Positions 1-64,000 of a stretch of 64,000 bases of DNA are shown here, piece by piece. Every line of letters starts with the position of its first letter. The first letter of the stretch is position 1. The stretch comes from Gemmatimonadaceae bacterium. GTDB taxonomy: Bacteria; Gemmatimonadota; Gemmatimonadetes; Gemmatimonadales; Gemmatimonadaceae. Made by a program: the position numbers and the translations under genes. The notes beneath the pieces are model-generated. The model was not told the origin of the DNA. It saw only the letters and a program-made list of their open reading frames with translations, and made no database searches. Where the stretch lies: NCBI GenBank assembly GCA_020846935.1, contig JADLCY010000008.1:248001-312000 (forward strand), read 5' to 3'.

Positions 1-92
1 CCCTTCAATTGCCGCAGGCGTGCCTAAGGGAATGCGACGGCGGCCACCGCCAGCGCGCGCTGAGCCGGCTCATGGTCGGATCATTGATGCCG

Positions 93-1058
93 CTATCGCT
101 TGCGAGGTGGTGGCATGACCGGACGTTTCGCGCTCCAGTTGAACGTGATGGCGCGGCCAAAGAGCGGCGTCTGTCTGAACTCCGGCTCTCGTGCCCCGGC
201 GCGAACGCGGCCTTCGAGCAGGTCGAGCTGCACGAGCGGCTGCAGCACGAGCACCGCCAGCGGCACCGTGCGCGCCTCGACCGGCAGTTCACCGAGTGAG
301 CGAAACAGCTCGAGCGTGTTGGGATGCAGGACGCGCTTCCAGAGCCATGTTGGCGCACGCCACTTGCCCGCCGTCTCCTCGTGCAATCGGAACATCGTGA
401 ACGGAAGCCCGTGCTCGATGGGCTCGAACACCGGTGGCGCCTCCATCTGCTCGCACAGTCGAAGATCTCGCAGGTAGGTCACGAGGAGCGAGTGATAGAG
501 CGCCCCGGCCTGATCGTCGGCAAGCAGTCGACGCGAGGCCTGGCGAGCGACCAGACGCTTCTTGCTCTTGTGCAGGTGCCCAGCGGCGAAGAGCAACGCG
601 AAGACCTCGCTGAACGTGATGTCATCGACATCGGGAGGTCCTGCAATCAGCTCGAGCCGATGGAGGCCGCGATCGCCCACCGCGTTGGCCACCACACTCG
701 CCATCGCTTCCAGGGCGCCGTCTACAAGCACGCCTCGTGACTGTTCTGCGTACCCGCCGCACGCATCGAGATGCGCAAGCAGCGCGCGCGCACCGAGATA
801 CCACGCGGAGTTCGCCACGTCCGACAGCGCGAGGTTGGTAGCGACCTGCGACACGGAGTCGTGACCCCACTCGGTGACGAGCAGTGCGCCCATCTGCGTC
901 GGTGAGAGTCCCCCGAAGTCCGCCTGCGGCGCGTCGTTGTATGCGGCCGCGCGGCGAGACAGCCATTCATTTGCGGCATCGATCGATTCGAACGGGATGG
1001 ACTTCAGCTCGTCGAAGATCGCCTGCATGGGAGCGCCGGGACGCGGTGGGCGAGGCAT
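93..1058 (-). CDS. hypothetical protein, 321 aa
   Basis: I do not recognise this protein as a whole. It is soluble, with no signal peptide or membrane segment, and ends in a basic PPPRKR tail. Near residues 48-64 it has the pattern FGGLSPTQMGALLVTEW. I have seen similar GLSPxQMxxLL stretches at the N-terminus of uncharacterised proteins, some fused to pRiA4b ORF-3-like domains, but that does not give a function. The ATG at 1058 is used because a TATAGT -10 box lies five bases upstream, which would give a leaderless transcript. A second ATG at 1028 is possible. The gene is separated from vapC by about 80 bases. Confidence 0.6.
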   Translation of the reverse strand: MPRPPRPGAPMQAIFDELKSIPFESIDAANEWLSRRAAAYNDAPQADFGGLSPTQMGALLVTEWGHDSVSQVATNLALSDVANSAWYLGARALLAHLDACGGYAEQSRGVLVDGALEAMASVVANAVGDRGLHRLELIAGPPDVDDITFSEVFALLFAAGHLHKSKKRLVARQASRRLLADDQAGALYHSLLVTYLRDLRLCEQMEAPPVFEPIEHGLPFTMFRLHEETAGKWRAPTWLWKRVLHPNTLELFRSLGELPVEARTVPLAVLVLQPLVQLDLLEGRVRAGAREPEFRQTPLFGRAITFNWSAKRPVMPPPRKR

Positions 1059-1063
1059 GATCG

Positions 1064-1069
1064 ACTATA
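1064..1069 (-). promoter_or_regulatory. -10 box TATAGT of a possibly leaderless transcript
   Basis: TATAGT (perfect TANNNT) reads on the minus strand and ends five bases before the ATG at 1058, so transcription would begin at or next to the A of the start codon. No good -35 hexamer is seen at 17-18 bases. Confidence 0.4.
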
Positions 1070-1140
1070 GCACGATTCGCCAACCTTTGCTGTCGAGCTG
1101 GTGCGTGCGTAGCCCGTGGTCGAACCCTCCGGGCGTTGAC

Positions 1141-1527
1141 TCAGAGCTCGAAAAGCCTGAATCCCATCGCGCGCGCCGCAGTGGCCATGCGCCCATCGTA
1201 CGTGGCCACCGTCACGTCCTGCCTGCCATTTCTGAGGTAGTCCACGGTCGACAGGTGCAGTGCGTCGAGCGTTCGCACGACCGTCGGGAAGGGCTCCAGG
1301 CTGCGGGCGAGGACCGTGGGCAACAACTCGACCAGGGCAAGCCGCCCAAGCATGTCACGAGCCAGTTGCCCATGCGACTTGCCGAGCCCGAGTGCATTGA
1401 TGCGATTCCAGAGCTCGTACTCAAGCAGTCGACTGCTGACCAGGAACTCGCCCCACAGCGTGGACGGGGGCACACGAGTCTCCGAGAGCAGGTGCGCGAG
1501 TACCACGGATGTGTCGATGTAGATCAA
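1141..1527 (-). CDS. vapC: PIN-domain toxin, VapC family
   Basis: A 128-aa PIN-domain protein, the length usual for VapC toxins. VapC toxins are magnesium-dependent endoribonucleases that cut tRNA or rRNA when free of antitoxin. The acidic residues sit in order: D5 in MIYIDTS, E in LEYELWNR, D in TLDALHLS and D in VATYDGRM. The start is TTG at 1527 and overlaps the TGA of the upstream antitoxin in the four bases TTGA, so translation is probably coupled to that of vapB. The complete catalytic set argues that the toxin is functional. Confidence 0.9.
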   Translation of the reverse strand: MIYIDTSVVLAHLLSETRVPPSTLWGEFLVSSRLLEYELWNRINALGLGKSHGQLARDMLGRLALVELLPTVLARSLEPFPTVVRTLDALHLSTVDYLRNGRQDVTVATYDGRMATAARAMGFRLFEL

Positions 1528-1811
1528 CGGTCTGCGCGGTCTCCCTCGAGGCCGGAGAGGATGTGTTCGAGGGCGCCGATAGGCTGGCGATCCGGAGGCC
1601 CATCGCGCGTCAGAAGAGGCGGCGTCATGATGCCCTCGCGCACTGCGCTGGCCAGGTATGCATCGCTCACCGACGGCCCGCGGCCGGATGGCGGGCGCAG
1701 TTCAGCGACCACCCGGTCGTGATCGGTGACCAGCACGGTCTCGCCGCCAGCCGCGAGCCGTACGTACTCGCTCAGGCGATTCTTGAGAACCTTGAGGCCA
1801 ACGGATCGCAT
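1524..1811 (-). CDS. vapB: Antitoxin, Phd/YefM type, partner of VapC
   Basis: 95 aa. The N-terminus (MRSVGLKVLKNRLSEYVRL, then GETVLVTDHDRVVAELRP) is a typical Phd/YefM-like DNA-binding half. The acidic, proline-rich C-terminus should wrap the PIN toxin. The frame stays open upstream of 1811, but homology begins at this ATG. The preceding bases include the perfect 10-bp palindrome AGGCTAGCCT at 1846-1855 and a repeated AGCTTC, which are candidate autoregulatory operator elements. It forms an operon with the toxin through a 4-base overlap. Confidence 0.85.
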   Translation of the reverse strand: MRSVGLKVLKNRLSEYVRLAAGGETVLVTDHDRVVAELRPPSGRGPSVSDAYLASAVREGIMTPPLLTRDGPPDRQPIGALEHILSGLEGDRADR

Positions 1812-1845
1812 CTCAAAAAAGAAGCTACGAGAAGCTCCTTTTGCA

Positions 1846-1855
1846 AGGCTAGCCT
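1846..1855. promoter_or_regulatory. Palindrome upstream of vapBC, possible operator
   Basis: AGGCTAGCCT is a perfect 10-bp palindrome about 35 bases upstream of the antitoxin start. Phd/VapB antitoxins repress their own operon by binding such inverted repeats. Assignment is by position only. Confidence 0.35.
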
Positions 1856-2030
1856 CCCAAGGTGCTGCCTCTGACTGCGAGATCGAGTGCCTGACGGACG
1901 GCGGAAACCAGCCTGAATATCCTGCACAATACGTTGTGTAGCTGGAGCTTACGGCGCCCCTGCGCAACCGATCCGGCCAGTCGCGGGCGCGGGCTCCAGG
2001 AGCCGACGCGCGGTTACGCAACGGTGCCGT

Positions 2031-2399
2031 CTAACCGGCCGCCCGAGTGGCGGCGCTGTCGTAAACGAAGCGCTCGTGGACGATGCGACCGTTCTTCCAC
2101 TGCTGGGTGGCCAGCTGGTCGATGACGTAGTGCACCCCGTCGCCCCCGGTGAAGTCCAGCACCCAATTGATGACGGCGCGATCGCGGCCGACGGTGATGG
2201 ACTTCGCCGTGTTGCCGTGAAGCGTGATGCCGCCAAAGAAGGCGCGCTCGCGGGCAAGGTTGGCGTCCCGCCCGACCACGGGTTCAGCCTGGTTCTCCTG
2301 CATCGCTACGTCCGGGTCATAGAACGCGTGCAGTGCGTCGTCGATGCGACCGGCTTCGACCAGGCGAACGAGTTCGTGGACGTTGGGTTCGATGGACAT
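2031..2399 (-). CDS. NTF2-fold / SnoaL-like protein
   Basis: 122-aa cytoplasmic protein of the nuclear-transport-factor-2 fold (SnoaL / ketosteroid isomerase-like). Visible features are an N-terminal helix (VHELVRLVEAGRIDDALHAFY), then DPDVAMQENQ, then a beta-rich C-terminal half ending WKNGRIVHERFVYD. The family includes isomerases and many binding proteins, so the substrate cannot be told. The start is ATG 2399, preceded by a strong GGAGG ribosome-binding site. It stands alone between vapB and a marR gene on the same strand. Confidence 0.75.
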   Translation of the reverse strand: MSIEPNVHELVRLVEAGRIDDALHAFYDPDVAMQENQAEPVVGRDANLARERAFFGGITLHGNTAKSITVGRDRAVINWVLDFTGGDGVHYVIDQLATQQWKNGRIVHERFVYDSAATRAAG

Positions 2400-2541
2400 C
2401 GGTGAGATCCTCCGTGTTGAGTGCAGTGTTGGCGTAGTTTGGTCGCGCCTCGCCGCTCGCCGGAGCATTGGCTGGATTGCTCCTCGCAACGAGCGTTGCG
2501 GAATAGCCCGGGATGGCGCGTCGGACGATGACGGAGTTGCG

Positions 2542-3012
2542 TCAGCCCCCGCGCGTACGCGCGGCTTCCAGCAGCCCCGAGAGCTGCTCGAGTTGGCGAC
2601 GGCTCAGGTGCGCCAGCTGATCGCGGTGTACGGCACTCACAGGGCCATCCAGGTCTTTGAGCAGCTGGAGCCCATCCCTCGTGATGGTCGCGAGCACGAC
2701 TCGGCGATCCGCCGAGTCTCGCGCGCGTTCGACGAGCCTGCGTTGTTCGAGGCGATCCAGGAGCCGCGTCACGTCCGGATCCCGGTTCACCAGCCGTTCC
2801 GCGATGGCGCTGCAGGGCAGCCCGTCCTTTCCCGCCCCTCGGAGGACGCGGAGCACGTTGTACTGCGCGAATGACAGGTCCGCGGTGCGCAGGACGGCGA
2901 CCTCTCCCTGCAGCAGGTCATCCGCGGTACGGAGGAGGTTGAGGAAGACGACCTCTTCAAGGCTGCCGAAGGGCTTGTCCTGGCGGAGGTCGCGCTGAAG
3001 GAGCGATTGCAT
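2542..3012 (-). CDS. MarR-family transcriptional regulator
   Basis: 156-aa winged-helix repressor of the MarR type. It has an N-terminal dimerisation helix, then LSFAQYNVLRVLRGAGKDGLPCSAIAERL, the recognition region DPDVTRLLDRLEQRRLVERARDSADRRVV (the DxR wing signature) and a C-terminal dimerisation helix. The usual length is 140-160 aa. ATG 3012 is chosen because an excellent promoter (TTGACA-N18-TATCCT) puts the transcript start exactly at this codon, and no ribosome-binding site is present. Targets are unknown; the neighbouring membrane protein genes are candidates. Confidence 0.9.
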   Translation of the reverse strand: MQSLLQRDLRQDKPFGSLEEVVFLNLLRTADDLLQGEVAVLRTADLSFAQYNVLRVLRGAGKDGLPCSAIAERLVNRDPDVTRLLDRLEQRRLVERARDSADRRVVLATITRDGLQLLKDLDGPVSAVHRDQLAHLSRRQLEQLSGLLEAARTRGG

Positions 3013-3018
3013 GGCGGG

Positions 3019-3048
3019 AGGATAGTCGTTGTGAGGCGCTTTTGTCAA
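3019..3048 (-). promoter_or_regulatory. Sigma-70 promoter of the marR gene, leaderless
   Basis: TTGACA (3048-3043) and TATCCT (3024-3019) are separated by 18 bases. The -10 box ends six bases before the ATG, placing +1 on the A of the start codon. The same TATCCT -10 occurs in the rpmH promoter of this window. Confidence 0.65.
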
Positions 3049-3139
3049 GAGGCGACTTGCACGCAGCGATGCACCGGGAGGGGCGCCCCAGGTGGGCTGC
3101 AACCCTCGTTGGTCGGTCTGGGCAGCGCCGTACCGTTCG

Positions 3140-3337
3140 TCAGGCAGCGCCGCGCCGATCGCGGGCGCGCCACCTGGCGAGCAGGTGGTCGGCGAGCGCG
3201 TAGGGGCCCAGACCGGCGAAGAAGCCGGAAACTGCGATCACAACGCTCACGGCCGCGGGGATCTGTTCGATTCGCGACAGCGCGGCATTGAGCATGGTGA
3301 ACGGCAACCAGACCAGGTACATCGGGACGATGAGCAC
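3140..3337 (-). CDS. Possible small two-helix membrane protein
   Basis: At least 65 aa with two hydrophobic stretches (VPMYLVWLPFTML and AAVSVVIAVSGFFAGLGPYALA) and a basic tail. The frame is open further upstream to about 3420 without a clear ATG, so the true start is uncertain; GTG 3337 is the first likely one. It follows the seven-helix protein gene on the same strand. I recognise no family. It could be a genuine small membrane protein or the remnant of a longer one. Confidence 0.35.
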   Translation of the reverse strand: MLIVPMYLVWLPFTMLNAALSRIEQIPAAVSVVIAVSGFFAGLGPYALADHLLARWRARDRRGAA

Positions 3338-3488
3338 CCGCAGGAGCGTCGCGGGCGTCCCCGCGACGTCGCCAGCGCCTCGCTTTCGACCTCTTACGTC
3401 GGTAGGGATGCTCCCACATGCAATCGGCGCTGCCGCCTTTCGGGCACGAACTCTCGCAGCTGCACAGCGCGAACAAGGTGGCGGCCCA

Positions 3489-4241
3489 TCATGTCAACAG
3501 CCACGACGCGAACGACCGCCAAGCCGCCGACTCTCCGATCGGCACCCGGACTCCCGACGCCAGCAGCACTGCGAATCCCCAGAGGTACGCACGATGCACA
3601 CGCCCATGTACGCGGAGGTCGAACACCATGCCCGCCGCAATCGGTAGGAAGCTCCCGAGTACCGGTGCCGCCGGCCCCATGGCGCTCACCGCAGTGATGC
3701 GGCTAAGCGTGGCGACGAGCAGGCAGGCGTACGCCCCGACCATCAGGCGCTTGTGAGCGTCGGTGTTGCGGCGCAGCAGAATGCCCGCGGCGACGAACCC
3801 GCCAAAGAGTACCATATCGCCCACGGGGACGATCATGAACGACACCGGATCTCCGCCCGCGGGCGCGATCCCTGCGCGTGCCGTCTCAATGGCGACCAAC
3901 AGCCCAAGTATCACCATCGCCGCCGCCACGACGGCGGCGGCGTAACCGAGTCGGCGATGGAGTGCAACGCGGCGATTCGCAATCAGCAGCGCCTGACCGA
4001 GGAACAGTACGACCCAAGCAGTGAACACCGCGCCGTGGACATGGAAGATGCCGGTGAACCGGACTCCAAGCGCCGTATGCGTGACGCCCTCACCGAACGG
4101 AGTCCAGTAGTAGGTGGGTCCGAATGCGACGAATACGAGCAGCGCGAGCAGCACGGCCAAGCTCGAGAAGAAGATGCGCTCAGCGGCGTGGCGGGCGTGA
4201 GCAGCGTTAGTGTCGAGCGAAGTCGCGGAACCCTGCCTCAT
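3489..4241 (-). CDS. Seven-helix integral membrane protein, DUF2306-like
   Basis: 250 aa with about seven transmembrane helices, the first near residues 20-45 (FFSSLAVLLALLVFVAF) and the last near the C-terminus. Histidines and an FHVHGAVFTAWVVLFLGQ segment in helix two resemble DUF2306 membrane proteins, which may bind heme or ligands but have no proven role. The start is ATG 4241; an upstream extension in the same frame is polar and unlikely to be translated. No ribosome-binding site is obvious. Confidence 0.7.
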   Translation of the reverse strand: MRQGSATSLDTNAAHARHAAERIFFSSLAVLLALLVFVAFGPTYYWTPFGEGVTHTALGVRFTGIFHVHGAVFTAWVVLFLGQALLIANRRVALHRRLGYAAAVVAAAMVILGLLVAIETARAGIAPAGGDPVSFMIVPVGDMVLFGGFVAAGILLRRNTDAHKRLMVGAYACLLVATLSRITAVSAMGPAAPVLGSFLPIAAGMVFDLRVHGRVHRAYLWGFAVLLASGVRVPIGESAAWRSFASWLLT

Positions 4242-4473
4242 GGAAGCTTGCAGTAGAAGGGGACGGTGCTCGGTAACCTGGGCGACGGCCGAGCGTCCGA
4301 CGTTCACTTGCGGACCGGGTCCACAAGGGCCACTCGCCCTGGCCGTACTCTCAAGAGTCTATCGCGGCCCGGGCGGGGCAGCCAGACACGCCCTCGGGTC
4401 AGCCAAGTGCAGTGTGTTGTTAGGCTCACCTCCGCGCGACCACCGTCCCAGGCCCCCCGACCCGCACCAGACA

Positions 4474-5433
4474 CTACTCGTCGATCATCCCAAGCGTTCT
4501 GAGCCACGCCTCGGCCAGCGTGGGCCATTGCGCGGCCGAGAGCCCGGTCTGCCGCAGGCCAAAGGCATGTCCCCCCGTGGCGTATACGTGGATCTCCGCC
4601 GGCACCCCCGCCTTTCGCAGGGCGGTCGCGTAGAGCAAGGAGTTCTCCACGGGGTTCATGTCGTCATCATACGCGTGGACCAAAAACGTGGGGGGCGTTC
4701 GAGCGGTGACCCGAATGTCAGGATTGGGGACGAAGTTCGCGTGTCGGTACGCCATGCGCCCCGGGTACAGCACCAGTGCGAAGTCGGGGCGCGACGTCAC
4801 GCTGTCGGCGCGGTCGACCGCCTCGTACAGCCGGCGGTAGCGTGTGCTGCTCATGATCGCCATGTGGGCCCCGGCGGAGAACCCCAGCACCCCGATCCGG
4901 CTCGGGTCGATGCGCCACTCGCGCGCGCGCGACCGCACCAGGCGCATCGCGCGCTGGGCATCCTCGTGGGCCTGGGCGCACTCGCGATACGCCCCCACAT
5001 GCTTACATGGCACGCGATACTTCAGGAGGACACATGTCACCCCGGTCGCGGTAAACCACTCGCACACTTCCGTGCCCTCGATATCCATCGCGAGGACATT
5101 GAAGCCGCCGCCCGGATAGACGATGACTGCCGCGCCCGGCGTGTCACGCTTCGGCGAATAGATCGTGATCGTCGGACGCGTCACGTTCTCCACGTACACG
5201 TAGGGTTTCCCGCCCACCAGCTTCCTGGTCACGCCGTCGGCGTCGACCGCGTAGTGCACCGCTTCGGGTCCGGCAGTCGATCGCGGTCGCTGGGGATCCA
5301 CGGGCCACAGCTGAAGCTCGACGTGGCCCGGCGGCGGGCGCCAACCCGCCTGGGCGGCCGCGGTGTGCGCGGAGCACGCCAGGACGGTGAGTACCATCGT
5401 CACGAAGCGCCAGTGAGGAGTGCTCGTGGTCAC
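4474..5433 (-). CDS. Secreted alpha/beta hydrolase (esterase-like)
   Basis: 319 aa with an N-terminal export signal (basic start, hydrophobic MVLTVLACSA, AAAQ cleavage region), so probably periplasmic. The fold is of the BD-FAE / acetyl-esterase kind. The oxyanion loop is VYPGGGF, the nucleophile elbow GFSAG (serine), the acid is in HAYDDDMNPVE and the histidine in GGHAFGL. Such enzymes deacetylate or deferuloylate plant polysaccharides or cleave small esters; the substrate here is unknown. GTG 5433 is chosen because it supplies the basic n-region of the signal; ATG 5397 is the alternative. Confidence 0.85.
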   Translation of the reverse strand: MTTSTPHWRFVTMVLTVLACSAHTAAAQAGWRPPPGHVELQLWPVDPQRPRSTAGPEAVHYAVDADGVTRKLVGGKPYVYVENVTRPTITIYSPKRDTPGAAVIVYPGGGFNVLAMDIEGTEVCEWFTATGVTCVLLKYRVPCKHVGAYRECAQAHEDAQRAMRLVRSRAREWRIDPSRIGVLGFSAGAHMAIMSSTRYRRLYEAVDRADSVTSRPDFALVLYPGRMAYRHANFVPNPDIRVTARTPPTFLVHAYDDDMNPVENSLLYATALRKAGVPAEIHVYATGGHAFGLRQTGLSAAQWPTLAEAWLRTLGMIDE

Positions 5434-5788
5434 GCACGTTTCCGGTTGAGGTCCACCTGCCCCAGCAGGATGACTCGCTTCCTGCTGCTCGGCTGCGCCG
5501 AGCTCAACCCACGGCTGCCGGATGCTGATTGCTCGCATTGCCATGATCGACGGGTTGCGGTCCTGTATCTGGTACTTGAGAGAGCTTGGCCTCAACATGG
5601 GATCTGCGCCAGCTCGGTGCGGTCTGGGTGGAGTGGACACCGTCCATTGGGACAGCGCAGAGACCCGTCGCCCAATCGAGCTCGGTCGCCTCGCAGAGGC
5701 CGGATTCATCCCGGGGGCTTCGCTGCACATCATCAGGCCCCACACTTATGATGTACAGCGTCGCTCCAACACCGGCTGACACTCGCCA
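5434..5788. other. 355-bp divergent gap between hydrolase and metA
   Basis: No gene or known riboswitch is seen here. A possible metA promoter lies at 5724-5752 (TGCACA-N17-TATGAT, plus strand), 36 bases before the metA ATG. No SAM-riboswitch core was recognised. Confidence 0.4.
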
Positions 5789-6874
5789 ATGCCTATCGTT
5801 GCCCATACGTCGCTCCCGTCCTTCGAAGACCTGCGCCGAGCCGGTCAGGAGGTGCTGTCGCTCGACGGCGCGCTCCACCAGGACATCCGCGAGCTGCACA
5901 TCGGGCTACTGAACATGATGCCCGACGCGGCGCTGCGCGTCACGGAACGGCAGTTCCTGCGCATGGTCGGCAACTCCAACAAGATCGCGCAGCTGTATGT
6001 GCACCTGTTCACGGTGCCCGGCCTCCAGCGCAACGACGAAACCCGCGCCTACATCAACGAGCACTACACCACGTTCGACGCGTTGCGCAACGACGGGCTC
6101 GACGCGCTCATCATCACCGGCGCCAACGTCGCCAATCCCACCCTCGTCGAAGAACCGTTCTGGCAACCGCTCGAGGAGGTCGTCGAGTGGGCGTCGAAGC
6201 GGGTGACATCCGTCCTGTGCTCCTGCCTCGCCACGCATTCGCTGCTCAAGCACTTCCACGGGATCGACCGCGTCCTGCTGCCGAGCAAGCGCTGGGGCGT
6301 GTATGAACATCGCGTGACGACACCTGAACACCCGCTGCTCCGCGACGTCAACACGCGATTCGACGTCCCACACTCGCGACACAACGACATCGACCGGTCG
6401 CAGTTCGAGCGGGCAGGCCTCACCGTGCTCGCCGAGAGCGCGGAAGGCGGCGTGCACCTCGCGGTGAGCGCCGACCAGTTCCGCGTCGTGTACTTCCAGG
6501 GTCACCCGGAGTACGACATCAACAGCCTGCTCAAGGAGTACGTGCGCGAAGCGTACCGATGGTTCGCGGGTGAGCGGGACGACGAGCCCCCGTACCCCGA
6601 GCACTACTTCTCCGCGGCCGCTGCCGCCTTGGCGGAACGGTGGTGGGAGGAGGCGCGTTCGGCACGGTTGGAGGGTGCGCCGTGTCCAGGCTTTCCAGAG
6701 CAGGACGTCTTACAGCTGCTGGACAACACCTGGGGCGACAGCGGCAAGGCGTTCTTCAACAACTGGCTCGGAGCCGTGTATCGGCTCACGCACCGCGATC
6801 GAGGGAAGGTCTTCGACGACGGCGTCGACCCGGAGGATCCGCTCGGACTGCTCAAGCGCGGTGCTGGCCGGTGA
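5789..6874 (+). CDS. metA: Homoserine O-acyltransferase, MetA family
   Basis: 361 aa, slightly longer than typical MetA (about 300-310). It activates homoserine by acylation, the first committed step of methionine synthesis. Family landmarks are IGLLNMMPDAALRVTERQF near the start, the nucleophile Cys in SVLCSCLATHSLLKHF, DVPHSRHNDI, and the His-Glu pair in VYFQGHPEYD. The residue that sets acetyl- versus succinyl-CoA use in MetA (Glu or Gly after GAPx) falls in ITGANVANP and appears to be Ala, so the donor cannot be called. The neighbouring sulfhydrylase MetZ would use its product. The gene abuts metZ stop to stop. Confidence 0.9.
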   Translation: MPIVAHTSLPSFEDLRRAGQEVLSLDGALHQDIRELHIGLLNMMPDAALRVTERQFLRMVGNSNKIAQLYVHLFTVPGLQRNDETRAYINEHYTTFDALRNDGLDALIITGANVANPTLVEEPFWQPLEEVVEWASKRVTSVLCSCLATHSLLKHFHGIDRVLLPSKRWGVYEHRVTTPEHPLLRDVNTRFDVPHSRHNDIDRSQFERAGLTVLAESAEGGVHLAVSADQFRVVYFQGHPEYDINSLLKEYVREAYRWFAGERDDEPPYPEHYFSAAAAALAERWWEEARSARLEGAPCPGFPEQDVLQLLDNTWGDSGKAFFNNWLGAVYRLTHRDRGKVFDDGVDPEDPLGLLKRGAGR

Positions 6875-8044
6875 TCACCTGGACGCCATGAGCGCCTGAT
6901 CGAGATCCGCCACGATATCCTGGGTCGCCTCGAGGCCGACGGACACCCTGACAAGTCCCGGGGTGATGCCGACCGCGAGGCGCTCGTCTTCGCTGAGTTT
7001 GGCGTGTGTGGTGGACGCCGGATGCGTCGCGATGGTCCGCGTGTCGCCGAGGTTCGCCGTCAACGAGCAGAGACGGAGTGCGTTCAGGAAGCGCCGCCCC
7101 CGATCGATGCCGCCCTTCACGGTGAACGCCACGAGCCCGCCTCCCGCAGCCATCTGTCTGGTCGCAACGTCGAAGTGCGGGTGGGAGCGCAGGAACGGAT
7201 AGCGAACCTGCTCCAGATCCGCGCTCCGTTCCAGATGTTGCGCAACGGCGAGCGCGCTCGCCGCGTGACGCTCCATGCGGAGCGAGAGCGTCTCGAGGCT
7301 CTTGGAGAGCACCCAGGCGTTGAAGGGAGACAACGCAGGTCCGGTGCTCCGGCAAAACGCGTAGATCTGCTGGATGAGATCCTTTCGGCCGACCACAACG
7401 CCGCCCATGACGCGCCCCTGCCCGTCGATGAACTTGGTCGCCGAGTGGACGGAGAGGTGCGCCCCGTGCCGGAGGGGCTGCTGGAGAATGGGCGTCGATA
7501 GGCAGTTGTCGACGACCAACAGCACGCCCCGCGCCGCCGCGAGCGCGCCGAGCGCGTCCAGGTCGGCGATGTCGAGCCCCGGGTTGGTCGGTGTTTCGAC
7601 GAAGATCATGCGCGTAGCCGGTGTGATCGCAGCATTCCACGCGTCGATCCCGTCCGCGACGTCCACATAGGTGTGCGTGATCCCGAATCTCGGAACGATC
7701 TTCGTGAGGATCGTGTGCGTCGATCCGAAGATCGCGCGCCCCGACACGATGTGGTCGCCGACGCCAAGCAGCCCCGCAAATGTGGCAAAGACGGCTGCCA
7801 TGCCGGTGGCCGTGGCATATCCCGCCTCGGCGCCCTCGAGATGGCACATCTTGTCGACGAACTCCGTGACGTTCGGATTGGTGAAGCGACTGTAGATGTT
7901 GCGTTCGATCTCGTCGGCGAACGCGGCGCGCATCTCTTCGGCATCGTCGAAGACGAAGCTCGAAGTCAGGAAGAGTGGTACGGAGTGCTCCTGATGGGCC
8001 GAGCGCTCCGCCTGCGTCCGAATTGCGTCTGTGTCCCTGTGCAC
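6875..8044 (-). CDS. metZ: O-succinyl/O-acylhomoserine sulfhydrylase, MetZ-like
   Basis: 389-aa PLP enzyme of the Cys/Met metabolism family that turns acylhomoserine plus sulfide into homocysteine. Signatures are YSRFTNPNVTEFVDKMCHLEGAE, GMAAVFATFAGLL, VVDNCLSTP and the PLP lysine in SVHSATKFIDGQGRVMGG, which is characteristic of MetZ rather than cystathionine synthase. GTG 8044 is chosen because GGAGG lies six bases upstream; the frame extends further but over a strong hairpin. It converges on metA with no bases between the two stop codons (TGATCA at 6872-6877). Together the pair gives direct sulfhydrylation to homocysteine. Confidence 0.92.
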   Translation of the reverse strand: MHRDTDAIRTQAERSAHQEHSVPLFLTSSFVFDDAEEMRAAFADEIERNIYSRFTNPNVTEFVDKMCHLEGAEAGYATATGMAAVFATFAGLLGVGDHIVSGRAIFGSTHTILTKIVPRFGITHTYVDVADGIDAWNAAITPATRMIFVETPTNPGLDIADLDALGALAAARGVLLVVDNCLSTPILQQPLRHGAHLSVHSATKFIDGQGRVMGGVVVGRKDLIQQIYAFCRSTGPALSPFNAWVLSKSLETLSLRMERHAASALAVAQHLERSADLEQVRYPFLRSHPHFDVATRQMAAGGGLVAFTVKGGIDRGRRFLNALRLCSLTANLGDTRTIATHPASTTHAKLSEDERLAVGITPGLVRVSVGLEATQDIVADLDQALMASR

Positions 8045-8290
8045 CCGGTACCTCCAGCGAGCAGTAGTCGGTTCGTCATCTGGGACGACCCGCGGTCCCA
8101 AAGCGGGTCGTTCACCATCGGTCAGACCGTCGTGATCATGGGGATATCATGACGCCGGCATCGCCCATCAGCGCCTGGCGTGCGCGCCCCAGGGCGAACC
8201 CGACACACCACCATCCTACCGGTGTTCTCGCGCTTCCGACTCGTCCACTTTGGGGCAACGCGGGATTCGGGATTGTTGGGAGTCGGTGCG
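8045..8290. other. metZ leader region between metZ and the cassette array
   Basis: No gene is seen. The region holds the perfect stem-loop at 8085-8111 and several short GC-rich repeats. metZ transcription must start here or inside the cassette array upstream. Confidence 0.5.
8085..8111 (-). promoter_or_regulatory. Strong stem-loop in the metZ leader
   Basis: ACGACCCGC and GCGGGTCGT form a perfect 9-bp stem around a 9-base loop, 41 bases upstream of the metZ GTG. There is no U-tract, so it is not a simple terminator. It could be a leader RNA element, an attenuator arm or a protein-binding site. It does not match a riboswitch I know. Confidence 0.4.
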
Positions 8291-8387
8291 GTATAACGAC
8301 CGTGAATCAACTGCGGCCGCTGCCCAACCAGCGCGAGCGGAGCGAGCCGTCCGCAGTGTAGCTGTCCGTTGCATTCACTTGTTAGGC
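8291..8387 (-). repeat. attC-like site C, 3' of mazF
   Basis: Minus strand: GCCTAAC (8387-8381), then GTGAATGCAACGG, which pairs imperfectly with CCGCAGTTGATTCAC near the other end, then a degenerate core GTTATAC (8297-8291). The mazF TAA stop lies within GCCTAAC. A perfect-consensus GTTGGGC at 8328-8322 lies inside and is an alternative core. Confidence 0.55.
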
Positions 8388-8720
8388 GCCCAGCAGCTCA
8401 TTCAGTCCCTCCAGGATCTGCGCCAACTCTTCAGGCGTGGCACGCCCCAGCCGCTTGCCGATACGCTCGACCGCCAGGGTGCGAACCCGGCTGATCTTCA
8501 CCCACGATCGCTTCGGGAGCCGGGTCGACGTCAGCTCCAGGGTGAGCGGGAATCCGGCCCGCTGAGGTTGACTGGTCAACGCAACCGCTATGACGGTCCC
8601 GGATCGTTCATTGAAGACATCCTGGCTGAGGACGAGGACCGGTCGAAGGCCGGCTTGCTCCTGCCCGCGCGTCGGACTCAGCTCGGCCCAGCGTATCTCG
8701 CCTCTCAGTATGCCGGCCAC
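8382..8720 (-). CDS. mazF: MazF/PemK-family toxin endoribonuclease
   Basis: 112 aa, the usual MazF length. The N-terminal RGEIRWAELSPTRGQEQAGLRPVLVLSQDVFN carries the conserved RGEI(V/R)WxxLxPxxGxEQxGxRPVLVLS pattern including the catalytic arginine region; then VIAVALTSQPQRAGFPLTLEL and the C-terminal helix TPEELAQILEGLNELLGA. It should cleave mRNA when not bound by antitoxin. GTG 8720 overlaps the end of the antitoxin gene by 16 bases, as in many TA operons. Its stop codon is inside the attC-like inverse core. A longer in-frame extension upstream is only the antitoxin gene read out of frame. Confidence 0.88.
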   Translation of the reverse strand: MAGILRGEIRWAELSPTRGQEQAGLRPVLVLSQDVFNERSGTVIAVALTSQPQRAGFPLTLELTSTRLPKRSWVKISRVRTLAVERIGKRLGRATPEELAQILEGLNELLGA

Positions 8721-8947
8721 GCCGCCACATCCTCCGCGAGGCCTTCTTCCGCCAGCGCCTGCTCTTCCGCGGGGTCCAGCTGCGCGCACGCATCGATCAA
8801 GCGGCGCCGCTCCATCCGCTCGAGGTGCGACACAATCGCCGCCTCGATCGCCTGACTGCGGTTCGGGTAGCGCGCATCGCGCACGAGCCGATCGACCTGA
8901 CGGAGCGTCTGTGTATCCAGCGTGACCGCCACCTTTGCCTTCGGCAT
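8705..8947 (-). CDS. Ribbon-helix-helix antitoxin, partner of MazF
   Basis: 80 aa. The N-terminus KVAVTLDTQTLRQVDRLVRDARYPNRSQAIEAAIVSHLER is a classical ribbon-helix-helix (CopG/MetJ fold). The acidic tail AQLDPAEEQALAEEGLAEDVAAW should bind MazF. ATG 8947 has GGAGGTGG just upstream. The leader also carries CCTCC/GGAGG as an inverted repeat around the ribosome-binding site and a TATGAT-like -10, so autoregulation is likely. The combination RHH + MazF is common in mobile TA cassettes. Confidence 0.85.
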   Translation of the reverse strand: MPKAKVAVTLDTQTLRQVDRLVRDARYPNRSQAIEAAIVSHLERMERRRLIDACAQLDPAEEQALAEEGLAEDVAAWPAY

Positions 8948-9091
8948 CGTCCACCTCCGATGGTAGGAGGATATATCATACCCGAATGCCTCGCAAGGGC
9001 CCTCGGGCGTAGCTGAGCCGAGCCGCGGTGAGTCCGGTCTCGGCGGTTGATGTCGTGGGCTTCCTGGGCGCGCGTCGCCTCTCGGAGGTGC

Positions 9092-9181
9092 GCCTAACGT
9101 CAAGTTCAGCAGCTGCCGAAGGAGATAGTGCGAGCGGAGCGAGCAGACCCCACCGGCTGATTGCTGCACGCGCTGTTGGGC
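9092..9181 (-). repeat. attC-like site B, 3' of the higA-like gene
   Basis: Best of the three sites. On the minus strand it opens with GCCCAAC (9181-9175) and closes with GTTAGGC (9098-9092), both consensus. Between them GTGCAGCAATCAGCCG pairs imperfectly with CGGCAGCTGCTGAAC. It lies 12 bases after the higA stop. The variable middle contains GCTCGCTCCGCTCGC, also present in site C. Confidence 0.65.
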
Positions 9182-9193
9182 TGCCGCGCGCCG

Positions 9194-9439
9194 CTACGTC
9201 GCGCTCCCCGTCCACGGCTTGATGCGGCGCAGCACCAGCGCGAGCGCGCGGGCGGCGACTTCCGTGTCGTACGCCGCCTGCGCCCGCAACCAATAGCCAT
9301 TCGACAAGCCGAAGAACCGACACAGCTTCAGATCCGTGTCCGCGGTCACCGCACGACGCCCCGCAATGATCTCGCCAATACGCTGGGCGGGCACGTCAAT
9401 CTCCTTGGCGAGCCGATACTGCGACAGCTGCATCGGCAC
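9194..9439 (-). CDS. HigA/XRE-family antitoxin-like protein, 5' end disturbed
   Basis: 81 aa as drawn from GTG 9439. The body MQLSQYRLAKEIDVPAQRIGEIIAGRRAVTADTDLKLCRFFGLSNGYWLRAQAAYD is the HigA helix-turn-helix. Intact HigA proteins begin about 12 residues earlier with HPGEILLEEFL; here GELLLEEFL is encoded in frame just upstream (9466-9440) but has no usual start codon. An ATG-led MAPATVARRP is present in another frame, so a one-base indel seems to separate them. The putative attC core GTTGGGG overlaps this junction. No HigB toxin gene is adjacent. Confidence 0.75.
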   Translation of the reverse strand: MPMQLSQYRLAKEIDVPAQRIGEIIAGRRAVTADTDLKLCRFFGLSNGYWLRAQAAYDTEVAARALALVLRRIKPWTGSAT

Positions 9440-9462
9440 GAGGAATTCCTCGAGCAGCAGCT

Positions 9463-9536
9463 CCCCAACGGCCGGCGCGCGACGGTAGCGGGTGCCATTC
9501 CCTTGGCACGGTCATCAGCACCAGCCAGCGTTAGGC
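9463..9536 (-). repeat. attC-like site A, 3' of the lipoprotein gene
   Basis: Minus strand: GCCTAAC (9536-9530) four bases after the lipoprotein stop, arms GCTGGC/GCCGGC, an internal hairpin GTGCCA-6-TGGCAC, and a near-consensus core GTTGGGG (9469-9463; the last base should be C or T). Confidence 0.5.
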
Positions 9537-9540
9537 GGCC

Positions 9541-9987
9541 CTAGCGTGTCGTGAAGACGCTGAGCTCGACTATCCGCCATCCCGCCGGAAGACGCTCCCA
9601 CACCGCCAAGTACGTACCCACGGCCTCGGCGCGACCTTGAGGAGTGTCCACGCCAGCCGTCCACCTCCCACGCGAATACGCGAGGTGCTCGGACGCCCGC
9701 ATCACCTCCACCGTCATGGTGTGCGCTGGGTTGCCGCCGCGGAAGAAGCGCGCCCAAGCCTCGCGATTCGCATCCCGTCCGAGCACGGGCTGCCGACCTT
9801 GTGGCGAGACAACGTAAACGGAGTCCGCGAAGTACGCGGCGATCGCCGCGGCATTCGGTTGCTGAGTCGTGCGCGCGAACGCCTGTGCTGCGCCCTCGAA
9901 GCTCGCGCTCGGCGCCGCGCTCGGCCCTCGTAGCGCGCATCCGGACGTCGTGACCAGTGCTATCGCCAGGACCCATTGTGTTCGCAT
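9541..9987 (-). CDS. Lipoprotein with a DUF4440/SnoaL-like domain
   Basis: 148 aa. The N-terminus MRTQWVLAIALVTTSGCALRG has a lipobox ending at Cys17, so it is probably anchored to a membrane on the periplasmic side. The rest has the NTF2-like order: helix (FEGAAQAFARTTQQPNAAAIAAYFADSVYVVSP), VLGRDANREAWARFF, and a beta sheet ending GWRIVELSVFTTR. The function is unknown. ATG 9987 has a strong GGAAGGAGG site. It lies between a GTTAGGC core upstream and attC-like site A downstream, as expected for one cassette. Confidence 0.8.
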   Translation of the reverse strand: MRTQWVLAIALVTTSGCALRGPSAAPSASFEGAAQAFARTTQQPNAAAIAAYFADSVYVVSPQGRQPVLGRDANREAWARFFRGGNPAHTMTVEVMRASEHLAYSRGRWTAGVDTPQGRAEAVGTYLAVWERLPAGWRIVELSVFTTR

Positions 9988-10444
9988 CGAATCCTCCTTC
10001 CAGTCTCCGGTCGACTGGGTCCGCCTAACGTGAATCGGGCTGCGCTGTGATAAGTCTTCGTAATTGCGCCGAAGCTCTTATCCAACACGCCCGCTGCAGC
10101 ATACGACACGCTCTCGACCTCGGCAACACGACGCCAAGTCCATCGAAATACGCCTGTTACGCGCCGACGTTCCTGAATGCCCATCGTCTTATGCTGCACG
10201 CGAAGTGCGTATGGGGCTCTCATCCTGAGAGCCTCAGCGGGAAACGGCGCAGCGCCGCAGCCTCCTCTCCAGGGCCCCGCAACAGCGCGGCTCCACCCGG
10301 GCGGGTGCACACAAGTGTTCACCATCAACCCATTGACGCGGCCGAACGCAGCCCCGGCGGGGACGCGCGCGCAGCCCACGAGCCGTCAGCGGCACGCAGC
10401 GCCCGGTCGCTCAGCAGAACTCGCGCACGCACCCGACGCCACGC
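9988..10444. other. Non-coding stretch with an attC half-site and hairpin
   Basis: GTTAGGC on the minus strand (10029-10023) is a consensus cassette core, but no matching RYYYAAC is found within 100 bases; the closest is GCGTAAC at 10162-10156. A stem GATAAG(T)CTTCG / CGAAG(CT)CTTATC occupies 10049-10082. From 10163 to 10444 I see no gene. Confidence 0.4.
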
Positions 10445-10472
10445 AAAAGGGCCGGCTCCACGGCCGGCCCTT
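10445..10472 (-). terminator. Rho-independent terminator after tRNA-Phe
   Basis: On the minus strand GGGCCGGC and GCCGGCCC form a perfect 8-bp stem with a 6-base loop, followed directly by TTTT. It lies about 45 bases after the tRNA-Phe 3' end. Confidence 0.85.
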
Positions 10473-10516
10473 CGTTGCCCTCTCTCGCTCCAAATTCACA
10501 CCAAGGCTCATCAAAG

Positions 10517-10589
<73 letters not shown>

Positions 10590-10723
10590 ATGCTCACAAC
10601 CCGTTGCCGCACAACCTCTTACCGATGCGCGACCGATCCCACCACCCCGCCGAAGCTCGGAGAATCTAGTCGACCCCACGCACGATGGGAATGCGCTCCG
10701 AGCCCCAGCACCCTCGACGCGAG

Positions 10724-11017
10724 CTACGCAGCCCCCCGCCTCCCCCGAACCGCTCCCACCACCGCACCAATCGCCGGCGCGACCGCAAACGACCAGTACC
10801 CAAACACACCACGCCACACGTCAGCATCCGACCACTCGGCCGCCGGCTTCATCGCCGCGATGCTGCCAATCACCACCGCGACGACGTGACCGAGCACGGC
10901 ACCCCAGAACGCCTGCCGCCACGCCGGAGAGCGACGCCTGAGCTTGTGACCCGCCCACAACAAGATCGCGGGCACCACGAACACGCCAAACAGCATCACG
11001 CCAAGCCCTGGGGTCAT
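10724..11017 (-). CDS. Small membrane protein linked to a PepSY gene
   Basis: 97 aa with three hydrophobic helices (VMLFGVFVVPAILLWAGH, AFWGAVLGHVVAVVIGSIAAM, GVFGYWSFAVAPAIGAVVGAV). The start ATG overlaps the TGA of the upstream PepSY gene (ATGA), so the two are co-translated. I know no family; by context it may be an accessory of the PepSY membrane protein. Confidence 0.7.
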   Translation of the reverse strand: MTPGLGVMLFGVFVVPAILLWAGHKLRRRSPAWRQAFWGAVLGHVVAVVIGSIAAMKPAAEWSDADVWRGVFGYWSFAVAPAIGAVVGAVRGRRGAA

Positions 11018-11631
11018 GCGGCCTCCTCCGAACCAGCACGCCGGAGTTTGGGCGCGAGCCACAGCCAGTATCCCGAAATCAGCGTCACGACGAGCGCGAT
11101 GGCCGCAAGATCGCTCAACAGCACATACGACCCGCCAAAGATCTCGCCGGAGTGGAGCTTCTCGAGAAAGACATCGCCCCGCGAACCGACGTGCAGCACG
11201 GCACCGGTCGCGATGTCGACTGTTACCTCGGTCGACGCGGCGTCGCGCAACCGCACCTTCACGAACCCGTTGCGCGGTCGCACATCCATGCGGTCGATGT
11301 CGCTCACCGCATCGCCACCAGCGCCACGCCGACCGGCGACCTCGGCGAGCGCGATGTCGGCCAGCTGCGCCATCGAGAGCGACGACGCAAACTCGGCCGT
11401 CGGCGTGTGCGCCACATCAGGCATAAGCCCCAGGGGGCGCTTGTGGTTGAGCAGAATGCCGCTGACCGCGATCACCAACAGCGCGACGGTGAAGACCACC
11501 CCGAGCCAGAGGTGGGCATGAAAGGCGACGCGCGAAATGCTCGCGCGCCGATCCCTCGTCGGACGCGGCCGAGCCTCGGGCCTCGACGGGGGCCGCCCGG
11601 AATCAACACCACGTAGCGTACTCGACGTCAT
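11014..11631 (-). CDS. PepSY-associated membrane protein
   Basis: 205 aa. After a basic cytoplasmic N-terminus come helix one (HAHLWLGVVFTVALLVIAVSGILL), a periplasmic part with a PepSY-like beta region (RNGFVKVRLRDAASTEVTVDIATGAVL) and DVFLEKLHSGEIFGG, and a C-terminal helix (AIALVVTLISGYWLWL). The HAHLWLG and LHSGEIFG motifs are typical of PepSY_TM proteins, often linked to iron uptake or surface reduction. ATG 11631 follows GAGGAG. It is the first gene of a two-gene operon. Confidence 0.85.
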   Translation of the reverse strand: MTSSTLRGVDSGRPPSRPEARPRPTRDRRASISRVAFHAHLWLGVVFTVALLVIAVSGILLNHKRPLGLMPDVAHTPTAEFASSLSMAQLADIALAEVAGRRGAGGDAVSDIDRMDVRPRNGFVKVRLRDAASTEVTVDIATGAVLHVGSRGDVFLEKLHSGEIFGGSYVLLSDLAAIALVVTLISGYWLWLAPKLRRAGSEEAA

Positions 11632-11948
11632 CAGCTCCTCTGGAAAGGGGGCCACCCGACCCCTCGAGTGCAACGTGCGGCACGGCTCGGATGCTGACCA
11701 GTCCCGAAAGCCCGGACAGACGCGGCCCGCGCCGGAATCGCTCTCGCGCAGCGACCGCTGATGACGTTGGCTGGATCAATCCCGGACCGATCCCAGGTGC
11801 CGGCTCCCGCGTCGCCACCGTGAAAGCAATGACGCGCTGAACCTCGCCCTACCGCATTGGCACCGACGACGGCCGTCAGGGCCGCACCGGCGTGGGCACT
11901 CCCGGGCGACCTCACGGGTATGTTTCGCCCGACACCAGCCCCTCCGTG
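11632..11948. other. 317-bp divergent intergenic region
   Basis: Lies between the PepSY gene (minus) and the M16 peptidase pair (plus). No gene, RNA or clear repeat is recognised; promoters for both directions must be here, but none is convincing by eye. Confidence 0.4.
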
Positions 11949-13310
11949 ATGCGACCCTCTCCCTCGCGAATCGTACTCGCGCTCGCCCTCGCCGCCCCGG
12001 CGCTCGGTGCGCAGGGCGTTCGGCTCAAGGTGCCGGCGACCGTCGACACGCTGCCCAATGGCCTCACGCTCATCGTGCACGAGGACCACTCCGTACCCAC
12101 GGTCTCGACCAACGTGTGGTACCTCGTCGGATCCGGCGACGAAAAGGTCGGGCGCACCGGCTTCGCGCACCTCTTCGAGCACGTGATGTTCATGGGGTCA
12201 GAGCACGCACCCTACCCGGAGTTCGACACACGACTCGAAGCCGCCGGCGCCAGCAACAACGGCACGACGAGCGAAGACCGCACGGCCTACTACGAGTGGG
12301 GGCCGAGCAATGCGATCCCGCTCATGTTGTGGCTCGAGGCGGATCGGCAGGGCTACCTGCTGCCGACGATGGACAAGGCCAAGCTCGACGCTCAGCGCGA
12401 CATCGTGAAGAACGAACGACGCCAGGGCGTCGAGAACCAGCCCTACGGCATCAGCGAGGACCTGATCGCGCCAGCGCTGTACCCGCCTGGACACCCGTAC
12501 TCCTGGCCGGTCATCGGCTCCATGGCCGATCTCTCCGCGGCGTCGCTCGATGACGTGAAGGACTTCTTCCGCACCTACTACGCGCCCAACAACGCGGTCA
12601 TTGTGGTCGCCGGCGCGGTCAGGACGGATTCCGTGCGCCGAATGGTGCGACGCATGTTCGGCGACATCCCCCGCGGCCCCGCCATCACTCGGGCAACGCC
12701 GGCGCCGTTCACGCTGCGCGACACGGTGCTGGTCGCCGAAGACCGCGTGCAGCTCCCGCGCGTGTACATGAACTGGCACACCGTCAAGGCGTTCGACCGC
12801 GACGACGCCGCGCTCGAGCTCGTGGCGTACCTGCTGACCGGTGCGCGCAACGCGCGACTCACGCAGGGGCTAGTCTACGAGCAGGAACTCGCCACCGGCG
12901 TCAACGCGTTCAACGGATCCAAGAAGCTCGACGGAGATTTCGCGCTCGTCGCCACGGCGCGACCGGGCAAGCACCTCAATGACGTGCGGCGCGCCATCGA
13001 CTCCACCATCGCCGTGCTCGCCAGCAACGGTCCAACGACGCGCGAACTCGAACAGGCGAGGAATGCCTTCGAGTCGCGGTTCCTCAACCGCCTGGAGTCC
13101 GTGAACTCCAAGTCGGAACAGCTGAACGCCTACTACTACTTCACGGGAAAGCCGGATGGGTTCCAGGACGAGCTCGATCGCGTACGCGCCGTCAGCGCCG
13201 ACGACATCAAACGCGTGGTGCAGCAATACCTCCGCGGCCCGCGCGTCATGCTGAGCATCGTGCCGATGGGCAAGAAGGATCTCGCCGCAACGCGGGAGAC
13301 CGTGCAATGA
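11949..13310 (+). CDS. M16 metallopeptidase, catalytic subunit, exported
   Basis: 453 aa with a signal peptide (MRPSPSRIVLALALAAPALGAQ), so periplasmic or surface-exposed. The inverted zinc motif is in GRTGFAHLFEHVMFMGSEHA (HxxEH: His, Glu, His). Further family marks are EADRQGYLLPTMDKAKLDAQRDIVKNERRQGVENQPYG and the second-half domain. The length is that of one pitrilysin half. It overlaps the next gene, a second M16 protein without the zinc site, by four bases (ATGA), so they likely form an active-inactive heterodimer. Confidence 0.92.
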   Translation: MRPSPSRIVLALALAAPALGAQGVRLKVPATVDTLPNGLTLIVHEDHSVPTVSTNVWYLVGSGDEKVGRTGFAHLFEHVMFMGSEHAPYPEFDTRLEAAGASNNGTTSEDRTAYYEWGPSNAIPLMLWLEADRQGYLLPTMDKAKLDAQRDIVKNERRQGVENQPYGISEDLIAPALYPPGHPYSWPVIGSMADLSAASLDDVKDFFRTYYAPNNAVIVVAGAVRTDSVRRMVRRMFGDIPRGPAITRATPAPFTLRDTVLVAEDRVQLPRVYMNWHTVKAFDRDDAALELVAYLLTGARNARLTQGLVYEQELATGVNAFNGSKKLDGDFALVATARPGKHLNDVRRAIDSTIAVLASNGPTTRELEQARNAFESRFLNRLESVNSKSEQLNAYYYFTGKPDGFQDELDRVRAVSADDIKRVVQQYLRGPRVMLSIVPMGKKDLAATRETVQ

Positions 13311-14782
13311 CCGCCGCATCGACGCGCCGCTCCGGTGGCAGCTTTCACTCCCGTATCGCGCCCTTCACCGCGCTGATGCTCCTTCCGGCCGCCCTCGGCG
13401 CTCAAACCCGGTACGATCCCGCCAAGCCGCCGCGCCTGGGAAAGCCGGCGCCGCTCGTCGTCCCGCCCGTGCATCGCTCGATCCTCGCGAACGGTGTCGC
13501 GCTCCGCATCGTCGAGCAGCGCGAACTCCCGCTGGTACAGATCACGGCCACGATCGATGGCGGCGCACGGCTCGACGGTCGCACGCCGGGGCTCGCGACG
13601 TTTGTCGCTGGCATGCTCGATGAAGGCGCCGGTTCGCGTGACGCCGCCGCGCTCCAGAGCGAACTCGCCTACCTGGGCGCTACGCTGGGCTCGGGTGCGT
13701 CGTGGGATGACTTCACCGTCTCCCTCAAGGTTCCCGTGCGGTCGCTGGGACCGGCGCTCGACCTCATGGCCGACGTGTTGCTGCGGCCGACGTTTGCCGC
13801 GACCGACGTGCGCCGGCAGCGCGACCTGCGCCTTGCCGCTCTCCTCCAGCAGCGCGATCAGCCTAACGCCGTCGCCGCGCTCGCCTTCAACCAGGTCGTC
13901 TATCCGGAGGGGCATCCGTATCACCAGCCGATCGGAGGCGACAGCGCGTCGACCGCCGCGCTCGACTCGACGACCGTGCGGGCGTTCTACGATCGCGCGT
14001 ATCGGCCGGAACGCACCACGTTCATCGTCGTGGGCGACCTCTCCGTGGCCGACGCGCGCAACGCGATCCAGTCGCGGTTTGGCTCATGGGTCGCGCGATC
14101 GACCGCGGCGCCGATCCCGGCCGTCACCAGGGCGCCGACGCCACTCACCGCAACCAGGGTCTACCTCGTCGACAAGCCCGATGCGGCGCAGTCGGTGATC
14201 CAGGTCGGCTGGCCTGGTGTGGACCGCCGATCACCGGACTACGCCGCGCTCATGGTCATGAACACCATGCTCGGTGGCTCGTTCACGTCGCGCCTCAACA
14301 TGAACCTTCGCGAGACGCACGGATATTCGTACGGCGCCCGCTCAGGCTTCACGTTTCGCAAGGCGCCGGGCCCCTTCGTGGCTTCGGCCGCGGTGCGCAC
14401 CGACGTCACCGACTCATCCCTGGTGGAGTTCTTCCGCGAACTGCGTCGCGTGAGGGACGAGCGTGCCACGGGAGATGACGTGGCGCGCGCCAGGAACTAC
14501 GTGGAACTGGGACTCCCCGGCTCGCTCGAAGGCACCACGCAGGTCGCCTCACAGGTCGCCGAGCTGCAGACCTTTGGACTCACGCTCGCCGAGTTGCCCC
14601 GTTTCGCTGCATTGGTTCGCGCGGTGACGCCTGCCGACGTCCAGCGCGTGGCGCGAACGTACCTCACGCCCGATCGCGCCACGGTGGTCGTGGTTGGTGA
14701 CCTCGCCAGAACCCGCGCCAGCATCGACGCATTGAAGCTTGGACCCACCGCGGTGCTCGACATCAGGTCCGTGATGCGGTAG
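13307..14782 (+). CDS. M16 family protein, non-catalytic subunit, exported
   Basis: 491 aa with a signal peptide ending near ALGAQ. It has the M16 fold, but the zinc motif position reads LATFVAGMLDEGAG instead of HxxEH, so it cannot bind zinc. It keeps the substrate-binding end of the family, LNMNLRETHGYSYGARSGF (the R...Y pair) and the GxxxSRLNxNLRE segment. This split of roles matches the alpha/beta arrangement of processing-peptidase-like heterodimers. It is translated from an ATGA overlap with the catalytic partner. Confidence 0.9.
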   Translation: MTAASTRRSGGSFHSRIAPFTALMLLPAALGAQTRYDPAKPPRLGKPAPLVVPPVHRSILANGVALRIVEQRELPLVQITATIDGGARLDGRTPGLATFVAGMLDEGAGSRDAAALQSELAYLGATLGSGASWDDFTVSLKVPVRSLGPALDLMADVLLRPTFAATDVRRQRDLRLAALLQQRDQPNAVAALAFNQVVYPEGHPYHQPIGGDSASTAALDSTTVRAFYDRAYRPERTTFIVVGDLSVADARNAIQSRFGSWVARSTAAPIPAVTRAPTPLTATRVYLVDKPDAAQSVIQVGWPGVDRRSPDYAALMVMNTMLGGSFTSRLNMNLRETHGYSYGARSGFTFRKAPGPFVASAAVRTDVTDSSLVEFFRELRRVRDERATGDDVARARNYVELGLPGSLEGTTQVASQVAELQTFGLTLAELPRFAALVRAVTPADVQRVARTYLTPDRATVVVVGDLARTRASIDALKLGPTAVLDIRSVMR

Positions 14783-14787
14783 ATCGC

Positions 14788-16299
14788 TCAGCGCTCCAGT
14801 CTGAACCCGGGATCGAGCCGCGGACGCTCACGCGCGTTGGCCACCAACCACCCGGTGGCGTACATCCACTGCGTCATGCGCGTGAGCTTGCCGATGTCGA
14901 TGCGCTGCCACTCGTCCCGCGGCGTGTGGTAGTCTGGATGCAGGTTGCTCGAGTACTCGACGGCGGGAATGTTGAGGCGCGCGTAGGGCAGGTGGTCGCT
15001 GCGGAAGTACCAGCCCTCCGGATGCGTCGGCCGATCCCAGGTGGAATCGAGCACGAACCGGCCCGTCAGCGCATTGGCACGCAGGGCCATCTCCACCAGG
15101 TCGGACGAGTTGCGATGCGGGGGCTGTACGCCGAGCAATGATGCGGTGTCGGGGCTGTTGCGCCCAATCATGTCGGCGTTGAGCACCGCGACGATCTGCT
15201 CGCGCGGTACCGTCGGATTGGCCGCGTGGTAGCGCGAGCCGAGGAGCCCGCGCTCCTCGGCGCCGTGCCAGACGAAGAGCGCCGACCGCTCGCCGGGTTG
15301 CTTGACGAACGCGCGCGCGATGGCCATCAGCGCCACGCTCACCGTGGCGTTGTCGTCAGCGCCGTTCCAGATCGAGTCACCGTCGACCGGAAAACGCACG
15401 CCGTCGTGGTCCTGATGTGCGCTGTACAGCACGTATTCGGCCGGCTTGGACGTACCGCGCACGCGGCCCACGATGTTCACCGACGGGTACACGAAGCTCT
15501 CGGTCGTTAGCTGCACCGTGAGCTGCGCGCCACTCCCGCGCACGCGCTCGAGCATGTCGCCGCGCACCAGCAGAACCGGCGGCGTCCGGCGCGGGCGCGT
15601 CTGGATGCCTGCGGAGTCCACCCCGTAGGTCCCGCGTGCCGCGTTGGCCGCGTAGAACGGCATGCCCTCCTCGGCGGTCGCGTCCGCGACGAGCACCACG
15701 GCGGCCGCGCCACGGCCAAGGAGGCGCGTGGACTGTGCCCGCACCGCCGCGATCGCGTATCGCCAGGAAGCGAGCGACATGTTGCGTCCAGGCGGGTTTG
15801 GCGGCGCAACGATGCGTGCGGCGGCGGCCTTGCCGGTGAGATCAACGCCCTGCAACTCGGCGTCGCTCCCCGTGCCGACATAGACCAGCGGGACCGAGAG
15901 CGACACGTCCGTCGGCGTGGAGACGATGACGTCCTTCCACATCGCGAGCGGGGCGCCCCCTACCTGAACCTCGCTGGCGTCCGACAGACGGATGCGGCGC
16001 ATGTTCCACCACTGGTAGTACGTGCCGTCCTTTCCCGCCGGCTCGAGCCCGATGGCACGGATCTGTTCGACCAGCCATCCGCTTGCACGCAACTCGTCCA
16101 GCGTGCCTGCCTCGCGCCCTCGCAGGTCGTCGCTGGCAAGAACGGCAATGTCACGACGCAGGTCTTCGCCCCGTATCGCATCGAGCGCCGGCAGCACTCC
16201 GTTGGATGCGGGCGCACCGGCAGCGGTGCTCGTCCTTCCCGCGCCGGACGCGCACCCCAGCGTGAGTGCCACGCAAAGAACCGATCCTGATCGCCGCAT
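14788..16299 (-). CDS. M28-family aminopeptidase lipoprotein
   Basis: 503 aa. A lipobox (ALTLGC) near residue 16 predicts lipid anchoring. A PA-like insert (about 130-260) precedes the zinc peptidase domain. Ligands in order: His in YSAHQDHDG, Asp in IWNGADDNATVS, the Glu-Glu pair in WHGAEERGLLGS, Asp in VLNADMIGR, and His in HPDYHTPRDEW. All are present, so it should be active on peptides outside the cytoplasm. ATG 16299 has AGGAG upstream. It converges on the M16 pair with five bases between stops. Confidence 0.93.
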   Translation of the reverse strand: MRRSGSVLCVALTLGCASGAGRTSTAAGAPASNGVLPALDAIRGEDLRRDIAVLASDDLRGREAGTLDELRASGWLVEQIRAIGLEPAGKDGTYYQWWNMRRIRLSDASEVQVGGAPLAMWKDVIVSTPTDVSLSVPLVYVGTGSDAELQGVDLTGKAAAARIVAPPNPPGRNMSLASWRYAIAAVRAQSTRLLGRGAAAVVLVADATAEEGMPFYAANAARGTYGVDSAGIQTRPRRTPPVLLVRGDMLERVRGSGAQLTVQLTTESFVYPSVNIVGRVRGTSKPAEYVLYSAHQDHDGVRFPVDGDSIWNGADDNATVSVALMAIARAFVKQPGERSALFVWHGAEERGLLGSRYHAANPTVPREQIVAVLNADMIGRNSPDTASLLGVQPPHRNSSDLVEMALRANALTGRFVLDSTWDRPTHPEGWYFRSDHLPYARLNIPAVEYSSNLHPDYHTPRDEWQRIDIGKLTRMTQWMYATGWLVANARERPRLDPGFRLER

Positions 16300-16345
16300 C
16301 AGATGCTCCTGGCATGGCACACCCCACACGCCCCGTCGTTAGGTG

Positions 16346-16741
16346 CTACGGTCGCGTCCCGACCTCCGCCGAGATGACGGACTTGATCCCGCCGCGCACG
16401 TTGAAGTCTCCGGTCACGCGCATCCAGCGCGGCTTCACGCACGCGGCCAGATCATCGAGGATCCGGTTCACCACGCGCTCATAGAAGATCCCGTCGTTGC
16501 GGAAGCTCCAGAAGTAGAGCTTGAGACTCTTGAGCTCGACGCACGCCTGGTCCGGGATATAGGTCACACCGATCGTCGCGAAGTCCGGGGCGCCGCCCTT
16601 GAGGAGCTCGAGTTCGTCAGCATCGGTTTCTATACCGCCGAGCGGACACAGCGACGTGAACTCCGGGCAGGTCATGTGGACCTCGTAGTTCCGCCCGGGA
16701 TAAGGATTTGGGAAGGTTTCGAGGAGTTCTGGCCTTGGCAT
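16346..16741 (-). CDS. queF: NADPH-dependent preQ0 reductase QueF
   Basis: 131 aa from ATG 16741. It reduces 7-cyano-7-deazaguanine to preQ1 in queuosine synthesis. Diagnostic parts are LLETFPNPYPGRNYEV, the catalytic Cys in CPEFTSLCP, PDFATIGVTYIPD (catalytic Asp), the NADPH motif CVELKSLKLYFWSFRNDGIF, and VTGDFNVRGGI. Between LCPLGG and PDFATI there is an unusual insert of about 13 residues (around IETDADELELLKG) compared with the short turn in B. subtilis QueF. The frame continues upstream without a better start, but homology begins here. Confidence 0.93.
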   Translation of the reverse strand: MPRPELLETFPNPYPGRNYEVHMTCPEFTSLCPLGGIETDADELELLKGGAPDFATIGVTYIPDQACVELKSLKLYFWSFRNDGIFYERVVNRILDDLAACVKPRWMRVTGDFNVRGGIKSVISAEVGTRP

Positions 16742-16944
16742 GATGGCGGGCAATGTGGGGGCCTCGGCACCCGGTGGCAATCGTTCCGGGACTGCCCGTG
16801 GTGTTGCGCTCGCGAGGGCTGAGCCGTGTATCGAATGGAATCTCGCGGGCGGTATGGACAGCCCGCAGAACCAACCGTACCTTCTCGAAAGGCCGACGCT
16901 CTGAGCGCTGGCCATTGCCGCCGCGAGAACGGCGTGGCGGCACC

Positions 16945-16969
16945 GCCCCTCGGGTCTGACCCGGGGGGC
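16945..16969. repeat. Inverted repeat between queF and the rhomboid gene
   Basis: GCCCCTCGGGT and ACCCGGGGGGC form an 11-bp stem (one T-G pair) around CTG. On the plus strand it is followed by TCTTCTTT, so it would act as a terminator only for antisense transcription. No gene is seen in the 269-bp gap. Confidence 0.4.
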
Positions 16970-17010
16970 TCTTCTTTGGGGGGTGGCCAGTTGTCGTCGC
17001 GCGCGCGGAG

Positions 17011-17919
17011 CTACTCTCCGCGCAACTCCCGCGATCGTTCCTCGAGCAGGCGACGCTCGCCGCTCGTGAGGCTCTCGAGCCCGTGCTGCGAGATCTTGTC
17101 GAGCACGGAGTTGAGGTCGAGTTCGCGCGGACCCGAGGGCTTGGGCTGCGACATCGGCGGCTCCGGCGACGGCCGCCGCGCCATCGACGCGTTGCTGCGC
17201 GCCACGATCTCGTCGATACCACCGCGCTGCTCGCGCGCGCCACGCGTCGAACGCGGAATCGCCCGCGGGGATTCGTCGGGCTGGTCGGGCACCGAAGACA
17301 CCCGCTGCCGAAGCCGACCAAGGCTCGCGCCGGTCCCGGACGAGCGCAGATAGAGCCACGCCGCCGCGATGCCGCCCAGGTGCGCGGCGTATGCCACGCC
17401 GCTGCCTCCGCCACCCGAGGCCATGCCCGCAATCAGGTTGATGCCCACGAGCAGCGCGACCATCCACTTCACCTTGAGCGGAATCACGCCAAAGAGCAGA
17501 ACCTCGTCATCGGGCCACTGCATCGCGTAGGCGAGCGTGACACCAAATACCGCCGCTGACGCACCAACCAGCAACGCCTCACGGGCAAAGATCAGGTGAA
17601 ACAGCCACCCACCGAGCCCTGAGACCAGGTAGAACTTGGCAAACTCTCCGGTCGACCAGGAGCGCTCGACCCGAGGCCCAAAGACGTAGAGCGTGTACAT
17701 GTTCAGGGCGAGGTGCCAGAACCCCGCGTGCACGAACATGTAGGTGCCGATCGTCCACCACGATTGCGAGAAATCGCCCGCCTGAAACCCGAGCGCACCC
17801 AACATGTTGGGCGCGCCCACCACCGTGAGCTGCAGGAAGTAGATCGCGACGTTGATCGCGATCAACCACTGCACTCCTCGGGTCAGGCTCGGGCGGTCGC
17901 TCTCGTCGGTAAAGGGCAC
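17011..17919 (-). CDS. Rhomboid-family intramembrane serine protease
   Basis: 302 aa with six hydrophobic helices in the first 200 residues. The catalytic Ser is in LVGASAAVFGVTLAYA (GxSx) and the His in YAAHLGGIAAAWLYL. The oxyanion region HLALNMYTLYVFGPRVE has the conserved HxxxN. A low-complexity linker follows, then a conserved C-terminal motif DKISQHGLESLTSGERRLLEE, known at the end of many rhomboids in Bacteroidota-like groups. It should cleave single-pass membrane proteins; the substrate is unknown. Confidence 0.93.
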   Translation of the reverse strand: MPFTDESDRPSLTRGVQWLIAINVAIYFLQLTVVGAPNMLGALGFQAGDFSQSWWTIGTYMFVHAGFWHLALNMYTLYVFGPRVERSWSTGEFAKFYLVSGLGGWLFHLIFAREALLVGASAAVFGVTLAYAMQWPDDEVLLFGVIPLKVKWMVALLVGINLIAGMASGGGGSGVAYAAHLGGIAAAWLYLRSSGTGASLGRLRQRVSSVPDQPDESPRAIPRSTRGAREQRGGIDEIVARSNASMARRPSPEPPMSQPKPSGPRELDLNSVLDKISQHGLESLTSGERRLLEERSRELRGE

Positions 17920-18001
17920 GGCGTGTCCGGGTCCATCGGGAAAGCCTCGTACTCTATGTAACGCGGACGTCCGGGCGTGTGTTCCGGACTCCGGGTTCGA
18001 C

Positions 18002-18661
18002 TCACCGAACGGTCGCGGGCCCTGACAGACGGTTGGCCACCCGAACGTCCGGGTGACGCGCCATCGCGTGCTCCATGAGCACGCTCCACCGGCGGTCCAG
18101 CAGGTGCTTCTCCGTCGACGGACCGGGGTGGATCACCACCGACGCCTGGGCGCTGGCAGCGTGCGACTGCTCGACGATCTGCAAATATTCGGCGTCACTG
18201 GTCTCGTCAGTCCCCGCGATCACCACGGCGTGCGCCACGCCCACGTGCGCGGCCGCCCGAACGGTTTCCATGGCGCGCTCGAGCGTGGGTGCCAGAACCG
18301 GGGGATCTACGGTCACCTGAACGAGTTGTATGTACTCGTGGAGCACCGCGATCGCTTCGGGACGCTGACCATCCGTGTCGACCATCACGGGCACCTTTCC
18401 GGCCACCTGTCGCAAGGCGGCCAACAGGTAGTCCGAGTTACCCAGGGCGTCCCGACCCGCGACGCAGATCGAGTGAATCACCGAGCGCTCGAGTCCGCGC
18501 ACCAATTCCCTGGCCAGCGCATCCGCTGAATACATCGTGGCGGTCTCGGCCGGCCCGGCAAAGCGCACGAATAACTGCCGCCGACCGGACCAGAGTCCGT
18601 GGCGCTGGATCCCCAGTGGAACCCCGGCCAGAGCCGCCGTGAGCATCGGCGTTGATCCCAT
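18002..18661 (-). CDS. QueE-like protein lacking the radical-SAM cysteines
   Basis: 219 aa. The overall plan follows 7-carboxy-7-deazaguanine synthase (QueE): GIQRHGLWSGRRQLFVRFAG at the N-terminus (QueE: SIQGEGxxxGxxxxFxRLxG), VMVDTDGQRPEAIAVL, and a C-terminal IHPG...HPDVRVANRLSG like QueE's HPDVRVxPQxH. The CX3CX2C cluster that should follow RFAG is replaced by PAETATMYS, and the GGEPL motif by AGRDALG. It therefore cannot bind a radical-SAM [4Fe-4S] cluster. It sits near queF and next to ddl. GAGGAG precedes ATG 18661. The present function is unknown. Confidence 0.6.
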   Translation of the reverse strand: MGSTPMLTAALAGVPLGIQRHGLWSGRRQLFVRFAGPAETATMYSADALARELVRGLERSVIHSICVAGRDALGNSDYLLAALRQVAGKVPVMVDTDGQRPEAIAVLHEYIQLVQVTVDPPVLAPTLERAMETVRAAAHVGVAHAVVIAGTDETSDAEYLQIVEQSHAASAQASVVIHPGPSTEKHLLDRRWSVLMEHAMARHPDVRVANRLSGPATVR

Positions 18662-18678
18662 GGTCGCGTAACTCCTCG

Positions 18679-19677
18679 TCAGGTCAGGGCCAGCGTCACA
18701 ATACGTTCGCACAACTCGGGAAACGAGATCCCGGCCGCCGCGGCCGCCTGCGGCACCAGGCTCAATTGCGTCATCCCTGGCAGCGTGTTGGCCTCGAGGC
18801 AATAGAACTCTCCGTCGGGGCCCAGTCGGAAATCGATGCGAGCACAGCCACGGAGCTTGAGGATCCGGAACGCCTTGAGCGCCAGGGCCTGGACCCTCGC
18901 CGTCTCCGCTTCGGTCAGCGCCGCAGGAAAGATCTCGCGCGCCATCCCGGGCGTGTACTTGCACTCGTAGTCGTAGAGCTCGTGTTCCGGCACGATCTCC
19001 CCGACCGGAAGGGCCACGTCGCCCAGCACCGCGACGGTCAGCTCCCGGCCAGGAATGAACTGTTCGATCATCACCTCGTCATCGAACGTGCCAGCCAGCG
19101 TGATCGCTGGCTGAAGCTCGTCCGCCGATTTCACGAGCGAGAGACCGACCGTCGACCCCTGCTTCGACGGCTTGACGATGCAGGGGAAGCCGAGCGTCGC
19201 GGCCACTGTTGCTGTGTCGGCTGGCGCCATGATCCAGTTCGCCGTTGGCACGCCGGCACGTCGGAACAGGTGCTTTGACAGGTCCTTGTCCATCGCGAGC
19301 GCGCTCGCCAGGTGCCCGCTGCCGGTGTAGGGGACGCCGGTGAGGTCGAGCAGCGCCTGGATCGTGCCGTCCTCTCCACGTCCCCCGTGCAACGCCAGCA
19401 TCACCACGTCGGCGCTCGGCAGTTCCGACATGGCCTGCGGCAGCGAACGATCGAGTCGTGCCAGCGCCTGCGTATCCGGCGGGACGGTGCGCATGACGCC
19501 ACCGGCGAGCATCGCGGACTGATCGGCGGCACTCAACACGCCGGTGGCCGTATCGATCGCCGTCACCACATGCCCACGTGCGCGCAGCGCTTCGGCCATG
19601 CGAAGGCCGGACGCGAGGGACACATCGCGTTCACTCGACGTGCCCCCCATGAGGAGCGTGATCCGCAGGGAGGTCAT
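18679..19677 (-). CDS. ddl: D-alanine--D-alanine ligase
   Basis: 332-aa ATP-grasp enzyme that joins two D-alanines for peptidoglycan. Motifs: LLMGGTSSERDVSLASG at the start, LALHGGRGEDGTIQALLDLTGVPYTGSG, FPCIVKPSKQGSTVGLSLV, CARIDFRLGPDGEFYCLEANTLPGMT. All magnesium and ATP ligands appear intact and the length is normal. ATG 19677 is chosen because homology starts there. It is followed 17 bases later by the QueE-like gene. Confidence 0.96.
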   Translation of the reverse strand: MTSLRITLLMGGTSSERDVSLASGLRMAEALRARGHVVTAIDTATGVLSAADQSAMLAGGVMRTVPPDTQALARLDRSLPQAMSELPSADVVMLALHGGRGEDGTIQALLDLTGVPYTGSGHLASALAMDKDLSKHLFRRAGVPTANWIMAPADTATVAATLGFPCIVKPSKQGSTVGLSLVKSADELQPAITLAGTFDDEVMIEQFIPGRELTVAVLGDVALPVGEIVPEHELYDYECKYTPGMAREIFPAALTEAETARVQALALKAFRILKLRGCARIDFRLGPDGEFYCLEANTLPGMTQLSLVPQAAAAAGISFPELCERIVTLALT

Positions 19678-19735
19678 GCGGCGCGCCGCTGCTCGACTGC
19701 AGGCCGTGCGTTCACCAATGGTGAGGTGACGTGCT

Positions 19736-20170
19736 TCACGGCTTCTTGAGGGTGTCACCCGGCTGGCGGGGCACCGTGGGAATCTTGAACTGAATCGGGA
19801 ACAACACGGTGTAGGCGATCGGCTTGCCTTTGCGGATCGCGGGGCGAAAGGCGAGCGCACGCGCGCCGTTCACGGCCGACGTGTCAAACTGCGCGTATTT
19901 CGCCGGGACTTCCACGCGGGTGCTCTCCGGCACCGGACGCCCGTATTCGTCGATGTGCAGCCGCAGGGTGACACTGTCATCGACCAGCTGCAGGTACAGG
20001 CCAATGGGATACTGGAATGGCAGCGAGTCGTTGAGCAGCAACGGGAGCGAGTCGGGTGGCGACGTGTCGGGGCCGCGCAGGCGGTCGAGCGTGCCCTGAA
20101 CCGCGTCACACCCGCTGAGGGTGACGACCAGGCCAAGGACACCGAGCCACGATGGGAAGGGCGATCGCAT
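19736..20170 (-). CDS. Lipoprotein with a TonB-C-like domain
   Basis: 144 aa. The signal ends in VVTLSGCDAV (lipobox), giving a lipid anchor instead of the inner-membrane helix of TonB. The C-terminal part YLQLVDDSVTLRLHIDEYGRPVPESTRVEVPAKYAQFDTSAVNGARALAFRPAIRKGKPIAYTVLFPIQF has the pattern of TonB C-terminal domains (VxGxV..A...FxPA...GxPV). Without a periplasmic Pro-rich linker or TM anchor it is unlikely to energise receptors. It sits just downstream of mutS. Confidence 0.75.
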   Translation of the reverse strand: MRSPFPSWLGVLGLVVTLSGCDAVQGTLDRLRGPDTSPPDSLPLLLNDSLPFQYPIGLYLQLVDDSVTLRLHIDEYGRPVPESTRVEVPAKYAQFDTSAVNGARALAFRPAIRKGKPIAYTVLFPIQFKIPTVPRQPGDTLKKP

Positions 20171-20191
20171 GACCCAATGTACTCGCACTCG

Positions 20192-22840
20192 CTAGCCCTC
20201 GCGGGCCTGTCGCACCAGCTCATCGACCAGGCGGAGTGCTTCGAGCGGCGTCATCGCCTCGGGCTCGAGGTCGCGGAGGCGCAGCACCACGGGGTGCGGA
20301 TCGACCGTGAAGAGCGCAAGCTGCGCCGGCGCGGACTCTGCTTTCACCGGCGCCGGCCGGCGCCGAGCCGCGCCGACCTGCAGGGCGGCGGCGAGCTGTT
20401 CCCCTTCGAGCGAACGCAGCACCTCGCGCGCGCGCTGGATGACCGCGTTGGGGAGCCCGGCGAGTCGGCCGACCTCGATCCCGTAGGAGCGATCCGCACC
20501 ACCGGGCTGCAATCGGTGCAGAAAGAGCACCTGATCGCCCACCTCGCGAACGGCCACGTTGAAGTTCCGCAGCGCGCCCAGCTCGTCGGCCAGTTGCGTG
20601 AGTTCGTGGTAGTGCGTGGCAAACACCGTCTTGCATCCCACGCGGTCGTGCAGGTGTTCACTCACGGCCCAGGCGATCGAGACGCCGTCGTAGGTCGACG
20701 TGCCGCGACCGATCTCGTCGAGCAGGACCAGGCTCCGCCTGGTGGCGGTATGCAGAATGGCGCTCGTCTCGGCCATTTCCACCATGAACGTCGACTGGCC
20801 GCGCACGAGGTTGTCGCTCGCGCCAACGCGCGTGAACAGGCGATCGACGATGCCGAGTCGCGCGCGGGTTGCCGGCACGAACGCCCCGACCTGCGCGATG
20901 AGCTGGATGAGACCGATTTGCCGGAGGATGGTCGACTTGCCGGCCATGTTGGGGCCGGTGAGGACGATCAGCCGCGCATCTTCGGTGAGCCGCACGTCGT
21001 TCGGAATGAACTTGTCGCGCGGCATCATCCGCTCCACCACCGGGTGTCGCCCTCCCGTGATCTCGAGGTCGAAGCCGTCGGTGATCTCCGGACGCGCGTA
21101 GCGCTCGCTGGCCGCCACCTCGGCAAAGGTGGAGAGCACGTCGAGCTGCGCGACCTTGGTCGATACGGCCTGCAGCCGGCGAATCTCCCGGGCGATCGCC
21201 ACACGCAGCGCTTCGAAGAGTTCGCGCTCGCGCGTTTCGATACGCTCCGTGGCCGTGAGAACCTTCTCCTCGTACTCCTTGAGCGCCGGCGTCACATAGC
21301 GCTCGCCGCCCGTCAGCGTCTGGCGGCGCTGATAGTCCGCTGGGACGAGATGGCGATTTGCGTTGGTGATCTCGATGTAGTACCCGAAGACGCGATTGTA
21401 GCCGACCTTGAGCGACGGGATGCCCGTGCGCTCGCGCTCCTGCGCCTGGATGCGCGCAATCGCGTCCTTGCCACCGTCGCGCAGCGCACGCAGTTCGTCG
21501 AGAGAGCCGTCGACGCCGGCACGAATGGTGTCCGTGTCGCCGATGGCCACGGGCGCATCGTCGACGAGCGTGGCGCCGATCGACCGCGCGAGGTCATCGC
21601 ACGAATCCCAGGTGGCTGCCAGTTCTGCGAGCCACCCACCGCCCGCGACGCGCTGCGCCGCATCGTGTACCAGCGGCAATCGCCCGAGCGAGGTTCCCAG
21701 AGCACCAAGCTCGCGCGGACTCGCGCGGCCGGCGGCCACCTTGCCGGCAAGTCGCTCCACGTCGCGAACACCATCGAGCGCTTCGCGCAGTGCCTCACGC
21801 TCCACTGGACGTCCGACGAACGCCTCCACGACGTCGAGCCGAGTCTCGATCGCGGCCCGTTCCACGAGCGGTGCCAGGAGCCATTGACGCATGAGGCGAG
21901 CGCCCATCGCCGTTTGCGTCCGATCGAAGACGCCGAACAGCGTTCCCGCTCGCTCTGCCGCTCCGCGTCCGTTGGGCTGCTCGGGTTCACCGCGGAGCGA
22001 CTCCACCAACTCGAGGTTTCGCCGCGTCATCTCGTCGAGCGGCATCACACCACCCACGCGCTCGAGCGATGGACGCGCGAGATGCGGGATGCCCGATGGC
22101 TGCAACTCCCGCAGGTACCGCAGCAGTGCGCCGCCGGCGCCGACCGCGACCATGGCGTCGCTGCCGATGCCGAGCCCGTCGAGCGAGTGCAGTGCGAAGT
22201 GGCGCGTGAGCTCTTCGCGAGCCAGTTCGGCATCGAACTCCCACGCGTCGCGCTCCGTGACCAGGGCCCCGTCGGCGCGCGCTGGTGTGTTGGCTCCCAC
22301 CACCGTCGCCCCGCGCGCCACGACGATCTCTCGCGGTGCAAACCGTGCCAGCACGGCGTCCGCATCGCGTGACGCCGCCAGCGTCAGGGTGAAGGCCCCC
22401 GTCGAGACATCCGCCGCAGCAATGCCGTACCAATCATCCACACGGTGGACGGCGCAGAGAAAGTTGTGGCGCGCGCTCTCGAGGAGGTCATCGGCAAACG
22501 CAGCGCCGGGCGTGATGGTCTCCACCACCTCGCGCCGCACGATGCCCTTGGCGAGCCTGGGATCCTCCACCTGCTCGCAGATCGCGACGCGAAACCCCTG
22601 GTGCACGAGCCGGCGCAGGTATTCGTTCACCGCCTTTACCGGAACGCCGGCGAGGGGAACTTCTGCTGCACCACCGTTGTTGCGACTCGTCAACGTGAGC
22701 CCGAGGATGCGCGAGGCGGTCTCCGCATCTTCGTAGAACATCTCGTAGAAGTCCCCCATGCGGAACAGCAGGATCGCGTCCGGATGCCGGGCCTTGATGT
22801 CCCGGTACTGCTGCATGAGGGGGGTCCCTTCGCGGCTCAC
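20192..22840 (-). CDS. mutS: DNA mismatch repair protein MutS
   Basis: 882 aa. The N-terminal mismatch-binding domain has the Phe-x-Glu motif in RMGDFYEMFYEDA. Connector, core and clamp domains follow, then the ATPase with Walker A TGPNMAGKST, Walker B LLDEIGRGTSTYDG and FATHYHEL. The start is GTG 22840, overlapping the preceding SPOR gene stop (GTGA); the usual METPLMxQY-like start (SREGTPLMQQY) supports it. No mutL is in the window. Confidence 0.97.
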   Translation of the reverse strand: MSREGTPLMQQYRDIKARHPDAILLFRMGDFYEMFYEDAETASRILGLTLTSRNNGGAAEVPLAGVPVKAVNEYLRRLVHQGFRVAICEQVEDPRLAKGIVRREVVETITPGAAFADDLLESARHNFLCAVHRVDDWYGIAAADVSTGAFTLTLAASRDADAVLARFAPREIVVARGATVVGANTPARADGALVTERDAWEFDAELAREELTRHFALHSLDGLGIGSDAMVAVGAGGALLRYLRELQPSGIPHLARPSLERVGGVMPLDEMTRRNLELVESLRGEPEQPNGRGAAERAGTLFGVFDRTQTAMGARLMRQWLLAPLVERAAIETRLDVVEAFVGRPVEREALREALDGVRDVERLAGKVAAGRASPRELGALGTSLGRLPLVHDAAQRVAGGGWLAELAATWDSCDDLARSIGATLVDDAPVAIGDTDTIRAGVDGSLDELRALRDGGKDAIARIQAQERERTGIPSLKVGYNRVFGYYIEITNANRHLVPADYQRRQTLTGGERYVTPALKEYEEKVLTATERIETRERELFEALRVAIAREIRRLQAVSTKVAQLDVLSTFAEVAASERYARPEITDGFDLEITGGRHPVVERMMPRDKFIPNDVRLTEDARLIVLTGPNMAGKSTILRQIGLIQLIAQVGAFVPATRARLGIVDRLFTRVGASDNLVRGQSTFMVEMAETSAILHTATRRSLVLLDEIGRGTSTYDGVSIAWAVSEHLHDRVGCKTVFATHYHELTQLADELGALRNFNVAVREVGDQVLFLHRLQPGGADRSYGIEVGRLAGLPNAVIQRAREVLRSLEGEQLAAALQVGAARRRPAPVKAESAPAQLALFTVDPHPVVLRLRDLEPEAMTPLEALRLVDELVRQAREG

Positions 22841-23727
22841 CGTGCCTCGGCCTCGACCACGATGCCGTTGACGCGTGACCGCTTCATGCGGCCCTGTGCC
22901 GCCACCGCTTCGTCGCGCGTTGGATAGCGACCTACACGTACGCGGTACGGCGCGCGCACGCCAACGACGCGCACCTGAAATCCGCGCGCCTTGAGACGCG
23001 ACGAAAGCGCCTCTGCGTCCCGCTTGCGCGCAAACGCCGCGACCTGCACGCTGTACTCCCTTGCGGGTTCAGCGCTCGGCGGGGGACGCGGCGGTGAGGA
23101 CGACGCCGTGGTGTCAGCCGCCACCGAATCCCGGGGCGGCGACGCCGGCGAGGTCGGCATCATGCATCGGTTGCGCTGGTACTCCACCTGATTGCGCAGC
23201 TCCACGTCGTCGCGTGACACGCGTTCGCTGGCCACAAACAGCAGCTGGCACCCCGCCGCGAGATCCCCGTCCTCCAGCGCGAGCTGACCCGCCCAATACG
23301 CCGCGCGCGCGACGTGTGTGCCCGTCGGGAATTCGCGCGTGATTCGCTCGTATTGGCTGCGCGCGCCGGCGCGGTCACCCCGCGATTGCCGGAACTGCCC
23401 GACCATGTACATCGCGTCTTCGGCACGCGGCGAAAAGGGATACTCGATGCTCACCCGGAGGTAGTCGCGCTCGGCCGCGCCTGCGTCACTGGAGGCGTAG
23501 GCCCTCGCATACAGCGCTTCGCCGTATGCCATCGTGCCCGGCGTACGCACGGTCAGCGCGGAATCGGCGAGAGCGCGCGCACCGATTCGGTTTCCCGCGT
23601 TCACCAGTTGCTGCACCTGTGCGAACAGCGCATCGCCCTGCTGCGCCGAGGCCCGCGCTACAGGCCAGGCCAGGGTCGCGAGCAACAGCGCGACCGCCCA
23701 CCGCGAAGCGCGTTCAGCGCGCACCAT
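22837..23727 (-). CDS. Exported TPR and SPOR domain protein
   Basis: 296 aa with a signal peptide (WAVALLLATLAWPVARASAQ), TPR-like helices (residues about 35-190, e.g. DYLRVSIEYPFSPRAEDAMYMVGQF), a Pro/Ser-rich linker and a C-terminal SPOR domain (EYSVQVAAFARKRDAEALSSRLKARGFQVRVVG). SPOR domains bind denuded septal peptidoglycan, so a cell-envelope or division role is likely. The start overlaps the end of holA by 14 bases, and mutS follows with a GTGA overlap, giving an operon holA-SPOR-mutS. Confidence 0.88.
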   Translation of the reverse strand: MVRAERASRWAVALLLATLAWPVARASAQQGDALFAQVQQLVNAGNRIGARALADSALTVRTPGTMAYGEALYARAYASSDAGAAERDYLRVSIEYPFSPRAEDAMYMVGQFRQSRGDRAGARSQYERITREFPTGTHVARAAYWAGQLALEDGDLAAGCQLLFVASERVSRDDVELRNQVEYQRNRCMMPTSPASPPRDSVAADTTASSSPPRPPPSAEPAREYSVQVAAFARKRDAEALSSRLKARGFQVRVVGVRAPYRVRVGRYPTRDEAVAAQGRMKRSRVNGIVVEAEAR

Positions 23728-24766
23728 GACCCGCCGGCGCGCACATCGCGCAAAGCAGTGTCGACAGCAGCTGTTCATCAGAGGACAGACGAGAATCCTT
23801 GGCACCCAGGTCGGCGGCGCGCAACGCACGAACGGCGCGCGCGAGGCTCACACGGTCCCAGCGCGCAACGCCCCTGGCCCACGCGCGCGTGGCATCTCCC
23901 CAGGGCCGCATCGGTGACATGCCTGTGGCCTTGAGCAGATTCATGAACTCGCCCTGCATCCGATGCGGCGCGAGTCCGCGTTCGCGCGCCGCGACCCCCC
24001 ATTGCAGGGCCAGCGTCTGCGCCGTGAGGGCCATGATCACGCTCACCGCCGTCGAGCGTGGCTGGGCCAGCACCGGCTCCACGGCCGCCAGGGCGCTGGG
24101 CAGGTCACGCACCGCGACGTGGTCGAGCAGTTCGCCTAACGACGCCTCGGCACGCTTTCCGACGACAGTGTCCACCGTACGCTCGTTAATGGACGCGCCG
24201 TTCGCGTAGCTCACCACCTTGTCCAGCTCCGCCGCCAGCAGCACCGTGTCGGCACCCGCGTTGCTCACCAGCGCCGACGCCGCCGGTTTGGACAGCGTCA
24301 CGCCGTGTACCGCGCGCGCGTGCTCGATCAGCCAGGCCTGGAGCGCCTCACCCTCGAGCGGCTCCACCAGCACGGACACGGCCCGGTCGGCGAACGGCTC
24401 CTCCTTCTTGGTCCCGGCCAGGGCCACGAGGACGAGCACACTGTCAGGGGAAGGCCGCTCGAGGTAGCGCTCGAGCGTGGCACGCGTGTCCTTCTTGAGG
24501 GAACCGGTATCGCGAATTGCCACGGCCCGACGCGACGCCATCATCGGTGGCGTGCGCAGCAGCGATTCCACCTGCTCCGCATTGGCATCGGCGCCGCGAA
24601 AGCTGTCAAAGTTGAAGTCGCGCGTCGCCGGCTCCACGACGGCCTGTGACAGGCTTCGCAGAAGGTCATCCTTGCGAAACTCATCCTCACCGTGGATGTA
24701 GTACGCGGCTGCGTACCGGCCGCTCTGCATCGCGGCGCGCAAGTCGCGCAGGGCCGTCTTTGTCAT
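23714..24766 (-). CDS. holA: DNA polymerase III subunit delta
   Basis: 350 aa, clamp-loader delta subunit. N-terminal ATPase-like fold without ATP site: AAYYIHGEDEFRKDDLLRSL, NFDSFRG, RRAVAIRDTGSLKK; domain II LVSNAGADTVLLAAELDKVVSYANG; and the C-terminal helical collar. It opens the DnaN clamp during loading. It is the first gene of an operon with the SPOR protein and mutS. Confidence 0.93.
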   Translation of the reverse strand: MTKTALRDLRAAMQSGRYAAAYYIHGEDEFRKDDLLRSLSQAVVEPATRDFNFDSFRGADANAEQVESLLRTPPMMASRRAVAIRDTGSLKKDTRATLERYLERPSPDSVLVLVALAGTKKEEPFADRAVSVLVEPLEGEALQAWLIEHARAVHGVTLSKPAASALVSNAGADTVLLAAELDKVVSYANGASINERTVDTVVGKRAEASLGELLDHVAVRDLPSALAAVEPVLAQPRSTAVSVIMALTAQTLALQWGVAARERGLAPHRMQGEFMNLLKATGMSPMRPWGDATRAWARGVARWDRVSLARAVRALRAADLGAKDSRLSSDEQLLSTLLCAMCAPAGHGAR

Positions 24767-24810
24767 GGCCCGGAATATAGAGGCCGCGGCCCGGTGGAAC
24801 GGTGCCGCGC

Positions 24811-25464
24811 TCAGCGCGGCTCGGTCGGGTACGTGAGGCCTGCGGTGCGCAGCGTCGTTCCTGCGTCATCGCTCGCGCTAAGACGCAACGGAACTTCCTC
24901 CGCCAGCATCAACGCCGGAAAGATCGCCATCCCCGTCGACATGCTTGCCATGAAGGCTGGCGTCGCGTACGGCAGAGACGCCTCGGCAGCATTTCGCGGC
25001 GGCGTCATGACCACCGCAGGAAGCCGCACCACACGCGACGACGGCGGGTTACTGCGCCACATGGTGGCGGTCGCGCCAACGACCGCGAGCACGCCGGCGA
25101 CCACGATCACCGATCCCCAGCGGCCCATGGGCGGGGGGATCGCGGGCCGCCAGGTGGCCGCCCGTCGCTCGGCGGCCAGGCGCTGGGCCAGACGTTCGCC
25201 GAAGTCCGCGGACGGTTCGATCGTGTGCAGGTGGCTCCGCGCAACCATCAGGCTGCGACGCACCCGGTGATCCCAGGTCGAACACACAGCACATCGCTCC
25301 AGATGTTCGCGCATTCGCCTGACGTCCACCCCGGGGAGGGTGTCATCTACAAACGCCAGATGCCTCTTGCGAAACGCGCGACAATCCATCGACAGGTCCA
25401 GGAAGCCAGCGACACTCGTTACCCACCGACGAGCGAGCGGTTCCCAAGTTGCAGCCTCGGCCAT
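24811..25464 (-). CDS. Anti-sigma factor with zf-HC2 domain
   Basis: 217 aa. Residues about 26-65 carry the ZAS-type zinc site, with Cys in MDCRAFRKRHLAFVDD and HLERCAVCSTW (HxxxCxxC). A single transmembrane helix (WGSVIVVAGVLAVVGATATMW) follows near residue 120, then a periplasmic C-terminal domain. It should hold the ECF sigma factor encoded 100 bases upstream. ATG 25464 is used; ATG 25389 directly before the zinc domain is possible. Confidence 0.85.
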   Translation of the reverse strand: MAEAATWEPLARRWVTSVAGFLDLSMDCRAFRKRHLAFVDDTLPGVDVRRMREHLERCAVCSTWDHRVRRSLMVARSHLHTIEPSADFGERLAQRLAAERRAATWRPAIPPPMGRWGSVIVVAGVLAVVGATATMWRSNPPSSRVVRLPAVVMTPPRNAAEASLPYATPAFMASMSTGMAIFPALMLAEEVPLRLSASDDAGTTLRTAGLTYPTEPR

Positions 25465-25564
25465 ACCCCCTCAAGCTCCCGCCTTGCCAACGGTCGGACC
25501 GGAATCGAAACGCGGCGCGAGCCCCGGCAGGGACCCGCGCCGCCTGTTTCAACCCCGCGGGACG

Positions 25565-26203
25565 TCAGCCCAACGCAGGGCCGATGATCGACGCAAAGGC
25601 GTTGCGTGCCCGGTTCAGGCGCGACTTTACCGTGCCCAGGTTGCACTTCGTGATCTCGGCGATCTCCTCGTAGGACTTCCCTTCCAGCTCGCGCAGGACA
25701 AAGACTTGGCGATGGTGCTCAGGCAGACGGCCCACCGAGTCGTCCACCAGCTCCTTGAGATGGCGCTTCCGGTACAGGTCGTCCGGACGCCCCTGGGGAT
25801 CCTCGAACTGCAGCGGGCGCTCGTCGTCTTGCCACGTCTTTCGGATCGCCTGGAAGAGCACAAGCGGGTTTCGCGACCGGTTCCGCAGCTCGTTCTTCGC
25901 CAGGTTCGACGCAATCGTGTAGATCCAGGTCGAAAACTTCTTGGACCGGTCGAACCGGTGGAGGTGCCGATACACCCGGATGAACACCTCCTGCACGAGG
26001 TCTTCCGCGCGCTCACGATCACCGATGGTCCGATAGATGAAGTTCAGGAGACGCGTCTGGTAGCGATCCACGAGTTCCTGAAACGCACGCTCCTCGCCCT
26101 CGAGGAACGCGCTCACGACGCCGGAATCATCCAGTCGGCGCAGCTGCTCCCGAACGACAGCGCCGGATGAGACAGGGGCCAGGTTATACGCGACGTCAGA
26201 CAT
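25565..26203 (-). CDS. ECF sigma-70 factor, RpoE-like
   Basis: 212 aa. Region 2: AFQELVDRYQTRLLNFIYRTIGDRERAEDLVQEVFIRVYRHLHRFDRSKKFSTWIYTIASN. Region 4: DDSVGRLPEHHRQVFVLRELEGKSYEEIAEITKCNLGTVKSRLNRAR. These are classical of RpoE/SigW-like ECF factors controlled by membrane anti-sigma factors, and the zf-HC2 gene follows directly. GGAGAG precedes ATG 26203. The stress it answers cannot be told. Confidence 0.95.
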   Translation of the reverse strand: MSDVAYNLAPVSSGAVVREQLRRLDDSGVVSAFLEGEERAFQELVDRYQTRLLNFIYRTIGDRERAEDLVQEVFIRVYRHLHRFDRSKKFSTWIYTIASNLAKNELRNRSRNPLVLFQAIRKTWQDDERPLQFEDPQGRPDDLYRKRHLKELVDDSVGRLPEHHRQVFVLRELEGKSYEEIAEITKCNLGTVKSRLNRARNAFASIIGPALG

Positions 26204-26282
26204 GATGCTCTCCAGTCAAGGACCGCTTACACCGACGGAGCTGCGTGCGCACTGCGGCGCTTCACGTCGGCAGACTTTCCAA

Positions 26283-26299
26283 AGGCACGCGCCGTGCCT
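26283..26299. repeat. Inverted repeat upstream of the ECF sigma gene
   Basis: AGGCACG-CGC-CGTGCCT, perfect 7-bp arms, 80-100 bases upstream of the sigma factor start in a 254-bp gap between the sigma and NUDIX genes. Possible regulator site; nothing else is recognised in the gap. Confidence 0.35.
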
Positions 26300-26457
26300 C
26301 TGGAACATTGGTACGCTGCCGAGTGGTAAATGGTTTGCTCCACGATACTTAGACCGACGCACCTCGTCTGTATCCCTTGGGGCCTATCCTTCGGCGTCCC
26401 TTGGGGAGGACGATCTGTCAGTGCCCGATTCCGAAAAGTGGACACCGAGGAGTCGGT

Positions 26458-27003
26458 TCACCCCAGCCGGAAGCCGGCGGCGTAGAGCAGCGCGATGATG
26501 GTCTTCCCGTCGCTGATCGATCCGTCCTGAATCAGCCGGAGCGCTTGGGTGATCGACATCCGCTCCACCTCGATGAACTCGTCGTGCTCTCTGCTGGCGG
26601 CCCCGACCGTGATGTCCATCGCCATGAACAGGTGGATACGCTCGTCAGTGAATCCGGGCGTCGTGTAGATGGTGGTCAGGTGCTCCACCGTCTCGGCGTC
26701 ACAACCGGTCTCCTCCCGCAGTTCCCGACGCGCGCACGCCTGCGGTGACTCCCCGACATCCAGTCGCCCAGCAGGGATCTCGTACATGAACTGCTCCGCC
26801 GCATAGCGGTATTGGCGGATGAGCATTACCTGCGGGTCCTCGCCCCTGGGGTCCGAGAGAAACGGAACCACCGCCGAGGCGCCGGGATGCCGGATCATTT
26901 CCAGCTCGCCCTCGCTGCCGTCGGGGAAGCGCACCTGATCGACGTCGAGGTTGATGATGCGACCGCTGTACGCCCGTCGCGATGCAATGCGTCCTGTGGC
27001 CAT
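26458..27003 (-). CDS. nudF: NUDIX hydrolase, ADP-ribose pyrophosphatase type
   Basis: 181 aa. The NUDIX box is complete in AGRLDVGESPQACARRELREETGCD (GX5EX7REXXEEXG). The N-terminal SGRIINLDVDQVRFPDG and the PGF after the box (IYTTPGFTDERIHLF) mark the ADP-ribose pyrophosphatase group. It is cytoplasmic. It follows an M16 gene pair on the same strand with a 59-base gap. Confidence 0.9.
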   Translation of the reverse strand: MATGRIASRRAYSGRIINLDVDQVRFPDGSEGELEMIRHPGASAVVPFLSDPRGEDPQVMLIRQYRYAAEQFMYEIPAGRLDVGESPQACARRELREETGCDAETVEHLTTIYTTPGFTDERIHLFMAMDITVGAASREHDEFIEVERMSITQALRLIQDGSISDGKTIIALLYAAGFRLG

Positions 27004-27062
27004 GTCGATGTCTGCCTCAGTTTCTCCGTTCGCGCCGGGTTCGCGGGCCCTGCACTGGTACC

Positions 27063-28403
27063 CTAGGCCAGGCGCTCCACGTCGCCCAGGTCCAGCGCGG
27101 CCAGCGGTTCACTGACCAGCCGTGCGTCGCCGACGATCACGTGTTGAAGTCGCTCCGGCCGCAGGTGGGTCTCGGCGACCCGCTGCACCTCGGCGATCGT
27201 GATCCGCGAAAGGCGCGTGCGGTACTCGTCGTAGTAGGACCGACCGAGCCCGAAGTGCTCGCGAAAGGCGATGGCATCGGCGATGGCCGCGGTCGTCTCG
27301 AAGCGCAACGGGAAGACCCCGGTGAGGTAGTCGATCGCAAGGGAGAGTTCTTCGCGCTGCACCGGCTCGTGGCGCATCCGGTCGATCTCGCGCAGGATCT
27401 CACGCACGGCGTCGGCCGTGACGTCGCTCTTCACCGCCGTCGACACTTCGAACACGCTCCCGTGACGTCGCCAGTCAAACGACGAAAAGGCTCCGTAGGT
27501 GTACGCTCGCTCTTCCCGCAGGTTCAGGTTGATGCGGGAGTTGAACACGCCGCCCAGAATCGCGTTCATCACGGCGAGCGCCATGAAGTCCGGATGCGTG
27601 CGCTCGACGCTCGCGTGACCCACACGAATCTCGCTCTGAGGCGCGTCCGGCTTGTGTGCGACGTACACCCCACGACCTGCGCGCATCATCACCGTTCGAG
27701 GCGTCGTGACCGGCGGCTCACGATCCTCCCATGCGCCAAATGATGCCTCGGCCAGTCGGATGACTTCATCCGGAATCACGTCGCCGCTCACGATCAGCAA
27801 GCTCGATCGCGGCGTGTGGCGCGCACGGTGGAAGGCACGGAGTGTGTCACCAGTGCATGCGGACACGCTCTGCTCCGACCCGGCGGCCGGAATGCCGTAG
27901 CGATCGGTGCCGCCGAAACACACGCTGGCAAACAGGTCGTCCGCGAGGCCTCGCGGTTCTGCCCGTTGCTGCAGCAGGTCGGAGAGTCGTTCCTTGCGCA
28001 ACCGTTCGAGACCTGCTTCGGGGAACGACGCCTGCTGCACCACCTCGGCAAGTATCGCCATGGTCGCCGGAAGGCGCGCGCTCAGCACCGTCGTTCCGGC
28101 TTCGGCGTGCGTCCATCCGGCGTCGGCCACGAGTTCTCCGCCGAGACGCTCGAACGTCGCCGCGACCTCCGCCGCCGAGCGTGTGTCGGTGCCCTCGCCC
28201 AGGGCCTGCGCCGCCAGAGACGCCGCACCGGCCGTGGCCGCGTCATCGCGTTCTGCGCCGGCATCGGCCGTGTACAGCACTGTGGCCGCAGGCAGCCGGG
28301 ACATCGGAACGATCGCCACCCGAAGACCGTTCGCGAGCGAATGCTCGATGGAGGCAGGAAAGCTGTAGGGGCGTGGCACCCCGGGCCCCGGACGCTTGCT
28401 CAT
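27063..28403 (-). CDS. M16 family protein, non-catalytic, cytoplasmic
   Basis: 446 aa without a signal peptide. M16 fold, but the zinc motif site reads AASLAAQALGEGTD rather than HxxEH. The substrate-binding R...Y element is kept (NLNLREERAYTYGAFSSF). It overlaps the catalytic M16 gene upstream by ATGA, so the two are co-translated and likely form a heterodimer. The pair repeats the arrangement of the exported pair at 11.9-14.8 kb. Confidence 0.9.
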   Translation of the reverse strand: MSKRPGPGVPRPYSFPASIEHSLANGLRVAIVPMSRLPAATVLYTADAGAERDDAATAGAASLAAQALGEGTDTRSAAEVAATFERLGGELVADAGWTHAEAGTTVLSARLPATMAILAEVVQQASFPEAGLERLRKERLSDLLQQRAEPRGLADDLFASVCFGGTDRYGIPAAGSEQSVSACTGDTLRAFHRARHTPRSSLLIVSGDVIPDEVIRLAEASFGAWEDREPPVTTPRTVMMRAGRGVYVAHKPDAPQSEIRVGHASVERTHPDFMALAVMNAILGGVFNSRINLNLREERAYTYGAFSSFDWRRHGSVFEVSTAVKSDVTADAVREILREIDRMRHEPVQREELSLAIDYLTGVFPLRFETTAAIADAIAFREHFGLGRSYYDEYRTRLSRITIAEVQRVAETHLRPERLQHVIVGDARLVSEPLAALDLGDVERLA

Positions 28404-29683
28404 GCCACCGCCTCCGTGCCGGCCCGCGGCACGAACACCAGCGACACGCGATTGTCTGTGCCCAGCCATGCGCGGGCGAATTGCGTCACCGCGTCAGCAT
28501 CTACTGCGTCAAGGCGCGCCACCTGACTGTTCAGCAGGGCCGGGTCGCCCAGGTAGGTCGCGTACTGCGACAGTCGGTCGGCACGTGCCTGCGCCGACTG
28601 CATGGACGTCACGAACTCCGTCGTCGTCAGCGCCACGGCACGCTCGATGTCGCTGGCGGTACACCCTTCGCGCGCCAGCGCGTCCACTTCGCCGGCCACC
28701 GCCGACTCCAGCGTCGCGGCGTCAACACCAGCTCGCGCAGTCACCTCGAGAATCAGCAGGTCGCTCCCTCGTGCGAGGTCAAACGTGTACGCCACCGCCG
28801 ACGTGGCGAGCTGCTGTTCACGCACCAGGCGCTGGTGGAGCCGGCTCCCCTTCCCGCTGCCAAGGACCGCGGTCGTGATGGCCGCCGCCGCGTGGAGCGG
28901 CGTCCCGAACGGTGGCGTGCGAAAGGCCAGGTAGACGCGTGGCACCATGACGTCGTCTTCGACCACGTCGCGGATCCATGAGCCGACGCGTGGGGCGATG
29001 TCGGTCGATGGAGTTGCCGGGCGACCCGGTCCTCGTGGAATGCCGCCAAACGTGGACGAGGCCAGCGACACGGCGTCGGCGACGTCCACGTCACCCACGA
29101 TGGTCAGCACCGCATTGTCCGGCGTGTACCACGTGGCGAAGAACTCCTTCACGTCGTCGAGCAACGCGGCGTCCAGGTCTTCCATCGACCCGATCAGGCT
29201 GTGGTGAAACGGATGTTCAGGCGGAAAGGCCAGCGCCGGAAGCCGCTCCCACCAGGTACCGTATGGCTGGTTGTCCACCGACCAACGGCGCTCGTTCTTC
29301 ACCACGTCGCGCTGCGTGTCCAGCTTCTCCTGCGTCATTGCCGGGAGCAGCCGCCCCATGCGATCCGCCTCCAGCCAGAGCGCCAGCGCGAGTTGGTGGG
29401 ACGGAACGGTCTCGTAGTAGTTGGTGCGTTCGATCCACGTCGACCCGTTCACAGTGCCCCCGGCACGCTGGACCAGTTCGAAATGTTCGTTGGCCGCCAC
29501 ATGCTCCGATCCCTGGAACAGCATGTGCTCAAACAGGTGCGCAAACCCCGTGCGTCCTGGTCGCTCGTTTGCGCTGCCCACGTGGTACCAGACGTTGACG
29601 GCCACGATTGGAGCCGTCCGGTCCGGGGAGATGACCAAGCGGAGTCCGTTGGCGAGGACGTGTGTGTGAATCGGAAGCTGCAC
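28400..29683 (-). CDS. M16 metallopeptidase, catalytic, cytoplasmic
   Basis: 427 aa. Zinc motif HLFEH in GRTGFAHLFEHMLFQGSEHV, followed by DTQRDVVKNERRWSVDNQPYG and the C-terminal half. There is no signal peptide, so its place is the cytoplasm, unlike the other pair. It starts at GTG 29683, with no visible ribosome-binding site, 12 bases after the stop of the preceding gene, which suggests translational coupling. It probably degrades peptides together with the next gene product. Confidence 0.92.
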   Translation of the reverse strand: MQLPIHTHVLANGLRLVISPDRTAPIVAVNVWYHVGSANERPGRTGFAHLFEHMLFQGSEHVAANEHFELVQRAGGTVNGSTWIERTNYYETVPSHQLALALWLEADRMGRLLPAMTQEKLDTQRDVVKNERRWSVDNQPYGTWWERLPALAFPPEHPFHHSLIGSMEDLDAALLDDVKEFFATWYTPDNAVLTIVGDVDVADAVSLASSTFGGIPRGPGRPATPSTDIAPRVGSWIRDVVEDDVMVPRVYLAFRTPPFGTPLHAAAAITTAVLGSGKGSRLHQRLVREQQLATSAVAYTFDLARGSDLLILEVTARAGVDAATLESAVAGEVDALAREGCTASDIERAVALTTTEFVTSMQSAQARADRLSQYATYLGDPALLNSQVARLDAVDADAVTQFARAWLGTDNRVSLVFVPRAGTEAVA

Positions 29684-29695
29684 GAGGAGGTCGGG

Positions 29696-30322
29696 TCAGG
29701 GCGAGGCGCGCCCGGTGCCGAAGGGCAGGGTCACTCCATAATACGCCACTGGATTGAAGCGGTCGCGCGTCCCCTCGAAGGTGGTGTTCGGCGTGAGGGT
29801 CTGCTCCAGCATGCCGTACAGGCGCAACCGCGCGAGCGGACCATCGAAACCGGAGAGCAGGCGACGGCCCACGTGTACGGTGACGCTCGTCCCGAGCGCC
29901 ACGTCGCGGCCATACACGCGAGGATTGTGTTGCCCACCGCCACCAAACGTGTAGGTCAGGAGAAGCGGGGCGTCGAGGCTCAGCCATCCGGCCGTTCGCC
30001 CCGCGCCAAGCACGGGAAACACGTTCCCGACAAACAGGACCGGTGTGTTGGTGTTGCGCCTCGAGGCGCCGCTGGACCCGTACGGCGTCACGCTCCCGCC
30101 CACCATCAGCGTGAGCCACGGCCATCGCGTTGGCACTACGCCGCTGAAACGCAAGTTGAAGCCGGTGGTCGCCGGCTCTCCACTGGGGGCAGAAACGAAG
30201 TCGGCCGTCATCATGCCTGGCTGCAGGAGGACCGTAGGGGCACGGGGATCCTGCGCCCGGGCCGATCCAGCCATCACCAGGAACACCGCGAGAATCCCGC
30301 CACGGATGGCTAACGGCCCCAT
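29696..30322 (-). CDS. Exported beta-rich protein, possibly outer membrane
   Basis: 208 aa. A signal peptide (LAIRGGILAVFLVMAGSARAQ) precedes alternating hydrophobic strands (GFNLRFSGVV, WLTLMVGGSVTPYG, LSLDAPLLLTYTFGGG, LARLRLYGMLEQTLTPN, NPVAYYGVTLPFG) that suggest a small beta-barrel. I recognise no family. Its start lies inside the end of ydcF (overlap 13 bases). GTG 30331 is an alternative start. Confidence 0.65.
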   Translation of the reverse strand: MGPLAIRGGILAVFLVMAGSARAQDPRAPTVLLQPGMMTADFVSAPSGEPATTGFNLRFSGVVPTRWPWLTLMVGGSVTPYGSSGASRRNTNTPVLFVGNVFPVLGAGRTAGWLSLDAPLLLTYTFGGGGQHNPRVYGRDVALGTSVTVHVGRRLLSGFDGPLARLRLYGMLEQTLTPNTTFEGTRDRFNPVAYYGVTLPFGTGRASP

Positions 30323-30912
30323 GCGTGCCACCCCATCAGCAGCGAAGCCGGAACCTTGACGGACTCACTCAGCACGTAGGCCAGCGTTTCCGCCCGGTTG
30401 GCCGAGATGGGACTCGTTCGCGTGGGGGACGCCGAGACGCGGAGCCCGCGCTGCCACGACAGCAGCTGGAGCCGCAGCATGTGAAACGGGTCGCTGACGA
30501 GGATCGCATGCTCCAGCCTGGCGCCCCGCATCAACTCCACGACGGCATCGAGCGATTCGTCGGTGTTCCGACCCTTGGTTTCCAGCAGCATCGAGGCCGC
30601 CGGGATGCCGCGTTTGCGAAGGTAGGCGCGCCCCACTTCGGCTTCACTGGTCGTGTCGCCCTCCCCTTGGCCGCCGGTGAGAATCACCGCGGGGGCCATT
30701 CGTGCCTTCCAGAGGTCGAAGGCGTGATCCAGGCGCGATCGCAGGACCGGCGACGGCCGGCCTGCATACTGCGCAGCGCCCAGCACGACGATCACGTCGG
30801 CCGGGTCCACAGCATCGCGCCTGCCCCAGAGGATCACCGCAACGACCGACAGGGACCAGCCGACCAGCACCACGACCAATACCTTGAACAGGACGCGCGG
30901 CATCTTCGTCAC
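30310..30912 (-). CDS. YdcF/SanA family protein (DUF218)
   Basis: 200 aa with one N-terminal membrane helix (VLFKVLVVVLVGWSLSVVAVILW), then the DUF218 domain: ADVIVVLGAAQYAGRPSPVLRSRLDHA, PAVILTGGQGEGDTTSEAEVGRAYL, LLETKGRNTDESLDAVVELM, ILVSDPFHMLRL. Family members are envelope proteins with barrier-related phenotypes; biochemistry is unclear. GTG 30912 is preferred because a TATAGT box ends seven bases upstream; ATG 30903 is the alternative. Confidence 0.85.
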   Translation of the reverse strand: MTKMPRVLFKVLVVVLVGWSLSVVAVILWGRRDAVDPADVIVVLGAAQYAGRPSPVLRSRLDHAFDLWKARMAPAVILTGGQGEGDTTSEAEVGRAYLRKRGIPAASMLLETKGRNTDESLDAVVELMRGARLEHAILVSDPFHMLRLQLLSWQRGLRVSASPTRTSPISANRAETLAYVLSESVKVPASLLMGWHAWGR

Positions 30913-30919
30913 ACCGCGA

Positions 30920-30925
30920 ACTATA
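30920..30925 (-). promoter_or_regulatory. -10 box TATAGT before ydcF, leaderless candidate
   Basis: TATAGT ends seven bases before the GTG at 30912, so +1 falls on or next to the start codon. The -35 position is occupied by the 21-bp palindrome at 30930-30950. Confidence 0.4.
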
Positions 30926-30929
30926 TCGA

Positions 30930-30950
30930 CGCTGCGGGGCCCCCGCAGCG
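30930..30950. repeat. 21-bp palindrome between tetR and ydcF
   Basis: CGCTGCGGGG-C-CCCCGCAGCG, perfect 10-bp arms. It follows the TetR gene stop by 13 bases and covers the -35 zone of the ydcF promoter. It could be a terminator for tetR or an operator for the TetR protein. Confidence 0.55.
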
Positions 30951-30963
30951 GGCCACACGGATG

Positions 30964-31560
30964 TCACGCACTCTGGCTCAGGACCGCCAACCAGAACATG
31001 TCGAACGCCGCCCGGGGGGTCGCGATCGCCCCCTGCGCCATGCGCAGCAATAGGCCCTCTCGAAACGCTTGCTCGACTTCGGTGAGGTGCGCCAGCGGCA
31101 GTCGCGGGATCAGCTGCAGCCGTTGAAAGATCCCTTCCACGCTCCGCTGCGCGTGTGAACGGCGCTGCTCGAGGGATCGCGCGGCCGCGTCGCGAAGTCC
31201 GGGGAGCCCGGCGTCAGCGAGCACAAGCAGGATCGCGTATTCGCCCTGCTCGTGTTCGGCATCGAGATACTGCCACAGGTCATCGAGGACATGCGTCGTC
31301 GAGTCCCGGTCCATCATGCCTCGCTCGCGCGCGAGCACCCGATGTGTGAGCCACTCGACCATCGCAGCAAGCAGCGCGGCTTTCGTGTGAAAATGATAGA
31401 TGACGAGCGCTTTGCTCACACCTGCCTGAATGCTCGCACGCTGGAGCGAGAATCCGGTGAGCCCGTCGACGCGCAGGCTGGCGAGCGCTCCGGCAAGAAT
31501 CCGCGCCCGGCCATCCGACGGCGACGGCGTTGCCTGGAGGACGTGGTCCACCGTGGCCAC
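30964..31560 (-). CDS. TetR-family transcriptional regulator
   Basis: 198 aa. N-terminal helix-turn-helix: GRARILAGALASLRVDGLTGFSLQRASIQAGVSKALVIYHFHTKAALLAAMVEW. The ligand-binding C-terminal domain has no recognisable subgroup. It lies between a beta-CASP nuclease gene and ydcF. The perfect palindrome just downstream (30930-30950) overlaps the promoter region of ydcF and is a candidate target. Confidence 0.92.
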   Translation of the reverse strand: MATVDHVLQATPSPSDGRARILAGALASLRVDGLTGFSLQRASIQAGVSKALVIYHFHTKAALLAAMVEWLTHRVLARERGMMDRDSTTHVLDDLWQYLDAEHEQGEYAILLVLADAGLPGLRDAAARSLEQRRSHAQRSVEGIFQRLQLIPRLPLAHLTEVEQAFREGLLLRMAQGAIATPRAAFDMFWLAVLSQSA

Positions 31561-31565
31561 GCGCC

Positions 31566-32954
31566 TCAGACGACGACGCGCTGGCCGCGAGACGGGATCG
31601 ACACGGGAAACCCATCCCCGCTGAGGACACCACCCAGGGTTTCCTGGGCCGCCTGCTCACCATGGACGAGAAAGACGCGGCGTGGCGCCTGACGACCGCC
31701 ATCACGCAGGCTGTGCATCCATTCGCGAAGATCCGTGCGATCGCCGTGCGCGCTATACCCGTTGATTACCTCGACCGCGGCGCGCAGCGGAATCTCGTCT
31801 CCAAATACCTTGATGACGGCCTGGCGTTCAACGATCCGGCGACCGAGCGTGTGCTCCGCCTGGAACCCCACGATGAGGACGGTGTTGCGTGGATCGGAGG
31901 CACCGTTCGCCAGGTGATGCACGATGCGTCCGGACTCCGCCATGCCCGAGGCCGCGATGATGATCATGGGCCCGCGCATGCTGTTGAGCGCCTTGGATTC
32001 GCTCGCGTCCCGCGTGTACCGCACGAGGTCGAACCGAAAGAGCTGATCGACCGACCGCACCAGACGCTCGCCGCGGTCGAACGTATCGGGGTGTAGCTCG
32101 AACACCGCCGTCGCATTGATCGCAAGCGGGCTGTCGATGAAGATCGGCACCTGCGGAATCCGGCCCGCGCGTGCGAGCTCGTGCAGCTCGTAGACGATCT
32201 CCTGTGTGCGCCCCACCGCGAAGGACGGAATCAGGATCTTGCCGCCACGCGCCGCCGTCTCCGAGACCACGGTCGCCAGTCGGTTTTTCGCATCGCTCAC
32301 GGCCGGATGGTCACGGTTCCCGTACGTGCTCTCCATGATGACCACGTCCGCGCCACCCGGAGGCACCACGGGATCCCTGATGATCGGAAGCCCCTTGCGA
32401 CCCACATCTCCGGAGAAGACCAACCGCGTGGTCTGCCCCTGGTCTTCGCACTCGAGAACCACGGACGCACTCCCGAGGATGTGGCCGGCCTCGATGAACG
32501 TGAGGCGGATCCCCGGCAGGATTTCCTTTGGGCGATTGATCGGCAGTCCGATCATCTGCGCGAGCACGCGGGACGCGTCGCGCACCGAGTAGAGGGGCGC
32601 CACATGTTCTCGGTGGCGCCGCGTCAGAAACTCCGCATCCTTTTCCTGGATGTGGGCAGCATCGGCCAGCATGTACGCACTCAGGTCGCGAGTCGCCGGC
32701 GTGCACCAGATGTCACGTCCGTACCCGCGCCCCACGAGCATCGGGAGCCGACCGGCGTGATCGATGTGCGCGTGCGAGAGCACCACCACGTCCACCTCCG
32801 CCGGGTCGATCGGCATCGCGCGATTCTTCGCGTCTGACTCCGCACGGCGCCCCTGGAACAATCCACAGTCGAGCATCACCGTGCGCCCGCCGACGTGCAC
32901 GAGGTGGCATGATCCGGTAACCTCGCGCGCCGCTCCGGCGAACGTGATCTCCAT
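31566..32954 (-). CDS. Beta-CASP metallo-beta-lactamase RNase
   Basis: 462 aa. Metallo-beta-lactamase motifs: [13 protein letters not shown] (HxHxDH), EAGHILGS (His), FSGDVGRK (Asp). Beta-CASP motifs follow: [27 protein letters not shown] and [11 protein letters not shown] (final His), with FLVHGE near the end. This is the archaeal CPSF73 / Thermus TTHA0252 group, which acts as endo- and 5'-3' exoribonuclease. It is divergent from upp across 56 bases. Confidence 0.92.
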
Positions 32955-33010
32955 TGCGCGACTCCTCGCCTCGGGTTGCTGACGCGGGCGAAGATAGTAC
33001 CTTGGCCGTC

Positions 33011-33658
33011 ATGGACACCACCCTCACGAGCGCGAACCTTACCGTCGTCAAGCATCCGCTGGTGAAGCACAAGCTCACCATGCTGCGCGACCGTCGGACA
33101 CCCAAGAAGATCTTCAAGGAACTCGTCGACGAGATCGCAATGCTCATGGCCTATGAGGCCACTGCCGACCTCACGCTCGAACGCGTAGAGGTACAGACGC
33201 CACTCGAGCAGGCCCTGGGATGGCAGGTCAGTGGCAAGAAGCTCACGCTCGTGCCGATCCTGCGCGCAGGGCTCGGAATGGTCGAGGGTATCCTGCGACT
33301 CGTGCCCTCGGCACGCGTCGGCCACGTGGGTTTGTATCGCGATCACGACACGCTCGAACCCGTCGACTACTATTTCAAGGTTCCCGCCGATGCGGCCGAG
33401 CGCGATTTTTTTCTTCTCGATCCCATGCTCGCCACAGGTGGAAGTGCGGTCTCGGCGATCACGTCGCTCAAACGCGTGGGCGCGACGCGCATTCGCCTGC
33501 TCTGCCTCGTCGCGGCGCCTGAAGGCGTACGTCGCCTGCATGCCGCGCATCCGGAGATCCCCATTTTCTGCGCCGCACTCGACCGCGAGCTCAACACGCA
33601 CGGGTACATCCTGCCCGGCCTTGGCGACGCGGGCGATCGCCTCTTCGGTACGCGCTGA
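33011..33658 (+). CDS. upp: Uracil phosphoribosyltransferase
   Basis: 215 aa. Makes UMP from uracil and PRPP (pyrimidine salvage). Motifs: [15 protein letters not shown] at the N-terminus, [15 protein letters not shown], the PRPP loop [12 protein letters not shown], and uracil-binding [12 protein letters not shown]. The length is typical (about 208). ATG 33011 is the start by homology. It is not in an operon; it is divergent from the beta-CASP gene. Confidence 0.96.
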
Positions 33659-33784
33659 CTTCGACTTGCTCGCTTTTCATCGCCCGCGGCGTGACAGCGA
33701 AAGCCTGTCTTGTTCGCATTCACGTGGACCCTTACATTCCGCCGCGTTCCGACACGCCGCGTCGTCACCCGCGCCCGATCGCTG

Positions 33785-34723
33785 ATGCTCATCAACCTGA
33801 TTCCGGACTTCTTTGCGGTCCTGAACAGTTCCGATCGAGTCGCCGCGTATCAGCAGTACTTCGAAGCGCACCGGGCCCGGTTGTCGGCCTACTGGAACAA
33901 CTACGTCTTCGATCCGGAAAGCGAGCATTTCCTGGATGTGGTCCGCATGACCGTGTATGCGGATCGTACCGACCTCCGAGCCATGCTCGAGCGCACGGAC
34001 GTGGTGCAGCTGGCCCAGCAGACGGAGGCGCGATGTGCGGAGTTGTTAGGTGCCGACACTGACCTCGATGTGGTTCTCATGGTTGGTGTTGGTGGCGCCA
34101 ACGCTGGCGAGCTCGTCGTCGCGGGTCGCGGAACTGCATTTGTCTCGCTCGAACACTTCACCGGCGTGGCCAATCCCGAGACTCAGGGCCTTGGCCTCGA
34201 CCCGGAGCTGATTCCGCTCTGGCTCGCCCACGAAATCGCGCACGTCATTCGGTACACGTCACCCTCGAGCCGGAGCGAGATCCGGGAGCTCGTCTCGGAG
34301 GCAGAGGGTTACTACTCGTATTGGGAGACGGGGCGTCGCGCGTCCTTGCGGGAACTGCTGATCAACGAAGGACTGGCCGTGACCGTATCGCGCGAGGTGA
34401 GCCCAGGTCACGCCGCGTGGGAGTACTACGGGTACGGGCGTCGACAGTACGCGCGTGTCCGGGAGCTCGAACCCGGGATTTCCCGCGCGGTGCAAGCTGA
34501 CCTCGACAACCGCGCATTGGGCCTGCGAATCCGGTACCTGCTGGGTGGCACCAGCGAAGAGACCAGATCCCTGGACCGGATGGTTATTCCCGAGCGTTCC
34601 GGCTACTTCATCGGAACACGCATGGTGGAGAGCGCCATCGAGCATCACGGGCTCCCCTGGGCGCTCCGCGCCAGCGCGGAAGAGATCGTGGGTGTGCCGC
34701 CAGCTTCTGCCGCGACGGCCTGA
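33785..34723 (+). CDS. Putative zinc protease, DUF2268-like
   Basis: 312 aa, no signal peptide. The motif LWLAHEIAHVIRY gives HExxH, with a possible third ligand in the following ELLINEGLAVTVSRE (NEG(L/V)A pattern of DUF2268). RSGYFIGTRMVESAIEHHG near the C-terminus also matches the family. Its substrate is unknown. ATG 33785 follows 126 bases after upp. An upstream in-frame extension lacks homology. Confidence 0.75.
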   Translation: MLINLIPDFFAVLNSSDRVAAYQQYFEAHRARLSAYWNNYVFDPESEHFLDVVRMTVYADRTDLRAMLERTDVVQLAQQTEARCAELLGADTDLDVVLMVGVGGANAGELVVAGRGTAFVSLEHFTGVANPETQGLGLDPELIPLWLAHEIAHVIRYTSPSSRSEIRELVSEAEGYYSYWETGRRASLRELLINEGLAVTVSREVSPGHAAWEYYGYGRRQYARVRELEPGISRAVQADLDNRALGLRIRYLLGGTSEETRSLDRMVIPERSGYFIGTRMVESAIEHHGLPWALRASAEEIVGVPPASAATA

Positions 34724-34727
34724 TCCG

Positions 34728-36077
34728 CTATTTCCCCACGCAAAAGGTCCGAAAGACCCGCTCGAGGACGTCCTCGATGTCCACGCTCCCGATCAACGCA
34801 TCCAGGCAGGTCACGGCAGTCCGAATGTGAACCGCCGCGATGGTTGCCGGTAGATCCGCTGCCTCCCAGACCTGCACGAACTCGGCAAGCTCTCGGCGTG
34901 CGGCCTCGAGGCCGGCTTGCTGTCGTGCTCGCGTGACCAGCACACCATCAATCGGGACGGAGCCCAGCGTGTTACCGAGCTGCTGGTCCATCAGCAGGAG
35001 CAGACGGTCCAGTCCCGTACACGTGGTTGCCGACACGTGAACGTCTGCGCCGTCGAGCGGCTTCGTGTCGTGTCGATCAGCTTTGGTTGCGACACGAATC
35101 GCTGGCGCCGACGTGCGCGCTCGCACATGCGCCAGGGCGCGATCAAGCTCTTCCGCCGTCTCACCACAGACCAGTACCAGGTGTGCGTTGGCGATATGTC
35201 GCTCGCTCACCTCGATGCCAAGCCGCTCGAGCTGGTCCTCTGTTTCGCGTAGCCCCGCCGTGTCGACTAGCCGGATCGGCCACGCCGGTCGATCCACGCG
35301 CGCTTCGATCGCATCACGCGTGGTCCCGGCGATCTCGGTGACAATCGCGCGCTCCGTTCCGAGCAGCGCGTTGAACAACGACGATTTGCCGGTATTCGGC
35401 TCACCGGCAAGGACGACGAGCGCACCATCCCGGGCGACTTCGCCAAGCGGCACGGTGGCCACCAGCGCGGTGATGCGGTCCGCGGCATGTCGCGCGGCAT
35501 CGGCGATTCGGACCCGCGCCACGGGCCCGTCATCTTCCTCTGGAAAGTCCACGTCGTAGGCCAGCAGGGCCTCAATATCCAGCATCGCTTCTCGCAACTC
35601 CTGGACAAGGGCCGACAGGCCCCCGTGAAGTTGCGCAAGTGCGATCTGCCGATGGGTGGTCGTTGTCGCATCCACGAGGTCGGCGATCGCCTCGGCCTGG
35701 AGCAGATCCATCTTGCCGTTGAGGACAGCGCGTTGGGTAAACTCCCCGGGATCCGCCGGTCGTGCACCGAGGTGAACCATCACGGCCATGAGGTCACGCA
35801 CGACGCTGAGGCCGCCGTGACACGAGAACTCGACGATCGGCTCCCCGGTATACGAGCGTGGGGCGTCGAAACGCGTCACGATGGCGTCGTCGATCGGTCG
35901 CTCGGTTTCCGGGTCCATCACGAGCGTGCGCACGGCGCTCCGCGCCTCGACAGGCCACCGCGCACACACTCGCCGACCGAGGACATGGGCATCGGCCCCG
36001 CTCAGGCGCAGCACGGCAATAGCGCTTCGACCCGGCACAGTGCCCGGTGCAACGATCGTATCCGAGCGGAGTTGCAT
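34728..36077 (-). CDS. mnmE: tRNA modification GTPase MnmE
   Basis: 449 aa. Works with MnmG to make the cmnm5 modification at U34. N-terminal formyl-THF domain DTIVAPGTVPGRSAIAVLRLSG and PGEFTQRAVLNGKMDLLQAEAIADLVDA. GTPase motifs: GEPNTGKSSLFN, IAGTTRD, DTAGLRE, TKAD. It ends in the catalytic CVGK. ATG 36077 is used; a GTG two codons upstream is possible. Gene order with yidC, yidD, rnpA and rpmH is the conserved origin cluster; jag is missing. Confidence 0.96.
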   Translation of the reverse strand: MQLRSDTIVAPGTVPGRSAIAVLRLSGADAHVLGRRVCARWPVEARSAVRTLVMDPETERPIDDAIVTRFDAPRSYTGEPIVEFSCHGGLSVVRDLMAVMVHLGARPADPGEFTQRAVLNGKMDLLQAEAIADLVDATTTTHRQIALAQLHGGLSALVQELREAMLDIEALLAYDVDFPEEDDGPVARVRIADAARHAADRITALVATVPLGEVARDGALVVLAGEPNTGKSSLFNALLGTERAIVTEIAGTTRDAIEARVDRPAWPIRLVDTAGLRETEDQLERLGIEVSERHIANAHLVLVCGETAEELDRALAHVRARTSAPAIRVATKADRHDTKPLDGADVHVSATTCTGLDRLLLLMDQQLGNTLGSVPIDGVLVTRARQQAGLEAARRELAEFVQVWEAADLPATIAAVHIRTAVTCLDALIGSVDIEDVLERVFRTFCVGK

Positions 36078-36094
36078 GGGCACGGCAGTGCGTT

Positions 36095-36117
36095 CAGCCC
36101 CTGGGATTCAGGGGCTG
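36095..36117 (-). repeat. Stem-loop between yidC and mnmE
   Basis: CAGCCCCTG-GGATT-CAGGGGCTG, perfect 9-bp arms and 5-base loop, 18 bases upstream of mnmE. There is no U-tract. It could be a processing site, attenuator or regulatory stem. Confidence 0.5.
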
Positions 36118-36168
36118 CCGTGGGTTGCGCCCAGGGACAGCGTCAACAGGTTCACCGGAGTTGCGAGG

Positions 36169-37857
36169 CTATTTCCTGGCTGCTTTTGAGCGTTCGTTCG
36201 CAATCAACCACTGCTGTGGCAGAGCCGCGACGTTCTGCACCGCATAGTACAGGTTGAGCCCGGACGCAAAATTCGCGAACAGAACAGTCATCATCACCGG
36301 CATCACGTACGCCATCATCTTGGCCTGCGGGTTCGGTGGCGAATTGCGTAGTCCGATCCACGACAGGACAAACATCGACACGCCCATGAGCAGCGGAACG
36401 ATGTAGTACGGATCCTTGAGCGAGATATCCGTCAGCCACAGGAAGGGCACGCCCCGAAACTCGATCGTGTTCTGGAACACGAAGAACAGCGCGAACAGAA
36501 TCGGCATCGGGAGCAGGATCGGCAGGCACCCGGCAAATGCGCTGAACGGGCTCATGTTATGATCCTTGTACACGCGCATCATCTCTGACTGCAGCTTCTG
36601 CGGGTCGCTCTTGTACTTCGTCTGGATGGCATTCAGCTCGGGCTGAATGCGCTGCATCTTCATGGTCGTGCGCATGGCGCCCTGGTTCAGCGGCCACATC
36701 AGCAGTCGCACCGCGACCCCAAAGAGCACGAGCAGCGCGCCGTACGACCACCCGAGCGTAGCTTTCATCCACAGCAGGATCTTCATCACGATGGTCGCGA
36801 ACGGCTGTACGACGCCCTGTAGCCAACCACCGTACGGGTTCGAGTTCTCGAAGTCGCGCCCCAGCGCGGCCAGGCGTTGGTACTGCTGTGGCCCCGCGTA
36901 CAGGTCAAAGGCAAAGCTCCCCTCAGCCGTGGGACGTGCTACGAGCGTGCCGTGCGCTCGCGTTGGTGTTCGCGACGTACGTGCACCACCAGTGACTTGC
37001 GCTTCGACAAATTGCTGATTCCCTGAATCAGGCAGCAGACCCACGATGAAGTACTTGTTCTTGGCTGCCGCCCAGGTGATGGGCCCGGGGATGATCTTGC
37101 GTTCCCCCGGATCAAGGGATCGAAAGGTGACGCCCTCCGCGCCACGATCTCCTGCCTTGATCGCATAGGCCAGGCTTCCGTGATCGGCGTTGGTGTCCGC
37201 CTCGAACGAATCCAGGGTCTCCGGCATTTCCACCAGGACGAATGCACCCTTTGATTCCGGTCCGTTGACACCACCGGTCACCCGCAGCAGGAAACTATCT
37301 GGAATGATCTCGTAGCTGATACGAACGGCGTGCGGGCCTGCCTGGCCGGAGAACGAGACCACGTCCTGACCGGATGCCTTCCGTGTTCGCGCAACTGCCA
37401 GCACGTGGTTGGCCAGGGCAACAGTGTCCCCATCGGCCACGACCCGGAAAGAAAGTATTGGGGTTCGCCCAGCTGAAAGACTCACATGTCGATTGCTCTT
37501 GTCGAGAGCTGCATAGCCTTTCAATTCGACCAACTGCAATGACCCCCCAGCTGTACTGAACTCGAGATTCGACAGCGGACCGTCAACCACGACATCCTCA
37601 GCGTTTGCTGCCGGGCTCCCGGAGAGGAGAACCGAGTCAGTCCGAGGAATGGAGATGGCCGGGTTTGGGTTTACCGGTGCAGTGGTTGGAGCAGTGGCAC
37701 CTGCACTGCCCTGTCCCGCAGGAGTGTTGCTCTCCAGGTTCGGGGTCGCAGCAGAGACAGGTGCTGCCGCGCGTGGTCGGGTTGATGGAAACAGCTTCGG
37801 GGTCACGAGAATTACCCCGAGCACGAGAAGCAGCGCGACTACGGTACGTCGTTCCAT
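36169..37857 (-). CDS. yidC: Membrane protein insertase YidC
   Basis: 562 aa. An N-terminal helix (TVVALLLVLGVILVTPKLF) is followed by a Ser/Pro-rich stretch, the large periplasmic domain of Gram-negative YidC (residues about 80-340), and the conserved five-helix core: WSYGALLVLFGVAVRLLMWPLNQGAMRTTMKMQRIQPELNAIQTKYKSDPQKLQSEMMRVYKDHNMSPFSAFAGCLP. The conserved positively charged Arg is in RLLMWPL. ATG 37857 is the start by homology. It is the last step in an rpmH-rnpA-yidD-yidC operon. Confidence 0.97.
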   Translation of the reverse strand: MERRTVVALLLVLGVILVTPKLFPSTRPRAAAPVSAATPNLESNTPAGQGSAGATAPTTAPVNPNPAISIPRTDSVLLSGSPAANAEDVVVDGPLSNLEFSTAGGSLQLVELKGYAALDKSNRHVSLSAGRTPILSFRVVADGDTVALANHVLAVARTRKASGQDVVSFSGQAGPHAVRISYEIIPDSFLLRVTGGVNGPESKGAFVLVEMPETLDSFEADTNADHGSLAYAIKAGDRGAEGVTFRSLDPGERKIIPGPITWAAAKNKYFIVGLLPDSGNQQFVEAQVTGGARTSRTPTRAHGTLVARPTAEGSFAFDLYAGPQQYQRLAALGRDFENSNPYGGWLQGVVQPFATIVMKILLWMKATLGWSYGALLVLFGVAVRLLMWPLNQGAMRTTMKMQRIQPELNAIQTKYKSDPQKLQSEMMRVYKDHNMSPFSAFAGCLPILLPMPILFALFFVFQNTIEFRGVPFLWLTDISLKDPYYIVPLLMGVSMFVLSWIGLRNSPPNPQAKMMAYVMPVMMTVLFANFASGLNLYYAVQNVAALPQQWLIANERSKAARK

Positions 37858-37872
37858 TGCGGCAAGCAAAAG

Positions 37873-38082
37873 TCAGGGAACCGGGTCGAATCCACCCGGA
37901 TGAAACGGATGACACCTGCCAATACGCTTGATCGCAAGCAGACTCCCTCGCCACGCTCCGTGGCGCTCGAGTGCTTCAAGCGCATACTGCGAACACGAGG
38001 GATAGTACCTGCATGCTGCGGGGAGGAGTGGACCGAGGAACAGCTGGTAGCCCCGCACGATGCTGGTCAGGAGAACACGCAT
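37873..38082 (-). CDS. yidD: YidD membrane insertion efficiency factor
   Basis: 69 aa. Signature [59 protein letters not shown], with the family's three Cys and the C-terminal HPGGxDPVP. The ATG shares its A with the rnpA stop codon (TGATG), a coupled arrangement common in this cluster. Confidence 0.96.
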
Positions 38083-38435
38083 CACTCACGAGTTGTGGAT
38101 ACCAGATCCATACGGTCTATCACCCGCTGAAGTGCCGCGCCCAGGGCGTCAAAGGTCAGGCGATAGGCGGAGGGCTGCGCCCAAAGCACGATGTCAAGAG
38201 TGATACCCAGCGGCAGAAGCCTGCTCCGAACATGCTCTCGAAGCCGGCGCTTCAGACGATTCCGATCCACCGCACTTTCCCCAAATCGCGGGACGACAAC
38301 ACCGACCCGCATTTTCGAAAAGCGGGAAGGACTCCAGCGAACGACCAGCGCGCTGGTCCGCAGAGTCCTTCCCGCTTTCCGGATGTGCTCAATATCCTGG
38401 CGTCGAGTGACCCTCGCCGCACCGGGATACTTCAA
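38082..38435 (-). CDS. rnpA: Ribonuclease P protein component
   Basis: 117 aa. The protein partner of RNase P RNA. The RNR motif is in [20 protein letters not shown]; the N-terminus [26 protein letters not shown] and strand [13 protein letters not shown] fit. It starts at TTG 38435, three bases after the rpmH stop and without a clear ribosome-binding site. Its RNA partner rnpB is about 4 kb away. Confidence 0.94.
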
Positions 38436-38438
38436 GGA

Positions 38439-38603
38439 TCACGCGGCGGCGTACTTTGACGGCAGCTTCACCGTGAGCCGCTTGCGGCCCTTCTTGCGGC
38501 GACGGCTGAGTACCTCTCGCCCCCATCGGGTCTCCATCCGCGCGCGGAATCCGTGCTTGCGAATGCGTCGCTTGTTACGCGGACGGTATGTCGGCTTGCC
38601 CAT
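38439..38603 (-). CDS. rpmH: 50S ribosomal protein L34
   Basis: 54 aa, [19 protein letters not shown] then [35 protein letters not shown]. The family normally has MKRTYQPxxxKRxRxHGFRxRMxTxxGRxVLxxRRxKGRxxL, so this is a clear match with a slightly long tail (usual length 44-50). It is preceded by its own promoter at 38651-38679 and starts the minus-strand origin operon. Confidence 0.97.
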
Positions 38604-38650
38604 TTCAACGCTTCTCCAAACTGCGGCTTCGTCAGACTACAAGAGGGCGA

Positions 38651-38679
38651 AGGATAGGTCGTTACCCATTGACTGTCAA
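38651..38679 (-). promoter_or_regulatory. rpmH promoter
   Basis: TTGACA-N17-TATCCT on the minus strand, a near-perfect sigma-70 promoter about 48 bases before the rpmH ATG. The -35 box is part of the small palindrome TTGACAGTCAA. Confidence 0.8.
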
Positions 38680-38692
38680 CGGCTTAGCCTTG

Positions 38693-38759
38693 CTCGCAAT
38701 CGCGAGAGATTGACTTTTCCACAGGGAGGGCCTAAGGTAGGCCCGCGAACTTTTCCACA
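38693..38759 (+). promoter_or_regulatory. dnaA promoter with two DnaA boxes; probable oriC core
   Basis: TTGACT (38710-38715)-N17-TAAGGT (38733-38738) is a good promoter for dnaA. DnaA-box-like TTTTCCACA lies at 38715-38723 inside the spacer and again at 38751-38759 just before the ATG. The -10 box is embedded in the inverted repeat GGGCCT-AAGGT-AGGCCC (38728-38744). A small palindrome CTCGC-AATC-GCGAG lies at 38693-38706. This arrangement suggests autorepression by DnaA and a nearby replication origin. Whether unwinding occurs here or in the dnaA-dnaN gap is not certain. Confidence 0.65.
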
Positions 38760-38765
38760 CCCCTG

Positions 38766-40139
38766 ATGAGCCTCACTCCAACCGAAGCGTGGGACCGTTT
38801 GCTGCGCGTCGCGCGGGACCGGGTGTCGGAACAGACGTTCCGAACATGGCTAGAACCTGCTGTACCACATGAGTTTAAGGCCGGGCGATTAGTGGTAAGA
38901 GTGGCCGACCAGTTTGCCGTGGACTGGAACGAAAAGAAGCATGCGGCGCTGCTCACAGCTCTGGCCCCTGTCGCGCTTGGTGAGCCATGTGAAGTCATGT
39001 TTCGCGCGGATGAGGAACGCCAGCAGCGAACCGGACAAATTGATTTGTTCTCGCCGTCTCGCTCCTCCTCGACTCCGGTCGCGATCGCGAAGCCTGTACT
39101 CAGCAGTCGGTATACGTTCGACCAGTTTGTCATCGGCACAAGCAACGAAGTGGCTGCGGCTGCAGCTCAAGCGGTCGCCAATGCTCCGGGCCGCATGTTC
39201 AATCCGTTGTTCATCTATGGGGCAACGGGAGTGGGGAAGACACACCTGATGCAAGCTGTAGCTCATGCAATCAATACACATGACGCAACACAGCGTATCG
39301 TCTACTTGTCCACCGAGCAGTTCACCAACGAATACATCACAGCGATCAAGTCCAACACAATGTCGGACTTCCGGAGAAAGTTCCGGGAGACAGATCTGCT
39401 ACTCGTTGATGACGTACACATCCTCAAAGGAAAGGAAGCAACACAGGAGGAGTTCTTCCACACCTTCAACGCCATCTATGAAGCGGGGCGGCAGATCATT
39501 CTCACAAGCGATCGCCCACCTGGTGACCTGGGAGGAGTAGAGGCTCGCCTTGTCTCCCGATTCCAGTGGGGTATGGTTTCAGACATTGCTCTACCCGATC
39601 TTGAACTTCGCATCGCTATTCTGCGCAAGAAGGCCGAACTGGATCAACTACAACGCACCATTGCTGATGATGTGATCCGATTCCTGGCTGAACATATCCG
39701 ATCAAATGTTCGCGAGCTTGAGAGTGCAGTCATCCGACTCCTGGCCTATGGATCTCTCAAGCGTCGAGAGATCACCGTTGCACTGGCTCAAGAAGCGCTC
39801 CGCGATAAGCTGCGACGAAGTACCAGCAGCAACACGCTCGAGGAGCTTACTCCCATTACTGCACTACGCATCCAGGAGACCATCGCCACTCAGTGGGGTG
39901 TGACGGTTGATGCGCTCAAGTCAAAAGCCCGCACGAAGTCACTAACCATACCACGCCAAGCTGCCATGTATCTCTGCAGAGAGCTTCTGGGAATGCACTT
40001 GATCGACATTGGCACAGCTTTTGGTAATCGAGATCATTCAACCGTAATCCACAGTCTCGCTCGAGCATCTGAACAACTTCTTACTGACACCATGTTCCTT
40101 CAACGTGTCGAACTGGCAAAACGAGCATTGACCACATGA
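38766..40139 (+). CDS. dnaA: Chromosomal replication initiator DnaA
   Basis: 457 aa. Domain I (AWDRLLRVARDRVSEQTFRTWLEPA), a short domain II, AAA+ domain III beginning YTFDQFVIGTSNEVAAAAAQAVA with Walker A GATGVGKTHL, Walker B LLLVDDVHIL and sensor motifs, and domain IV with the DnaA-box signature AFGNRDHSTVIHS. It starts at ATG 38766. The gene is visibly less GC-rich than most of the window. Plus strand, divergent from rpmH. Confidence 0.98.
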   Translation: MSLTPTEAWDRLLRVARDRVSEQTFRTWLEPAVPHEFKAGRLVVRVADQFAVDWNEKKHAALLTALAPVALGEPCEVMFRADEERQQRTGQIDLFSPSRSSSTPVAIAKPVLSSRYTFDQFVIGTSNEVAAAAAQAVANAPGRMFNPLFIYGATGVGKTHLMQAVAHAINTHDATQRIVYLSTEQFTNEYITAIKSNTMSDFRRKFRETDLLLVDDVHILKGKEATQEEFFHTFNAIYEAGRQIILTSDRPPGDLGGVEARLVSRFQWGMVSDIALPDLELRIAILRKKAELDQLQRTIADDVIRFLAEHIRSNVRELESAVIRLLAYGSLKRREITVALAQEALRDKLRRSTSSNTLEELTPITALRIQETIATQWGVTVDALKSKARTKSLTIPRQAAMYLCRELLGMHLIDIGTAFGNRDHSTVIHSLARASEQLLTDTMFLQRVELAKRALTT

Positions 40140-40369
40140 ACCATACGCACCCAAACCTCGTCCTCCCTACAGTTTAGGTGCTTTCTTCACATATCCACCT
40201 CATCTACTGTCACTTCTGAATCTCTCTCTATCCCTATGAATACAGGAGAGAGCTCTCCTGTGCCCGTATCTCTTCCTTCCCAGGTTCAGTCACCTGAACC
40301 GGCGTGAGGTTCGTGTTCTCTCGTGTTCATCAGCTGTTCTTCCCTTTCTCCCTTGTCTTCGGAACCCAC
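40140..40369. other. dnaA-dnaN intergenic region with two inverted repeats
   Basis: Pyrimidine-rich 230-bp gap. Inverted repeats CAGGAGAG-AG-CTCTCCTG (40243-40260) and GGTTCAG-TCAC-CTGAACC (40283-40300). One weak DnaA-like ATATCCACC near 40190. It could hold the unwinding element or a terminator plus dnaN promoter. Confidence 0.5.
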
Positions 40370-41476
40370 ATGCGTCTGACAATCAGTCGTGAGAAGCTTC
40401 AGGAGGCTCTGGTTGCGGTGTCAGCTGCGGTACCTACAAAGACTACCCTTCCAGTCCTGGGCAATCTCCTGCTGGAGACAACGGAACGAGGATTACGTAT
40501 ATCCGGGACAGATCTGGATATCAGTGTCTCAATGGAAGTTGCAGCAGAGGTAGAAGTGTCCGGCGGTATAACGGTTCCTGCTCGGAAGCTCAGCGACATT
40601 GTGCGGGAACTACCACCAAGTCCTGTGAAGCTTGCTACATCCGGTGAACAACGGATGACGCTTGAATGCGGGAAGACAAAGTTTCGTCTGTTCGGGTTGC
40701 CTCGAGATGAGTTTCCGGCGTTTCCGACGGTGGATTTCAAGAATGCCTGGAGGCTTCGAAGTGCTGAACTTCAGAAGCTGATATCACATACAGCATTTGC
40801 TGTCTCCGTTGAAGAGAGCCGACCGATTCTAAACGGAGTGCTCTGGGAGGTTCGTGAAGACATTCTGCGTATGGTTGCTACCAACGGACATCGTCTGGCG
40901 AAAATGGAACTTCCGTTCAAGGGCAGTGGAAAGGCGGAGTTCATTATTCCACCCAAGGCTCTTGACCAGGTCCGCAAACTATTTCCTGCCGATGAGGAGC
41001 TCGAAGTTGGCAGAGCAGAGAATCATATAGGCTTTCGGAGCCCCTTCATCTCGGTCTTCACGCGTTTGATTGAGGGCCCATACCCGCCGTATGATGCGGT
41101 CATTCCTCGAGACAATGATCGCGCGGCGATTGTTGGTAAGAGTGAGCTGGTAAGCGCGCTCAAGCGTATGTCGATCGTTGCTTCAGATCAGACACATCGT
41201 GTCAAACTCTCATTTAACGCCGCATTGCTGAAATTCTCGGTACAGACACCAGACCTTGGTGAAGGTCAGGACGAGATCCCTATCAAGTACAATGGTGATC
41301 CACTTGATATCGGCTTCAATGGCGTCTATTTGCTGGAGATTCTGCGCTACATGCCAACCGAGGAGGTCAGGCTGACGTTCAAGCATGCTGAACGTGCAGC
41401 AACGATGGAGCCAGAGGGCTGGCAGGACTCAGCGAACTACATGTGTTTGGTGATGCCCTTGCGTCTGGTGGACTGA
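40370..41476 (+). CDS. dnaN: DNA polymerase III beta sliding clamp
   Basis: 368 aa, three clamp domains: MRLTISREKLQEALVAVSAAVPTKTTLPVLGNLL, then PARKLSDIVRELP, FAVSVEESRPILNGVLWEV, LVSALKRMSIVASDQTHRVKLSF, GFNGVYLLEILRYMP, and the terminal CLVMPLRLVD. ATG 40370 is by homology. Its stop TGA abuts the stop of the opposing lipoprotein gene with no base between. Confidence 0.98.
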   Translation: MRLTISREKLQEALVAVSAAVPTKTTLPVLGNLLLETTERGLRISGTDLDISVSMEVAAEVEVSGGITVPARKLSDIVRELPPSPVKLATSGEQRMTLECGKTKFRLFGLPRDEFPAFPTVDFKNAWRLRSAELQKLISHTAFAVSVEESRPILNGVLWEVREDILRMVATNGHRLAKMELPFKGSGKAEFIIPPKALDQVRKLFPADEELEVGRAENHIGFRSPFISVFTRLIEGPYPPYDAVIPRDNDRAAIVGKSELVSALKRMSIVASDQTHRVKLSFNAALLKFSVQTPDLGEGQDEIPIKYNGDPLDIGFNGVYLLEILRYMPTEEVRLTFKHAERAATMEPEGWQDSANYMCLVMPLRLVD

Positions 41477-42301
41477 CTACTGAACTCGGTTAAAACGCAA
41501 TGTCGTCGTCTGTGTCACGACTTGCTCTCGCAGTGTACTTGTCGCGATCAGACGCAGCTCAACAAATGACATCCCTGATAACGGCTGAACTGTCTCAGGC
41601 TCGAGCTGGATAGTGGCGTGGCCAAGTAGTGAGCCCTGTAGGCGGACAGGCAAAGTACGAGTGGAGTCTGCAACCAGGGTTCCGGCAATCACCATCGTCT
41701 GTTCCCACACGTGTGAGGAAGCCAGGTAACGAGGCGCTTGCCATGTAAAGGAGAGGTTGACTGAAGAGAGAGTTCCCTGGTTGCACGTCGTGTAGCGCAG
41801 AGACTCCTGTTGCGGCCAGCTTATTGCATAACGAGGGGACAACAGCCGTACCAGGAGCGCTGATAGTTTGGAGGAGCTGCATTCATTAGTAACAGAACGC
41901 AAGAGTGCTCCGTCCGTCCGGAGGACGAATCGCCGTAGCGTATCCGTGGACGCCCTTATGGTGTCCAGCTTGGAGATCACCGAAAGCTGTATATCGCTCG
42001 CACTCAGAAGTTCGGGCAGGAACTGGACCAGCAAGGTGTCTTGTGTACTGTCTTTCATGACAGCGTCTGAGCTGACTACCATGAGTGCTACCTGATACGT
42101 TGTTGCTTGCCAGGTTGGTGGTTGTAGTACAGGGCTTGATGCGGAAATGGACAGGCTATCGGCAGATAGGACCGGTGCTGGTGAAGCTATCGGCTCCGGT
42201 AGGCGATGCCGTACAGGTTGACATGCGTACAACACCGTCAACAGCGCTCCAAGAAGCCGCCACGACGCAGGGTTCGAGGCTACACCACTGTACAGAAGCA
42301 T
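41477..42301 (-). CDS. Hypothetical lipoprotein beside rnpB
   Basis: 274 aa from ATG 42301. The N-terminus WRLLGALLTVLYACQPVRH has a lipobox (LYAC). The rest is Ser/Thr-rich with probable beta strands (e.g. TWQATTYQVALMVVSSDA, MSFVELRLIATSTLREQVVTQTTTLRFN). I recognise no family. The start lies eight bases after the 3' end of RNase P RNA, with no ribosome-binding site, so it may be transcribed by read-through from rnpB. It ends back to back with dnaN. Confidence 0.55.
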   Translation of the reverse strand: MLLYSGVASNPASWRLLGALLTVLYACQPVRHRLPEPIASPAPVLSADSLSISASSPVLQPPTWQATTYQVALMVVSSDAVMKDSTQDTLLVQFLPELLSASDIQLSVISKLDTIRASTDTLRRFVLRTDGALLRSVTNECSSSKLSALLVRLLSPRYAISWPQQESLRYTTCNQGTLSSVNLSFTWQAPRYLASSHVWEQTMVIAGTLVADSTRTLPVRLQGSLLGHATIQLEPETVQPLSGMSFVELRLIATSTLREQVVTQTTTLRFNRVQ

Positions 42302-42308
42302 CAGGAAA

Positions 42309-42705
42309 GCACTGGCCTGTAAGCCGGGTTCTGTCAGCGCTCTGAATTGCAGACGCTGGATGGTCATTCCTCTCGGAGCATGATCACTCATGCTCTCCAG
42401 CAGCCTACCCGCGGCGTCTGTGTCGAGTTGGGCGCTCTCGCCGCATACTTGGCCTTGCTCCAGCTGGGGTTTGCCATGCCATCACCGTTACCGGTAATGC
42501 GGTGGGCTCTTACCCCACCATTTCACCCTTGCCAGTCCCAGATACGTCCTCAGGAACTGGCGGTTTGCTTTCTGTTGCACTTTCCATCACGCTGCCTGAC
42601 GGAGCGCAACGTGTCCAGGCGTTACCTGGCAGCCTGCCCAATGGAGCCCGGACTTTCCTCGAGTATGACAATGCTGCTCATGCTCGCGACCATCCGGCCA
42701 GTGCC
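42309..42705 (-). ncRNA. rnpB: RNase P RNA, bacterial type A
   Basis: About 397 nt. Conserved parts in order: 5' GGCACTGGCC (P1 strand), GAGGAAAGTCCGGGCTCC (P4/CR-I), GGGCAGGCTGCCAGGTAACGCC, AGGGTGAAATGGTGGGGTAA with GAGCCCACC, GGGTAGGCTG, and near the 3' end ACAGAACCCGGCTTACAG followed by GGCCAGTGC, which pairs with the 5' end to close P1. Ends are set from this pairing. A TATATT -10-like box lies at 42719-42724. It processes tRNA 5' ends with RnpA. Confidence 0.96.
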
Positions 42706-42856
42706 TACCTGATATGGCAATATACTCGTGGGACGGTAGATGGGCCTGCAGTGAACGGTGGAGTGACCGAGTGGGAGTCTTGCTGGTCGGATCTGTGACG
42801 TTCCTGTGACATCAGTCGAAATCCTGTGTCAGGCCCAACAGAAGACACAGGGGAAC

Positions 42857-43816
42857 ATGCGACTCTCGGCTCCGCCCATCTCGACCATGCTTACCCGTGA
42901 TGAGCAACTGCGCCTCGATGCTGCTGGCACAGGTCTCTTCCAGGTCACACACAGGGAATGTGTGGAAGATGTCTTGCGCGATTTGCGCCAGCTCCGAGCA
43001 CGTGCTGTCGTAGTATCGACGGCGTTCTGTCAATACACCGAAGACATGACCCGGGTTGCCCGGGTTGTTCGCGAGTTTCCCCAGGTACCTACGGTTGCTC
43101 TGATTTCGCAGCTGGATCGTGGAACAGCTCGTGCCGTTCTCACGCTTGGGCAGTGCGGAATACGTACCTTAATCGATGTGCGGGAACCATCTGGCTGGCG
43201 GGAGCTGCGAAACCTGTTGCTGAGTGAACACTCAAGTGAGCTTCGCCAGCTCGCCGTTGCGCATGTCGCGGCTGATCTGATATCAGCACCCGCCGGTGCT
43301 CGTCGTTTCTTCGAAGTCCTTTTTGCCGTAGCCCCAAGAACGGGAACAATTCGTGAGTTGGCGAGTGGACTTCAGGTACTACCAAGCACACTGATGAGCC
43401 GCTTCTTTCGGGCACAGCTTCCGCCACCGAAGCGGATTCTTGCGTATGCTCGTCTGATCTTTGCAGCTCGGCTCTTCGAGAACCCCGGGCTATCCATGTC
43501 GACCGTAGCCATTCGTCTTGACTACTCCTCGTCACAGAGCTTCGGCCGGCATATTCGCACGACGCTTGGACTGACAGGCCGGCAGTTTCGAGACCACTAC
43601 GATGGCCGCGGCATGCTTCAGCGATTCCGGGACGATCTTATTGCCCGCTACCGCCAGCAGTGGCTCACGTTTGACCCAATGGCAACAGGTCGAGGCGCGT
43701 GGCGAACGTCTTCCCTTTCGACCACCACGGGTCGGGGACTTACGGCGTTGGAAGTAGACGCAGGAGCTCTGACGCCGTCGCCAAGGCAACCACAGGGATC
43801 CCCAGAGCCTCGATAG
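42857..43816 (+). CDS. AraC-type helix-turn-helix protein
   Basis: 319 aa. The N-terminal half (about 1-150) resembles a receiver-like alpha/beta domain (ARAVVVSTAF, VPTVALISQLDRGTARAVLTLGQCGIRTLIDVREP) without clear phosphorylation residues. The C-terminal half has the two AraC helix-turn-helices (IRELASGLQVLPSTLMSRFFR; MSTVAIRLDYSSSQSFGRHIRTTLGLTGRQFR). ATG 42857 follows AGGGGAA. The last 77 bases overlap pyrE on the other strand. Targets are unknown. Confidence 0.8.
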   Translation: MRLSAPPISTMLTRDEQLRLDAAGTGLFQVTHRECVEDVLRDLRQLRARAVVVSTAFCQYTEDMTRVARVVREFPQVPTVALISQLDRGTARAVLTLGQCGIRTLIDVREPSGWRELRNLLLSEHSSELRQLAVAHVAADLISAPAGARRFFEVLFAVAPRTGTIRELASGLQVLPSTLMSRFFRAQLPPPKRILAYARLIFAARLFENPGLSMSTVAIRLDYSSSQSFGRHIRTTLGLTGRQFRDHYDGRGMLQRFRDDLIARYRQQWLTFDPMATGRGAWRTSSLSTTTGRGLTALEVDAGALTPSPRQPQGSPEPR

Positions 43817-44309
43817 CGTTTCGGCCACCCTCTTCGCGATCTACCACAGCCAAGACACCAAGGGCGTGCAAGCCATTGGCATTCAGCACCTGGATGGCGC
43901 GTAACGCTGAGCCTCCGGTGGTGATAACGTCCTCGATGACGACGACCTGATCGCCAGGATTCACAGGACCCTCGATCTGGCGCCCGGCACCATGGGCCTT
44001 CGCCTCTTTCCGCACGGTAAAAGCTCGCAGGGGATTGCCCGTGGCTGCGCTGGTCAAGGCAATGGCGTACGAGACAGGATCCGCCCCAAGCGTGAGTCCA
44101 CCGATGGCTGTGGCGGCATAAAAGTGCTCCTGCACGGCGGCGAGCCCGAGCTGTCCAATGAGCTGCAGCCCATCCGGACTCATCGTTGTCAGCCGAGCGT
44201 CGACGTAGAGATTTGAGCGCTGACCTGACGACAGGAGAAAGTCCCCTCGCTTGGTGCTACGCTGTGCCAGCATGGTGACCAGGAGGCTGCGATTCTCGAC
44301 CTTACTCAC
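43740..44309 (-). CDS. pyrE: Orotate phosphoribosyltransferase
   Basis: 189 aa. Makes OMP in pyrimidine synthesis. Motifs: RGDFLLSSGQRSNLYVDAR, IGGLTLGADPVSYAIA, FTVRKEAKAHGAGRQIEG and the PRPP loop VVVIEDVITTGGSALRAI. The start is GTG 44309, overlapping the stop of the kinase gene (GTGA). The 3' end overlaps the AraC-type gene by 77 bases in convergent orientation. Confidence 0.96.
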   Translation of the reverse strand: MSKVENRSLLVTMLAQRSTKRGDFLLSSGQRSNLYVDARLTTMSPDGLQLIGQLGLAAVQEHFYAATAIGGLTLGADPVSYAIALTSAATGNPLRAFTVRKEAKAHGAGRQIEGPVNPGDQVVVIEDVITTGGSALRAIQVLNANGLHALGVLAVVDREEGGRNAIEALGIPVVALATASELLRLLPTP

Positions 44310-45226
44310 CGACGGAACAGGCCTCTCACCTTGGATAAGAGTCCTCCGTCCGACGCGTCGGCAGCCTCCTCACCACTGGTCGCAGGTGCCAAGAGGGACT
44401 CGCGGAGTGCGGAGGCAAACGCTGCAACGTCCCGGTAACGATCGGACGGCTGGCGTGCGAGGCCGCGCATGACCGTCGCCTCCACAGCGGGCGCGAATTC
44501 GAGGTTGGCGCGTGCCTTGTTGAGAGGTACCGGAGGCTGTGAGAGGAGCTGAGTAAACATCTCGCGGGGTGATTTCGCGAGATAGGGGAGCATGCCTGTC
44601 AGCAGCAAGTACGCAATGGTGGCCAGGGAGTACTGGTCCGCAGCGGGTGTCACCAACTCCCCCGAAAGGGCCTCTGGAGCCACATACATGAGCGTGCCTA
44701 CAAAGTATCCTGCCCGCGTCAGCCGCTCGTCCTGCCGGGTGTCGGTCGCTGCTGCAATGCCGAAGTCCAGGAGCTTCACCACGCCCGACTGCGGGTCGTA
44801 CATGGCGTTATCGGGCTTGAGGTCACGATGAATGATGCCCGCATCATGGGCGGCCTTCACCGCAGCACCCATCTGATCGAGGATGTGAGCGACCTCGGAT
44901 GGAGGAAGAGGTGCCTTTCGTTTCGCGAACTTCTCAAGCAGCTCACCGCTCGCCCATTCCATCACCAGGTAGTGCAACCCGTCCGCGATGCCGATTTCAA
45001 TGGTTCGGATGACATTGGGATGCACGACCCGCTTGCCAAACTCCGCTTCCCGCGTAAACCGAGCAACCGCGGTTTTTTCCTGCCGGAGCTTGGGACGTAA
45101 CAGCTTGAATGCCACGGTGCCGTGCGTCGGGTGCTCCGCGCGATAGACAACAGCGGTGCCTCCCTCGCCCACGAGCTGACTCAGTGCATAGCCGGCGATT
45201 GAACGGCCTTCGAAGTTTTCGGACAC
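44306..45226 (-). CDS. Serine/threonine protein kinase
   Basis: 306-aa soluble Hanks-type kinase. Gly loop GEGGTAVVYRA, catalytic Lys in VAFKLL, Glu in FTREAEFGKRV, HRDLKPDN, DFG (LLDFGIAAAT), APE (MYVAPEAL), and a short tail after the kinase domain with no transmembrane helix or sensor. All catalytic residues are present. GTG 45226 is chosen because it fits a promoter that starts transcription on this codon. It forms an operon with pyrE through a 4-base overlap, an unusual partner. Confidence 0.93.
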   Translation of the reverse strand: MSENFEGRSIAGYALSQLVGEGGTAVVYRAEHPTHGTVAFKLLRPKLRQEKTAVARFTREAEFGKRVVHPNVIRTIEIGIADGLHYLVMEWASGELLEKFAKRKAPLPPSEVAHILDQMGAAVKAAHDAGIIHRDLKPDNAMYDPQSGVVKLLDFGIAAATDTRQDERLTRAGYFVGTLMYVAPEALSGELVTPAADQYSLATIAYLLLTGMLPYLAKSPREMFTQLLSQPPVPLNKARANLEFAPAVEATVMRGLARQPSDRYRDVAAFASALRESLLAPATSGEEAADASDGGLLSKVRGLFRR

Positions 45227-45233
45227 GGGGCCG

Positions 45234-45262
45234 AACCTAATGGTCGCATGGGAGGGCAGCAA
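45234..45262 (-). promoter_or_regulatory. Promoter of the kinase-pyrE operon, leaderless
   Basis: TTGCTG (45262-45257)-N17-TAGGTT (45239-45234), with the -10 box ending seven bases before GTG 45226. No ribosome-binding site is present. Confidence 0.5.
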
Positions 45263-45333
45263 GGAAGTAGGGAACGTGAACGGCGGAGGGTAGTATTGGA
45301 GGACGCAAGCCAGTCACTGCTCTGGAGTTATCT

Positions 45334-46770
45334 ATGATCGAGTGGGTATTACCATGGCGTGCACGCGGCGTAGCCGGCGCGATGCTCCTCGCGGCGGGCG
45401 CCTGCGGGCCTCGGAACACGGGAAACCCGCCAGGCAACGCGCCGGGGCCTCAGGCTGCCGGAGGTTCGGTGGGGGGTGGAGGTGGTGCTGCCTTGGGCGG
45501 AACGGCGAGGCGTGGTCCCATTCAGCCCGATGTCGTGGGGCTCTACCGGCGGCTTGGACTCCTCGCAGAGGCAGGGGAGACGCCGTTTGTCGGGAGTCTC
45601 GCCTTCTTCTCGGGTCGAACACTCGATTCGACCGTCATGATGCTCACCGTCTCGATCCCGAACCGCTCGCTTCGATTCGCGCGGGAGGGAGACCGGTATC
45701 GTGCAGGCTACCGGGTTGGACTGGAGGTAAAGCGCGGTGCCTCGGTAGTGCGTTCCGTGACGACGGACGAAATGGTGCGTGTCCTTGCGTTCCGGGAAAC
45801 TCAGCGAGGCGATGAGAGCACTCTGTTCAGGCGGACCATCACACTGGCACCCGGAACCTACGATGTGCGCCTCACCGTACGGGGTGACTCGGTGAACAAC
45901 GGGAGTGCCATTGAGGCGACCGTTGGTGTCCCGCAGCTGGGCGCCGGGACGGTCTCGTCCCCTGTCGGATTCTACGAGGCAACTCCACGGAGCTCTCGTG
46001 ACTCACTGCCACGCCTCGTCGCGACCCCGCGATCAACGGTGATCTTCGGGCGAGATTCCACTTTTCCGGTCTACGTGGAGGGTTATGGGGACAGCCCGGA
46101 GTTCCCGGTGCGAATCGAGGTCAGAAATGAGGGATTCTCGAACGTGGTGTGGACCGACTCCGCGTCGCTGCCTCGGCGTCAGAACCTCTTTGCCGGTGTG
46201 GTCAACATTCCACTGCAGCGCCTTGGTGTTGGGGTGATGGTGATCCGCGTGAATCGAATTGGGGGCACCGACACGCTACAGACACCGCTGTTCATTGCGT
46301 TTGGCGATGACCTGCCAGTTGCAACCTTTGCGGAGATGCTGGAGTACCTTCGCTACTATGCCTCGCCAGCCAGGATCAACGCGATGCGTGAGGCGCCTCC
46401 GGAGCAGCGTGCGACGCTGTGGGCCGAGTTCATTCGGGACTCGGATCCGGTGCCGCAAACGCCACTTCACGAAGGACTGCGAGACTACTTCGGGCGTATT
46501 GCACAGGCCAACCTGCGCTTCCGCGAGGAAGGAGGACCCGGATGGCTCACGGATCGCGGGCGGGTATTCGTCGCGCTGGGGAACCCCGATCAGCTGCTTC
46601 AGCCAAACATGAACGACCTGAACCAGCGTGGGCGCACCGAGGTCTGGGAGTATCGCGAGCATCGGTTGTCGCTCGTATTTGTCGATCAGACCGGGTTCGG
46701 TCGATGGCGTATGACGCTGAGCTCGGAGGCAGAATTCGAGAGCACCGTACGTCGGGTGACCGTGCAATAG
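45334..46770 (+). CDS. GWxTD-domain lipoprotein
   Basis: 478 aa. Lipobox MLLAAGAC near residue 24, a Gly/Pro-rich linker, beta-sandwich-like regions (about 80-330) and the C-terminal GWxTD domain with GPGWLTDRGRVFVALGNPDQ. This domain is known from Gemmatimonadota and Bacteroidota-like genomes without a proven function. ATG 45334 has TGGAG eight bases upstream. It lies divergent from the kinase gene and 99 bases ahead of polA. Confidence 0.85.
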   Translation: MIEWVLPWRARGVAGAMLLAAGACGPRNTGNPPGNAPGPQAAGGSVGGGGGAALGGTARRGPIQPDVVGLYRRLGLLAEAGETPFVGSLAFFSGRTLDSTVMMLTVSIPNRSLRFAREGDRYRAGYRVGLEVKRGASVVRSVTTDEMVRVLAFRETQRGDESTLFRRTITLAPGTYDVRLTVRGDSVNNGSAIEATVGVPQLGAGTVSSPVGFYEATPRSSRDSLPRLVATPRSTVIFGRDSTFPVYVEGYGDSPEFPVRIEVRNEGFSNVVWTDSASLPRRQNLFAGVVNIPLQRLGVGVMVIRVNRIGGTDTLQTPLFIAFGDDLPVATFAEMLEYLRYYASPARINAMREAPPEQRATLWAEFIRDSDPVPQTPLHEGLRDYFGRIAQANLRFREEGGPGWLTDRGRVFVALGNPDQLLQPNMNDLNQRGRTEVWEYREHRLSLVFVDQTGFGRWRMTLSSEAEFESTVRRVTVQ

Positions 46771-46869
46771 ACGGCTTGGCCGAGTGAAGCGTTGAGAGGT
46801 TTGACCCCGGTGATACGTTGAGTGCACGCATCCCTGTGACTCTCATCGCTCGCCCTCCCTGCTGATCTC

Positions 46870-49740
46870 GTGCCTCCGTCGGTCATCCCTCCGTCGCATC
46901 CCACGCTGTTCCTCGTCGATGGCTACGCACTGATCTACCGTGCGTTTTTTGCGCTGCTCTCGCGCCCGCTGCGCACCGCCAAGGGAGAAAACACATCGGC
47001 GGCGTGGGGCGTGGTGAATTTCGTGCAGCGCCTGATCGAGAAACATCGTCCGGAGTACCTGGCGTGGGTACACGATGCCGGTTCGTCATTTCGGCATGAG
47101 GTGTTTGCCGAGTACAAGGCCACCCGGCAGAAGCTCAACGAAGAACTGCAGGCGGACTTCGATCGGGGGCTCCAGCGTATCGAGGAACTGCTCGCGGCCT
47201 ATCGGATCCCGATCATCGCGATCGAAGGCTACGAGGCGGATGATGTCATCGGAACCCTGGCCCGCCAGGCCGTGGAGCGACAGCTCAACACGGTCATCGT
47301 TTCCGGCGACAAGGATTTCCAGCAGTGTGTTCGCCGCGGCGTATGGCTGCTGAATCCGGGACGTGGTGGTCCCGCGAGCGTGGAGGAACAGTGGGTTGGC
47401 ATGGAGAACGCCTCGGAACGACTTGGCGTGCCGCCAGAGTATGTGACGGACTACCTCGCGTTGCTTGGCGATTCCTCGGACAACGTGCCTGGCGTGCCGG
47501 GCGTCGGCGACAAGACGGCGCAGGAGCTGATCACCGCGTATGGCGACCTGGACGCCATTCTTTCTCGTGCGAGCGAGGTGACAAAGAAGCGACCCCGTGA
47601 GGCGTTGCTGGCGTTCGGCGATCAGGCACGTCTGTCGAAGGAATTGGTAACGATCCGAGACAATGTCCCGGTCACGCTCGACCTGCCGGCTCTGCGCCGG
47701 CAGTCCGCTGATGTTGTGCAGCTCCGTCAGCTTTTTCTCACGCTCGAGTTTTCCACCCTGCTCAAGACACTCGACGCCCTGGAAGCCTCAGAGGCACCAG
47801 CCAGACTCGTCGAGAAGAAGGAACGCCAGTTCACGCTCGTCACGACGACAGCACAGGTGGCGAAGGCGGTGACACGCGCCCGGGAGCTGAACGCGGTCAC
47901 ACTGGCCGTCGAAACCGTGCCCGCAGGTGGAGATCCACAGCGTGCCAGACTCGCCGGGATGGCGATCGCGTTGACAGCGGGCGAAGGCTTGTACCTGCCG
48001 TTTGCCCATCGGTCATGGCGTCCGCCGCAGGGTGACCTTCTGCTCGTGCCCGATCGTGTTCCCTCGGCGCCTGAAGGTTCGCATCTCGCGGCACAGGCGC
48101 TGGCACAGGACAATTCCGCCGAAGTGATGAACCTGCCATCACTCGAGAGCGCCCCCATGGCACCACTCCGTGACCTCCTGGAGGATGCTGCGGTCGCGAA
48201 GTCGGGTCACGACATGAAGCACATCATGCTCGTGCTCCGGACGCACGGGATCCACCTTGCCGGTGTCTCGTTCGATACCATGCTGGCCAGCTACGTGCTT
48301 GATCCCGGACGTCGGGAACACTCGCTCGCCATGCTGGCTCTCGAGCACCTCGACCATACCCTCACGACGCACGAACTCCTGCGAGGGAAGGGCAAGCAGG
48401 AGATCGGATTCGACGAGGTCCCCCTGGACGTCGCGTGTGAATTCATGTGTGAGCAGGCCGAGGTGTCACTCAGGCTCCAGGGCCAGCTCGCTCCCCAGGT
48501 GCAAGCGATGGGCGCTGAGCCCTTGTTTCGGTCGATTGAGCTGCCGCTGCTGAACGTGCTGGCCCGCATGGAGTGGACGGGTGTCGCGATCGACATCCCG
48601 TGGTTTCGGTCGCTGAAAGCAAGATTTCAGCGTGAACGCGAACGCGTTGAACGTGAAATACACGATGCTGCCGGGGAGCGGTTCAACATCAACTCCAATC
48701 CACAGCTTCGAGTTATCCTGTTCGAGAAGCTTGGGCTGCCAGTGAAGAAGCGCACCTCCACGGGGCCATCAACGGACGCCTCGGTCCTCCAGGAGCTGGC
48801 GGAGGAAGGTCATCAGCTACCGACCCTGCTGATGGAGTATCGCGAGTTGGCGAAACTCGAATCCACGTACCTGGACACATTGCCCGGACTCGTGCTGCCG
48901 CGTGACGGGAGGCTGCACACGTCCTATAACCAGACGGTGGCGGCAACCGGGCGCCTGTCGTCGAGCGATCCCAACCTGCAGAACATCCCGATTCGTCGCG
49001 AGCTGGGGCGAGACATCCGCCGCGGCTTTGTTCCCATCCCCGGCTGGACGCTGATCGCGGCTGACTACTCCCAGGTGGAGCTCCGGCTGCTGGCGCACCT
49101 CTCCCGCGATCCGGCATTCGTCCAGGCATTCAACGCCGGAGGTGACATCCATCGGGAGACCGCGGCCATCATCTTCGCGGTGCCGGTTGGTGAGGTCACG
49201 AGCGACATGCGTGCGCGGGCCAAGACCATCAACTTTGCGACGATCTACGGCCAGGGAGCACTGGCGCTCTCACGTCAGCTCAAGATCACCCTCGTGGAGG
49301 CGCGTGAGTTCATCGCGACGTACTTCGAGCGCTTTCGAGGAGTGCGCGAGTACCTTGATGGCATGGTGGCCTTTGCGAAGGATCATGGGTATGTCGAAAC
49401 GATCTTTGGTCGCCGTCGCTATATCCCGGAACTCAAGGATCGCAACTTCAACATCCGGGCGTTCGGTGAGCGTGTGGCGACCAACGCGCCGATCCAGGGA
49501 TCGGCGGCGGACCTGATCAAGATCGCCATGATTCGGATCGACGCCCGACTCCGGGCTGAGTCTCTGCAGAGCCGGATGATTCTCCAGGTGCACGACGAGC
49601 TGGTGTTCGAAGCCGTCGCGGAAGAGGCTCCTGTGGTGGCAGCGCTTGTCCGAACCGAAATGGAAGGGGCCGCTGACCTGTCCGTGCCACTCGTCGTGGA
49701 CCTTGGAATGGGTGGAAACTGGGTCGACGCCAAGCAGTAG
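46870..49740 (+). CDS. polA: DNA polymerase I
   Basis: 956 aa from GTG 46870. The 5'-3' exonuclease part (LFLVDGYALIYRAFFAL, EGYEADDVIGTLA, VSGDKDFQQCV, DNVPGVPGVGDKTA) looks intact. The 3'-5' exonuclease part is degraded: DxE of motif I reads AVE, the motif II Asp is Ile (MKHI) and the motif III YxxxD reads FMCEQ. Polymerase motifs A (DYSQVELRLLAHLS), B (RAKTINFATIYG) and C (VHDELVFE) are complete. So it should polymerise and remove primers but not proofread. Confidence 0.96.
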   Translation: MPPSVIPPSHPTLFLVDGYALIYRAFFALLSRPLRTAKGENTSAAWGVVNFVQRLIEKHRPEYLAWVHDAGSSFRHEVFAEYKATRQKLNEELQADFDRGLQRIEELLAAYRIPIIAIEGYEADDVIGTLARQAVERQLNTVIVSGDKDFQQCVRRGVWLLNPGRGGPASVEEQWVGMENASERLGVPPEYVTDYLALLGDSSDNVPGVPGVGDKTAQELITAYGDLDAILSRASEVTKKRPREALLAFGDQARLSKELVTIRDNVPVTLDLPALRRQSADVVQLRQLFLTLEFSTLLKTLDALEASEAPARLVEKKERQFTLVTTTAQVAKAVTRARELNAVTLAVETVPAGGDPQRARLAGMAIALTAGEGLYLPFAHRSWRPPQGDLLLVPDRVPSAPEGSHLAAQALAQDNSAEVMNLPSLESAPMAPLRDLLEDAAVAKSGHDMKHIMLVLRTHGIHLAGVSFDTMLASYVLDPGRREHSLAMLALEHLDHTLTTHELLRGKGKQEIGFDEVPLDVACEFMCEQAEVSLRLQGQLAPQVQAMGAEPLFRSIELPLLNVLARMEWTGVAIDIPWFRSLKARFQRERERVEREIHDAAGERFNINSNPQLRVILFEKLGLPVKKRTSTGPSTDASVLQELAEEGHQLPTLLMEYRELAKLESTYLDTLPGLVLPRDGRLHTSYNQTVAATGRLSSSDPNLQNIPIRRELGRDIRRGFVPIPGWTLIAADYSQVELRLLAHLSRDPAFVQAFNAGGDIHRETAAIIFAVPVGEVTSDMRARAKTINFATIYGQGALALSRQLKITLVEAREFIATYFERFRGVREYLDGMVAFAKDHGYVETIFGRRRYIPELKDRNFNIRAFGERVATNAPIQGSAADLIKIAMIRIDARLRAESLQSRMILQVHDELVFEAVAEEAPVVAALVRTEMEGAADLSVPLVVDLGMGGNWVDAKQ

Positions 49741-49785
49741 TGTGGCAGGCTCCTGGATTGCAGAGTGCCGCACGTGGCGCGATTC

Positions 49786-49813
49786 GACGCGCATCGAAAA
49801 TGTGATGCGCGTC
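49786..49813. repeat. Hairpin downstream of polA
   Basis: GACGCGCAT and ATGCGCGTC, perfect 9-bp arms with a 10-base AT-rich loop, 46 bases after polA. There is no U-tract; possible terminator or RNA-stabilising stem. Confidence 0.45.
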
Positions 49814-49942
49814 ACGAGAACGCGGCTAAGTGGTTGCGTATGAGCAGGTTGCGCGTCCCACTCATGCAACGGCCCCAGCATTGCCAATGGAAGGGGCATT
49901 CACCGACTCTCCATTCACCCGCACGTCCGACAGGTGCTCAAG

Positions 49943-50329
49943 ATGCGCCAATCTCGAGCCGGCTTCACCCTCATCGAGCTGCTGATCGTTGTCGTGATCA
50001 TCGGCATCCTGGCTTCCTTCGCTGTCCCGAAGTTCCAGAACACGAAGGGCAAGGCCAACGCAGCAGCCCTGCGCTCGGACCTTCGCAACATGGCCACGGC
50101 CCAGGAAGCGTACCTCTACGACTATGGGACGTACACGACCAGCGTTGCCGCGTTGAACGCCTTCAAGCCCTCGCCTGGTGTGACGTTCACCTTTGGAGCG
50201 GCTACTGCCGGAGGCTGGTCAGCCTCGGTGACGCACCCGCAAGCCTTCCCGATCAAGTGCGGTCTCTTCATTGGCGGGGTCGCGCCGATTGCACCTGCGA
50301 CCATCGAAGGACTCATCGCCTGCCAATAG
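49943..50329 (+). CDS. Type IV pilin / pseudopilin
   Basis: 128 aa. A short leader MRQSRAG is followed by FTLIELLIVVVIIGILASFAVPKF, the class III signal with Glu5 and the hydrophobic assembly helix. The C-terminal domain is small and ends in a Cys pair region (IKCGLFIG ... GLIACQ) that could form a D-loop. It should be cut by a prepilin peptidase. ATG 49943 is preferred over GTG 49934. No other pilus genes are adjacent. Confidence 0.93.
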   Translation: MRQSRAGFTLIELLIVVVIIGILASFAVPKFQNTKGKANAAALRSDLRNMATAQEAYLYDYGTYTTSVAALNAFKPSPGVTFTFGAATAGGWSASVTHPQAFPIKCGLFIGGVAPIAPATIEGLIACQ

Positions 50330-50358
50330 GTCCAGGGCTCGGCTAGCTTCCGAGCCCC

Positions 50359-50658
50359 ATGAGCAATGTGCGTGATGTCCGGACTGTCGAGTTCACGCGC
50401 CGCCGTGACGGAATGATCCACGCGATGGATGGCGGCCTCTGGCTCCATCGACACACTTGGAAGGGCCATGCGATGGCGCATCTCGTGTCCACGGACCGGG
50501 GGCGCCTTCTTGCATATGGTGCCATGGTCGGCCTCCCAGCCGATCGCTTGCAGTACAAGCCTCTCAAGGATCCTCGCACCGGTCGGCGTCAGGATGCCTG
50601 GCACTGGGATCTTGTTGGGCGTTTCCTCCCACCGCCGGAGGAGAACAATCGCGTCTAG
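50359..50658 (+). CDS. DUF4031-like small protein
   Basis: 99 aa. The part AMAHLVSTDRGRLLAYGAMVGLPADRLQYKPLKDPRTG and HWDLVGRF recalls DUF4031 (short proteins with a cMSHLxADxxxELHxxAxxxG core). The function is unknown. It starts 29 bases after the pilin gene and its last bases overlap the acyltransferase stop on the other strand. Confidence 0.6.
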   Translation: MSNVRDVRTVEFTRRRDGMIHAMDGGLWLHRHTWKGHAMAHLVSTDRGRLLAYGAMVGLPADRLQYKPLKDPRTGRRQDAWHWDLVGRFLPPPEENNRV

Positions 50659-52004
50659 AAGGCCAGGTCCTCGATCGCCTTCGCCTCCCGTCGCAATCGG
50701 GCGCGCTCACGTACCAACGACGCGGCACGTTCTGGTCGTGCGCGCTGGCTGAGGTACCCCCGTGCTCGACGCCACACCGCGACGGCGCGGTCACGCCACC
50801 AGAAGTTGATCGATGCCGCGAGCGGGAGCGTCACGAGATACCCCAGGGCCCAAGCCCACCCGAACCACCGATCGAACAGGGCGGCGAGAAGTCCGTAGGT
50901 CAGCAGGACCAGGCCAAGTCCACCCACGAGCGTATGCATGGCCGGTTCATCGGCATTCTTTGCTGTGACTCGTCCAAGCGCCACGGCAAGACGAAGGGGA
51001 AGCAGATGGTTGAGCCAACCCCACACGGCGAGCGGCGCCGACGGCAGCAGAACCAGCACCTCGCGAACGGTAAACCATGTCCCAGAGCCGCGTCCGAGCG
51101 GCATACCCACGTCGCCGAGTGGTATATCAAGTCGCTGAGCCTCGGCCGCCCATCGAGCGAGATCGGAAGCAAAATGCTCGATGCGCTGAACGTGTTCCAG
51201 TGGGACTTCACTGATGCGTCGGCGAACACGATCGACGCGTTCTGCCAGTTCGATCGTATCGGCAAACGAAGGTCGAGGGTCGCCGATCGATCGAACGTCC
51301 TGAAGGACGCGCGTCAGGGTATCTGCGACGTCGAGCACGCGCGCCGCATCGTCGTGCGTGGAAAAGTTGAGAGTCACGTCGCGAAGGCCCGCGTCAAGCC
51401 TGGTGGTCAGCTGCTTCACCGCCGTGTCCAGCGCGACCAACTCCTCATTGACGGGGATCGGCTGACCGACGAGGAGCGCGACTCGTGAGCGCGGTGTTCC
51501 CTTGGCCTCGAACGAGATGCCAATCGGGACAATCGAGACATCACGCACGCCCTCCCGAACAGCCTGAATTGCAATGCGTGCACAGCCGCTTTTCAGCGGC
51601 GCGAGCATTGATCCGCTATGACTGATGCCTTCAGGAAAGATCAGGACCACGCGATTCTGAGCGAGGGTGCTGACGATCGTTTCAAAGGCGCCATGGTTGC
51701 GGGAGGATGACGGATGGTCGCCCGTCGTGGACTCGTCTGCCACACGACGCAACGGCACGATGCCCAAACCGCGCACAAGCACGCGCGTGAGGGGATGCTC
51801 GAGCAACGTGGCCTTGGCTGTGAGTCGCACCTCTCGATGGATCACGCTGGCCACGAGGAGGGCATCAACGAGCGCATTGTTGTGATTAGCTGCGAGGATC
51901 ACCGGTCCTGCGACCGGGATACGCTCCACATGCCGGGCAGCGATATCACGGTAGAACCAGCGGAGCGCTACGCGTGCGATGGCGCGGATGGCAGCGTAGA
52001 GCAC
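50655..52004 (-). CDS. PlsC-type acyltransferase, membrane
   Basis: 449 aa. N-terminal 1-acylglycerol-3-phosphate acyltransferase-like domain: VILAANHNNALVDALL (NHxxxxD type motif), IVPLRR, LIFPEGISHSGS. The C-terminal part adds several membrane helices (LLPLRLAVALG, VGGLGLVLLTYGLLAAL, WALGYLVTLPLAASINFWW). A lipid acyltransferase role is likely; the acceptor is unknown. It starts at GTG 52004, 15 bases after the UMF1-type MFS gene, so they form an operon. Confidence 0.85.
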   Translation of the reverse strand: MLYAAIRAIARVALRWFYRDIAARHVERIPVAGPVILAANHNNALVDALLVASVIHREVRLTAKATLLEHPLTRVLVRGLGIVPLRRVADESTTGDHPSSSRNHGAFETIVSTLAQNRVVLIFPEGISHSGSMLAPLKSGCARIAIQAVREGVRDVSIVPIGISFEAKGTPRSRVALLVGQPIPVNEELVALDTAVKQLTTRLDAGLRDVTLNFSTHDDAARVLDVADTLTRVLQDVRSIGDPRPSFADTIELAERVDRVRRRISEVPLEHVQRIEHFASDLARWAAEAQRLDIPLGDVGMPLGRGSGTWFTVREVLVLLPSAPLAVWGWLNHLLPLRLAVALGRVTAKNADEPAMHTLVGGLGLVLLTYGLLAALFDRWFGWAWALGYLVTLPLAASINFWWRDRAVAVWRRARGYLSQRARPERAASLVRERARLRREAKAIEDLAF

Positions 52005-52019
52005 GGCGAGGGGCTGGTC

Positions 52020-53387
52020 CTAGCTGGCAGGCTCGGTCACGAGGTCACGCTCGGCTTCACGGGCCTGGCGGCGCCCTTCTTCGACGTTCACACGGGTCAG
52101 GATCAGGGCACCGACGGCGAAGAATACAATCACGCCGAGAATGGCGCTGCGACTGCTGAATCCGAGTGCGAGCGTCACGGCGAACAGCAGCGGGCCAAAA
52201 ATGTTGGCGAACTTCTCGAAGACAGAGTAGAAGCCAAAGAACTCGCCGGACTTGTGCGCGGGAACCATGCTGGCAAACAGCGAACGGCTCAACGCCTGCG
52301 TACCACCCTGCACCATCCCCACCAGGACGGCCAGGATGTAGAAGTCGCTGGCATTCTGCATGAAGTAGCCAATGATGGAGATGCCAGTGTACGCGAGCAG
52401 GCCGATGAAGATGCAGGCCCGCGCGCCGAAGCGATCGGCGAGAAGGCCAAACAGCACGGCAAACGGGATCCCCACGAACTGCACGATGAGAATGGCGATG
52501 GTGAGTGACTCGCGTCCGATGCCGATCGCCGTGCCATACGCCGTGGCCATGCGAATGATGGTCTGGATGCCGTCATTGTAGACAAGGAATGCCAGCAGCA
52601 TGAGGAACGCATGCCTGAACGTGCGCAGGGTACGTACCGTCTCTCCAAGTCGCACGAAAGGCGTGACGAACATGCGCTGGGCGCTGGTTTCGTCAGCCTC
52701 ACGGGTACGTGCAGGCTCACGCACACGGCGCAGGAGCGGGAGCGAAAACACAAACCACCAAACGGCGACCGAAACGAAAGCGAGTCGTACCGGCAGGGTC
52801 CCTGTTCGACTCGCGCCATCGTCGCTCACCGGCAGGCCGAAGGCCGCCGGGGCAAGGATCCACGCGAGGTTGAGGGCGAGAAGGACACCGCCCCCGACGT
52901 ACCCCACCGCGTAGCCTGCGCTCGAGACGCGATCGATCTCTCGAGGATGTGCGATGTGCGGCAGCAGGGCTTCGTAGAAGACGACGCTTGCGGTCGCGCC
53001 GACGGTGGCAATCACGTACAGGCACCCGGCGAGCAGATGCTCTCCACGATCGATGAAGAACATACCGGCCACGGCCGTGACCCCAACCACCATGAACCCG
53101 GCCAGCATCCGCTTCTTTGCGGCCGCCACGTCCGAGATGGCACCGAGGATTGGCGAGAGGATCGCGACGATCACCGCCGAGACGACATTGATCGTGGCCC
53201 AGGACTGCAGCGCCCGGTCCGGACCGAGGTCGGCCGCCGCGACACCCATGAAGAAGATCTGGAAGACGGCGACCTGGATCGTCGTCTGGAATGACGAGAC
53301 TGCCCAGTCATACATCGCCCAGGCTCGAAGCTCCGGCCGGTCAAGACCGATACGGGCGAGGAAGCCCTGGGATGTGTTAGGCGCCAT
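52020..53387 (-). CDS. MFS transporter, UMF1/Atg22-like
   Basis: 455 aa, about 12 helices. N-terminal WAMYDWAVSSFQTTIQVAVFQIFF is the UMF1 family hallmark (YDWAxSAF), followed by SPILGAISDVAAAKKR and later GTQALSRSLFASMVPAHKSGEFFGFYSVFEKFANIFGPLLF. UMF1 proteins may export amino acids or other small molecules. ATG 53387 is used. It is cotranscribed with the acyltransferase. Confidence 0.9.
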   Translation of the reverse strand: MAPNTSQGFLARIGLDRPELRAWAMYDWAVSSFQTTIQVAVFQIFFMGVAAADLGPDRALQSWATINVVSAVIVAILSPILGAISDVAAAKKRMLAGFMVVGVTAVAGMFFIDRGEHLLAGCLYVIATVGATASVVFYEALLPHIAHPREIDRVSSAGYAVGYVGGGVLLALNLAWILAPAAFGLPVSDDGASRTGTLPVRLAFVSVAVWWFVFSLPLLRRVREPARTREADETSAQRMFVTPFVRLGETVRTLRTFRHAFLMLLAFLVYNDGIQTIIRMATAYGTAIGIGRESLTIAILIVQFVGIPFAVLFGLLADRFGARACIFIGLLAYTGISIIGYFMQNASDFYILAVLVGMVQGGTQALSRSLFASMVPAHKSGEFFGFYSVFEKFANIFGPLLFAVTLALGFSSRSAILGVIVFFAVGALILTRVNVEEGRRQAREAERDLVTEPAS

Positions 53388-53455
53388 GCCGCACACCCAC
53401 CAGGGAGCGTGATGAGCGATTGACGCGGGTCACCGGAGAGACAGATTTGGGCGTC

Positions 53456-54388
53456 ATGAGGCTCGCGCTGCGTCGAAGCTGGTGGTTGATGGCCGTGGCG
53501 GGTATCGCCTGCGAGCGTCAGGCTCCGGCGCGGAGCAACGATACGACCAGCCTGACCACGCCGCCACCGGACTCCGTGGTCACGGTAATCGATGTACCTG
53601 CTGCCGCCTGGGATTCCGCTGCCGGACCAATCTTCCTCGTTATCGGCGCCAACCCACAGCAAGCCGCGGTCATCGTACCCGGACTTGATACCACCGCTTC
53701 ACTCGATACGGTCGACTTCAAGGTGGATGCCTATCGTGCCATGCCCGTCGAGCTCTTTGCCAATGGTCGGCGACTCGGCACCGCGTCCCTGGGGCCTGCT
53801 ATCTCCATCGATGTTCCAGAAGACTGCTCGGCGTGGCCCGTGGTTGGTCTGACGGGAACAGATACATCGACATGGACGGTCGCCTTCCGTACGGATCGAT
53901 TCCAGCCGTTGACCATCGACTCGCTTCCAGAGCTGACCCGCGCCGATTCCCTCAAGCAGGTCATGGAGCTCGCGCGGGTCGCCTCGGCGGCTCCGGGTGA
54001 TACGGTCGAAGCACTCAAGGGCCTGCCCTTTGTCGTGAAACGCGCTTACTCGACCAGACTTCCCAATGGCATTCCCATGGTCATCGCGGAGGTGAGTCGC
54101 GCGCTCAACCAGGAGGCGAACCCGATCCAGGAACACCTGCTGCTGATCGCCGAGCGCGATACGACGCGGGCTCGCGACCTGCGCCTTGCATACCTGGAGC
54201 GGTCTGCGGGTGGTGAGGAAACGCTCGAATCGAGCGAACTGCTCTTGGCCGGGGTGCCTCGGGGGCGCACGGAACCCGTGGTGCTCCTTGCCCGGTACGT
54301 CGGGGATGGTGTGGTCTACGCCTTGCTCGAACGTCAGCCCGAGGGGCGGTGGCGCCTGCGCTGGTCAAGCCCCTATGCTGGCTGCTGA
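53456..54388 (+). CDS. Hypothetical lipoprotein
   Basis: 310 aa. The N-terminus MRLALRRSWWLMAVAGIACERQ has a probable lipobox (GIAC). The rest is rich in Val, Thr and Asp without known motifs; DVPAAAWDSAAGPIFLVIGANPQQAAVIVPGLDTTA is a conserved-looking start of the mature part. I do not recognise the family. It converges on the ABC permease gene with nine bases between. Confidence 0.6.
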   Translation: MRLALRRSWWLMAVAGIACERQAPARSNDTTSLTTPPPDSVVTVIDVPAAAWDSAAGPIFLVIGANPQQAAVIVPGLDTTASLDTVDFKVDAYRAMPVELFANGRRLGTASLGPAISIDVPEDCSAWPVVGLTGTDTSTWTVAFRTDRFQPLTIDSLPELTRADSLKQVMELARVASAAPGDTVEALKGLPFVVKRAYSTRLPNGIPMVIAEVSRALNQEANPIQEHLLLIAERDTTRARDLRLAYLERSAGGEETLESSELLLAGVPRGRTEPVVLLARYVGDGVVYALLERQPEGRWRLRWSSPYAGC

Positions 54389-54397
54389 CGGCTCGAC

Positions 54398-55315
54398 CTA
54401 ACTCGCCAGATCATCGGAACGCCCGAGTGCAGCCGGTGCGCGGGACCGGCCACCACCAACGGCGAGGACAACGAGCGTGAGCACGTAGGGGAGCGCGAGA
54501 AAGGCCTGGTAAGGGATCGCTGATCCTGCCGCCTGAAAACGGTACTGGAGCGCCGAGGCGGCGCCAAACAGGAGCGCGGCGAACGCGGCACCGTGTGGCG
54601 TCCAGCGTCCGAGCGCCACAATGGCGATGGCGATGAAGCCCCGACCCGCCGACATCTGCTCCGTGAACGTTCCCACGGTCAGCACGAGAGTTGCGCCAGC
54701 CAACCCGCCAAGTGCCGTGCCCACGAGAATGCCCAGCCACCGAACGCGACTGACACGAACACCCGCGGCGGCAGCCGCTGGCGGAAACTCGCCAACCGCA
54801 CGGAGCGAGAGTCCGGCATGCGTGCGGTAGAGCCACCACCAGGTGAGCGGCACGAGCCCGACCAGCAGGTACGTCATGGCGGATTGCGCAAAGACGGCGC
54901 GGCCGATCAGGGGAATTGCCGCGAGCCGAGGCGCGTCGATGGGAGCCAGTGTCGGGATGCTGAGCGCGACGCCATGCGCGCCGAACACGAGCGGAGACAG
55001 GGTGCCCGTGGCGCCATAGGCCGCGAGCGTGAGCGCGGTGCCGGTCAGGATCTGGTCGGTTCGAAGGCCCACGACCAGCGCCGCCATGGCCAGGCCGACG
55101 AGCACTCCCGCGGCAAGCCCACCAAGCAGCCCGAGCGACACGCCGCCCGCGGCTGCTCCGACGACGGCGCCAAAGCAGCCCGCCATGATGGCGCCTTCCA
55201 GGCCGACGTTGATTACCCCGGTGCGTTCGCTCACGCTCTCACCAAGCGCGGCGAGTGCCAGCGGCGTCGCTGTGCGAACGGTGGCTTCGAGGAACGCGGC
55301 AATCTGGTCCGTCAT
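54398..55315 (-). CDS. Nucleoside-type ABC transporter permease (NupQ-like)
   Basis: 305 aa, mostly membrane helices. LGESVSERTGVINVGLEGAIMAGCFGAVVGA carries the family mark (ERxGVxNxGxEG). This is one of two permeases of the BmpA-type purine nucleoside importers (B. subtilis nupNOPQ). The start ATG overlaps the stop of the other permease (ATGA). Confidence 0.9.
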   Translation of the reverse strand: MTDQIAAFLEATVRTATPLALAALGESVSERTGVINVGLEGAIMAGCFGAVVGAAAGGVSLGLLGGLAAGVLVGLAMAALVVGLRTDQILTGTALTLAAYGATGTLSPLVFGAHGVALSIPTLAPIDAPRLAAIPLIGRAVFAQSAMTYLLVGLVPLTWWWLYRTHAGLSLRAVGEFPPAAAAAGVRVSRVRWLGILVGTALGGLAGATLVLTVGTFTEQMSAGRGFIAIAIVALGRWTPHGAAFAALLFGAASALQYRFQAAGSAIPYQAFLALPYVLTLVVLAVGGGRSRAPAALGRSDDLAS

Positions 55316-56358
55316 GCCCGCCCCATCGCCATGCGCCGGCGCATCCAGATTGCCCGACTGCCCGTCACCCCAAGGATGACGGCGGCCTCGAGGACGGACA
55401 CGAGGACCGCTGGCACTCCGGCTTCGCGTTGCATGGCCGATGCACCGGCTGCGAGTCCACCAAAGAATATGCCGCTGACGGCGATACCGAGAGGTTCGAG
55501 TCCCCCGAGCAGCGCGACGGCGATGGCAGTGAAACCATAGCCGGGCGAAAGGTTCTCGTAGAGCGCCAGCGTTACCCCCGTCACCTCAACGCCGCCGGCG
55601 AGGCCGGCGAGCGCGCCACTCGTGAGAAAGACGCGCATCCCGAGTCGTCCGACATTGATGCGACTCGCGACGTGCGCCGCTTCGGGGTTCGCTCCGACCA
55701 CACGCACCCTGAAGCCGGCGGCCGTGTAACGCAGGATCCAGGACAAGGTGATGGCGAGCACCACGGCAAGCACGAATCCGGCGTGCAGTCGTGTGCCCGG
55801 GACCACGAACGGCAGTCGAAAGGCGGCATCGAGCGCAGGCGACTGCGGGTAGATGCCCGTTGGTTCCTGCAAGGGTCCGCGGACCAGGAACCCAACGGCG
55901 TACAGCACCACGAAGTTCATCATGATCGTGGTGATGACTTCGAGCACGCCAAAGCGCTGGCGAAGAATCGCCGGCCCGAGCGCCACAAACGCTCCCGCGC
56001 CCGACGCCGCCAGGAGAATGAAGGGTATCGCGACAATACTCGGGGCGCCGTGCAGCGCGTAGCCCATCGCCGCCGCCGCAGCGGCACCGCCGAGCAGTTG
56101 CCCATCTGCCCCGATGTTGATGATGCCCGTGCGGAACGCCAATCCGACCGCAAGCCCGGTGAGGATCAAGGGGGTGGCGCGTACGAGGGTCGACGAGGCA
56201 AACGTGCCGGGAGAACCAAGGGCTCCCTGAGCGAGCGCGCTCATCGCGCGTTCGACATCGGCACCCGCGGCGGCGAGGAGCAGGGCCAACATGGCAAGGA
56301 TGCCGCCCGCAAGCGCCAGGGCGGTCACGACCTCCCGGAGCACCGCCCGGATGCGCAT
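55312..56358 (-). CDS. Nucleoside-type ABC transporter permease (NupP-like)
   Basis: 348 aa from ATG 56358. FASSTLVRATPLILTGLAVGLAFRTGIINIGADGQLLGGA and LEVITTIMMNFVVLY match the larger permease of BmpA-type importers. The in-frame stretch upstream of 56358 is a shadow of the small membrane protein gene. Overlap with the second permease is four bases. Confidence 0.9.
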   Translation of the reverse strand: MRIRAVLREVVTALALAGGILAMLALLLAAAGADVERAMSALAQGALGSPGTFASSTLVRATPLILTGLAVGLAFRTGIINIGADGQLLGGAAAAAAMGYALHGAPSIVAIPFILLAASGAGAFVALGPAILRQRFGVLEVITTIMMNFVVLYAVGFLVRGPLQEPTGIYPQSPALDAAFRLPFVVPGTRLHAGFVLAVVLAITLSWILRYTAAGFRVRVVGANPEAAHVASRINVGRLGMRVFLTSGALAGLAGGVEVTGVTLALYENLSPGYGFTAIAVALLGGLEPLGIAVSGIFFGGLAAGASAMQREAGVPAVLVSVLEAAVILGVTGSRAIWMRRRMAMGRA

Positions 56359-56371
56359 CGAAACGCCTCGC

Positions 56372-56797
56372 CTAACGACCGCGCCGAGAGAGGCGCGAGT
56401 ATACGATGGCCGTGTCGCACAACATCCGGGCCTCGCCGTACGGAATCCCGAAATAGGTGTACGCGCGCACGGTGGCCTGCAGGTGACCACACGATGCACC
56501 CGCGGCGCTATCCGCCGGGGTCGCGGCTCGTACCGTGTCGACGCGCAGCACTCGGGTGGCTCGCACGAGGCCAAGGCGCTCGATGGGCAGGTTCCAGAGC
56601 GGGAGTGCGAGGGCCTGGGCGTGCTGCGCGTAACCACGAACGCCGGGGGGCAGGTGGGCAACGCCATCGCCGACCATCCAGCGGGGAACCGCAGCGCCGA
56701 GTGTGAACACGACCACCTTCCACGCCACGCCGATCATCAGGAGAAACACCCAGGGCCGCCAGCGCGAGCGATGAAGGGGGGCTGGGGCGGTCACCAT
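56372..56797 (-). CDS. Hypothetical single-helix membrane protein
   Basis: 141 aa, with one helix near the N-terminus (WVFLLMIGVAWKVVVFTLG) and an extracytoplasmic domain with two Cys (AAGASCGHLQATV, EARMLCDTAIVY). No family is known to me. It sits in the nucleoside transport operon between an MFS gene and a permease, with short gaps, so it may be coexpressed. Confidence 0.6.
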   Translation of the reverse strand: MVTAPAPLHRSRWRPWVFLLMIGVAWKVVVFTLGAAVPRWMVGDGVAHLPPGVRGYAQHAQALALPLWNLPIERLGLVRATRVLRVDTVRAATPADSAAGASCGHLQATVRAYTYFGIPYGEARMLCDTAIVYSRLSRRGR

Positions 56798-56807
56798 GGT
56801 CAGGAAG

Positions 56808-58034
56808 CTACTCCCCACCCGCTGCTGGAGTTCCGATGTGCGCTCGCGCAGCCTCGATCGTGGAGAGACGCCACATCGCAACCATGCCGAGCAGCGGCCC
56901 GATCGCCAGCGGCATGTAGGCGTAGCGCCATCCCCATGTGGCGCTCCACGCGGGCACGAGGCCGATCGTTACCATCGTGAGCAGGAATCCGAGTGCTGTC
57001 TGCACGGTGACGGCAGTGCCCACGTAGTCATGCGGCGCGAACTCCGTCACAGCGGCAGAGAACTGCGCAGAATCGGCCACGATGCTCATGCCCCACACGA
57101 TGGCAATCGCGACGACCACCAACGTTGGCCCCGACGTGGCCGGGCCAATGAGCAGGCTGCAACACCCACTGATCGCCATGGCCAGCATGGCGACGCGACT
57201 CCGCCCGACACGATCCGCGACTGTGCCGGCCCACAAACACCCGGCAGCGCCAGCTCCGACCGTTGCAAAGGCCAGGGTTGACGTCAGCGGGGAAGCAAGC
57301 CCATGGGTCGCGCCAAACGCCGACCAGAAAAGCCCGATGCTGCTCCACATCGCGTAGAGCTCCCACATGTGGCCCAGATAGCCACCGGTTGCCAGCACAA
57401 CACCGCGGTTTGCGAACACAGCGCCCAGGGCGCGAGCGCTGAAAGGTGCCGATGGCGCCTGGTAGGGCCCCTCACGCACCACGCAGGTGAAGAGGGCCGC
57501 GCCCGCGAGCGCACAACTCGCCGCTAACCACTGCAACGCTCTCCATTCATCTGGCGCCACGGCGAGCCGCAGCAGGTGAGGGACGGCGGAGCCAAGCGTT
57601 GTTCCCGCGACCAGGGCACCAATGGCGAGTCCACGATGCTGTCTCGTCCAGCCGGCGGCCAGCTTGATTCCCGGGGGATACACTCCCGCGAGCGCGGCGC
57701 CTATCGCGAGGCGCAGGAGCACCGCGGTCTCGAGCTGCACAGCTGGCAGAGCGAGCAAGGCCGTGCCGACCGCAGCGCCCAGCGCGCTCCAGGCCGCGAG
57801 ACGCTGTGGTCGCAGCCGATCGCTGAGCAGAAACACCGCGCTCACGAGAGATCCGGCGACAAAGCCCGCCTGTACGGCGAGCGTGAGCCAGAGACCGCCG
57901 GTATCGGTCGCGTCCCACTCGCGCACTATTGCGGGCGCGACGACCGTTGCGCTGAACCATGGCGACATGCCGAGGACGACCGCCACGACGAGAACGCCGA
58001 TCTGGCGCCGCGACGCTCGTGCCGCGACGCTCAA
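56808..58034 (-). CDS. MFS transporter
   Basis: 408 aa with about 12 helices. The start RQIGVLVVAVVLGMSPWFSATVVAPAIVREW and VAGSLVSAVFLLSDRLRPQRL (the MFS A-like loop) recall the cyanate/NNP-like MFS groups; the substrate is unknown. The TTG start overlaps the stop of the ABC ATPase gene (TTGA). Its position inside an ABC importer operon is unusual. Confidence 0.8.
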   Translation of the reverse strand: MSVAARASRRQIGVLVVAVVLGMSPWFSATVVAPAIVREWDATDTGGLWLTLAVQAGFVAGSLVSAVFLLSDRLRPQRLAAWSALGAAVGTALLALPAVQLETAVLLRLAIGAALAGVYPPGIKLAAGWTRQHRGLAIGALVAGTTLGSAVPHLLRLAVAPDEWRALQWLAASCALAGAALFTCVVREGPYQAPSAPFSARALGAVFANRGVVLATGGYLGHMWELYAMWSSIGLFWSAFGATHGLASPLTSTLAFATVGAGAAGCLWAGTVADRVGRSRVAMLAMAISGCCSLLIGPATSGPTLVVVAIAIVWGMSIVADSAQFSAAVTEFAPHDYVGTAVTVQTALGFLLTMVTIGLVPAWSATWGWRYAYMPLAIGPLLGMVAMWRLSTIEAARAHIGTPAAGGE

Positions 58035-59461
58035 GAACCGACGCCGAGCATGGCGCGACCCACAGCCTCGCGGTTGCTCGGCACCTGGCGCACCAGGCCC
58101 GCGTGCACCACAAAGACGCGATCGGCAAGCGCGAGGACCTCGTCCACATCATTCGAGTAGACCACCACAGCGGCACCTGCACGCCCCGCGGCTCGCAGTC
58201 GTTCGTGCACGGCGCGTGTCGCCTTCACATCAAGTCCACGCGTCGGGTTCTCCGCGACAATGGCCGGTGGGAGAGGATCGAGTTCCCGGGCAAGGACAAA
58301 CTTCTGTTGATTGCCACCTGAGAGCGCCCGCATCGGCGCTTCGGGGCCCGTGGCACGAACGTCGAACCGCTCCAGCGCCGACGCCACACGATTCCGCTCA
58401 GCGCTCCAGTCCATGCGACCATGCCGCGTGCCCAATCCACGTAGTGCAGCATTTTCGGTGAGCGAGAGGTCGAGGACCACGGCATCGCGATGGCGATCTC
58501 CGGGAATGAACGCGACGTCTGCCGGGACGTCGGCGCGCCCGGTCACCGGAATGACGCGACCGGCGAGGGCACGAAGCAGCTCGTGATGGCCAGAGCCCTC
58601 CACGCCGGCGACTCCGACCACCTCACCGCGCCGCACCTCGAGCGAAGCATGGCGCAACGAGACGCGCTCACCCGGCACATGGACGTCGACCAGCCGCAAC
58701 ACGACGTCGCCTGGCGTCGATGCCGATGTCGCGCCATGACGCTCCTCACGCGCGCTTTCGCCGATCATGGCGTCGACGAGCGCGCCTTGGGTGACCTCGG
58801 ACGCCGGAGCCTGCAGGACCGTACGCCCGGCGCGAAGCACCGTCACGTCATCCGCGACGGCCAGGGCCTCGCGCAACTTGTGCGTGATGAGCACGACCGT
58901 GTGTTGTGCCGCGGCAAACCTGCGGATCCACGCGAGGAGATCATCCACCTCCGAGGGCGCCAGGACCGCGGTCGGCTCGTCGAGAATCAGGACACGTGCG
59001 TCGCGGGCAAGGGCCTTGAGGATCTCCACCCGCTGCTGTGCGCCAATCGGCAGGTCACGGACACGCGCCGATGGCGATACCACGAGTCCCGTGCGTTCAC
59101 CAAGTGCCTGCGCTCGTCCGGCCGCGACGTGGGGATCGAATCGGCCCACACGTCCCAGCGCAATATTCTCTGCGACGGTCATGGCGGGGATGAGCGTGAA
59201 GTGCTGGTGCACCATGCCCACGCCCCTCGCAAGGCCGTCCAGTGGCGACCGCAGACGCACGACGCGGCCGTCGATGGATACGGTGCCGGCGTCGGGCTGC
59301 ACCATGCCAAACGCGATGCGCATGAGCGTCGTCTTGCCGGCGCCATTTTCGCCGAGCAGCGCATGCACGGTGCCTGGCCGAACCTCGAGATGCGCGTCAC
59401 TCAGCGCGGTCACGGCCCCGAAGCGGCGGCTGATTCCGTGAAGTGCAATTGCTGCGTTCAC
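58031..59461 (-). CDS. ABC transporter ATPase, nucleoside/simple-sugar type
   Basis: 476 aa with two ATPase halves. The first: Walker A GENGAGKTTLMR, Q-loop VHQHF, Walker B VLILDEPTAVL, signature LPIGAQQRVEIL (slightly unusual; LSxGxxQ is common). The second: degenerate Walker A VAGVEGSGHHELL, signature LSGGNQQKFVLAREL, Walker B PAIVAENPTRGLDV. This matches the NupO/MglA group. The GTG start overlaps the stop of the Nif3-like gene. Confidence 0.93.
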   Translation of the reverse strand: MNAAIALHGISRRFGAVTALSDAHLEVRPGTVHALLGENGAGKTTLMRIAFGMVQPDAGTVSIDGRVVRLRSPLDGLARGVGMVHQHFTLIPAMTVAENIALGRVGRFDPHVAAGRAQALGERTGLVVSPSARVRDLPIGAQQRVEILKALARDARVLILDEPTAVLAPSEVDDLLAWIRRFAAAQHTVVLITHKLREALAVADDVTVLRAGRTVLQAPASEVTQGALVDAMIGESAREERHGATSASTPGDVVLRLVDVHVPGERVSLRHASLEVRRGEVVGVAGVEGSGHHELLRALAGRVIPVTGRADVPADVAFIPGDRHRDAVVLDLSLTENAALRGLGTRHGRMDWSAERNRVASALERFDVRATGPEAPMRALSGGNQQKFVLARELDPLPPAIVAENPTRGLDVKATRAVHERLRAAGRAGAAVVVYSNDVDEVLALADRVFVVHAGLVRQVPSNREAVGRAMLGVGS

Positions 59462-60231
59462 GATCCCGTGGGGAGCGACAGGAACTCCGCGTGGATCCCA
59501 AACCGGGCCTCCAGCGCCGCGGCAATCGCCTGCACTCCAAGCGTCTCTGTTGCGTAGTGTCCGGCATAGATCACGACCAGGCCAAGCTCTGAGGCATCGA
59601 CGGTCGTGTGGTGCGGTCCCTCACCCACGATCAGCGTGTCGATCCCTCGGCGCGCAGCGTCGTGCAGCGTGTTGCTGTCGGCGCCTGCCCCGGTCAGTAC
59701 GGCCCAGCGCTTCGTTCGGGCGCCGTCGGGGAACGGAGTCGCGCGTGCCATGCCACCATGCGCGCTCGCAAAGCGCTGCGCGTGCTCCAGCAGGATCCGA
59801 GTCTCGACGTCAGTGACACCCGACGCACCAATAGCGCGGCCCTGGTACTCATGGAACGTGGCTGATGGCTCGAGCGCGAACTCGCGTGCCAGCAGCGCGC
59901 AGTTGCCAAGGTCGGGGTGCGCGTCGAGTGGGAGATGTACCGCGTAGACCGCAACGTCGTGCCGGACGAGGGCACTCAGCCGCTGCCACGCTGGCCCGAC
60001 GATCCGCTGCGCACCGCCCCAGAACATACCGTGGTGCAGTACCAGGAAGTTGGCACCGGTCGCGATCGTGGCGTCGATCGTGCGTTGCGAAAAATCCACC
60101 GCCGTTGCAATGCAATGCACGGGCCCTCGGTGATCGAGCTGGAGGCCATTCAGGGCGGCGGGATAGTCGGGAAAGCCCGGCACGTCGAGGAGCGCATCGA
60201 GCCAGTCGGCCAGGTCACGAGCGGCGGGCAT
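59458..60231 (-). CDS. Nif3/YbgI-family dinuclear metal-centre protein
   Basis: 257 aa. Metal ligands are in NFLVLHHGMFWGG, YAVHLPLDAH, and near the C-terminus VGEGPHHTTV / IYAGHYATETLG. This is the DUF34/Nif3 family (GTP cyclohydrolase I type 2 by annotation, but not proven). In this family TIGR00486-like proteins have unclear roles. ATG 60231 follows the stop of the substrate-binding protein by two bases. Confidence 0.9.
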   Translation of the reverse strand: MPAARDLADWLDALLDVPGFPDYPAALNGLQLDHRGPVHCIATAVDFSQRTIDATIATGANFLVLHHGMFWGGAQRIVGPAWQRLSALVRHDVAVYAVHLPLDAHPDLGNCALLAREFALEPSATFHEYQGRAIGASGVTDVETRILLEHAQRFASAHGGMARATPFPDGARTKRWAVLTGAGADSNTLHDAARRGIDTLIVGEGPHHTTVDASELGLVVIYAGHYATETLGVQAIAAALEARFGIHAEFLSLPTGS

Positions 60232-60233
60232 GC

Positions 60234-61262
60234 CTAACGACCCGCGTCGCGCGAGGCCACGGGAATGCGCAGCGACCCGTCGGCAAGACCGCGACTCACG
60301 GAGTCGATGGAGGCGCGAGCAGCCGCGGGGAGCTGGTCGACGATCGCCGGATTCAGTACGAGCCGTACCACGCGGCTCGATGTGCCGAGGACAATTACGC
60401 GCGGGGTGAAGGCGCGGTCGCGGATCTCGCGGCCAACCATCAGGAATGCGAGCGGAAGGTCGATGAGCACGCTGCCGAGGGTGACCTCGGGGGCGATGCG
60501 ATTCTGATCGGCGTTCGAACCAATCACCCACGCCTTCCGGCCCTCGCGAGCAGCCTGGAAGACCCCAAGACCAGCGGCGTCGGCGTTCTGGAAGATGACG
60601 TCGACCCCTCGCGAGATCTGGGCAAGCGCCTGTTCCTTGCCTGCACCAACATCATCCCAGTTCCCGATGTAGGAGACCGCTACCTGTATCGAAGGGTCCA
60701 CGGACTTCGCTCCCGCCGTGAACGCCTCGAAACTCGCCTTCACCGGCGGAAGCTCCGTTCCTCCGATCGCACCAATCCTTCGGGTCTTCGTCATTTGCGC
60801 GGCCAGGATGCCGGCCAGGTATGACGGCTCCTCAAAGGCAAAACGAATCCCGGCCAGGTTGGGCCCTGTGGTGGTCCCGGATGTCGTGATGTAGATGGTT
60901 CCCGGGTACTCCGGCGCGACGCGCACCGCGGCGTCCTGGAACTCGAAGCCGTGACCGAACACCACCGTGTACCCCTGTGCCCCGTACTGCCGGAAGTTCT
61001 CCTCGAATTCCGCTGGCGTGCGCGTCTGGATGTGGCTGATCTGCGCGCCGAGCGAATCGCGGATCTCGAGGAGCCCCTGATAAGCGCCGCCGTTCCAGGA
61101 CTGATCGGAGATTGGCCCCGGCGTCAGCAGGGCAACGCGCAGGGCCGTGGCGCCGGACCCACTATCCCGGTTGGCTGACCGGGTTTCGGTCGAACACGCC
61201 GCAGCCAGAGCGAGGCCGCAGGAGGCAACACATCGCAGTGCGCGGACGATGGGTGCGGTCAT
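60234..61262 (-). CDS. BMP-family nucleoside-binding lipoprotein
   Basis: 342 aa. Lipobox near ALAAACS. The domain LRVALLTPGPISDQSWNGGAYQGLLEI, VVFGHGFEFQDAAVRVAPEYPGTIYI, ASYLAGILAA-like SYLAGILAAQMTKTRRIGAIGGTELP, and VIGSNADQNR are those of PnrA/BmpA purine nucleoside receptors. It is the first gene of a seven-gene uptake operon on the minus strand. Confidence 0.92.
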   Translation of the reverse strand: MTAPIVRALRCVASCGLALAAACSTETRSANRDSGSGATALRVALLTPGPISDQSWNGGAYQGLLEIRDSLGAQISHIQTRTPAEFEENFRQYGAQGYTVVFGHGFEFQDAAVRVAPEYPGTIYITTSGTTTGPNLAGIRFAFEEPSYLAGILAAQMTKTRRIGAIGGTELPPVKASFEAFTAGAKSVDPSIQVAVSYIGNWDDVGAGKEQALAQISRGVDVIFQNADAAGLGVFQAAREGRKAWVIGSNADQNRIAPEVTLGSVLIDLPLAFLMVGREIRDRAFTPRVIVLGTSSRVVRLVLNPAIVDQLPAAARASIDSVSRGLADGSLRIPVASRDAGR

Positions 61263-61295
61263 GAGCAAAGGATCCGTCCGGTTCTGTGCACGCGC

Positions 61296-61745
61296 CTAGG
61301 CATCCGCGGCAAGTCGGACCGGAGGATGGCCCGCGGACGGCGTCACGACACGGGCGCCCTGCTCTCCCACACGCACCATGCCGTTGATCGTCCCCCCTTC
61401 GTGAACGACGATGCTACGTGTTTGTATGTCGCCCTCGACCGACGCCGTTCCCTGAAGCTCGACGCGACCGGCGGCGCGGACGGTACCGACCACCGAGCCG
61501 CCGAGGACCGCGTCGCCGACGGTGACATCACCATGGATCACGCCGGACCGCCCGAGGAGCACTTGTTGCGCGCTCCGCACGCCGCCTTCGATGACGCCCT
61601 CGACCTTGATGACACCGACTGATTCGACGTCACCGATGATGCGCATCCCGGCGCCCACCACGGAGACACTGCCTTCACCTGCGGGAACGCTGCCTTCGTG
61701 GCGGGCGACCGTTCGATCACCGGGCGCTTTCTGGAAGATGGACAT
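61296..61745 (-). CDS. Bactofilin
   Basis: 149 aa. The central repeats VVGAGMRIIGDVESVGVIKVEGVIEGGVRSAQQVLLGRSGVIHGDV... TVRAAGRVELQGTASVEGDIQTRSIVVHEGGTINGMV form the bactofilin beta-helix (DUF583). Bactofilins polymerise without nucleotide and can scaffold ParAB or peptidoglycan enzymes at the pole. Its place directly downstream of parB suggests a link to chromosome segregation here. Confidence 0.94.
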   Translation of the reverse strand: MSIFQKAPGDRTVARHEGSVPAGEGSVSVVGAGMRIIGDVESVGVIKVEGVIEGGVRSAQQVLLGRSGVIHGDVTVGDAVLGGSVVGTVRAAGRVELQGTASVEGDIQTRSIVVHEGGTINGMVRVGEQGARVVTPSAGHPPVRLAADA

Positions 61746-61774
61746 GGAGCCTCCTGTGCGTGGCGAGCGTCCGG

Positions 61775-62716
61775 CTACGCGTCGTTGTAGGATGGGCCGA
61801 GGACCAGTTCGATGAGGCGATGCAGGTCGTCGATGGAATAGAAAGCCATCGAGACCGTTCCGCGAGCCGTGCCCTGCCCATCGATACGGACGTCCGTCTG
61901 GAGCTTGCGACGGAGGAGTTCGGTGAGCCGCTTCACCTCGGCGGTCTCCGCCGATGGTGAGGGTAGCGTGGCACGGGTGCGCCGGCTCGCGGATGTCGGG
62001 GAGGGTCGCTGTTCCTGCGCCAGGCGCTCGACCTCTCGCACGCTGAGCTGTTCCTCGACCACCCGCCGCGCCGCATCGAGCATGGCACGCTCGTTAGGCA
62101 TGGCGAGCAGGGCCCGGGCATGCCCTGTGGTGAGTTGCTCATCCCGCACCATGCGCTGGATCCCTTCGGGAAGCGTCAGGATACGCAGGAGGTTGGCGAT
62201 AGTGGAACGATCCTTCCCCACGGCCTCGGCGACCTGCACCTGCGTATGTCCGAACTCGTTGATGAGACGCTGGAGACCTCGCGCTTCGTCGATGGGATTG
62301 AGGTCCGCGCGCTGGAGGTTCTCGACGAGGGCGAGCACCAGCATCTCGCGATCCTCGAGGGGCTTTACGATGGCCGGGATCGTGGTCCAGCCCAGTCGCG
62401 ACGCCGCTCTTAGGCGTCGTTCGCCGGCAATGAGCTGATACTGACCAGTACCCGTGGCCCGCACCGTGATAGGCTGCAAGAGCCCCGAGGCCTGGAGGCT
62501 GCGCTCCAGATCCACGAGATCCTCCGGGCGAAATACGCGACGTGGCTGGAACGGGTTTGGCGAAATGCTGGTCAGCGGGAGTTCGCGGAATGGCGAGAGC
62601 GACTCTGCGTTGGTCGTTGGGGCACCTTGGGAAACGGGTGCTGGAGCTGGAGATGCCACCGGGCCCATGAGGGCCTCGAGACCTCGACCCAGGCGTTTCG
62701 GCTTTTCCGTGGTCAT
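61775..62716 (-). CDS. parB: Chromosome partitioning protein ParB
   Basis: 313 aa. N-terminal RLGRGLEALMG (ParA-binding region), CTP-binding motif QLIAGERRLRAASRLGW, ENLQRADLNPIDEARGLQRLI, helix-turn-helix HTQVQVAEAVGKDRSTIANLLRIL, and a C-terminal dimerisation part. It binds the parS sites near 63.7 kb. The start is ATG 62716; the gap to parA is 39 bases. Confidence 0.97.
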   Translation of the reverse strand: MTTEKPKRLGRGLEALMGPVASPAPAPVSQGAPTTNAESLSPFRELPLTSISPNPFQPRRVFRPEDLVDLERSLQASGLLQPITVRATGTGQYQLIAGERRLRAASRLGWTTIPAIVKPLEDREMLVLALVENLQRADLNPIDEARGLQRLINEFGHTQVQVAEAVGKDRSTIANLLRILTLPEGIQRMVRDEQLTTGHARALLAMPNERAMLDAARRVVEEQLSVREVERLAQEQRPSPTSASRRTRATLPSPSAETAEVKRLTELLRRKLQTDVRIDGQGTARGTVSMAFYSIDDLHRLIELVLGPSYNDA

Positions 62717-62755
62717 TGCGAGCCAGTCAACACGATGTGGAAAATCACGGGACGT

Positions 62756-63589
62756 CTAAGCGACCACTTCGGCATCGGGTCGAGCGAGCCGATGAGTAGA
62801 AACATGCGTTCCTGTGCGCGCGATAACCTCTTTTGCTAATGCGATATAGGCCAAAGCACCAACCGACCCGATATCATATGAAATGATGGGCTTGCCGAAG
62901 GATGGTGCTTCTGCGAGCCGAACGTTTCTGGGAATCACGGTCTCGAATACGCGATCGCCAAAGAAGGCTCTGGCGTCCGCGGCCACCTGGCGCGAGAGGT
63001 TGAGTCGAGCGTCGTACATCGTGAGCGCAACCCCGTCCACCACGAGCGCGGGATTGAGCCCTTGCTGGACCAGTTCAATGGTCTTCATCAGGTGACTGAT
63101 GCCTTCGAGGGCGAAGTATTCACACTGAAGCGGGATCAGGACGGCATCGGCTGCCGCGAGCATATTCAGCGTGATCAATCCGAGCGATGGCGGGCAGTCG
63201 ATGACCACGAGGTCATAGGATGTCGCCAGGGTAGCCATGGCATCTCGCATCCGGAACTCGCGTCGAGGGAGCTCGACGAGTTCGACCTCCGCCCCGGCCA
63301 GGTCGGGGGTCGCCGGGAGCACGTCGAGTCCTTCAAACTGGATCGCGCGCTGGATTGCAGCCTCCGGTGGGCACAACCCAAGGATGACGTCGTAGGTCGT
63401 CAGGCGCACGTGCTCCTGATCAACCCCAATACCGCTCGTCGCGTTGCCTTGAGGGTCGGCGTCCACCAGCAACGTGTGCTGACCAGCGGCAGCCAGGCAC
63501 GCGGAGAGGTTAACAGCAGTGGTGGTCTTGCCGACGCCGCCTTTCTGGTTGGCGACCGCGAGTATTCGTGCCACGGGAGAGCGGTTCAA
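62756..63589 (-). CDS. parA: Chromosome partitioning ATPase ParA
   Basis: 277 aa. Deviant Walker A NQKGGVGKTTTAVNLS, Walker B-like YDLVVIDCPPSLGLI, and DADPQGNATSG. The start is TTG 63589 with AGGGGTGA upstream (GTG 63574 is the alternative). It drives segregation with ParB. Upstream lie two parS sites. Confidence 0.97.
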   Translation of the reverse strand: MNRSPVARILAVANQKGGVGKTTTAVNLSACLAAAGQHTLLVDADPQGNATSGIGVDQEHVRLTTYDVILGLCPPEAAIQRAIQFEGLDVLPATPDLAGAEVELVELPRREFRMRDAMATLATSYDLVVIDCPPSLGLITLNMLAAADAVLIPLQCEYFALEGISHLMKTIELVQQGLNPALVVDGVALTMYDARLNLSRQVAADARAFFGDRVFETVIPRNVRLAEAPSFGKPIISYDIGSVGALAYIALAKEVIARTGTHVSTHRLARPDAEVVA

Positions 63590-63677
63590 GGTTCACCCCT
63601 TCCGGAACGACAGGAACGTATCGCTCGATGTGGAAGGGGGCGGAATATAGGCGCTGCAAGCGCTACGGAGCGAGACG

Positions 63678-63693
63678 TGTTTCACGTGAAACA
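63678..63693. promoter_or_regulatory. parS site 1
   Basis: TGTTTCACGTGAAACA, the exact 16-bp bacterial parS consensus, about 90 bases upstream of the parA start. Confidence 0.95.
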
Positions 63694-63762
63694 CGTGCGC
63701 CCATCACTGCCAAGGGAGCCGCCAGTAGCGGGCCAAACTGATTGACCACCTTGGTTCGGCAG

Positions 63763-63778
63763 CGTTTCACGTGAAACA
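63763..63778. promoter_or_regulatory. parS site 2
   Basis: CGTTTCACGTGAAACA, parS with only the first base changed, 85 bases from site 1. Confidence 0.92.
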
Positions 63779-64000
63779 TGGGACCGTAGCTCACGCATCG
63801 GATCCTCGGTGCGCTCAACCTCAGGATCAACCCGGCACCCTGCACGAGGCCCGCGCCGAAAGCACGCGCACGGCTCGTTGCGCGTGTCCACGTCCTTGTG
63901 GCAACGGGAACTACCGACACCATCCCTTACGCCGGACCTCCTCGGCACCGTCCCCCGGCCCGACACGACCTCTCGCTAGCAGCGGCGCGGTGAATGAGGC
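63779..64000. other. Window edge beyond parS, no confident gene
   Basis: No convincing gene is seen. On the minus strand a short frame from the edge to about 63.93 kb could be the 3' end of a gene that lies outside. The usual rsmG/mnmG genes are not recognised in what is visible. Confidence 0.35.

Follow-up and report, generated by a model that had tools for sequence, protein, structure and literature searches.

A QueE-like protein without the radical-SAM cluster loop, encoded beside ddl in Gemmatimonadaceae

The radical-SAM enzymes, which have their cluster as defining feature, make up a very large superfamily. The substrate of one of them, QueE, is a pterin. In QueE, Arg27 holds the substrate carboxylate (PMC5347944), and the R27A change in E. 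coli QueE abolishes queuosine (PMC11142719). The E. coli enzyme is also a moonlighting division inhibitor acting on FtsZ, a role of the QueE scaffold that needs no catalysis, but it keeps both its cluster and its catalysis, and the region responsible for moonlighting is confined to enterobacterial QueE (PMC11142719). Here we describe a relative of QueE from Gemmatimonadaceae, which is a variant of this known scaffold and not a new kind of system. It has in common with QueE, the 7-carboxy-7-deazaguanine synthase (B. subtilis 5tgs/5th5; 4njg, 6nhl), a barrel predicted over about 200 residues, an N-terminal Q..G...G segment, an arginine (Arg33) in the place of the substrate-binding Arg27, and the order of the motifs down to the C-terminus. 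It differs in having no CX3CX2C loop, in its altered GGEP, ETNG and QTHK motifs, in the other invariant residues of its pocket, and in being encoded with ddl. A keyword search of the open-access literature returned no account of a QueE lineage that lacks the cluster.

The gene lies in a stretch of 64,000 nucleotides, hereafter the window. It is an open reading frame of 219 codons on the minus strand, from an ATG start to a TGA stop, with a GC3 of 0.80 and a codon-position GC pattern matching that of the adjoining genes. The order on the minus strand is holA, a SPOR-domain gene, mutS, a small TonB-like gene, ddl, the QueE-like gene, a rhomboid gene and queF, where neighbour names were assigned by reading their sequences. 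The genes needed below are the following:

18002..18661, minus strand: cluster-free QueE-like protein (P0001, 219 aa), from the open reading frame and family comparison
18679..19677, minus strand: ddl (D-Ala-D-Ala ligase), the co-oriented partner upstream, with a gap of 17 bp in the window
17011..17919, minus strand: rhomboid-family membrane protease, directly downstream of the QueE-like gene
16346..16741, minus strand: queF (preQ0 reductase), two genes downstream, with the rhomboid gene between

Further downstream of queF, at 11892-16329 of the window, two adjoining genes for M16-type peptidases on the plus strand face a gene for an M28-type peptidase.

The initial annotation took this gene for a QueE paralogue on the basis of short strings in its translation. 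The reading frame is real, the strings are present, and GIQRHGLWSG...FVRFAG, VMVDTDG and HPDVRVANRL align, in order, with QueE TLQGEGVHAGRPAVFCRFSG, VAIETNG and HPRWRLSLQT. The family was first defined on 30 relatives, and residue conservation was scored on 57 non-redundant members. Compared with a pooled QueE profile, the family profile scored 46.6-47.5 (probability 89-90%, E ~2e-6, z ~12 over shuffled nulls); 60 column-shuffled nulls gave a mean of 14.5 (SD 2.7, maximum 22.3), and the reversed profile 13.4. Because the score exceeds every shuffled null, the correspondence of the three strings with QueE is beyond chance, and the assignment as a paralogue stands. When the 15 radical-SAM proteins of the genome were compared singly with the family profile, its own QueE scored 31.8 and the others at most 22.4: QueE is the only one of the 15 that resembles the family.

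The relationship is distant, and its detection depended on the method. A clear match required the pooled QueE types, the family profile matching the long-type QueE alone weakly. Single-sequence BLASTP of the window protein against the genome's own QueE was marginal (E 0.005, poor alignment), and phmmer and hmmsearch against the PDB found no QueE. Pfam Radical_SAM (PF04055) matched the window protein with 21.5 bits (E 2.8e-4), below the gathering cut-off of 29.5, and sub-threshold matches (E below 1) were obtained for 15 of 30 family members, the best at E 2.9e-7. In a protein tree the family is a single clade whose stem measures 3.5 changes per site; long branches meet there, so that the tree leaves it unplaced among QueE types.

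Comparison of a predicted structure with QueE had been proposed as a check of the initial annotation, and QueE came first for two models. Two confident AlphaFold models, one for the window protein (pLDDT 89.6, pTM 0.87) and one for a second member that shares 41% identity with it (pLDDT 89.3), both had B. subtilis QueE as best structural match, with Z 17.1 and an rmsd of 3.1-3.2 over 199-201 residues for the former, and Z 17.9 and an rmsd of 3.1 over 199 residues for the latter. Foldseek also ranked B. subtilis QueE at the top (E 8e-7). Pyruvate formate-lyase activase, a close second (Z 15.4-16.8), NifB and viperin come after QueE in the ranking, and therefore the fold is that of a short radical-SAM barrel. 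The activating enzyme (3cb8), at Z 15.6-16.8 the nearest fold once B. subtilis QueE is set apart, differs in bearing the cluster, and the motif strings of the QueE-like protein follow QueE instead. As modelled, the protein thus keeps the (beta/alpha)6 barrel of QueE.

We then examined what is left of the QueE motifs along this predicted barrel. Their counterparts in the window are:

18551..18580, minus strand: beta-1, residues 28-37 (RQLFVRFAGP region), including R28 and Q29 together with Arg33, kept from QueE
18536..18553, minus strand: short loop in place of the CX3CX2C cluster loop, residues 37-42 (PAETAT), with A38, E39, T40 and A41 invariant
18437..18460, minus strand: altered GGEPL SAM motif at the beta-2 end, residues 68-75 (AGRDALGN), with R70 and D71 invariant
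18359..18379, minus strand: equivalent of the QueE motif ETNG, beta-3 end, residues 95-101 (DTDGQRP), with D95, D97 and R100 invariant
18125..18130, minus strand: equivalent of the QueE motif QP, beta-6 end, residues 178-179 (HP)

None of the 57 non-redundant members has a cysteine at the cluster-loop positions. In the profile alignment with QueE, a gap spans the entire CX3CX2C segment; from the glycine after strand 1, B. subtilis QueE has about 24 residues before MTAEEI, and the QueE-like protein 6 (PAETAT) before MYSADAL. Since the gap covers the whole segment and the loop is that much shorter, the [4Fe-4S] cluster loop appears, on alignment, to have been deleted, rather than merely stripped of its cysteines. 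The initial annotation had both CX3CX2C and GGEPL gone. The former is indeed lost, and with no loop cysteine in any of the 57 members and the cluster segment missing from the alignment, the claim that the protein cannot do the radical-SAM step is supported. GGEPL, on the other hand, is still recognisable, altered to (G)GRDPL (GRDPLGN) in most members and to AGRDAL in the window copy. The C-terminal QTHK motif of QueE is not kept, RLPPP or a similar string standing in its place, with Q replaced by R.

Other residues of the barrel are retained. Arg33 is the counterpart of QueE Arg26/27 in a gap-free alignment, and is Arg in 54 of the 57 members and Lys in the remaining 3. Invariant polar residues (E39, T40, R70, D71, D95, D97, R100 and H178) lie at the strand ends, on the active side of the barrel. 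Half of the 16 invariant polar barrel residues in the 57 members sit in beta-to-alpha loops, residues being assigned to the pocket from predicted secondary structure, and these loops are conserved above chance (permutation p 0.011), the opposite loops not. Such conservation at the barrel mouth could instead serve folding or a protein interface.

On balance, and with some reserve, we favour a cluster-free descendant of QueE that kept the barrel and rebuilt the pocket: either an enzyme of non-radical chemistry or a regulator that responds to a ligand, in both cases co-produced with Ddl. Its fold, QueE ancestry, missing cluster loop, selection, operon-like position and conserved polar barrel-mouth residues are all computed. 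A QueE ancestor would have lost the entire cluster loop, the barrel staying in place, and Arg33, handed down from QueE, would form a rebuilt pocket together with the eight invariant strand-end residues listed above. The ligand of this pocket would be small and carboxylate- or phosphate-bearing, possibly a pterin or a deazapurine. Without a cluster there would be no reductive SAM cleavage, which leaves a non-radical enzyme or a ligand-responsive regulator, presumably produced together with Ddl; the QueE step would be supplied by the true QueE beside queC, and not by this protein. A pterin or deazapurine is our first guess because QueE itself uses a pterin and because residues 45-140 (window 18242-18529) have a weak similarity to pterin/folate barrels (MtrH, E 0.001; MetH folate domain, E 0.04-0.11). 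The MtrH match, at 18.7 bits under the curated cut-off of 22.8, was found for one member only, and such a ligand is put forward from sequence as a lead only. More specifically, excision of the cluster loop may have made the QueE barrel a new non-radical enzyme, with a carboxylate ligand and a place in cell-wall or pterin/deazapurine metabolism, a proposal that we make tentatively and hold to be rather doubtful.

A true queE, for which the initial annotation suggested a search elsewhere in the genome, was found on another contig than the window, adjoining queC (G000:C15:216986-217612). It differs from the QueE-like gene in encoding a long CX14CX2C loop and all QueE motifs, and its product is 71-79% identical across relatives, versus about 50% for most members of the QueE-like family. 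Besides queE, the queC, tgt, queF and queD-family genes are all present in the genome. Of the PTPS/QueD-family genes, one is near queC-queE (G000:C15:220585-220929) and one apart (G000:C11:523631-524026). We also observed that at least two QueE types coexist in the phylum, the long CX14CX2C type in the window genome (L045, L046) and the classic CX3CX2C type in other families of the class (L124-L140). Replacement of QueE by the QueE-like protein was considered and rejected, since 46 of the 48 genomes that carry the gene also have a true queE; the two others, G047 and G258, are drafts.

Catalytically dead paralogues can act as partners that adjust an enzyme's activity or stability. A pseudoenzyme pairing with the true QueE, or with another protein of the pathway, would agree with this joint occurrence and with QueE being the closest relative in the genome, but queE is found in 103 of 108 family genomes regardless, so that co-occurrence is uninformative. 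Moreover, conservation falls at the barrel mouth, with no evident surface patch, the gene is encoded with ddl and not with queC-queE, and the two drafts possess it without a queE match. We regard such a partnership as unlikely.

Gemmatimonadaceae are soil and freshwater bacteria. The QueE-like gene is present in 48 of their 108 genomes, and it is dispensable, since it is absent from the other 60, small genomes among them. A search of the phylum for a conserved cysteine-less clade had been suggested; the clade was found within this family, and phylum samples outside it contained no member. In a scan of the genome collection, the only records with a member had Gemmatimonadaceae, Gemmatimonadetes or Gemmatimonas in their titles, apart from one isolate titled 'bacterium', and none was found in the viral contigs and plasmids scanned; contig scans used two peptide patterns, which distant relatives may escape. 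Matches in G025:C5 and G055 look like chance, their frames resembling a repeat protein and a kinase, respectively.

Gene order is fixed: in 20 of 20 contexts examined, the QueE-like gene lies between ddl and the rhomboid gene, with queF next and its orientation matching that of ddl, and in about half of the members the two reading frames of ddl and the QueE-like gene share 4 bp. This agrees with the earlier designation of ddl as operon partner. In relatives without the gene, ddl is followed directly by the rhomboid gene, often with queF after it. Closeness to queF, taken at first as a hint, is therefore weaker than was thought, and we set it aside as a sign of a queuosine role. In one locus (L144, G056) queF directly follows ddl, the QueE-like and rhomboid genes being both absent. 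The distribution would be explained most simply if the gene had entered an older ddl-rhomboid-queF array once, within a subclade, with losses afterwards.

The ddl gene adjoins, and an envelope role for the protein is thus worth testing. The scaffold could have been retained for non-catalytic control of the septum or of peptidoglycan, as a regulator of the cell envelope or of division: the ddl neighbourhood is strict, and E. coli QueE R27A, dead for queuosine, still blocks division (PMC11142719). The effect in E. coli, however, needs the region around E45-E51, and QueE of B. subtilis and P. aeruginosa has no such effect (PMC11142719). Adjacency to ddl may merely reflect a convenient insertion point, and the conserved barrel mouth suggests a ligand, all of which makes this role improbable.

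It is still harder to believe in an unrelated TIM-barrel protein, of the folate-/pterin-binding MetH/MtrH type, that happens to resemble QueE. The weak MtrH and MetH matches cited above, around PVMVDT...PEA, point that way, but the top structural ranks of the two models go to QueE and other radical-SAM proteins, and the match to the QueE profile is full-length and keeps the motif order throughout.

Decay in relatives was looked for, and purifying selection was found instead, with dN/dS values of 0.07-0.33 across 15 pairs of family members and 37 positions at least 97% identical among the 57 members. Frames were open in all members examined save one. That copy (L221 4001-4220; G294:C106:51568-51780) has lost about 145 internal codons in frame, so that some 46 residues remain at the N-terminus and some 27 at the C-terminus; it directly precedes the rhomboid gene, and natural loss and an assembly fault are both possible. 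A decaying, functionless QueE pseudogene, to which this copy and the absence of the gene from several relatives might point, is contradicted by the selection data, by the frames open elsewhere and by the fixed gene order, and is hardly credible.

We conclude that, in this lineage, the QueE scaffold has lost radical chemistry and the protein has probably been put to a new use. A conserved and selected cluster-free lineage with a polar barrel mouth is a clear case of the use of such a barrel without the radical step, and annotation of these genes as 'QueE-like' or 'radical SAM' would mislead. Should the protein be a new non-radical enzyme, a radical-SAM scaffold would have exchanged its chemistry entirely.
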